DNA of 36,301 nucleotides from Syntrophothermus sp. DTU052 (GTDB lineage Bacteria > Bacillota > Syntrophomonadia > Syntrophomonadales > DTU052). Every line of letters starts with the position of its first letter. The first letter of the stretch is position 1. The translations under genes and the position numbers were made by a program. The notes under the pieces are model-generated. The model had not been told where the DNA came from, did not search any database, and was given only the letters and a program-made list of their open reading frames with translations. Of this stretch, positions 1 through 36,301 are shown piece after piece. The stretch spans positions 12,439 through 48,739 of the forward strand of contig LFRU01000052.1 in assembly GCA_001512495.1 (NCBI GenBank). Reading direction: 5' to 3'.

Positions 1-227
1 GTAGTTCCCAGGATTGTGCCTCCTTTCGGCAGAATGCCGACAACGGAAGCAAGACCCATTTGACGAAAGGAGTTCTCCACCAGACCCTTGAACCCATCTT
101 CGAATCCAATAACCTCATAATCATAGTCAATAATCGCTGATTTAACCACTGAACGGATTACGGCATTGAGTCCCGGACAATCTCCCCCACCGGTCAGTAC
201 CCCAATCCTTTTGATTCCATTTTTCAT
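1..227 (-). CDS. pfkA: 6-phosphofructokinase, N-terminal part (runs off the window edge)
   Basis: Reverse complement reads [76 protein letters not shown], the classic [13 protein letters not shown] motif of PFK; ATG at 227-225. Confidence 0.9.
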
Positions 228-343
228 CTGGACTGTACCTCCCTGTTTATGTTTTGAACTATCAGCAGATATTGGCGGCGGAACAACAAGCTAACAGGTG
301 CTGCTTTCATTCCATCACATATGCATGAGAGAAACAAGTAAAT

Positions 344-366
344 GGTCGAGGAATCAGTCCTCGACC
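344..366 (-). terminator. Putative rho-independent terminator of the RR-HK-htrA operon
   Basis: Perfect 8-bp inverted repeat GGTCGAGG-aatcagt-CCTCGACC; on the minus strand followed by ATTTACTTGTTT; lies between htrA stop and pfkA start. Confidence 0.6.
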
Positions 367-428
367 TCAAAGTACTTCTAACATTCGATTAATGGTTGAA
401 TAATACCTTTTCCAGCGTCGTCTTTTTT

Positions 429-1589
429 CTATGGTTTTTCTTCAAGCGTCAAATTGATGGTGATAGTCTTTTTATCACGCAGGATCTTGAGTTCGACCTT
501 CTGGCCAACCGACATTTTGCTGATTCTCTCGGTGAGGTCTGTGGAATTGTTAATGGTCATACCGTTTATCTCCAGTATTATGTCCCCGGCTTTTATTCCC
601 GCCTTGTCAGCCGGGCTTCCCGGCATAATATCGGCTACCAGTGTGCCTTTGGTGCTTACTACACCCAGATAATCTGCCAGTTCCGAGGACAGGTCGCGAA
701 GGTAGACTCCTAAATAGGGACGTACTACCTTGCCCTTGCTGATCAACTGGTTGAGTACATCCTTGGCGGTATTAATGGGGATGGCAAAGCCTATTCCCTG
801 GGCTTGGGCATTAACGGCGGTATTGATGGCAATAACTTCTCCTCTGGTATTCAAGAGAGGACCACCTGAATTCCCCGGGTTAATGGCGGCATCGGTTTGA
901 ATCAGGTTCTTATACTGGCGTCCCTCAATAGATATCGGTCTCTCTTTAGCGCTGATCACTCCTGCAGTTACGGTGTGATCGAGTCCGTACGGGTTACCGA
1001 TTGCTACCACCCAATCTCCTACCCGGGTATTGTCAGAATTGCCCAGGGTCAGATAGGGCAACTTGCGCCCGGCGTTTATTTTCAGAACCGCCAGGTCCAA
1101 CTGGTCATCGTATCCGACCAGACTTGCAGGCAACGGCTTGGTCGATCCTATCAGGGTTACGGATATTGATTCCGCACCCTCAACCACGTGATAGTTGGTC
1201 AGGATGTACCCGGTATCGGTTATTATTGACCCGGTTCCGATGCCTGTTCGCACCTGGGTGCGCTGTCGCATCGAGTCACCAAAGAATTCTCTGAAAAACG
1301 GGTCGTTAAAAAAAGGATTGTTGGTGGTAACGCTCACCCTGGTCTCAATGTTTACCACCGCGGTGCCGACTTTTTCAACCATGTCGGCAATATTGGTCGG
1401 TCCAATGTTTACTGAGGTTGAACCGGCCGCCGTCATGAAAGATGAGTCGTCATTGGTGGTCAGGGAGTTTTCCTGTGAGATCAGATCCCTGACCAGGGGC
1501 CAATCCTGGCCATGAGTCACCAGACCTCCGCCGAGCATTACTCCCAGCATTAATACCAGGACTACGGTAATAAATGAATTCCTTTTCAT
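429..1589 (-). CDS. htrA: HtrA/DegP-family trypsin-like serine protease with one PDZ domain, N-terminal membrane anchor
   Basis: Translation has NYHVVEGA, DLAVLK, GNSGGPLLN (catalytic Ser) and a C-terminal PDZ (GSPADKAGIKAGDIILEING). Start placed at MKRNSFITVVLVLMLGVMLGGG with upstream GGGAG, not at the longer ORF start 1646. Confidence 0.93.
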   Translation of the reverse strand: MKRNSFITVVLVLMLGVMLGGGLVTHGQDWPLVRDLISQENSLTTNDDSSFMTAAGSTSVNIGPTNIADMVEKVGTAVVNIETRVSVTTNNPFFNDPFFREFFGDSMRQRTQVRTGIGTGSIITDTGYILTNYHVVEGAESISVTLIGSTKPLPASLVGYDDQLDLAVLKINAGRKLPYLTLGNSDNTRVGDWVVAIGNPYGLDHTVTAGVISAKERPISIEGRQYKNLIQTDAAINPGNSGGPLLNTRGEVIAINTAVNAQAQGIGFAIPINTAKDVLNQLISKGKVVRPYLGVYLRDLSSELADYLGVVSTKGTLVADIMPGSPADKAGIKAGDIILEINGMTINNSTDLTERISKMSVGQKVELKILRDKKTITINLTLEEKP

Positions 1590-1699
1590 GGACGCACCAC
1601 TCCCTTCCCTATGCAAACTCTTTAGCCTTATCCCGGTGAAGTCCAATTAATTTCGTTTATCTGATTATACCCAACTAATATTAAGCAAGTATGAACAAA

Positions 1700-3076
1700 T
1701 TATAAAACATTGTTTGCATGCTGGGGTATTTTTACGTTAACAGTAGTGCCCTGCCCGGGTTCACTGTCAATGCTGATAGAGCCATGATGCAGCTTTACTA
1801 TGCTTTGCACCATCGCCAGTCCCAATCCGCTCTCGGCGTGGTGTCTGGATCGAGAAGGATCAACCTTGTAAAAGCTGTCAAACAAATGGGGGATATCATC
1901 CTCTTTAATCCCAATTCCGTTGTCTCTAACCGATAGGACTGCTGATTTCCCTTCCCAACGGGCGGAAATAACCACCTGGCCGTTCTCAGTAAATTGGAGC
2001 GCGTTTTTTACCAGATTAGTCAGCAGTTGTTCCATGCGTACTTCATCAGCCATGATTTGTATATCAGGACCAGCGACCACGGTAATTACACTATTCTTTC
2101 TCGCAGCAAGCTGGTGTAACTTCCGCGATACCTTCTCCATAAGCTGTGAAAGATTGACCTCGGTCAGGTTCAATTGGTAGTGCTCGCTCTCCATGCGAGA
2201 TAATTCGATAAGATCACTGACCATCCTTTCCATAAACATGGCTTCGTCGTGAATCAGATCCAGAGTATGGTCTACATCCTCAGGGGGAATCACCTTGTCG
2301 CGCAGAGCTTCGACATAGCCCCGAATATTGGTAAGCGGGGTTCTTACTTCATGAGATACACCCGCCAAAAGGTTGCGGCGTTTGGCGGTGCTGTGAGCAA
2401 TCCGTTCTGCCATCTCATTAAAACTCTGAGCAGCTTCTCCTAATTCGTCATTGGTTATCACCCGGATACGACAATCCATATCCTCCCGGGCAAATCGTTT
2501 CGTTCCGCGGGATATTTCCCTGATCTGGGCGGTCATCTGATAAGCTACTCCCAGGCTGATTACCGCTCCCAGAATTAAGGCAATAATACTGGCCCGGCCC
2601 ACCTGGGACTGAACAGCTTTGGTTGCAGCTTCTACCCCCTTTACCGGTGCCACCAGCACAATCGCACCCAAAACCTGGTCATGTTGAATAATTGGGGTGG
2701 CAACAGTTATGACCTTTTCCTCGTTGTCGGGCATATCCCAGGATCGGGTGACATTTTTCCCAGCGCGTATATCGTTGATTATCTCCTCTGAAAGTATAAG
2801 TTGTACGTTTCTCCCATGGGAAGATGCAACAATCAGCCCGTTGGTATCCGTAAGAAAAACTTCTCCGTCAAATTGGGCGCTTAACAGCCGCAGAAAAGAT
2901 CTCGTAATCTGACTGAAACCCGTAAGGCCAATAATCTGATTTATCTCCTCACCCGTTCTCAGCAGTTGTTTCTGAGTATGGCGCTGCATGTAATCGTCAA
3001 TAAAATACGAAGAGGCCATGCCCCAGACGAGCATGGAAAGAATAATCACGACTACATAGCTGGCAAAAAACTTCAT
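1700..3076 (-). CDS. Membrane sensor histidine kinase (HAMP, HisKA, HATPase_c)
   Basis: Two TM segments flanking a sensor region, H-box AGVSHEVRTPLTNIRGYVEAL, N-box TNLVKNALQFT, G-boxes DNGIGI and GLGLAMVQSIV. Confidence 0.93.
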   Translation of the reverse strand: MKFFASYVVVIILSMLVWGMASSYFIDDYMQRHTQKQLLRTGEEINQIIGLTGFSQITRSFLRLLSAQFDGEVFLTDTNGLIVASSHGRNVQLILSEEIINDIRAGKNVTRSWDMPDNEEKVITVATPIIQHDQVLGAIVLVAPVKGVEAATKAVQSQVGRASIIALILGAVISLGVAYQMTAQIREISRGTKRFAREDMDCRIRVITNDELGEAAQSFNEMAERIAHSTAKRRNLLAGVSHEVRTPLTNIRGYVEALRDKVIPPEDVDHTLDLIHDEAMFMERMVSDLIELSRMESEHYQLNLTEVNLSQLMEKVSRKLHQLAARKNSVITVVAGPDIQIMADEVRMEQLLTNLVKNALQFTENGQVVISARWEGKSAVLSVRDNGIGIKEDDIPHLFDSFYKVDPSRSRHHAESGLGLAMVQSIVKLHHGSISIDSEPGQGTTVNVKIPQHANNVL

Positions 3077-3086
3077 CCATACCTTG

Positions 3087-3779
3087 TTAATCTTCAGTAT
3101 CTTTCACCTCAAACTTGTAGCCCACCCCCCAGACCGTCTGCAAATACGTATATTTCTTATGGGAAAGCTTCTGGCGCAGGCGTTTTATGTGTACATCAAC
3201 AGTGCGGTTATCCCCGGGATAATCATAATCCCATACCCTTATCAGCAGGGTATCTCTGGTAAAAGGTCGCTCCGCGTTTTCAGCCAGAAAAAGCAGGAGG
3301 TCAAACTCCTTGGGGGTTAACTTGACCGGCTCATTCGCCAGCAGCACTTCGCGTCGTTCCGCATCAATAACCAGATCTGGAAAAACTAACCGTTTCCGGA
3401 TTTCCGCTTGCGATGCGTTGGACCTTCTCCACAGAGACTTTACCCGGGCTACCAATTCTCGGGGGCTAAAGGGTTTAGTTACATAGTCATCAGCTCCGAT
3501 TTCCAGGCCCAAGACCTTATCCAGCTCGTCATCCCGTGCGGTTAGAAGAATGACCGGGGTAAGATGGTTTTTGCGGATGTATTTCAGCACCTCCAGACCA
3601 TCCATTTCGGGCATCATAATGTCAAGAATAAGCAGATCGGGATTGAGTTGTTCAAAAAGCCGTACTGCCTCCCGGCCGTTTTGAGCGCAGATCACACTCA
3701 TTCCTTCACGCTCCAGGTATATGCGGATAAGATTGATGATCTTGGGGTCATCTTCGGCTATCAGTACTTGAATATTCAT
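3087..3779 (-). CDS. OmpR/PhoB-family response regulator
   Basis: MNIQVLIAEDDPKIINLIR...LDIMMPEMDG...VILLTARDDELDKVLGLEIGADDYVTKPFSPRELVARV plus C-terminal winged helix (VDVHIKRLRQKL...VWGVGYKF). Start taken at MNIQVL rather than the ORF start 3911. Confidence 0.93.
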   Translation of the reverse strand: MNIQVLIAEDDPKIINLIRIYLEREGMSVICAQNGREAVRLFEQLNPDLLILDIMMPEMDGLEVLKYIRKNHLTPVILLTARDDELDKVLGLEIGADDYVTKPFSPRELVARVKSLWRRSNASQAEIRKRLVFPDLVIDAERREVLLANEPVKLTPKEFDLLLFLAENAERPFTRDTLLIRVWDYDYPGDNRTVDVHIKRLRQKLSHKKYTYLQTVWGVGYKFEVKDTED

Positions 3780-3852
3780 TGGCCACTCCTTGCCAGGATC
3801 ATGGTTTGTTATTAATATTAAAAAGGCAAAAATAAATAATGGGGTACTATTA

Positions 3853-4320
3853 ATGATAATGGTAAGCGCTTGTCTTGCGGGAATCAACTGTAAGTACAAT
3901 GGCGAAAACAATTACTGTCCTTCGCTTTGTGCCCGTTTGGCATCACATCCGCATTTTCTGGTATGTCCTGAAACCTTGGGCTGTCTACCGATACCCCGGA
4001 TGCCGGCGGAGATATATGGTGGAGACGGGGATGATGTTCTGGACGGTAGAGCCAGAGTGATAACCTCTCAGGGTGACGATGTTACCAATGCTTTTATTCA
4101 GGGGGCCCGTGCCTGTTGGGAGCTTGCCCGTCTGAACCGGGTCAGCCTGGCCATTCTCAAGTCTAACAGTCCCTCCTGCGGGTGCGGTAGGATTTACGAT
4201 GGCTCTTTTTCCCGCCGTCTGCGGCCCGGTGACGGTGTAGCGGCTGCTTTATTGCGGCGCAACGGTGTAAAAATTATATCGGAAAAAGATTTCCAGCAAA
4301 TTGGTTACAATAGTAAGTGA
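3853..4320 (+). CDS. DUF523-family protein (TudS-like)
   Basis: MIMVSACLAGINCKYNGENNYC...VCPETLGCLPIPRMPAEI...GDDVT...AILKSNSPSCGCGRIYDGSF matches the DUF523 signature with conserved cysteines. Confidence 0.88.
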   Translation: MIMVSACLAGINCKYNGENNYCPSLCARLASHPHFLVCPETLGCLPIPRMPAEIYGGDGDDVLDGRARVITSQGDDVTNAFIQGARACWELARLNRVSLAILKSNSPSCGCGRIYDGSFSRRLRPGDGVAAALLRRNGVKIISEKDFQQIGYNSK

Positions 4321-4403
4321 TGCGTTGAAATACAGTCAGGCGGCTGGATGCTGTTGTCTTGCAGGTATGCTTTATCATCCAGTTAGGAATTAGGAGGATT
4401 CTT

Positions 4404-5384
4404 GTGAAAGCCATCAGCCTTTTTTCAGGAGGTCTGGACTCACAACTGGCAGTTTGCCTTGTGAAACAGCAGGGAATTGATGTTGTGGGAGTCAATCTTA
4501 TCTCTCCCTTTTTTGGCGGAGACCGTAAACTGGCAGTTGCCGCCGATGAACTGGGGATTGAGCTCAAGACCATGGATATCTCCGAAGAGTACATGTATGT
4601 GCTTAAGAATCCACGATACGGCTACGGAAAGCATATGAACCCCTGCATCGACTGTCACGGCTTCATGATCAGAAAAGCCGGAGAGTATATGCGGGAGTGC
4701 GGAGGCAGTTTCATTATTACCGGGGAGGTTTTAGGCCAGCGGCCGATGAGCCAGAATAAATCTGCATTGGCAGCGGTGGATAAAATTTCGGGTTTCCGAG
4801 GCCTGATTCTCCGTCCTCTTTCCGCCAAGCTCCTCCCGCCGACCATCCCGGAACAAAACGGATGGGTAGACCGGGAAAAGCTCCTTGACATAAGCGGGCG
4901 GTCCCGGACAAGGCAAATGCAGCTGGCGAAGGATTGGGGAATCAGTGAATACCCTTCACCGGCGGGCGGGTGTCTGCTGACCCAGGAGACCTTCTCCAAA
5001 AGGCTGCGGCACCTCTTCCAGTTAAAACCCGAGGCCGGACCTATTGACGCCGAAATCCTTAAGCATGGGCGCCATTTTTTGCTTGATTCGCGTGGTATTC
5101 TGGTGATAGGGCGGAACGCCACTGAAAATGATGTCTTACTTAAAATGGCGGCTCCGGCTGACCACCTCCTCAAGGTGGCTACGCATCCGGGTCCCACCTC
5201 GCTGCTCCGGTACTTTGGAAGGCCCGAGCCTGGTGATATAGAATGGGCGGCCTCCATAACGGCGCGTTACAGTGATGCCGTTTCCCTGCCCCGGGCTCAG
5301 GTTAAGGTATGGCAGCCCCGGCATGAACCGCAGTTAATTACAATACAACCGATGCCCCGTGAACATACTCCACCTACTGTTTGA
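4404..5384 (+). CDS. PP-loop ATPase, tRNA-thiouridylase-like, with apparent C-terminal NFACT-R-like (DUF814) domain
   Basis: GTG start at 4404 with RBS TAGGAGGA. N-terminal SGGLDS PP-loop, NPCIDCH cysteine pair, PAGGCLLT third cysteine. C-terminal ILVIGRNATENDVLLKMAAPADHLLKVATHPGPTSLLR resembles the NFACT-R 'GRNxxQND...PxDxWLHxxxxPGSHVVLR' pattern. Confidence 0.75.
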   Translation: MKAISLFSGGLDSQLAVCLVKQQGIDVVGVNLISPFFGGDRKLAVAADELGIELKTMDISEEYMYVLKNPRYGYGKHMNPCIDCHGFMIRKAGEYMRECGGSFIITGEVLGQRPMSQNKSALAAVDKISGFRGLILRPLSAKLLPPTIPEQNGWVDREKLLDISGRSRTRQMQLAKDWGISEYPSPAGGCLLTQETFSKRLRHLFQLKPEAGPIDAEILKHGRHFLLDSRGILVIGRNATENDVLLKMAAPADHLLKVATHPGPTSLLRYFGRPEPGDIEWAASITARYSDAVSLPRAQVKVWQPRHEPQLITIQPMPREHTPPTV

Positions 5385-5415
5385 TTGCATGAGGGGTGAC
5401 ATCCCCTTAATACAA

Positions 5416-6333
5416 CTAGGCCAGGTTCAGGTTGGAGGGGCGGACGCCATCGTAAAGATAGTATCGATCGCTGTCCGCAAACACTTTGCCCAGATCAATC
5501 AGCCGCAATACATGCTGCTTGATCATGAACCACTCATAGTATCGCCATTGCGGCTCATGGAACTTGCGGTAAATAATGTTTTCATCAACGATTTCCCAAA
5601 GGGTGTGTTTGCCCCGGTAGATGGCATTTATGACCTCTTGCTCGCGGCGGTAGATTTCATCTCGGTACCTGGTCAACCGTCCCTGAATATTTGATGTGAT
5701 CGGACCGGAAGCATGGCTGGTAATCAGCATTTCCGGTTTCAGGTTAATCACCCGGTCGATGGAATCGATGAAATCACTTACGTTGCACACGGCGTTCCCA
5801 TACCACGGTCCGAAACGGTCCAAATCAATATCCGTTGAAAACACAAGTCCCAGGTCAGGAAACAGGAAACCGCAATGTCCCAAGGTATGGCCGGGGAGGT
5901 GGAGCACTTCAAACCTGGTATGGCCGAGGTCTATTATCCTGCCGTCGCTCATGGTTTCATGAGGTTCACGAAACTCATAGCCCCACTGGTCCAGCGTCAG
6001 GTAGCGAGAAAGGTCCACCCCAACGTACTGGCTCCCCACGGTGCTTATAAACCGCTCCCGGGAACTCAGATACGGAAAGTCGGCTTCATGGGCCATAATT
6101 TTCGCCTGTGGAAAGTGGCTGTTGTACCGATTGTGGTCAACATGGTAATGGGTGCTGATAATAAGGTCGATATGTTTGCTGCGTAGGTAATGGAGAGCAT
6201 CTTCGGTTACGGACGTATCGATGATACAGCAGGCATCATCCTCGATCAGAATGGTATTACAATACGGAAAATGATACTCGGGAGCTTCCAGCAGTGATAC
6301 ACGGCGGGATAGCTTCTTTAATTCTGATTTCAT
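5416..6333 (-). CDS. Metallo-beta-lactamase-fold hydrolase (paralogue 1)
   Basis: STHYHVDH metal motif, LPGHTLGHCG, STDIDLDRFGPWYG, SHASGP; start MKSELKK preceded by GGGAGGAG. Confidence 0.88.
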   Translation of the reverse strand: MKSELKKLSRRVSLLEAPEYHFPYCNTILIEDDACCIIDTSVTEDALHYLRSKHIDLIISTHYHVDHNRYNSHFPQAKIMAHEADFPYLSSRERFISTVGSQYVGVDLSRYLTLDQWGYEFREPHETMSDGRIIDLGHTRFEVLHLPGHTLGHCGFLFPDLGLVFSTDIDLDRFGPWYGNAVCNVSDFIDSIDRVINLKPEMLITSHASGPITSNIQGRLTRYRDEIYRREQEVINAIYRGKHTLWEIVDENIIYRKFHEPQWRYYEWFMIKQHVLRLIDLGKVFADSDRYYLYDGVRPSNLNLA

Positions 6334-6574
6334 TTCTCCTCCCTCACTCAACTCCTGTAGGTGTGTTTTAATAGCAGATGAATTCAACTGCTAACCGATT
6401 TTATTATCGGTGAGCAGAAGCACAGAAGCCTTCGATAATTCTATCCCTGCAACCAGTGAAGGCCTGTACGCATCTTATTCTGATAATAACACATATTTCC
6501 CTGCTGCACCTGTTTATGGGGGAAATAATAGTATGGACGGTGTTTCCAATTGTAAAGTAGACTGATGGCTTTTT

Positions 6575-7162
<588 letters not shown>

Positions 7163-7208
7163 TCATTACCGGTCCGTAATACATTATTTCATGATTTACC
7201 TTTACAGA

Positions 7209-8105
7209 TCAACTTCTCAGCATATAGCGTTCTTCGTCAACTATGACGACACACTCTTTTCTGACCAACCGCTCCAGGTGTTTCTCAATCATATTCCGCT
7301 CCCAGAAACCATTATAGACATAATCGTAATTCTTATAGAATATATTGCGGCCGACCAGATCATCCAGGGTTACCGGTTCTTTAAGGTGCTTTTTTATACG
7401 TTCCTCTGCCTCTGCTATCTTATCCAGATAGGATAGCAGCTTTTCCTCAATGTTTTCTCGGATGGGCTTACGATGCGAGCAGCAGTAGATCCTGGGTTTT
7501 AGGTCAATAATCCTGCGGATGGAAGCCTCGAAATCCTCCAGATTGGAAAGGTGGTCACCGTACCAGGGTCCGAAAGGAATCAGGTCAATATCGCTACCGA
7601 ATACAATGCCCTCCCGCTCAAAGTAGAACGCAAGATGACCCGGGGTATGCCCGGGGGTATGGAGAACGGTAGCCCTGGTATGCCCGAAATCAATTACCTC
7701 CCCATCCTTGAGGAACCCGTCCACCTTGAACTTCCGGGGTGGTATGCTCCTGCTTTTCCTGGCCTTGGCCAGGTATTCCTTTTCCCCTTCCCTGGTTTTG
7801 TCAAGTCGAGATATTCCCGCATAATAGCGCCGAGCCTCTTCGTCCACCAGGGGCGGGTATTCCAGAGGATGAACCAGTACCCGAGCTTGAGGAAAGAGAT
7901 GATTGCCATTGGTATGGTCCCGGTGATAATGGGTATTGATAACAATATCTATCCGGGTTGGTTCTATAGGGGCGAAGGCCCTTTCCCCCGCTCCCGTATC
8001 AATAACGGCCCGTATATCGGAATCGATCAAGAGGCAATGACAATAAGGGAAACCGGCATTTTGCGCTCTTATGAATTTTATACCGGGAGCAACTTCGATG
8101 ATCAT
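7209..8105 (-). CDS. Metallo-beta-lactamase-fold hydrolase (paralogue 2)
   Basis: NTHYHRDH, TPGHTPGHLAF, GSDIDLIPFGPWYG, SHRKPI; clear similarity to the 5416-6333 product. Start codon overlaps the UPF0182 stop (TAATG). Confidence 0.9.
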   Translation of the reverse strand: MIIEVAPGIKFIRAQNAGFPYCHCLLIDSDIRAVIDTGAGERAFAPIEPTRIDIVINTHYHRDHTNGNHLFPQARVLVHPLEYPPLVDEEARRYYAGISRLDKTREGEKEYLAKARKSRSIPPRKFKVDGFLKDGEVIDFGHTRATVLHTPGHTPGHLAFYFEREGIVFGSDIDLIPFGPWYGDHLSNLEDFEASIRRIIDLKPRIYCCSHRKPIRENIEEKLLSYLDKIAEAEERIKKHLKEPVTLDDLVGRNIFYKNYDYVYNGFWERNMIEKHLERLVRKECVVIVDEERYMLRS

Positions 8106-10843
8106 TACTGTTCTCCTTTTTCTGCTCCGGCAGCGATCCGATCAATTATCTTCCCTACCTGTTCTATGTTTTCCCCGTATGCTCCCCAGTTCCCGGATTT
8201 CAGGGCGTTTTGGGCTTTATCAAAATATGACTTGGCCTGTCGGGCCAAATCGGCCAGGCTATCTTCATCCGTGGGACCCGGGGCGGTATCAGGTTTTTCT
8301 GCTTTAGGAGGTTGAACCTCTCGTCTCTGGCCAAAGACCCGTTGTAATGCTTCCTCAAGAGTCGGTTCCATGACTACATTATCTCCATATACTACTATGA
8401 CCCTTCTAAGTTCCGGGATTTCGCTCTGTTCCGCCTGCAGGTAAACCGGTTCTACATAAAGCATCGAACGTTCTATGGGGATTACAATAAGATTACCCCG
8501 ATAAACGGTGGAACCCTTCTGGCTCCACAGGGTCATCTGCTCGGAGATCTCCGAATTCTGGTCGATACGAGATTCAATCTGCATCGGCCCGTATATCAGC
8601 TCCTGCTTGGTAAAGTCATAGACTTTGAGCTTACCATAGTTATCACCATCGGAACGTGCACAGAGCCAGCCGATCATGTTCTGCTTGGTGTTAGGGGTAA
8701 ACGGGAGCATCAGGATGTACTCCGGATGATCCTCATCAGGCAGTTGCATGATGATGTAATAGGGCTGTATCTGTTCCACTTTGTTCCCCACAATCTCCTG
8801 CGGGATGTTCCATTTATCTTCCTTGTTGTAAAAAACTGAAGGGTCCGTCATATGGTAGAGGCTGTACATCTTGGCCTGTATCAGGAACATATCTTCAGGA
8901 TACCTTATATGAGTTCTCAAGCCTGCGGGCATGTTTTCCAAGGGCTGCAGGAAATTCGGGAATATGGGGAATATGGAGCGGATTATCGGATCCTCAATAT
9001 CGGCAATGTAAAAGGAGGTTTCCCCGCTGTAGGCGTCGACAACTACCTTTACCGAATTCCGGATGTAGTTCTTGCTGCCTGCGAACGGTTCCGAATAAGG
9101 GTAATGCTCGCTGGTAGTATAAGCATCCATCATCCAGTAAAGCTTACCATCATCATTCAGCACGATATAGGGGTCCTGATCATATTCCAGGAAAGGAGCG
9201 ATTTTGGCAACCCTCTCTCTGATATTGCGGTAGATCAGCAGCTGACTGTCCGGTTCAATCTGTGATGATATGAGTATCCGGTAGTCACCCAGCACCCAGG
9301 CAAATACCAACCGCTTGGCCAGCGAGCCCATCTTAATCCCGCGGTCGGCTTGGTAGGTACAGCGTGCATTCTTACTGCCCATGGGGTAATCAAATTCAGG
9401 AGTGGCAGTATTAACAATTACATATGAACTTTCTTCTTCACCGAAATAAATCTCCGGGCGCTCTACCTTAAGGTCCACACTCGCACGCGGCGGGATATCC
9501 TTTAGAAAAAACAGGGGCAGGCCTTCCTGGGCTACCTCATTCACCGGACTCATGGCCAATCCGTAGCCATGTGTGTACTCAAGTTTGCGGTTGATCCAGG
9601 TCTGAGGCGTGTTCTCCTGTGAGAGTTCCCGTGGAGCAAGCATCACCTGACGGTAGTGGCCGTCAATTATATAACGGTCGATATCGATGTCATGGAAGCG
9701 GTAGTAAGGTCTGATCTCCTGAATTGCCTGGTAGGTGGTCTTCAAAGGCTGCCAGTCCCAGAGACGAATATTCTCAATAGTAGCCTCATTGGCCTGGAGA
9801 TCCTCCCAAGTAAGGTCATAAGTTATTTCGTATGGTTTGGATTCTACTTTATCCAGGTTATATGCAGCCCGGGTATATTTTATATTGTTTTCAATGTACG
9901 GCTTTTCACGATTAAATTCGTTGGGCTCCACCGACAGCTTTTGGACAATCGCCGGGTAGACGCTGCCAAAAACGATGACCACTCCCACCCAGAGCCCCAG
10001 GCTGAGCAAAACCCAGTTCATCCGTTTTATTATTAGATTAAGCAATAAAATAACCGCTACGACAATCGTAATAACAGCCAGGATCTTGTATGCCAAAAGC
10101 CGGGCATGAACATCCGTATACCCGGCACCATAGACCACACTGTTACTGGAGTAAAGAATGCCGTAAGCAGCCAGTCTATATCCCCAGGATTTGCAGAGAA
10201 AGATCAGGCTCAAGAGTATAATCAGGTGAGCCTTGGGCCAGTTCAATTCTCGTAGATTAAAATCGATAAGCTTGAAGGAAGTCATCAAGAAATAAACAAG
10301 TCCCACCGCAATTACTGTAGCGATTAAGATGGGCATTAAGATGTTGTACAGCACCTGATACAACTGGAGGTCAAACACGTAAAACCCGATATCCCGACTA
10401 AATATCGGATCCTTAAGGTTAAAGGCAACACGGTTTAAGTACTGCTGAACGGTTATCCACTTTTCAGCTCCATACATACCGAGAGGCAGAGCTATAAAAA
10501 AACCAAGGAGCGCAAAGACCAGATTGGTATTTGTGGAGTGCAAAACGGCATCCCAGCCCGGCTGTTCATCGTATATTATTTCGCGGCCGTCATCATTAGT
10601 CAGCTTGATCTGCTGGTTGAGGTATCGTCTTGTTAAACCGAGGTTGACAAAAATAAACAGAAAGGCAAAAAGAAATACCGCGATGCCCAGCCCCCACTTG
10701 TTCAAGAGGCTGATTTTGAAAACCTCCGCGTAGTCTAAAGAGCTGAACCATAACCAGTCAACATACAGCTTGCTTAACGCAGAAATAAGAATCAAAACCG
10801 CTAATACTGCGGCAATGATCACCCATTTTTTCGATTTGTTCAC
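8105..10843 (-). CDS. UPF0182 (COG1615) family multi-pass membrane protein
   Basis: Seven or so N-terminal hydrophobic segments, then a long soluble region with 'IENNIKYTRAAYNLDKVE' and 'HIRYPEDMFLIQAKMYSLYHMTDPSVFYNKEDKW', characteristic of this family. Confidence 0.92.
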   Translation of the reverse strand: MNKSKKWVIIAAVLAVLILISALSKLYVDWLWFSSLDYAEVFKISLLNKWGLGIAVFLFAFLFIFVNLGLTRRYLNQQIKLTNDDGREIIYDEQPGWDAVLHSTNTNLVFALLGFFIALPLGMYGAEKWITVQQYLNRVAFNLKDPIFSRDIGFYVFDLQLYQVLYNILMPILIATVIAVGLVYFLMTSFKLIDFNLRELNWPKAHLIILLSLIFLCKSWGYRLAAYGILYSSNSVVYGAGYTDVHARLLAYKILAVITIVVAVILLLNLIIKRMNWVLLSLGLWVGVVIVFGSVYPAIVQKLSVEPNEFNREKPYIENNIKYTRAAYNLDKVESKPYEITYDLTWEDLQANEATIENIRLWDWQPLKTTYQAIQEIRPYYRFHDIDIDRYIIDGHYRQVMLAPRELSQENTPQTWINRKLEYTHGYGLAMSPVNEVAQEGLPLFFLKDIPPRASVDLKVERPEIYFGEEESSYVIVNTATPEFDYPMGSKNARCTYQADRGIKMGSLAKRLVFAWVLGDYRILISSQIEPDSQLLIYRNIRERVAKIAPFLEYDQDPYIVLNDDGKLYWMMDAYTTSEHYPYSEPFAGSKNYIRNSVKVVVDAYSGETSFYIADIEDPIIRSIFPIFPNFLQPLENMPAGLRTHIRYPEDMFLIQAKMYSLYHMTDPSVFYNKEDKWNIPQEIVGNKVEQIQPYYIIMQLPDEDHPEYILMLPFTPNTKQNMIGWLCARSDGDNYGKLKVYDFTKQELIYGPMQIESRIDQNSEISEQMTLWSQKGSTVYRGNLIVIPIERSMLYVEPVYLQAEQSEIPELRRVIVVYGDNVVMEPTLEEALQRVFGQRREVQPPKAEKPDTAPGPTDEDSLADLARQAKSYFDKAQNALKSGNWGAYGENIEQVGKIIDRIAAGAEKGEQ

Positions 10844-10940
10844 CGCAATGCACCCTCTCCTCGGAAATAATTATCCAGTGTTAGGTGGCGTTGAGATCCT
10901 GGTGGATAATTCTGCAAATATAGAATTAGTCGCTCTGATA

Positions 10941-10949
10941 ATTATAGCA
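10941..10949 (-). promoter_or_regulatory. Extended -10 promoter element for the UPF0182 operon
   Basis: Minus strand reads TGCTATAAT (TGnTATAAT) about 100 bp upstream of the UPF0182 start; weak -35. Confidence 0.45.
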
Positions 10950-10992
10950 GAATTAGCCGCATTAGCATATTTCACTGGTGGTCCCGGTGTGT

Positions 10993-11031
10993 AAAAAACA
11001 ACAGGCTTTGCTTGCTGCAAAACCTGTTGTT
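10993..11031 (-). terminator. Rho-independent terminator downstream of ddl
   Basis: AACAACAGG-c-TTTGC ttgct GCAAA-a-CCTGTTGTT stem; minus strand ends in TTTTTT run. Confidence 0.85.
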
Positions 11032-11070
11032 GACTCTGACCTATAACGGATCACCTGTACGGGGTGAAAA

Positions 11071-12015
11071 TCAGCCCCGCACACCCCAGAAATCAGCCGC
11101 CAGCTTCACGATCTCCTCTACCAGATCATCGTATCCCATCCCATAATGGGAGGCTGCGTCCGGGAAGAGACTTAACCCGGTCATCCCCGGTATGGTGTTT
11201 ACCTCCAGGACCCAGGGCTGCTCCGACGAATCAATTATAAAGTCTATACGTGAAAAACCACGACAGTTTAAGCTCCGGTAGATACTTTTGGCAATACTCT
11301 TTACTCTATCCGCAGCTTCGCTGGATATCCGGGCAGGGATAATGTGGACACTTCCTCCCGGGGTATACTTTGCTTCATAATCATAAACACCTTTCGCGGC
11401 TTCAATCTCTATCAAAGGCAACACCACCGGCTCATTGTTCCCCAGCACAGAAGCGGTTATCTCCACTCCCGCAATGAACTTCTCGGCCAGCGCTTGATCG
11501 CTCATCAACAGGGCTTCGACAACGGCACCATCGAGAGCCTCTTCCTCTCGGACTATGCTTGTGCCAATCGACGATCCCTGTGTAGCCGGCTTGATAACTA
11601 CCGGAAGGCCCAGCTCATTTATGATCTGGGCCTGTACCGCTTTTGAATTCTTGAAGTAGGCATCCTTGTCAATGACCATAAAAGGAGCAGTCGGTATTCC
11701 TTCATACATTAGAAGCTTTTTCGTCAGCACCTTATCCATGCAAACCGCACTGCACGCAACCCCCGACCCCGTATAAGGCAGCCCCATTACCTCCAACAGC
11801 CCTTGGATAGCGCCATCCTCGCCATACCTGCCGTGTAGAGCGATGAAGACCAGTTCCGGATCAATTTCTTTCAATTTAGCCGCTACGTCTTCGGCAGCGT
11901 CAACGGGAATTGCCTCATAACCTTTTCTCAGCAGGGCTTCAGTTACTGCTCTGCCGCTTTTCAGAGAGACCTCACGCTCCCTGGATTTACCACCCATCAG
12001 AATTGCTATACGCAT
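11071..12015 (-). CDS. ddl: D-alanine--D-alanine ligase
   Basis: GGKSREREVSLKSG, LHGRYGEDGAIQGLLE, PYTGSGVACSAVCMDK, VKPATQGSSIGT, EVNTIPGMT. Confidence 0.95.
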   Translation of the reverse strand: MRIAILMGGKSREREVSLKSGRAVTEALLRKGYEAIPVDAAEDVAAKLKEIDPELVFIALHGRYGEDGAIQGLLEVMGLPYTGSGVACSAVCMDKVLTKKLLMYEGIPTAPFMVIDKDAYFKNSKAVQAQIINELGLPVVIKPATQGSSIGTSIVREEEALDGAVVEALLMSDQALAEKFIAGVEITASVLGNNEPVVLPLIEIEAAKGVYDYEAKYTPGGSVHIIPARISSEAADRVKSIAKSIYRSLNCRGFSRIDFIIDSSEQPWVLEVNTIPGMTGLSLFPDAASHYGMGYDDLVEEIVKLAADFWGVRG

Positions 12016-12187
12016 TTTATCTCCCTTTCTCTACCCATCTCTTTTTATACTAGTCAATAACCGGGTTCGGAAGCAGCAAGTATTGAAGTACCAACCAAGT
12101 TTTCTCGCTAACCGGGAAGCCTTATCTACCAACCTACTATACGTGATCTCATAACATTATATTACAAACAGCCGTATCGTGATTTGC

Positions 12188-13048
12188 TCAACAGCCCTTT
12201 TCCCGCAACAGCGAATCCAGTGTCCCTGGAGGAACCATCGTGCTTCCGAGTCTGACCTCCGGTGTATAGAGGCCATGGTAGTCACTTCCACCCGTCGCCA
12301 CCAGCCCTATTTCACTCGCCATTCTTTCATAATGTATTACCAACTGACGGCGATTGGTTCCAAAGTAATAGTAGTAAACCTCCAGGCCGATGCGCGCTGT
12401 ATTAAGGAGATCAACAACCATTTTGTCATCATGAATCAGACCCGGGTGGGCCAAAACCGGCACTCCGTTTGCTTTCCTGATCAACTCTACCGCTTCGGCA
12501 AAGGGATTACCCGTAAAGATAACATAGGCCAGCCCATTTTGGGATAGGTAACGGCGTAGAGTATCAACCGCCTGTTCTTTTGTTTTCAGATAACCGGCTT
12601 TGAACAAGGCCATGATGATATGGTTTTTGCCAATTGTTCTTCCTTCCGCGGCAATATTATAGAACTGTTCCTTGTCCAGCTTAAAGCCTAACCGCTCCAG
12701 ATTGTCGACAATCTGCAGGCTGGTGTCGTTGCGCTGTTGCTGTATCTCCTTGATGCGGGAGCGGAAGTCCTGATCATTGGTATCAAAGTAGTAACCTAGA
12801 AGATGGATCTCTCTTCCTTCAAAACAGGTTAGAAACTCGATGCCGGGAACAACCGTCAGTCCCTGCGCTTCTGCCAGGCCGCCTATCGAATCCATTCCGG
12901 CAATACTCTCGTGATCAGTAAGGCTGATCGTTTTAACGCCCGCCGATATTGCTTCATCTACCAGCTTGGCGGGAGATGTAGATCCATCCGAAGCAGTGGT
13001 ATGAATGTGCAGATCGATGCTTCCTCGATTCAAGTTACCGTTCTCCAT
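12188..13048 (-). CDS. PHP-domain phosphoesterase (YciV/RNase AM-like)
   Basis: DLHIHTTASDGSTSP, TDHESIAG, PGIEFLT, LAHPGLI, GGSDYHG motifs of PHP superfamily. Confidence 0.9.
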   Translation of the reverse strand: MENGNLNRGSIDLHIHTTASDGSTSPAKLVDEAISAGVKTISLTDHESIAGMDSIGGLAEAQGLTVVPGIEFLTCFEGREIHLLGYYFDTNDQDFRSRIKEIQQQRNDTSLQIVDNLERLGFKLDKEQFYNIAAEGRTIGKNHIIMALFKAGYLKTKEQAVDTLRRYLSQNGLAYVIFTGNPFAEAVELIRKANGVPVLAHPGLIHDDKMVVDLLNTARIGLEVYYYYFGTNRRQLVIHYERMASEIGLVATGGSDYHGLYTPEVRLGSTMVPPGTLDSLLREKGC

Positions 13049-13288
13049 TCTTGGCTGAATCCTATATTATGATAGCAGACTTCGGCCGAAGTATTCTAAT
13101 AACTGTTTAGGCTCCGAAAAACTGGAACCTTGCTTGTATCCCCTTTTAACTCGCGGTATTCCAAGTATACCCGGTAATGACTCCGGATAGTTTTCGCCTA
13201 TGAGAAGTATTAGGCTGTTAAGGAGGATGAGGTCTCGTATCATTCAGCAATTGGTATCGGTATTCCGACAACGTCACAGCGGGTGACC

Positions 13289-13317
13289 TTGAAAATTCAG
13301 TATTCATATGCTATGAT
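13289..13317 (+). promoter_or_regulatory. SigmaA-type promoter for tRNA-Trp
   Basis: TTGAAA-N17-TATGAT ending 17 bp before the mature tRNA 5' end. Confidence 0.7.
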
Positions 13318-13334
13318 AACACTTGCAGATTTTT

Positions 13335-13410
<76 letters not shown>

Positions 13411-13424
13411 TCATAAAACACCGT

Positions 13425-13455
13425 AAAACCGGGGTTAGGTTCACCCCGGTTTTTT
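13425..13455 (+). terminator. Rho-independent terminator of tRNA-Trp
   Basis: AAAACCGGGG-ttaggttca-CCCCGGTTTT followed by further T residues. Confidence 0.88.
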
Positions 13456-13481
13456 CGTGGTAAAATGTATTTTGCCGTTTC

Positions 13482-13503
13482 AGTGACCAGTTAGTGACCA
13501 GTT
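13482..13503. repeat. Two perfect tandem copies of AGTGACCAGTT
   Basis: AGTGACCAGTT|AGTGACCAGTT directly readable, about 70 bp downstream of tRNA-Trp. Confidence 0.9.
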
Positions 13504-13791
13504 CTATTTCTTTCAGTATGTCTCTTGAAATTATCTTGACCAGGCAACGAAAATAGAACTCTGGATGACATCTAAACTGAATGCCGGGGCTACACTGGTT
13601 TAATCGCGCCATTTGGCACCAAAGAAACAAAGCACGATAAAAATAAGTTGAGGCAATAGATGTTTTTATAAAGTACTGGTTTTTGGCTGCAGTTGAGCCA
13701 CGCGGAAATGAGGAATGTATCCTCGATTACTGAAGGTTTTACTCGGTATTTGGCGTTCTAGATTCTCCTTCCTTTTTAATAAAATAAGACT

Positions 13792-14088
13792 ATGGAATGG
13801 ACCATCAGAAATGACCGTCAATCGGTAACGGTCGGTATTAACTATCGTCTTCGGCTTTTATATCGTCAGGGGTTAACCCCAAGCTTGATTCGCTTAGGGC
13901 GTGAGCATTCCCGTCTATTCTGGGCTGAAAGAGGTTATTCCTATATCCCGAACAAACAGGTATTGATACGTTCGGATGACGTCATATGGGATGAGGTAGA
14001 ACGCCGGTGGCTCTACAAAAGTAGTAGACTGATCCCGATGCGTTTTAACGACCCGCAGATTATTGGAATAGCGGTAGAGGCCTCATAA
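13792..14088 (+). CDS. Hypothetical protein (98 aa), no family recognised
   Basis: ORF with protein-like composition and a rho-independent terminator directly after its stop. No clear Shine-Dalgarno upstream of the ATG. Confidence 0.55.
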   Translation: MEWTIRNDRQSVTVGINYRLRLLYRQGLTPSLIRLGREHSRLFWAERGYSYIPNKQVLIRSDDVIWDEVERRWLYKSSRLIPMRFNDPQIIGIAVEAS

Positions 14089-14089
14089 T

Positions 14090-14125
14090 AGGGAACCTTG
14101 AGGTATTTCCCCCGTTCCCTTTTTT
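14090..14125 (+). terminator. Rho-independent terminator after the orphan ORF 13792-14088
   Basis: AGGGAAC ... GTTCCCT stem followed by TTTTT. Confidence 0.75.
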
Positions 14126-14392
14126 GCCTGCTGCGATTAAGATTCAACCTAAATCAAACCGTTTGTTCCCTCCGTTAGGTTTCTCGATGGATGCTCGCCT
14201 CCCCTTCAAAACGTAAAATCACAGTCCGCGCAGCCCTTTGGTCAAAACCGGAATACATGATGGTCAGGACCCTCATACCTGCTGTCAACTTTCGACGGTC
14301 TGGAGGTTTAATACCGGCCGATAGAGAATGCTATAAAATGAAACGAACTCTATATACGCCTAAGAGCTCAAAGGTCGAGAGGAGGAAGAAAA

Positions 14393-15814
14393 TTGACAGA
14401 TTTAGCCTATACTTCAGCCACAGATTTGGCAAGGCTGATTAGAACCAAAGAAGTCTCGCCAGTTGAAATTGTTGATCATTCACTTTCCAGGATTGAAGCC
14501 TTAAATCCCCTGGTAAATGCATTCTGCACCATAGTTGCCGAGCAAGCCAGGGCCGAAGCCAGGGAAGCTGAAAGAAAAGTAATGCGGGGAGAGGAACTGG
14601 GGCCTTTACATGGATTGCCTATCGCCATCAAGGACCTTACCTTAACGGCCGGTATCCGTACTACCTTTGGCTCCATGGTCTTCAAAGACTACATACCGAA
14701 TGAAGATGCCATCTGCGTTAAGAGGATCAAGGAAGCAGGAGCCATCATCATGGGTAAGACCAATACCCCGGAGTTTGGACACAAGGGTACCACTGACAAT
14801 CTGCTGTTTGGAACCACGAAAAACCCATGGAACCTGGAACTGACAGCGGGAGGTTCCAGTGGAGGTTCAGCCGCCGCCGTGGCGGCAGGATTGGTTCCGA
14901 TGGCTGAAGGCAGTGACGGTGGCGGTTCCATCCGGATTCCCTCAAGCTTCTGCGGTTGTTTTGGGTTTAAGCCGACATACGGCAGAATCCCTTACGATGC
15001 CAATACCAGGAACATGTTCTGGTCCCAGGCGCCGTTCCTGCATTTTGGCCCCATAACCCGGACGGTGGAGGATGCGGCTCTCCTGTTTTCAGTCATGTCC
15101 GGCTATCATCCTCTTGATCCGTATTCCCTGCCCGATACTGGAGAAGACTTTCTTTACGAAATCAGAAAAAGCCCCGGGGACTTACGGGTAGCTTACAGTC
15201 CTGACCTGGGATTTTACCAGGTGGATAAACGGGTCAGGCTGGTCATTGAAAAAGCGGTTCAAAACCTGCAGACTCTGGGGATTAAGGCTGAGCTGATAGA
15301 TGTTGATCTGGGATCGAAAAAGGACTTTGAGGAAGCCTTCATTGCCATGTGGTATGCACAGATCGCTTCCGCCTATGCCTGGTTGCTGCCGGAGAAGAAA
15401 GAAATGCTTCCCAAATCCGTCATCTTCATGTTGGAAACCGGACAGGCCATGACGGCCATGGACTACAAAAAATCGGAACTGATTCGTACTGACATCTGGT
15501 ACCGGTTGCAGAAGGTATTTGAGAATTATGAACTGCTGGTCTGCCCTACCCTGGCAGTGCCTGCATTCTCTCACCAGATACGGGGACCAAAAGAGATTAA
15601 CGGCGTCAAAGTTAGTCCTCATACCGACTGGATGTTAACCAATTCCTTCAATATGACGGGGCATCCGGCGGCTTCACTGCCGGTTGGTTTTTCTGATGAA
15701 GGCCTTCCCATAGGTATGCAGGTAATAGGCAGGAGGCTCGAGGACAGCACAGTTCTGCGGCTCTGTTATGCCTATGAACAGGCCTTCCCCATGAGACGCC
15801 GACCTCTCCTTTAA
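14393..15814 (+). CDS. Amidase (amidase signature family, GatA-like)
   Basis: TTG start with GAGGAGGA RBS; amidase signature GGSSGGSAAAVAAGLVPMAEGSDGGGSIRIPSSFCGCFGFKPTYGR and catalytic Lys region LPIAIKDL. Confidence 0.93.
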   Translation: MTDLAYTSATDLARLIRTKEVSPVEIVDHSLSRIEALNPLVNAFCTIVAEQARAEAREAERKVMRGEELGPLHGLPIAIKDLTLTAGIRTTFGSMVFKDYIPNEDAICVKRIKEAGAIIMGKTNTPEFGHKGTTDNLLFGTTKNPWNLELTAGGSSGGSAAAVAAGLVPMAEGSDGGGSIRIPSSFCGCFGFKPTYGRIPYDANTRNMFWSQAPFLHFGPITRTVEDAALLFSVMSGYHPLDPYSLPDTGEDFLYEIRKSPGDLRVAYSPDLGFYQVDKRVRLVIEKAVQNLQTLGIKAELIDVDLGSKKDFEEAFIAMWYAQIASAYAWLLPEKKEMLPKSVIFMLETGQAMTAMDYKKSELIRTDIWYRLQKVFENYELLVCPTLAVPAFSHQIRGPKEINGVKVSPHTDWMLTNSFNMTGHPAASLPVGFSDEGLPIGMQVIGRRLEDSTVLRLCYAYEQAFPMRRRPLL

Positions 15815-15918
15815 GGCCGGCCGCCCGTTAATGTCGACCGGCTAACAGGATACCTCATGCCACTTTCGCTGTGTGGAACTTACGCTCTGTGACCGACGGT
15901 GCCGGTCGCAAAAATAGA

Positions 15919-15941
15919 AACCCCGCAATTGCTGCGGGGTT
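15919..15941 (-). terminator. Terminator downstream of the 134-aa hypothetical gene (possibly bidirectional with the amidase)
   Basis: AACCCCGCA-attgc-TGCGGGGTT perfect 9-bp stem; minus strand continues TCTATTTTT. Confidence 0.75.
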
Positions 15942-15967
15942 ATTTCGATACATATGCCGCCGGGGCC

Positions 15968-16372
15968 CTATCCTATCAACTTGACGAATGCATCGTATTG
16001 CTCGGCATTGCTCCGGTTCTTGGGTCGGATCATCGTCAGTGTTTTGCCGTCGGTAAAGGTCAAAACAGCTTTCTGCAGGGTTACTTTGATGTTGTCATTG
16101 CACTGTGCAATCGAATAGCTGCGTTCAACTTTAATGAGCTTATCACGCTGAAAGTTGCAGATCTCAATAAAATCAGGAGTAAGGATTTCGGCTCTTGTAA
16201 TGGCCTTCTCAGAAAGCACCCAGATTATCTCTCTAAACTTTTCCGAGTCTTCGTCCATGTCCCCGAATTCTCTGTACCACCCTTTGATTGCCCCAACTAC
16301 TGTCAGCGCATTTTGCAAAATGTCAAACGAGTAATGTCCAGTTTCCAACTCCATTTCGATGGCCTTCAGCAT
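15968..16372 (-). CDS. Hypothetical protein (134 aa)
   Basis: RBS AAGGGGGGAAG upstream of ATG and a terminator downstream; protein-like composition. C-terminal half looks beta-rich. No family recognised. Confidence 0.75.
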   Translation of the reverse strand: MLKAIEMELETGHYSFDILQNALTVVGAIKGWYREFGDMDEDSEKFREIIWVLSEKAITRAEILTPDFIEICNFQRDKLIKVERSYSIAQCNDNIKVTLQKAVLTFTDGKTLTMIRPKNRSNAEQYDAFVKLIG

Positions 16373-16576
16373 ACTCTTCCCCCCTTATAGGATCATCTAT
16401 TCATCATCAGCTGTAGATTATCCTGCTTCAAATAATGGTTATTATTGAGTCAAGTCAGGATATTAAAAGTCGGGGATTTCCCAAAACTACGTTATCATTC
16501 CTTTTGATAGTCCGGAACTCGCAGAGGAGATACTGCGGAGTTCAAAGGAGGTTGGCACTGTAGAGTTTAGGTAGAT

Positions 16577-16603
16577 AAAAAGAGGATGTTCCGAAGAACA
16601 TCC
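16577..16603 (-). terminator. Putative minus-strand rho-independent terminator with UUCG tetraloop
   Basis: Minus strand GGATGTTC-TTCG-GAACATCC followed by TCTTTTTATC; no coding gene lies immediately upstream on that strand. Confidence 0.6.
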
Positions 16604-16649
16604 ATGTCCGCCATGAAGGTGGAGGCCTCCATTGAGCTTGAAATTAAGT

Positions 16650-16678
16650 TTGACCGCCGCCAAAAAAACGGATAGTAT
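16650..16678 (+). promoter_or_regulatory. SigmaA-type promoter upstream of the TtcA-like gene
   Basis: TTGACC-N17-TAGTAT; implies a 5' leader of roughly 165 nt. Confidence 0.6.
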
Positions 16679-16723
16679 TCTTCTATAATCCCCGGAATAT
16701 GAACAGCTGTACGATGGAAAGGT

Positions 16724-16826
16724 AGGACCGTAGCTCGAGAGTTCACAATCAAAAAGGGACAGCAAGTTCCCCTCCAGGTGAATAAGTAAACAGATTATGT
16801 GAGGACAAAAATACCTCTACGGTTTT
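16724..16826 (+). ncRNA. Candidate structured 5' leader element of the TtcA-like gene
   Basis: Closing helix AGGACCGTAG(16724-16733)/CTACGGTTTT(16817-16826); inner helix TTCAC(16742-16746)/GTGAA(16778-16782) enclosing AGGGACAGCAAGTTCCCCT; small GAGG/CCTC hairpin near 16801-16817 that partly competes with the closing helix. Confidence 0.4.
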
Positions 16827-16853
16827 CTCAGCTATAAACAGGGAGTACAGGTT

Positions 16854-17567
16854 ATGAGTTCAAAAACACTTTTCCGCCAAATCAAAGCGGCTAACCTGAA
16901 GTACCGGATGGTACAAACAGGTGATCGGATTGCAGTAGGACTTTCCGGAGGCAAAGACAGTCTGGTTCTGCTGCACGCTCTACGATTATTAAAGGATTAT
17001 ACCCCCTTGGAGTTTGAATTGTTCCCTGTAACCATTGATCTGGGATGGGGCGATGACTGGAGTCTTATCTCCGAGCACTGCGCGGCCCTGGGTTTGCCGC
17101 ACTCCATCGTAAAGACGCAGATTGGCCCCCTGGTTTTTGAAGAGCGTAAGGAATCCAACCCCTGTGCTCTTTGTTCCAACCTGAGATCCGGCTCCCTCAA
17201 CCGTACTGCTGTTCAATTAGGCTGTAACAAGGTAGCTCTGGGACATCACCTGGATGACGCCTTGGTTACACTGATAATGTCGATGATGTTTGAAGGAAGA
17301 TACCGTACTTTCCGACCGGTAACGCATCTGAGCCGCATGAATCTTTTTCTCATTCGACCTCTGATCTATGTTGAAGAAAAACTGGTGGCGAAAACAGCCA
17401 AAACCCTGTATCTTCCGGTTAAGAGCAGCCGGTGTCCGGTTACCGGTGCCACCAACCGCGAAAAGGTTAAAAGTTTCCTGGACGCGCTGGAGTCCCATTA
17501 TCCATCCAGTAAGCGGCGGATGTTAAAGGCCATGGAAAACGCCGATGCCAATAGTTTCTGGGACTAA
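16854..17567 (+). CDS. TtcA/TilS-family PP-loop ATPase (tRNA 2-thiocytidine biosynthesis-like)
   Basis: AVGLSGGKDSLVLLHAL PP-loop, PCALCS cysteine pair, ALGHHLDDALVTL, third Cys in SSRCPVTG. Confidence 0.87.
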   Translation: MSSKTLFRQIKAANLKYRMVQTGDRIAVGLSGGKDSLVLLHALRLLKDYTPLEFELFPVTIDLGWGDDWSLISEHCAALGLPHSIVKTQIGPLVFEERKESNPCALCSNLRSGSLNRTAVQLGCNKVALGHHLDDALVTLIMSMMFEGRYRTFRPVTHLSRMNLFLIRPLIYVEEKLVAKTAKTLYLPVKSSRCPVTGATNREKVKSFLDALESHYPSSKRRMLKAMENADANSFWD

Positions 17568-17621
17568 CCGGCGGTCCAACTCCCGCCTACTCTAATATTT
17601 CCGCCTCCGGCGAATGATAGG

Positions 17622-17635
17622 CGAACAATTGTTTT
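17622..17635 (+). promoter_or_regulatory. Probable LexA (SOS) box in the lexA promoter
   Basis: CGAACAATTGTTTT, near the Gram-positive CGAAC-N4-GTTYG consensus, about 18 bp upstream of a TATACT -10 (17653-17658) in front of lexA. Confidence 0.7.
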
Positions 17636-17680
17636 CATTTCCTTATCCATGCTATACTGAATAAAAACTGGAGGGGAAAA

Positions 17681-18301
17681 ATGAATTCCAAAACTGCCCT
17701 TACTGCCAGGCAACAGGAGATTTTCGACTATCTGCAGACCCATATAAAAAAACATGGTTATCCGCCGTCGGTTCGGGAAATCGGCCAGGCTTTGGGGCTT
17801 AGCTCCAGTTCTACTGTTCATGCACACTTGACCCAGCTTGAAGATAAAGGATGGATACGAAGGGATCCCACCAAACCCCGGGCAATTGAAATACTGGCGG
17901 ATGATAACGAAGAAAAGCTCGAACCGGAAGTAATTACCCTCCCGATTGTCGGCAAAGTTGCCGCCGGTGTTCCTATAACCGCAATTGAGAATATCGATGG
18001 ATATGTGAGCGTCTCCGCTGATTTTCTCGGTAAGGGTAACCACTTTTTGTTGCGGGTAAGCGGTGACAGCATGATTGAGGCCGGAATCCTGGACGGTGAC
18101 CTGGTTATTGTTCGGGCTCAAGAGGTAGCCGAAAACGGGGATATCGTAGTGGCTTTACTGGATGACGAGGCCACAGTTAAGCGCTTTTACCGTCGAACCG
18201 ACCATGTGGAGCTACTGCCTGAGAATCCGAGCATGGAGCCGATTATTGTTGAAAACGTTGTTATATCCGGGATTGTAAAGGGTCTGATACGGCGTATGTA
18301 G
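17681..18301 (+). CDS. lexA: LexA repressor / S24 autopeptidase
   Basis: [57 protein letters not shown] cleavage region, [15 protein letters not shown] catalytic Ser, [14 protein letters not shown] catalytic Lys. Confidence 0.97.
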
Positions 18302-18362
18302 CCGGAGTTATTGAGCGCACCGTGTTGTAATCCGGCCGGCCGGTATTTATCAAAGACCAACG

Positions 18363-19688
18363 TTAAAAGGTGGTCAGATACTGGTCAATTTCCCACTGAT
18401 GCACCCGGGCCCGGTAATCGTCCCATTCCAGCCGTTTGGCATGCATATAGCGGCTGTATATGTGCGGTCCCAGGGCTTCCTGCACCAGCTTATCGTGTCT
18501 TAGTTCCCGCAGTGCTTCTCTCAGGGTTCCGGGAAGGCTCTGGATCCCGGCGTCCTCTCTGGCATAGACATCCATGTCGTAGATATTTTTGTCAACTGAA
18601 GGCGGACATAACGTACGGTTCTTGATGCCTTCCAGCCCGGTCTTAAGTATGACTGCCAGGGCCAGGTAGGGATTGCATGTGGGATCGGGGTTCCTCAGTT
18701 CCAATCTGGTGCCGATACCCCGGCGGGCTGGAATCCGGATCAGTGGGCTGCGGTTCTTATGGGACCAGGCAATATACAACGGGGCCTCGTACCCGGGAAC
18801 CAACCTTTTATAAGAATTAACGGTAGGATTTGTTACCGCAGTTATGGCCGCTGCATGTTCCAGCACCCCGGCGATAAAGTACATGGCCACATCGCTCAAC
18901 CCATTGGGTGATGACGGATCATCGAAGGCATTTTTGTTGTCCTTAAATAACGAAATATTTAGATGCATGCCGGATCCGGCCAATCCGAAAATCGGTTTCG
19001 GCATAAAGGTTGCATGCAGTCCGTGCTTTTGGGCAATGGTACGAACGACAATACGAAAAGTAATCACTCGATCTGCGGTAGTAAGGGCATCAGCATATTT
19101 GAAGTCGATCTCATGCTGTCCTGGAGCCACCTCATGATGAGAGGCCTCAATCTCAAAACCCATGTCCTGCAGGGTCAGAACCATTTCTCTGCGCGCATCT
19201 TCTCCCAAATCAACCGGGGCCAGGTCAAAGTAACCTGCTTTGTCGTGGGTTTCCAGAGTCGGACGACCCTGACTGTCTTTTAAAAACATAAAGAACTCGG
19301 CCTCCGGGCCGACATTCATCTGATATCCTGCGGCTTCAGCTTCAGCTACCACTCTTTTGAGGTTAACACGGGGACATCCGGGGAAAGGCTCTTTATTAGA
19401 ATCGTATACATCACAGATCAAACGGGCTGTTTTGCCATCCCGGGTTGTCTTCCAGGGATAGATCGTAAAAGTGTTGGGATCCGGCATCAGGTACATATCC
19501 GATTCCTCAATGCGGGCAAATCCCTCAATTGAGGAACCGTCGAACATCAGATCCCCATCCAGGGCTTTCTCCAACTGGTCAACTGTTATCGACACATTCT
19601 TGGGCATTCCCATAATGTCAGTGAACTGCAGCCTGACAAATCGCACGTTCTGTTCTTCCGCCAATTTGATTAATTCCTTTTTGTTCAT
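18363..19688 (-). CDS. glnA: Glutamine synthetase, type I
   Basis: [77 protein letters not shown]. Start 19688 or 19697. Confidence 0.97.
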
Positions 19689-19761
19689 TCCATCCACCCT
19701 TTATCATAAGTCCTTGACAGATTCCGCTCTGAGGCTAAAGAGGTTACACCTGTTACTCCCA

Positions 19762-20238
19762 TTAGAATACCACTACCAGAAAGGAGATTAACATCCCGGT
19801 TCCCAGGAGAACCTTAAAGGCAATGCCGGCAAATATGCCGATGACCGAACCGGAAGCCACGGTAATCGCCCGGTTGAGATCGCGCAGAAACAGGTATTCC
19901 CCGATCAGAGCCCCCACCCACGGACCAACCAGAATTCCTATGGGACCAAAGAATATACCCACAATGATACCCAATCCAGCACCCAGCATCCCCACTTTGC
20001 TTGATCCGGCCTTTTGTGCGCCCCAGATACCTGCAATGTAATCTATCAGGACCGATAGGAGAGCCAAAGCACCGATAATGGCAATGTAGTGAACGCTGAT
20101 AACGTTAAAGCCTTCGTACCAGCCATAAACCAGAATGGCTAGAAATATAATTGGAATACCGGGCAGGACCGGCAGGAAACTGCCGGCAATACCGATCACC
20201 ATAACCACGATGGCCAGAATAATGGCAATTATATCCAT
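19762..20238 (-). CDS. DUF456-family membrane protein
   Basis: Small Gly-rich hydrophobic protein with LPVLPGIPIIFLAILVYGWYEGF and LGAGLGIIVGIFFGPIGILVGPWVGALIGEYL typical of DUF456. Confidence 0.88.
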   Translation of the reverse strand: MDIIAIILAIVVMVIGIAGSFLPVLPGIPIIFLAILVYGWYEGFNVISVHYIAIIGALALLSVLIDYIAGIWGAQKAGSSKVGMLGAGLGIIVGIFFGPIGILVGPWVGALIGEYLFLRDLNRAITVASGSVIGIFAGIAFKVLLGTGMLISFLVVVF

Positions 20239-20391
20239 ATCAATCCCCCTAATCCCCGCATTATTTCAGGTTGATCTGATTATACAGATTACATTCCAAC
20301 TATCGCCAGTGCTTCTTGGCAGGGTGAATACTTTTTAGGAGTGCGCCGGCTAGGCCAAATAATTCTGGCTTAGGTTCCCTTTCTACCGGCA

Positions 20392-21627
20392 TCAAATATC
20401 ACCATCAAAAGTCATGAGCAGTGAGACCAGCTCACTTACCACATAACGGGTGTGCTGGTAGGTAAGTCCACCCTGTAAAAATGCAGTAAACGGCTGTCTT
20501 AAGGGAGCGTCGCAGGAAAGCTCAATGGAGGCTCCCTGCACAAAGGTGCCGGCCGCCATTATTACCTCATCCTCATAACCGGGCATATAACCAAACTCCG
20601 GTACCACATGGCTGTCGACCGGCGACAACGCCTGTACCCTGCGGATAAAAGCTTCCAAATGTTTACGGCTGGGCAGTTCCACCACCTGAACGATATCACC
20701 CCGTTCCTCGTCCCACTCCGGAGATACCTTTAACCCTAGGCTGCCCAACACAGCAGATGCCAGAACTGCCCCCTTCAGCGATTCCCCCACGACATGCGGT
20801 GCCAGGAACAGGCCCTGGTAGACGGTTCTGAGATCATAGAGACTGGGGCCTATCTCCATGCCCAGCCCGGGAGCTATCAGGTGATCGGCCACGAGTTCAA
20901 CCAGATCCCCTTTGCCGACGATGTATCCGCCACCGGCGGCCAGACCCCCACCCGGGTTTTTGATCAACGACCCTGCGATGAGTTCAGCACCTAAATGGCC
21001 GGGTTCCCACTCGTCGACGAACTCACCGTAGCAGTTGTCAACCAGGATTAGCGTCCGGGGGCTTGTCTCTTTAACCGCCTTAATTATCTCAGCTATTTCT
21101 CCGGTAGACAAAGTCTTTCTACGACTGCTGTAACCGCGTGATCTCTGCAGCAGAACCATACGCGGCTTCTGCGCCAGTGCTGAGGCCAGATTCGCTATAT
21201 CACAGGAACCGTCGCCTGCGATTGGAACCTCGATATACCTGACGCCGTTTGCAGTCAGACCGTTCTTGCCGGTTATTACGCGGTAGAGCGTATCATAGGG
21301 GCTGCCCATTACTGAAACCAGAAGGTCATCGGGTTTAAGCAGGGCAAAAAGACAGCATGACAGGGCATGGGTACCTGAAACAAGCTGCGATCTTACCAGA
21401 GCCTCCTCCCCTCCGAATATGCTGGCATACATGCTTTCCAGGGTTTCCCTGCCCAGGTCGTGATAGCCGTATCCGGTGCCGGTGGCAAAATGCTGGGGGG
21501 AAACCCGATGAGCCCTGAAAGCCTCCAGCACCCGCTTTTGGTTGCAGTAGGAGACTGCTTCTATCCGTCGAAAAACGGACTTTACCTTGTTTTCCGCCTC
21601 CTGTATCAAGCTTTCCGCGCTACTCAT
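20392..21627 (-). CDS. PLP-dependent methionine gamma-lyase / aluminium-resistance family protein
   Basis: FATGTGYGYHDLGRETLESMYASIFGGEEALVRSQLVSGTHALSCCLFALL and SLIKNPGGGLAAGGGYIVGK (PLP Lys region). ATG overlaps the hflX stop (ATGAGTAG). Confidence 0.9.
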   Translation of the reverse strand: MSSAESLIQEAENKVKSVFRRIEAVSYCNQKRVLEAFRAHRVSPQHFATGTGYGYHDLGRETLESMYASIFGGEEALVRSQLVSGTHALSCCLFALLKPDDLLVSVMGSPYDTLYRVITGKNGLTANGVRYIEVPIAGDGSCDIANLASALAQKPRMVLLQRSRGYSSRRKTLSTGEIAEIIKAVKETSPRTLILVDNCYGEFVDEWEPGHLGAELIAGSLIKNPGGGLAAGGGYIVGKGDLVELVADHLIAPGLGMEIGPSLYDLRTVYQGLFLAPHVVGESLKGAVLASAVLGSLGLKVSPEWDEERGDIVQVVELPSRKHLEAFIRRVQALSPVDSHVVPEFGYMPGYEDEVIMAAGTFVQGASIELSCDAPLRQPFTAFLQGGLTYQHTRYVVSELVSLLMTFDGDI

Positions 21628-22876
21628 AATTAACCTCACCATTCAGAGCTTGTAATACTCGTCCCAACAAAGTCCGTGAACCCCGTACCTGCAGCTGGAT
21701 CCCGGACGGCAGGTGTTTTCGCTGCAGGACCTGGCTGTTATCATAGAGGAGGTTTACGAGGTCACCCCGACTGTAAGGAATACTTAACGTTATTTCTGTG
21801 GCTTCCGCATAAAGAAGCTGTTGTATCCGTTCCAACAATTCGGGTATTCCCTGTCCTGTAAACGCCGAAACCATTATGCCTTCAGGCAGAATTGTTTGGA
21901 GGCGTTCCACTTCTACCGGCGGCAGCAAGTCTACTTTATTATATACCTTAAGCTCCAGACGGGGACGGTTATCTATCTCGGCTACCACTTTTTCTACCGT
22001 CTTCATCCGCTTTTCAATGCCGGGGGTCGATACATCCAGCACATGAAGCAGAAGATCGGCCTCTTTTACTTCCATCAGGGTAGCCTGAAAGGAGGCCACC
22101 AATTGGTGGGGCAGCTTGTTTATAAAACCCACCGTATCACTCAGGACGAAATGCCCACCTTCAGGAAACTCCACCCGGCGCCCGGTGGTATCCAGGGTGG
22201 CGAACAACCGGGGGTCTCCTACTTCCTCCGAGCCGGTAAGCGCGGCCATGATAGTTGACTTCCCGGCATTAGTATAACCTACCAGTGATACCATCGGCAC
22301 TTCCCGCTGCTTTCTCCAACGTCGGGTTAAATCCCGATGTCGGGTTATATCATCCAGTTCCATTTCCAGTTCTTTAATTCTCTGGCGGACCTTCCTTCGG
22401 TCTGTCTCCAGCTTCGTTTCTCCCGGTCCCCGGGTACCAATACCCCCACCCAACCTCGACAGCTCGGTCCCGCGGCCGGAAAGCCGCGGCAGGTGATACC
22501 TTAAACGGGCCAGCTCAACCTGGATCTTCCCCTCGGCGGTATGAGCCCGTTGAGCAAATATGTCCAGGATTACTCCGGTACGGTCGGTAACCGCAGTTTC
22601 TAGAAATCCGGCAATATTCCTCTGCTGAGATAGGGTCAGTTCGTCATCACAAACAACCAGTTCAGCTGATGACTGTTTGACCATATCCCGCAGGGCTTCC
22701 AGTTTGCCTTTACCCAGGTAGAAACGGGGTTCAGGCTGCGGCCGCCTCTGGGTGACGGAGCCCAACACCTCATAGTTTCCGCTGCTTTCTACCAGGGTTT
22801 TCAGTTCCTGGAGCTCATAGTCGGTATTGTCATTGTTGATTAATCCAAAAAGCAAGCACTTGGTGAGCACAGCCAA
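21620..22876 (-). CDS. hflX: GTPase HflX
   Basis: RTGVILDIFAQRAHTAEGKIQVELARLRYHLPRL, GGGIGTRGPGETKLETDRR, GYTNAGKSTIMAALTG, DTVGFINKLPHQLVASFQATL. Confidence 0.96.
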   Translation of the reverse strand: MAVLTKCLLFGLINNDNTDYELQELKTLVESSGNYEVLGSVTQRRPQPEPRFYLGKGKLEALRDMVKQSSAELVVCDDELTLSQQRNIAGFLETAVTDRTGVILDIFAQRAHTAEGKIQVELARLRYHLPRLSGRGTELSRLGGGIGTRGPGETKLETDRRKVRQRIKELEMELDDITRHRDLTRRWRKQREVPMVSLVGYTNAGKSTIMAALTGSEEVGDPRLFATLDTTGRRVEFPEGGHFVLSDTVGFINKLPHQLVASFQATLMEVKEADLLLHVLDVSTPGIEKRMKTVEKVVAEIDNRPRLELKVYNKVDLLPPVEVERLQTILPEGIMVSAFTGQGIPELLERIQQLLYAEATEITLSIPYSRGDLVNLLYDNSQVLQRKHLPSGIQLQVRGSRTLLGRVLQALNGEVNYE

Positions 22877-22893
22877 ACCTCTCTCCTAAATAT

Positions 22894-22913
22894 AAAAACC
22901 GCGGAAATCGCGG
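22894..22913 (-). terminator. Putative terminator of the spoVK-like gene
   Basis: Minus strand CCGCG-atttc-CGCGG-TTTTTA just downstream of the stop. Confidence 0.6.
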
Positions 22914-22941
22914 GCGGACATCATGCATGTTCACAAGCTTA

Positions 22942-23871
22942 TTAATACACATCCGATTCCTCCACTGTTAACAGTGCCCTCCGGCCTACCGAACTCTGAG
23001 TTATCAAGCGAAGTGCCTGCTGCCTTACGATCCTTTCCACCAGGTTTCTTATATAACGGGCATTGCCGTCATACCGCGGACGGTTGCGGCAGTAAGATAC
23101 GATATGGTGGCGGAGTTTCCAGCGGGCCTTATTACTCAAAACATACTCTCTCTGTTCAAACATCTGCAGTGCAATTTCAAACAATTCCTCCGCTGTGTAA
23201 TCGGGAAACTCCACATGAATGGGAAAGCGCGACTTTAATCCCGGGTTGCTGCGGATAAATGCATCCATTTCATCACAGTATCCAGCGAGAATCACCACCA
23301 GATTATCGCGGTGGTCCTCCAGGTTCTTGACCAGCGTAGCGATGGCTTCCCTGCCGAAATCCTTGTCTCCCCCTTGAGCCAGGGTATAGGCTTCGTCAAT
23401 GAAGAGGATTCCTCCGAGGCTTCTTCTTATCTGTTCCCGAGTTTTTTGAGCGGTATGTCCGATGTATTCTCCGACCAGATCTGCTCTCTCTACCTCCAGC
23501 AGGTGTCCCCTGCTTAAAAAGCCCAATTCCTTAAACAACTTCCCCAGGATTCTGGCCACTGTTGTCTTTCCGGTACCTGGATTGCCCTTAAAAACCATAT
23601 GCAGGACAATTGGTTCCGACTTTATGTTTTCTTCAGCCCGTTTTCTCTGTACCAGGGAAAAAGCCGAGACTTCCCAGATAAGCTTTTTAACCTGATCAAG
23701 ACCGATAAGTGAATAAAGCTCCGTAAATGCATGGGAATCCTTCTTCTCACTTAAGGGTGTTGCCATCACAATAGGGTCAACAACCTCCGGTTTCTGGGGG
23801 TCATCCAGATAGCGCAGGGATATCTCCAATTGGCAATCACCAATCCAAAACGGATGTCGTAAAAAAGACAT
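22942..23871 (-). CDS. spoVK: AAA ATPase, SpoVK/CbbX family (start codon uncertain)
   Basis: GLDQVKKLIWEV, GNPGTGKTTVARILGKLFKELG, ILFIDEAYTLAQGG, IRSNPGLKSRFPIHVEFPDYT. The ORF start 23871 sits inside a terminator-like hairpin; an internal start such as MATPLSEKK is possible. Confidence 0.88.
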   Translation of the reverse strand: MSFLRHPFWIGDCQLEISLRYLDDPQKPEVVDPIVMATPLSEKKDSHAFTELYSLIGLDQVKKLIWEVSAFSLVQRKRAEENIKSEPIVLHMVFKGNPGTGKTTVARILGKLFKELGFLSRGHLLEVERADLVGEYIGHTAQKTREQIRRSLGGILFIDEAYTLAQGGDKDFGREAIATLVKNLEDHRDNLVVILAGYCDEMDAFIRSNPGLKSRFPIHVEFPDYTAEELFEIALQMFEQREYVLSNKARWKLRHHIVSYCRNRPRYDGNARYIRNLVERIVRQQALRLITQSSVGRRALLTVEESDVY

Positions 23872-23878
23872 CCGTTTT
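23846..23878 (-). terminator. Strong hairpin at the end of the miaB...hfq transcript, overlapping the predicted spoVK start
   Basis: AAAACGGATGTC / GACATCCGTTTT 12-bp perfect inverted repeat with A/T-rich flanks. Confidence 0.65.
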
Positions 23879-23951
23879 TAATAATCCTTCAATATACTAC
23901 TCAAAACAGCCAGTAGTGGTTACACTTTATAACCGCTTAAATTAAGCCTGA

Positions 23952-24203
23952 TCATTCCTCCTCACCCTTAGTGTCCATAGCCAGTATGCTTATCGGCTTT
24001 ATGGGGGCGATGGTAGAAATGGCATGCTTGTACACCATCTGCTGCCGACCTTCTTGCTCCACGATGGCGGTAAAGTTGTCAAAACCCTTTATTAATCCTT
24101 TTATTTGAAAACCGTTAACCAGGTATATCGTAACCGGTATCTTTTCTCTCCGGATCTGGTTCAAAAACGCATCTTGCATATTTAATTGGTTTTTGGTCAC
24201 CAA
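23952..24203 (-). CDS. hfq: RNA chaperone Hfq
   Basis: [61 protein letters not shown]: Sm1 and Sm2 (YKHAIST) motifs. Confidence 0.97.
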
Positions 24204-24230
24204 TGTTACCTCCTGTTTTGTGAACTTGGT

Positions 24231-25175
24231 TTAACCTATTCTACAATCATCGATGAGAGTCCTCCTGAAATATTCATATATTTCATATATTAAGACCTCT
24301 TCATCAGTAGGTTTTGACAATTCCCACCAATTTATGCGGTGGTCCTTCCTGAACCAGGTTAGCTGGCGTTTGGCGTATCGCCTGGTATCGCGTTTGATCT
24401 GAGCAATAGTTTCCTCCCAGGACAGATAACCTTGCAGATAGCTGATAATTTGGGCGTAGCCCAGGGCCTGCATGGAGTTAAGTCCGGGTCCATATCCCCG
24501 GGCCAGCAGTCCCTGCACCTCTTCGAGTAAGCCCCTTTCCAGCATAGAATCCACTCTACGGTCCAGATGCTCATACAGCAGGGCGCGGGGCATGCTAATC
24601 CCGGCTACGGCCAGATGGTAGCGGCCGGGATTCCTCTTTTGCAGTGCGGAAAAGGGCCGTCCGGTTACCTGTATAACTTCCAAGGCCCGAATGATTCGTT
24701 TGCGGTCATTGGGGCTGATCTTGGCGGCTGCTTGGGGGTCCAGAGAACTTAACCTCTGGTGGAGAAATTGATTGCCCCGCAACTCGGCCTCCTCATTAAG
24801 TGCTCGGCGGACCTCGGGAGCTGCTTTTATGGGGTATAGTTGGTAATCGTCCACCACCACCTGATAATAAAGTCCGGTACCTCCCACCAGTACCGGTATT
24901 TTCCCCCGCTCGTTGATCTCCTTGACAAGAGGTATAACTATTTTCTGGTAGTCGGATACCGAAAACGGTTGGTCCGGGTCGCAGATATCGATCATATGAT
25001 GGGGTATGCCCATCATCTCACTCTCAGCAATCTTAGCCGTTCCCACATCCAATCCCCGGTAGATCTGCATGGAATCACAGGAAATTACCTCGATGTCCAG
25101 GAACTGTCCCACACCAACTGCTATTCTGCTCTTGCCCACCCCGGTAGGGCCAACAATAGCTGCCAGGTTCAGCAT
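24231..25175 (-). CDS. miaA: tRNA dimethylallyltransferase MiaA
   Basis: IVGPTGVGKSRIAVGVGQ, SCDSMQIYRGLDVGTAK, PVLVGGTGLYYQ, RDTRRYAKRQLTWFR. Confidence 0.97.
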   Translation of the reverse strand: MLNLAAIVGPTGVGKSRIAVGVGQFLDIEVISCDSMQIYRGLDVGTAKIAESEMMGIPHHMIDICDPDQPFSVSDYQKIVIPLVKEINERGKIPVLVGGTGLYYQVVVDDYQLYPIKAAPEVRRALNEEAELRGNQFLHQRLSSLDPQAAAKISPNDRKRIIRALEVIQVTGRPFSALQKRNPGRYHLAVAGISMPRALLYEHLDRRVDSMLERGLLEEVQGLLARGYGPGLNSMQALGYAQIISYLQGYLSWEETIAQIKRDTRRYAKRQLTWFRKDHRINWWELSKPTDEEVLIYEIYEYFRRTLIDDCRIG

Positions 25176-25238
25176 TGCGTTTTTTCTATTGCCTCCTGTG
25201 GTAATTCCGCCAGCATTTTTGTCTATGCAGCGGCCGAC

Positions 25239-26027
25239 TTATGAAGGTCGGACTTCAATTATCCCATAAGCTATGTCCCTATGCTCCCCGGTGAGAACCT
25301 GTTGAATACCCAGCCGCTCAAATTCGGTGCTGCCGGCTCTTTCTTTTACCACCACCCGGCTCCTGCTCACCCGTAAGGCTTCCGCTATGGCTTCCTCCGA
25401 CAGGGGGCGATGATTTGCCAGCTGCCTAAGCGGTGAAATCGCCTGGCTGCTGTTTATGGGGTGCCGGAACATGGGATCAAAGTAGACAATGTCAAAGGAA
25501 CGGGCCGGGAGTTCTTTCAAAACCTCCAAATGATCGGCACAGATTATTTCAATCCGGTCCATGGCCGCCTTGAGCCATACCGGCCCCCGGGGATATTTCT
25601 TGATCCCCCAGCGGACTACGGCAGCTGTTATTGGAGAAGATTCCACCCCTAATACCCTGCCCTCATCTCCAACCACGAAGGAAACAACCAGGGCATCAGC
25701 ACCCAACCCCAAAGTACAGTCCAGCACTTCCCATCCCTTTCTAAGTCCCATGGCTTCTATCATGGGGTCCGATTGTCCTTTGCGTATTCGGGAAACCCGG
25801 TTCTTACCCATGCTGGGATGATAGAAGAACCTCTCCCCTCCCTGATAGAGTACCGGCCCTTCCTGCTTCCAGATGATTACTCCGGCTGCCCCCTCTTCTG
25901 CCATTATGCGTGTTATACTGCGGTCCCGTCGCGGGGTATATGAGACACCGGATTCGGCAGCGAACTGCATTAATTCCGGATCCCCAGGGATGCCCTTTCG
26001 TGTCTCTGTCACTACATAACCTTTCAT
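25239..26027 (-). CDS. Class I SAM-dependent methyltransferase (RsmJ/UPF0341-like)
   Basis: VLDCTLGLGADALVVSFVVG SAM motif I, VYFDPMFRHPINSS motif IV similar to the DPMFP motif of RsmJ-type enzymes. Confidence 0.78.
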   Translation of the reverse strand: MKGYVVTETRKGIPGDPELMQFAAESGVSYTPRRDRSITRIMAEEGAAGVIIWKQEGPVLYQGGERFFYHPSMGKNRVSRIRKGQSDPMIEAMGLRKGWEVLDCTLGLGADALVVSFVVGDEGRVLGVESSPITAAVVRWGIKKYPRGPVWLKAAMDRIEIICADHLEVLKELPARSFDIVYFDPMFRHPINSSQAISPLRQLANHRPLSEEAIAEALRVSRSRVVVKERAGSTEFERLGIQQVLTGEHRDIAYGIIEVRPS

Positions 26028-26037
26028 TTATACGGTA

Positions 26038-27738
26038 TCACCTTTTCAATAACCGATCCATTTCCGTTCTGTTTATGGTGTAACAGACCGGCCGACCGTG
26101 GGGACAGAAGTTGCGGTTTTCCGTAACCACCCACCTGCCGATTAACTCTGTTATCTCCCGCTCCTCCAGCCTCTGCCCTGCTTTCACCGCACCTTTGCAG
26201 GCCAGAATCTTTAAACCGCTGTCAAGAACGGCTTCCCCGGCCGGCAATTGATCCCGCCAGGCATCAAGGATCTCTATCAATGCTTCCACCTCACCCCCGA
26301 CCGTAATCGTTGGCATGGAACGCACAACAACCGTCCTTTCTCCCAACTTGTCCAGGTGATAGCCCAACTCTGCAAGAGATTCCCTGCGGGATTCAACCAG
26401 CATAAGCAGATCCGGCGGAAGCTCTACCGCGACCGGAACTGCCAATTCCTGGGATAACCTCTCCGCCGAGTTCTCTTTCAAGTGGTTGTACAGCAACCTT
26501 TCATGGGCAGCATGCTGATCTATTATGCCTAAATCACCGTCGATCTCACAAATAAGGTAGGAGTCCTGCCACTGACCGTACACCTTAATGGAAGGCGTTC
26601 CGTCATCCGGGGCGTCGAACAACAGCAAATCTCCGCTTACAACCGGTTGAGCCCGGTAATCGTTGCTGTGCGTTATGTGAGGGGATGAAAAGGATGTCCC
26701 TACCTCTGATGTCTGCTCATGATGGGGATATCTCTCTCCCGCCGTATCCGGGTTGGCGATCTTTAACAGTTCTTGTCGCACCGCGGTCTTCAAGGCCATA
26801 TAGACCGTTTTCTCATCGCTAAAGCGGACCTCTGTCTTTTGGGGATGGACGTTAACATCAACCTGTTCCGGGGGTATCGTCAGAAATATAATCCCTACCG
26901 GGCGTTCTTGGCTCAAGAGCATTCCCCGGTAAGCATCTTCTAAGGAAGCCGACAGCATCGGATTTCTCACCACTCGAGAGTTAACGGCGAAAATCTGCCC
27001 CTTCCGGTTCTTGCGCGTAAGGTCCGGCCGGCCAATAAGGCCGCTGACCATTATATCACCATACTGAAGCTGGACATCCAGGAGCCGGCGGGAGAAATCC
27101 CTGCCGAAAATGGCCAAGGCCACCTCCCACAGATCGCCATTCCCGCTGGTCATAAACACCTGTCGGTGCTCATTACGGAAACAAAAGCTGATTTCCGGGT
27201 GGGTGAGGGCCAGCCTGACTACAGTATCATAGACGTGATTGCCTTCTGTTACTGAAGATTTTAGGAATTTACGGCGCGCCGGGGTATTGTAGAAAAGGTT
27301 TCTCACAATAACGGTGGTTCCCGGTGGCACCGGTGCCGCTTGACATGAGACCATTTGTCCCCCTTCGACCCGAATACAATGGCCTCCATCCCCCGCATTG
27401 CTGTGTAACTCTACCTGGGATACCGCCGCAATACTGGAAAGTGCTTCCCCTCGAAAGCCCATGCTTTCTATGGAAAGGAGGTCATCCTCGGTTTCCAATT
27501 TGCTGGTAGCATGGCGGGCAAAGGCCATTACTAAATCGCCCTCTTCGATTCCCGCACCGTTGTCAGATACCTGTATGTAATCGATTCCCCCGTTCCTGAT
27601 TTCGATTTCCAGGTAGGTACTGCCGGCATCGATAGCGTTTTCCAGAAGCTCCTTAACTACCGAAGCCGGTCGTTCAACAACTTCCCCGGCGGCAATCTTG
27701 TCGATCAGGTGTCTATCCAGCAGTTTAATCTTGCTCAA
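26038..27738 (-). CDS. mutL: DNA mismatch repair protein MutL
   Basis: IKLLDRHLIDKIAAGEVVERPASVVKELLENAIDAGS, DNGAGI, ATSKL, GFRGEALSSI; C-terminal DQHAAHERLLY and ACKGAVKAGQ. Start assigned to TTG at 27738 with upstream AAGGAAA. Confidence 0.96.
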   Translation of the reverse strand: MSKIKLLDRHLIDKIAAGEVVERPASVVKELLENAIDAGSTYLEIEIRNGGIDYIQVSDNGAGIEEGDLVMAFARHATSKLETEDDLLSIESMGFRGEALSSIAAVSQVELHSNAGDGGHCIRVEGGQMVSCQAAPVPPGTTVIVRNLFYNTPARRKFLKSSVTEGNHVYDTVVRLALTHPEISFCFRNEHRQVFMTSGNGDLWEVALAIFGRDFSRRLLDVQLQYGDIMVSGLIGRPDLTRKNRKGQIFAVNSRVVRNPMLSASLEDAYRGMLLSQERPVGIIFLTIPPEQVDVNVHPQKTEVRFSDEKTVYMALKTAVRQELLKIANPDTAGERYPHHEQTSEVGTSFSSPHITHSNDYRAQPVVSGDLLLFDAPDDGTPSIKVYGQWQDSYLICEIDGDLGIIDQHAAHERLLYNHLKENSAERLSQELAVPVAVELPPDLLMLVESRRESLAELGYHLDKLGERTVVVRSMPTITVGGEVEALIEILDAWRDQLPAGEAVLDSGLKILACKGAVKAGQRLEEREITELIGRWVVTENRNFCPHGRPVCYTINRTEMDRLLKR

Positions 27739-29083
27739 TTTTGATTTCCTTCCCCGCTGTGCAGTCATAGCGCAGAAAATGGTCACTATGTTTGTCCTGC
27801 AGGTAGATGTAATCATGCTGACTATGCCTCTTCTTCATTGCCTCATAGAGCTCGTTGCCCTCTTGAACGCATGTACGGCAGGCCTGCCATGGTATGCTTA
27901 AACAGTAGACCCGGTTGTCAAAACCATTGTGGAAGCGGGCATGGGAGTCTATTGTCAAATAGCCAGGGCAGTCCGGGCATAGACGCAGGGTTTCCATCTG
28001 CTGTTCATGGATGTTATCAGTATCGTAGTATATGGATTTATGTTTCTGGTAAAACTTTTCTCTGGTATTGCGGGCGGCTTCCAGTAGCTTGTCGCGGTTT
28101 CTCCAGGTCTTTCGCAGGGATCCAATAATCTGCTTGATGACCTCCATTCTCATTCTGCTCTCCTGGGCGAGACCCGGTTCATAGTCCGGTTCATGCAGGT
28201 ACTGGAAATCGATTCCGGCCATAGCCATGATAATTCCCATATTAATGTAGGGCAGAGCTGTTTCCACTGAATAGCCTCCCTCGAGCACCGCAATATCCGG
28301 AGCCAGGCGTCGGTTAAGCTCGGCATACCCACGAGCGGTAAATCTCATATTGGCCAGAGGATCGGAATAATGGTTATCCTGCCCGGCTGAGTTGATCACC
28401 AGTTCCGGTTTGAACTCTCTCAGAACCGGTAAGACCAAATTATCCAGAACGTAAAGAATCCCCTGATCGCCGGTCCCGGGGGGCAGAGGAATGTTCAACG
28501 TATAACCCTGGGCCAGTGGGCCGCCGATCTCATCGATGAAGCCGGTGCCGGGATACAGGGTGCGCCCGTCCTGGTGGAAAGAAATGAAAAGGACGTCGGG
28601 ATCGTGCCAGAATATCTCCTGGGTCCCGTCGCCATGATGAACATCAGTGTCGACAATAGCGATCCGTTTTACATTATAATGGTGCCGCAGGTAATCCACC
28701 ATTATGGCCTCGTTGTTGATGTTGCAAAACCCCCGGTTCCCGTGGGAAACCCGCATTGCGTGATGGCCGGGAGGGCGTACCAGGGCAAACCCGTTCCTGA
28801 TCTCCCCCCGCATCAAGGCATCAGCGATGGTAAGAGCACCACCACAGGATATGCGGTGGGCATCGGTTGCCTGTTCCCGCACAGTGGGTACACAGAAGTG
28901 GGTGCGAGCCACATCCTTGTCGGCGGCCATTTGCGGCTGGTATTCAGTAATCTGGTGGAGGTCCATTATACCTTCCTCAAATATCTGGTCCCTGGTATAA
29001 AGCAATCGCTCCTCCCGTTCAGGATGGGTGGGTGATATTGCCCAGTCAAAAGCCGGAAAGAATACTAAACCGGTTGGTTTCAT
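27725..29083 (-). CDS. Histone-deacetylase/AcuC-family hydrolase with extra Cys-rich C-terminal tail
   Basis: RPPGHHAM, DTDVHHGDGTQEIFW, VINSAGQDNHYSDPLANM motifs of class II-like deacetylases; tail carries CPDC, a lone Cys and CRTC. Confidence 0.9.
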   Translation of the reverse strand: MKPTGLVFFPAFDWAISPTHPEREERLLYTRDQIFEEGIMDLHQITEYQPQMAADKDVARTHFCVPTVREQATDAHRISCGGALTIADALMRGEIRNGFALVRPPGHHAMRVSHGNRGFCNINNEAIMVDYLRHHYNVKRIAIVDTDVHHGDGTQEIFWHDPDVLFISFHQDGRTLYPGTGFIDEIGGPLAQGYTLNIPLPPGTGDQGILYVLDNLVLPVLREFKPELVINSAGQDNHYSDPLANMRFTARGYAELNRRLAPDIAVLEGGYSVETALPYINMGIIMAMAGIDFQYLHEPDYEPGLAQESRMRMEVIKQIIGSLRKTWRNRDKLLEAARNTREKFYQKHKSIYYDTDNIHEQQMETLRLCPDCPGYLTIDSHARFHNGFDNRVYCLSIPWQACRTCVQEGNELYEAMKKRHSQHDYIYLQDKHSDHFLRYDCTAGKEIKIEQD

Positions 29084-30762
29084 GTTTTCACCCCCTTAAA
29101 GCCCTTGATCACGCCGGGTGATATGGTTATTCCCACATCAAATATGCGACCGGAAGTAGACCAACCCCGGATGACGTTAAACTGTTCCTCGAGGAAGAAC
29201 TCCCGCTCGCAAAAATAATCAACCATCCCCTTCTCCTCAGTCAAGACCCTGAGTTCCTTTTCGCCCAATTCCTTAATATCTCTCATCTGGATCCGGCTGA
29301 GATCAGGAAGCTTTTTTACCTTGCCATCTGTACTGTAGGTGCCGGTTTGGGTGTCGGCATGAAGTGTTATCTGCAGAGTCGGCCGGGCCACAACAGCTCC
29401 CAGGGCATTGCCCACAGTTGAAAGCCGGTTTACAAATCCCTGGCATCCCATTCGGGAAGCCAACCGCGGAATAACGGCGGAGGCAGGTGCACCAATGCCA
29501 ACTACCCGTTCCAGTTTGACCCGGCGCCGGTTTACTATCTCCCAGACCCTGTAGGCAGGCTCCTGCTCCCAGCTGCGCATCATCTCCCTTATGTTCTGGC
29601 AGAGTATATCTATGAATTCTTGAACTACCGCTTCGGCCAGGTCGGCAACCTTGGTCTCATCCTCAACCAGACTGGCCACCGCCCGGTAGGATAGGTCGAC
29701 ATCGCCCAGCTTGCCTCCCTCCAGGAGGTTGAATGCATCTGTGGGGGTGGGTACGGGGCCGCCGAAACAGGCAGCGTCTCCCTGCCGGTCGGGTCCGATG
29801 GTAAGCTTACCTCCCTGCAGCCTGACGACACTGTCGCCGCCAAGAGCCACGGATCTCACTGCCAGAGCCTTTACATGGGTATACCGTCCCCCAAGCTTGG
29901 CACCTTTGGAGGCGTGCAGCGGTTCACCCTGCAGAATAAATGACAGATCGGTTGTAGTTCCGCCAATATCTACCACCACCGAAGTCATGTCATCCATAGT
30001 CAGGGCGAAAGCTCCCATAGTGCTGGCCGCCGGACCAGAAAAGGCTGTTTGACACGGCATGTGGCGGGATGCATCCAAGCTCATGGTGCCGCCGTCCGCC
30101 TTCATTATCTCGATGGGCACCAAAATGCCGCGGGCTCTCAATACCTTCTCTATCTCATCGGCAAAGTGCGACCAATGGTCCCGAGTGATAAGAGTATAAT
30201 AGGTTGTAATCGCACGGCGCGGGAAATTAAGTTCTCCTGATATCTGGTGACCCATCAGGATGTCCAGATCGGAGTATTCATTATATAGTATCGAGGCCAC
30301 CTGCTCTTCCTGTGAGGGATTGCGCTGAGAAAACTTACCCACCACTGCCACCTTCTTGATCCCGGCCCGTTTTATCACCCGAGCTGTTTCCCGCACTTCG
30401 CTGCGGCTGACCGGAGCGATCTCTCTTCCCCGAAAATCAATTCCACCCTGCAGTACGAAGTAATTATCCGCCAAACGCAATTCGTAAGGATTAAGGCCGG
30501 GTCCGGGTATGACTACCAGAGCGGCCTTTTCCAGTTGACCGGTTGCCAGGAGATTGGTTATCAGGGTAGTGCTAAGAACGATACGCTCAACTTCTTGGCC
30601 TGATCCCTCTGTCAAAAGATCATCGATTACGACCTCAATCGTATCCTGTAAGCGCTTGGTATTGGTAGGCCGCTTACACCACCTGACAATCTCACCGTTG
30701 TCCAAAACCACCCCATCGGTGAAGGTACCACCTACATCAATGCCAACCAGCATAGAAGTCAC
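29080..30762 (-). CDS. Hydantoinase/oxoprolinase (HyuA-like, ATP-binding) family protein
   Basis: LVGIDVGGTFTDGVVLD N-terminus, DGGTMSLDASRHMPCQTAFSGPAASTMGAF, VVVDIGGTTTDLSFI. Confidence 0.92.
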   Translation of the reverse strand: MTSMLVGIDVGGTFTDGVVLDNGEIVRWCKRPTNTKRLQDTIEVVIDDLLTEGSGQEVERIVLSTTLITNLLATGQLEKAALVVIPGPGLNPYELRLADNYFVLQGGIDFRGREIAPVSRSEVRETARVIKRAGIKKVAVVGKFSQRNPSQEEQVASILYNEYSDLDILMGHQISGELNFPRRAITTYYTLITRDHWSHFADEIEKVLRARGILVPIEIMKADGGTMSLDASRHMPCQTAFSGPAASTMGAFALTMDDMTSVVVDIGGTTTDLSFILQGEPLHASKGAKLGGRYTHVKALAVRSVALGGDSVVRLQGGKLTIGPDRQGDAACFGGPVPTPTDAFNLLEGGKLGDVDLSYRAVASLVEDETKVADLAEAVVQEFIDILCQNIREMMRSWEQEPAYRVWEIVNRRRVKLERVVGIGAPASAVIPRLASRMGCQGFVNRLSTVGNALGAVVARPTLQITLHADTQTGTYSTDGKVKKLPDLSRIQMRDIKELGEKELRVLTEEKGMVDYFCEREFFLEEQFNVIRGWSTSGRIFDVGITISPGVIKGFKGVKT

Positions 30763-33347
30763 CTCCTTGTCCGTATCCGCTGCCTATCCGAAGGGCCAAG
30801 CATCTGCTGCCATTCATGGATCAGGTTAAGCGCTTCCAGTGGCGTCAGGCTATTAATATCCACAGATTTAATGGCATCGATAACCGGATCTTCCTCATCT
30901 CCAAAGAGACACAATTGTAGCGGAACCGGTTTGGGATTCTTAATTTCCAGGGTATCCAGTATCTGTTCCGCCCGTTGGGTAACCGCCGGGGGAAGTCCCG
31001 CCAGCTTGGCCACGTAAATTCCATAACTCTTATCCGCTTTCCCCGGCAGCACCTTGCGCAGGAATATAACATCATCCCCGCTTTCTTTTACCGAAACACA
31101 CAGATTAAAAACCGCCGGGAACTTGTCCAGATCCGTCAATTCGTGATAATGAGTGGCAAACAAGACCCGAATACCCTCTATGTTTACCAGGTATTCGGCC
31201 AGGGCGCGGGCAATGCTCATGCCGTCATAGGTGCTGGTTCCGCGACCCACCTCGTCCAGGATAATCAGGCTGCGAGAGGTAGCATTTCTGAGTATATTGG
31301 CCACCTCATTCATCTCCACCATAAAAGTGCTCTTTCCGGTGCTGATATCGTCACTTGCTCCCACGCGGGTAAAAATATGATCTGCCAGGCCGATTTCGGC
31401 TTCTTCTGCCGGTACGAAACTTCCCATCTGGGCCATGATCACAATTAAGGCTACCTGGCGCAAAAACGTACTCTTCCCCCCCATATTGGGACCGGTGACA
31501 ATACCTATCCTGGATCCTCCCGGGTCGAGTTCGGCATCGTTGGGGATGAACCTGGCTCTGCCCAGGTATTGCTCCACCACCGGATGCCTGCCACCCCGGA
31601 TGCGTATCGGCCCGGACGTATTAACCAATGGACGGTTGTAGCGGTTTTCAAAGGCTACCTGGGCTAATGAAGCCAGAGTGTCTATCTGAGCGATCTGCTG
31701 GGATAATTTCTGGATATCTTCGATATGATTCTGCAGTGACTGTCTTATACTGGTGAACAACTCCTGTTCCAGGGCAATTAAACGTTCTTTCGCTCCCAGG
31801 ACTTCATTCTCGTAGCTTTTCAATTCTTCGGTTATGTAACGTTCCGCATTAACCAGGGTCTGTTTTCGTATGTAATCGGCGGGCACCTGACTCAGGTTAG
31901 CCTTGGTTACTTCCAGGTAATAACCGAAAACCCGGTTGAATCCGACCTTCAATGATTTTATCCCGGTACGTTCCTTCTCAGCCTGTTCATAGTCGAGCAG
32001 CCACTTTTCACCCTTAAAGGCAATCTGGCGGAGTCTATCCACTTCCGGATGGTAACCTTCTTTTATTGTACCACCCTCACGCAAATTGGCCGGAGCGTTG
32101 TCGTCGATAGCACTCGCAATTAGTTCCCGGGTCGTTACCATCTCGTTCAGGTTGAAAAGCTCGCTCAACATTCGACTCCGGAGTTCGCTCCCCATTTTCT
32201 TCAGAAATGGTATCTCCTGCAGTGATGTCTTAAGCGCCAGGAGTTCCCGGGGATTGGCTACCCCTGCTCCGATCTTGCCGACAATCCTCTCGATATCACG
32301 AACCCTCTGCAGAACCGACTGCAGCTCTTCACGATATTCGCGCCGTTCCAGCAGCTCTTCCACCGCATCCAGCCGGTCGTTGATCCGGCTGGTGTCCAGG
32401 AGGGGCTGTTCCAACCAGGCCCGCAGTTTCCTGCGGCCCATAGGTGAACGGGTGCGATCCAACACTGCCAGCAATGTGCCGTCCTGTTTGCCATCCCGTA
32501 GGTTGGCAGTCAGTTCAAGGTTACTGCGGCTGGCTCGGTCTAATCCCAGGAAGTCAGACATCCGGTATACATTTATACGCTGCAGTTGGTTCATGACCCC
32601 CTTCTGGGTCTCTTCTATGAATCCCAGCAGAGCCCCGGCGGCTGAAGATGCTTCCCGCCTTTCATTGAGCTGCTGTAGGGTCTGCAAATCGCGGCCGAAG
32701 TATTTTTCCAGCTTTTGATACGCTTTTTCCAGGGAAAAATGCTCGGGATCAGTTTCGGTAATCAAGATACAGGGGAACTCGTCTCCCAGTAGGCTTTGAA
32801 CCTCCTGGCTGCTCCACATAGGTACCAGGCACTCGGTCGGTCTGATCCGGGCGACCTCATCCATCAAGCCTGCACGTACACGGGTGCCCGATAATTGACA
32901 GGCTCCGAATTCTCCGGTGAGGAGATCCACATACGCCAATCCGGCCGTTTCTTCATTTAATACCAGCGCCGCCAGAAAGTTGTTGTCCTCTGTCAGCCAG
33001 GTTTCATCAAGGGCGGTACCCGGTGTCACCACCCGTGTTACCTCTCGCTGCACGATTCCTTTGGCCTGCCGGGGATCTTCCACCTGATCGCATATGGCCA
33101 CCCGGAATCCTCGATCCAGAAGCCGTTTTATATAGGTGTTGGCTGAATGATACGGTACTCCGCACATGGGAATCCTGTGCTGTCCACCTTCCCGGGCGGT
33201 AAGTACAATATCCAGCTCCCGGGATGCAACCTCCGCATCCTCAAAAAACATCTCATAAAAGTCTCCAAGCCTGAAAAAGAGTATGCAGTCGGCATACTCT
33301 TTTTTTATGCTCCGGTATTGTTCTATCATCGGAGTAAATCCGCTCAT
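30759..33347 (-). CDS. mutS: DNA mismatch repair protein MutS
   Basis: GDFYEMFFEDA (DNA-contacting FYE), GPNMGGKSTFLRQVALIVIMAQMG Walker A, STFMVEMNE, ILDEVGRGTSTYDGMSIA, FATHYHEL. Confidence 0.97.
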   Translation of the reverse strand: MSGFTPMIEQYRSIKKEYADCILFFRLGDFYEMFFEDAEVASRELDIVLTAREGGQHRIPMCGVPYHSANTYIKRLLDRGFRVAICDQVEDPRQAKGIVQREVTRVVTPGTALDETWLTEDNNFLAALVLNEETAGLAYVDLLTGEFGACQLSGTRVRAGLMDEVARIRPTECLVPMWSSQEVQSLLGDEFPCILITETDPEHFSLEKAYQKLEKYFGRDLQTLQQLNERREASSAAGALLGFIEETQKGVMNQLQRINVYRMSDFLGLDRASRSNLELTANLRDGKQDGTLLAVLDRTRSPMGRRKLRAWLEQPLLDTSRINDRLDAVEELLERREYREELQSVLQRVRDIERIVGKIGAGVANPRELLALKTSLQEIPFLKKMGSELRSRMLSELFNLNEMVTTRELIASAIDDNAPANLREGGTIKEGYHPEVDRLRQIAFKGEKWLLDYEQAEKERTGIKSLKVGFNRVFGYYLEVTKANLSQVPADYIRKQTLVNAERYITEELKSYENEVLGAKERLIALEQELFTSIRQSLQNHIEDIQKLSQQIAQIDTLASLAQVAFENRYNRPLVNTSGPIRIRGGRHPVVEQYLGRARFIPNDAELDPGGSRIGIVTGPNMGGKSTFLRQVALIVIMAQMGSFVPAEEAEIGLADHIFTRVGASDDISTGKSTFMVEMNEVANILRNATSRSLIILDEVGRGTSTYDGMSIARALAEYLVNIEGIRVLFATHYHELTDLDKFPAVFNLCVSVKESGDDVIFLRKVLPGKADKSYGIYVAKLAGLPPAVTQRAEQILDTLEIKNPKPVPLQLCLFGDEEDPVIDAIKSVDINSLTPLEALNLIHEWQQMLGPSDRQRIRTRR

Positions 33348-33400
33348 TCCGGTGCCTCCACGCCAGTGGTTGTCAATGTCTGCTACTGCTCTCCTGCCGG

Positions 33401-33784
33401 CTAGAAGCAGGAACTACCACAATCACCACAGCCGCCACCACAACCCGGGTTTCCGCTAATAGCCTGATCAAGAGCAAAGTAGACCCCATTCATGAGATTG
33501 TTAAACTTCTCATGCGCATCGAACAATCCTTTGATCAGAGGATTGTTGTACATTTTCTCCTCCAGATCATGAAGATATTTCTGCTCCTCATCGGGGATCT
33601 CCTGTCCGGCTTCCATCTTCTTGACCGCTTGGTCCCGAGCTTCCTGGAACTCCTGCAGCAAGGCCACCGCATCAGCATCCCTCATAACCTTGGATTGGCT
33701 CTCCTGAAAATTCTGATACTCTTCACATTCGGATATGGTAGTCCCCAGGTGATAGGCCATACTAATTATCTCCACACGATCCAT
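33401..33784 (-). CDS. YlbF/YmcA (RicA/RicF)-family protein with C-terminal Cys cluster
   Basis: LGTTISECEEYQNFQESQSKVMRDADAVALLQEFQEARDQAVKKMEAGQ resembles the YlbF/YmcA helical domain; ends GNPGCGGGCGDCGSSCF; located between miaB and mutS as in Bacillus ymcB-ymcA...mutS. Confidence 0.88.
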   Translation of the reverse strand: MDRVEIISMAYHLGTTISECEEYQNFQESQSKVMRDADAVALLQEFQEARDQAVKKMEAGQEIPDEEQKYLHDLEEKMYNNPLIKGLFDAHEKFNNLMNGVYFALDQAISGNPGCGGGCGDCGSSCF

Positions 33785-33788
33785 CTTA

Positions 33789-35174
33789 TTATATACCTCC
33801 TTGAATACTAGTTCTCTCTTTGAGTTTCATTTCCTGCCCCAGAGCTCCCTCCAGGTTAAAGGTTTTGGCCCTGGTTATCTTAACGGGTACCAGTTGACCG
33901 ATTATGGTTTCGGGACCATCGAAGATTACAATCCGGTTGCTGCGGGTACGCCCGGTAAGTTTTTGCGGGTTAGTCTTGCTTTTACCCTCCACCAGGACTT
34001 CGACTACCCGGTTTTCAAATCTTCGGTTAGCCTCCAAGGCCTGCCGGTACTGGACCTCATTCAAACGAAGCAGGCGCCGGTGCTTGATTTCTTGGGGTAC
34101 ATGGTTGGGCATGGAACAGGCCCGGGTCCCGGTACGCGGCGAGTACATAAATGTAAATGACGCATCAAACCCCACTTTTTTTACGGCGTCCAGTGTCTGT
34201 TCAAAGTCCTCTTCCTCTTCCCCGGGGAAACCAACGATCAGATCCGAAGTAATGGCTACCCCGGGTATTCTCTTTCTCATGTCTTCTGCCAGTTCAAAAT
34301 AATACTCCCTGGTGTAACCGCGGTTCATAAGTTTCAAGATCTTGTTACTTCCGGATTGAATAGGGGCGTGCACGTGTTCACATACCTTATCCAGGCTTCC
34401 GATAGTATCGATCAGCTTGGGAGTCATATCGCGGGGATGAGATGTGGTAAAACGCAGACGCCACAGTCCGTCGATCCCATTTGCTAAGGTCAAGAGGTCG
34501 GAAAAGTCTACCGGCTCACTCAAGCCCCGCCCGTAGGAATTCACATTCTGTCCTAAGAGGGTTACCTCCCTTACTCCTTCCTCCACCAGCTTTATGATTT
34601 CATCCAGTATATGTTGGGGAGACCGACTGCGCTCGTAACCGCGGGTATAAGGCACAATGCAGTAGGAACAGTAGTTGTTGCAGCCGTACATTATGTTTAC
34701 AAAAGCGCTGATGCCGGCCGCTCTTCGGCTGGGGAGGCTCTCCACCACCGCACCCGGTTTATCCCATACTTCAATGCAGGGCTCTGTCATTTCCGCCCCG
34801 CGCTGTAATAAAAACGGGAGTTGATGAATATTGTGGGTTCCGAAAACCAGGTCTACCCCCAGCCTCTTTAACCGGACCCTGACATCCGGCAACTGGGCCA
34901 TACATCCGCACAATGCCACCTTCATACGGGGGTTTTGGGCCTTAAGGCGCTTTATCTGTCCCAGTTTTCCGTACACCTTGTTTTCAGCTGAATGGCGAAC
35001 ACTGCAGGTATTAAGAACCACCAGATCAGCCTCTTCCAGCACCGGCGTTGGCTGGTAGCCGGATTGTTCAAGCAGACCGGCAATAATCTCGGAGTCCCGC
35101 TCGTTCATCTGGCAGCCATAAGTCTTTATATGATATTTTCCCCGCTCTTCTCTGGGATTTGTTTCTATCGACAA
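33789..35174 (-). CDS. miaB: tRNA-2-methylthio-N6-dimethylallyladenosine synthase MiaB
   Basis: HIKTYGCQMNERDSE, VALCGCMAQ, IMYGCNNYCSYCIVPYTRG radical-SAM CxxxCxxC, TRAM tail. Confidence 0.96.
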   Translation of the reverse strand: MSIETNPREERGKYHIKTYGCQMNERDSEIIAGLLEQSGYQPTPVLEEADLVVLNTCSVRHSAENKVYGKLGQIKRLKAQNPRMKVALCGCMAQLPDVRVRLKRLGVDLVFGTHNIHQLPFLLQRGAEMTEPCIEVWDKPGAVVESLPSRRAAGISAFVNIMYGCNNYCSYCIVPYTRGYERSRSPQHILDEIIKLVEEGVREVTLLGQNVNSYGRGLSEPVDFSDLLTLANGIDGLWRLRFTTSHPRDMTPKLIDTIGSLDKVCEHVHAPIQSGSNKILKLMNRGYTREYYFELAEDMRKRIPGVAITSDLIVGFPGEEEEDFEQTLDAVKKVGFDASFTFMYSPRTGTRACSMPNHVPQEIKHRRLLRLNEVQYRQALEANRRFENRVVEVLVEGKSKTNPQKLTGRTRSNRIVIFDGPETIIGQLVPVKITRAKTFNLEGALGQEMKLKERTSIQGGI

Positions 35175-35203
35175 TTAGTATCGGCTCCTCTTATTCTACA
35201 AAA

Positions 35204-35226
35204 TGCCTACAGCATAAAGCTGTAGG
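35204..35226 (-). terminator. Putative terminator downstream of the radical SAM gene
   Basis: GCCTACAGC-ataaa-GCTGTAGGC 9-bp perfect stem; minus strand continues ATTTTG. Confidence 0.65.
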
Positions 35227-35340
35227 CTTGTTACTCTTGGTTATTTCATCCCATCACTATCTGTGTTTGTATTTTTGTATTTTACACTATACAGTTAAAA
35301 TTACAAAATGAGTACGCGGTCATGATAATTGAAAAAGGGT

Positions 35341-36228
35341 TTAAAGTCCTCGCAAATAGTCAGGTCGGAGATACCTCGTATCCCCACGTTCAATGATCGT
35401 ATTAATTACCGCCAGCAGCTTATCTTTGTCCTCCGGAAGCCGACCCTTGATGGGAAGGTAATTCGAGGCATGGTTGCTGCGGAATTCGCACCCAGAAAGC
35501 TCCAGACCTTCAATCATTACCTTCATCTCCTCCAGGATTTCAAAGGCATCCGGTAGCTCAAATTCACCTTTCTCCGCTCTCTTGTACAGTACGGTTCCCG
35601 GGACCAGCATCAGAGTAAGCGCCGCCAGGTAATGGGGATCAATCTCATTACATATCTGTGCAGTGTTCCGGGCATGTTCCAGGGATCTCTCCCCTCGTCC
35701 GGCCAGGCCCAAAAGTACAATGGCAGACAGCTTGATCCCTGATTTTACGACCTTTTGCCCGGCTTCGACCATGCCGTCATAATCAACACCTTTTCTGATG
35801 TCCTTCAACAACTGCGGATCACCTGTTTCAACTCCCAGGTAGGCAACCGTCAGTCCGGCCGCCTTCAAAGCCGTAAGTTCAGACATCTCTTTGGCCAGAA
35901 TGCTGTCAGGACCTGCGTAGATGCCAACATGATTCAGGCTGGGAAAGGTTCGGTAAAGAGTGTTTAGTATTTCCAACAGGTCTTCACTCGGCATGGCCAG
36001 TGCATCGCCATCAGCCAGGAATACCTTCTGCAGGTCTCCATAATATATCTTGGCCATTCGAATATCGGTTTTTATCTCTTCCATAGTCCTGATCCGGTAT
36101 TTCTTGTCTTTATACATGGCGCAGAAGGTACAGCGGTTATGAGAGCAACCTATGGTACACTGCAATATATAGCTTCTTGCTTCACTGGGGGGTCTAAACA
36201 CATTTCCTTCATATCTCACCGGTTTCAC
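35341..36228 (-). CDS. Radical SAM protein (COG1032-type)
   Basis: LQCTIGCSHNRCTFCAMYKDKKYRIR: CxxxxxxCxxC-type radical SAM region, GVETGDPQLLKDIRKGV substrate/SAM region. Confidence 0.9.
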   Translation of the reverse strand: MKPVRYEGNVFRPPSEARSYILQCTIGCSHNRCTFCAMYKDKKYRIRTMEEIKTDIRMAKIYYGDLQKVFLADGDALAMPSEDLLEILNTLYRTFPSLNHVGIYAGPDSILAKEMSELTALKAAGLTVAYLGVETGDPQLLKDIRKGVDYDGMVEAGQKVVKSGIKLSAIVLLGLAGRGERSLEHARNTAQICNEIDPHYLAALTLMLVPGTVLYKRAEKGEFELPDAFEILEEMKVMIEGLELSGCEFRSNHASNYLPIKGRLPEDKDKLLAVINTIIERGDTRYLRPDYLRGL

Positions 36229-36301
36229 CTCTCATTACTCTCTATAATAGTTTACAGTTTACCAACTCCCCTTACAAGTTAGCAAGAATGCGTGTCTGCT
36301 G

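Follow-up and report, generated by a model that had tools for sequence, protein, structure and literature searches.

The 36 301-nt stretch of Syntrophothermus sp. DTU052 DNA that we analyzed (hereafter the window) carries two co-directional genes, the first encoding a DUF523 protein and the second a PP-loop ATPase fused to an NFACT-R-like domain, raising the question of whether a sulfur-removing and a sulfur-installing enzyme work together at this locus. A first-pass annotation of the window had proposed that the pair forms a tRNA thiolation, proofreading or salvage module. The order and direction of the two genes were confirmed (Table 1), as was their divergence from the upstream genes for a response regulator (RR), a histidine kinase (HK) and an HtrA-like protease, all three of which are on the minus strand. 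Metallo-beta-lactamase-like and esterase-like genes, named like the upstream genes from reading the sequences, follow downstream on the minus strand. A TAGGAGG sequence precedes the GTG start of the second gene, and the terminator scan found no terminator-like site in the spacer. Scans for promoters and terminators in the region of the pair were not decisive, and Rfam, run on the whole window, detected no RNA element at the pair, its sole match in the window being a tRNA. The two genes are presented here as a putatively co-transcribed pair. As a side observation, metallo-beta-lactamase-like paralogues are located at 5416-6387 (-) and 7209-8105 (-), one on each side of the esterase-like gene; a gene for a UPF0182-like membrane protein comes after them.

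Table 1. Positions within the window of the two genes, their spacer and the motifs and domain of the second protein
Feature	Position	Strand	Description
Stand-alone TudS gene	3853..4320	+	ATG start at 3853, stop ends at 4320; 155 aa
Spacer between TudS and fusion genes	4321..4403	+	83 bp; ribosome-binding site AGGAGG ahead of GTG
PP-loop–NFACT-R_2 fusion gene	4404..5384	+	GTG start at 4404, stop ends at 5384; 326 aa
PP-loop motif SGGLDS	4425..4442	+	Residues 8-13; alignment
NPCIDC motif	4638..4655	+	Residues 79-84; Cys81 and Cys84 predicted as the first and second cluster ligands
GGC motif	4965..4973	+	Residues 188-190; Cys190 predicted as the third cluster ligand; context AGGC
NFACT-R_2 domain	5067..5366	+	Residues 222-321; PF18297, 1.3e-17

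Pfam profile searches were run for both proteins. The first was matched over almost its full length by PF04463 (2-thiouracil desulfurase, 6.9e-42), in agreement with its initial assignment to DUF523/TudS, and aligned to the solved TudS structure 6z92 at 2.8e-22; NCBIfam assigned no name to it. Its predicted [4Fe-4S] ligands Cys7, Cys38 and Cys109 correspond to Cys10, Cys43 and Cys104 of the known TudS, and its catalytic residues Glu40, Ser106 and Ser108 to Glu45, Ser101 and Ser103, the cluster cysteines, the glutamate and the two serines being those named for TudS in the literature (PMC10611767). All of them were invariant across 15 operon-linked TudS homologues, and this DUF523 lineage therefore retains these TudS active-site residues. 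DUF1722 (PF08349) was absent from the 155-aa protein in the Pfam search, which makes it a TudS rather than a RudS. A published stand-alone TudS prefers 4-thio-UMP, did not act on tRNA in vitro and left the 4-thiouridine (s4U) of Pseudomonas putida tRNA unchanged (PMC10611767), and the predicted role of the protein here is most likely that of a salvage enzyme for 4-thio-UMP.

In the second protein, the N-terminal PP-loop was matched by the ThiI model PF02568 (5e-7) and the MnmA-type model PF03054 (3e-6) and the C-terminal region by NFACT-R_2, which was found in 26 of 26 members of the fusion family. The NFACT-R-like label given to it earlier was correct, with NFACT-R_2 as the closer model and DUF814/NFACT-R_1 (PF05670) reaching only E=0.24. 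Pfam recognized only the PP-loop and NFACT-R_2, with no NFACT-N or coiled-coil domain, and no THUMP or NFLD-THUMP was found with the Pfam and NCBIfam models. The score against ThiI TIGR00342 was 32.1 bits, confined to the PP-loop and under the curated cut-off of 264.5 bits, and those against two MnmA models were 31.7 and 28.8 bits, under curated cut-offs of 284 and 236.95 bits, respectively. An AlphaFold2 model of the fusion (pLDDT 93.8, pTM 0.88) resembled MnmA, [4Fe-4S]-LarE and ThiI in fold matching, and also FbpS and RqcH in their NFACT-R regions.

The SGGLDS motif, the PCIDC cysteine pair and the lone GGC cysteine that had been noticed at first sight were all present and conserved among relatives. 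Cys81 and Cys84 (NPCxDC) and Cys190 (GGC) were invariant in 116 of 116 fusion sequences and SGGxDS was near-invariant, where 80 of the loci had been found with patterns including these motifs; the unbiased part of the set is thus the 36 sequences from Bacillota that came from the NFACT-R_2 search. In NcsA/TtuA, a [4Fe-4S] cluster is held by a CxxC and a distant third cysteine, which leaves one of its irons open (PMC10067955). The Cys81/Cys84/Cys190 pattern matches that of the [4Fe-4S] tRNA thiolases, and the fusion is, judging from its sequence, probably [4Fe-4S]-dependent.

We then surveyed the neighborhoods of the fusion gene. When 300 genomes from the phylum of the window (the Bacillota group) were searched with PF18297, RqcH-like proteins (~590 aa) could be told apart from short PP-loop fusions, and a family profile identified the fusion in 34 of the 300 genomes. 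One genome (G085) with a weaker NFACT-R_2 match and a family profile score of only 33 bits was left out of the carriers, and neighborhoods were read in 33 of the 34, one carrier (G244) holding only a fragment. TudS was directly upstream of the fusion on the same strand in 18 of the 33 Bacillota loci, which represented 9 families, and in 32 loci when those from a scan of GTDB genomes were added, a count in which a few genomes may stand in both sets and two pairs of tree rows are identical. The closest relatives carrying a name were Syntrophomonadaceae genomes assembled from metagenomes, and the host of the pair is probably a syntrophic member of the Bacillota. Among the 32 TudS-linked loci, the genes were within 100 bp of each other in 30, overlapped in 15 and shared a 4-bp stop/start overlap, a mark of translationally coupled genes, in 9. 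The adjacency is therefore not confined to one genome, and TudS was the neighbor in more loci than any other gene. In the family tree, TudS-linked rows fell mainly into one Bacillota group (27/29 rows), a second TudS-linked group was mixed with Bacillota, Actinomycetota and Aminicenantota members, and the linkage required 6 changes on the tree compared with 28 when labels were shuffled. MnmA or LarE, which are also sulfur-transfer PP-loop enzymes, were found nearby instead of TudS in Atribacterota and others. In three loci of one family (L033, L034 and L035; f46), two tandem fusion copies on separate long branches were ~0.1 kb apart with a LarE-like gene nearby; these copies possibly reflect subfunctionalization, for example for two target positions.

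The distribution of the fusion was complementary to that of THUMP-type ThiI. In the 300 Bacillota-group genomes, THUMP-ThiI was found in 1 of 34 fusion carriers compared with 155 of 266 non-carriers (p=1.0e-10), and at the family level in 2 of 15 carrier and 68 of 106 non-carrier families (p=3.6e-4). The hand-compiled ThiI list held 156 genomes and the automatic tally over the cut-off 154, a gap that probably arises from two weaker matches (G120 and G259), neither in a carrier. In 168 Desulfobacterota genomes, the fusion was present in 157, and ThiI was found in 3 of these carriers compared with 6 of the 11 non-carriers (p=1.3e-6); since genomes share descent, such genome-level p-values are inflated, and more weight should go to the family-level test and to the second phylum. 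Among carriers from many phyla, ThiI was present in 2 of 43, one of which was a Methanothrix metagenome-assembled genome (MAG) with a possible binning error. Both enzymes were encoded in G106, G304 and a few Desulfobacterota. Many genomes had neither ThiI nor the fusion, so missing ThiI alone does not constitute a gap. Many anaerobes lacking ThiI carry the fusion, and the fusion may accordingly be the missing 4-thiouridine maker. We also found the fusion in archaeal MAGs (loci L088, L106, L134, L144 and L146; Nitrososphaeria and Bathyarchaeota); a review notes that some archaea are without Fe-S-type ThiI and that the s4U route there is unknown (PMC9957541).

MnmA was present as a separate gene in all 33 carriers tested, so that s2U34 is already covered, and the fusion as an MnmA replacement was rejected on this ground. 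The window additionally encodes a TtcA-like PP-loop protein of 237 aa (16854-17567, +), for which TtcA was the best match at 175 bits, where the curated cut-off is 272. Some Bacillota loci also had TtcA-like genes near the fusion.

TudS and RudS co-occurred with the fusion. In the 300 Bacillota-group genomes, TudS was encoded in 32 of 34 carriers, in 152 of 189 genomes with ThiI or the fusion and in 29 of 111 with neither; it was widespread also in genomes without the fusion, and its co-occurrence with the fusion among ThiI-negative genomes gave p=1e-12. RudS, a TudS-DUF1722 fusion, removes s4U from tRNA, and RudS-bearing groups without ThiI have been described, one of them consisting mostly of thermophilic sulfate reducers, for which the authors guessed at ThiI homologues of another architecture (PMC11417400). 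DUF1722 was found in 80 Desulfobacterota genomes, of which 74 had the PP-loop–NFACT-R_2 fusion only, 4 ThiI only, 1 both and 1 neither; the DUF1722 frames were nearly always long enough to include TudS, and for most of them the coordinates confirmed that the two domains are joined. The PP-loop–NFACT-R_2 protein is thus a concrete candidate for the homologue suspected by those authors, with 74 of the 80 genomes fitting.

Taken together, these results make the second protein most likely a substitute for THUMP-type ThiI, which the first-pass annotation had not suggested. We consider it fairly probable that the fusion is a THUMP-less, predicted [4Fe-4S] tRNA s4U8 synthase standing in ThiI's place and that its partner TudS salvages 4-thio-UMP. 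Under this proposal, NFACT-R_2, in place of NFLD-THUMP, would hold the tRNA, the PP-loop would adenylate U8, and a [4Fe-4S] cluster on Cys81, Cys84 and Cys190 would present (hydro)sulfide from its open iron, yielding 4-thiouridine at position 8. TudS, as a [4Fe-4S] desulfidase, would then act on the 4-thio-UMP that tRNA turnover sets free and turn it into UMP and sulfide; in this way, thiolated nucleotides would not build up and uracil would be recovered. Several observations count against this proposal: the TudS linkage is concentrated in a single large clade of Bacillota, with only a few others outside it, many genomes have neither ThiI nor the fusion, some have both, and TudS is widespread without the fusion. 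In a more far-reaching version, which we offer tentatively, anaerobes would run a self-contained s4U cycle: the THUMP-less [4Fe-4S] synthase would make s4U8, TudS would strip the sulfur from nucleotides or even from tRNA, and the sulfide would return to the open iron of the synthase; Desulfobacterota and several other anaerobic phyla would then make s4U mainly through this architecture, not through ThiI.

Other readings of the gene pair differ in the target position, the substrate of TudS or the existence of any functional link. The fusion could thiolate another tRNA position (s2U54, s2C32 or a new site) instead of U8, with TudS handling the matching thio-nucleotide, as its PP-loop scored about equally against the ThiI and MnmA models and the three-cysteine arrangement is common to TtcA, TtuA and NcsA (PMC10067955). 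We regard this as unlikely, given that the fusion anticorrelated specifically with THUMP-ThiI in two phyla, that MnmA was encoded separately and a TtcA-like gene is present in the window, and that RudS, the tested target of which is s4U in tRNA, co-occurred with the fusion in the absence of ThiI. Somewhat less probable still is a writer and eraser of one tRNA, where TudS would remove its neighbor's s4U from intact tRNA as part of a regulatory or proofreading pair: the tight, at times overlapping genes and the erasure of tRNA s4U by RudS (PMC11417400) are in line with it, but the TudS here has no DUF1722, and a stand-alone TudS prefers the nucleotide and left tRNA untouched both in vitro and in P. 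putida (PMC10611767). For the same reasons, the proofreading part of the module proposed earlier is without support, whereas the proposed tRNA sulfur module itself, the conserved adjacency and the intact TudS active-site residues are supported.

The pair might also reflect nothing but inherited synteny, with TudS and the fusion working in unrelated steps. Esterase-like and UPF0182-like genes recurred beside the pair in related genomes, and within the taxonomic order to which the window belongs these genes and the divergent RR-HK genes are syntenic as well. The place of TudS, however, was kept in the 9 Bacillota families as well as in loci of Actinomycetota and Aminicenantota, TudS topped all other neighbors in locus count, and the repeated 4-bp overlaps and the co-occurrence among ThiI-negative genomes likewise argue against this reading, which we consider very improbable.

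If the s4U8 synthase proposal holds, the tRNA modification route of most of a phylum and of many uncultured anaerobes gains its enzyme, NFACT-R has a role beyond ribosome rescue, and TudS has a physiological partner. Experimental work on the PP-loop–NFACT-R architecture was not found in the searchable literature, and neither the TudS operon nor the complementarity with ThiI appears to have been reported in searchable papers. Burroughs and Aravind (2014) reportedly predicted a new tRNA 4-thiouridylation pathway from NFACT-R, ThiI-like PP-ATPases and TusA-like proteins. Their system apparently shares its architecture and proposed product with the fusion, but its partners are TusA-like, whereas the conserved neighbor here is TudS; TusA, although encoded in 26 of 33 carrier genomes, was not among the recurrent neighbors. 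The ThiI complementarity is what the present analysis adds to that prediction.

Compared with other known systems, the first protein shares the three cluster cysteines, the catalytic glutamate, both serines and the stand-alone domain with the 4-thio-UMP desulfidase 6z92, but has Lys14 in the position of its phosphate-binding Arg17 and a candidate tRNA thiolase as a neighbor. RudS, the tRNA s4U eraser, has the TudS catalytic domain in common with it but carries the additional DUF1722, and the TudS here is predicted to act on nucleotides, not tRNA. The fusion shares the SGGxDS PP-loop and the inferred product with ThiI, of which TtuI is the archaeal [4Fe-4S] subclass, and the two have complementary distributions, but the fusion has a C-terminal NFACT-R_2 instead of NFLD-THUMP and scores far under the ThiI cut-off. 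MnmA, LarE and TtcA/TtuA/NcsA have the PP-loop fold in common with it, and several of them the three-cysteine [4Fe-4S] pattern, but differ in accessory domains and targets, MnmA being separately encoded in the same genomes. Finally, the NFACT proteins (RqcH/NEMF) share the NFACT-R domain with the fusion but have NFACT-N and the coiled coil besides, and the RqcH-like homologues are separate proteins.
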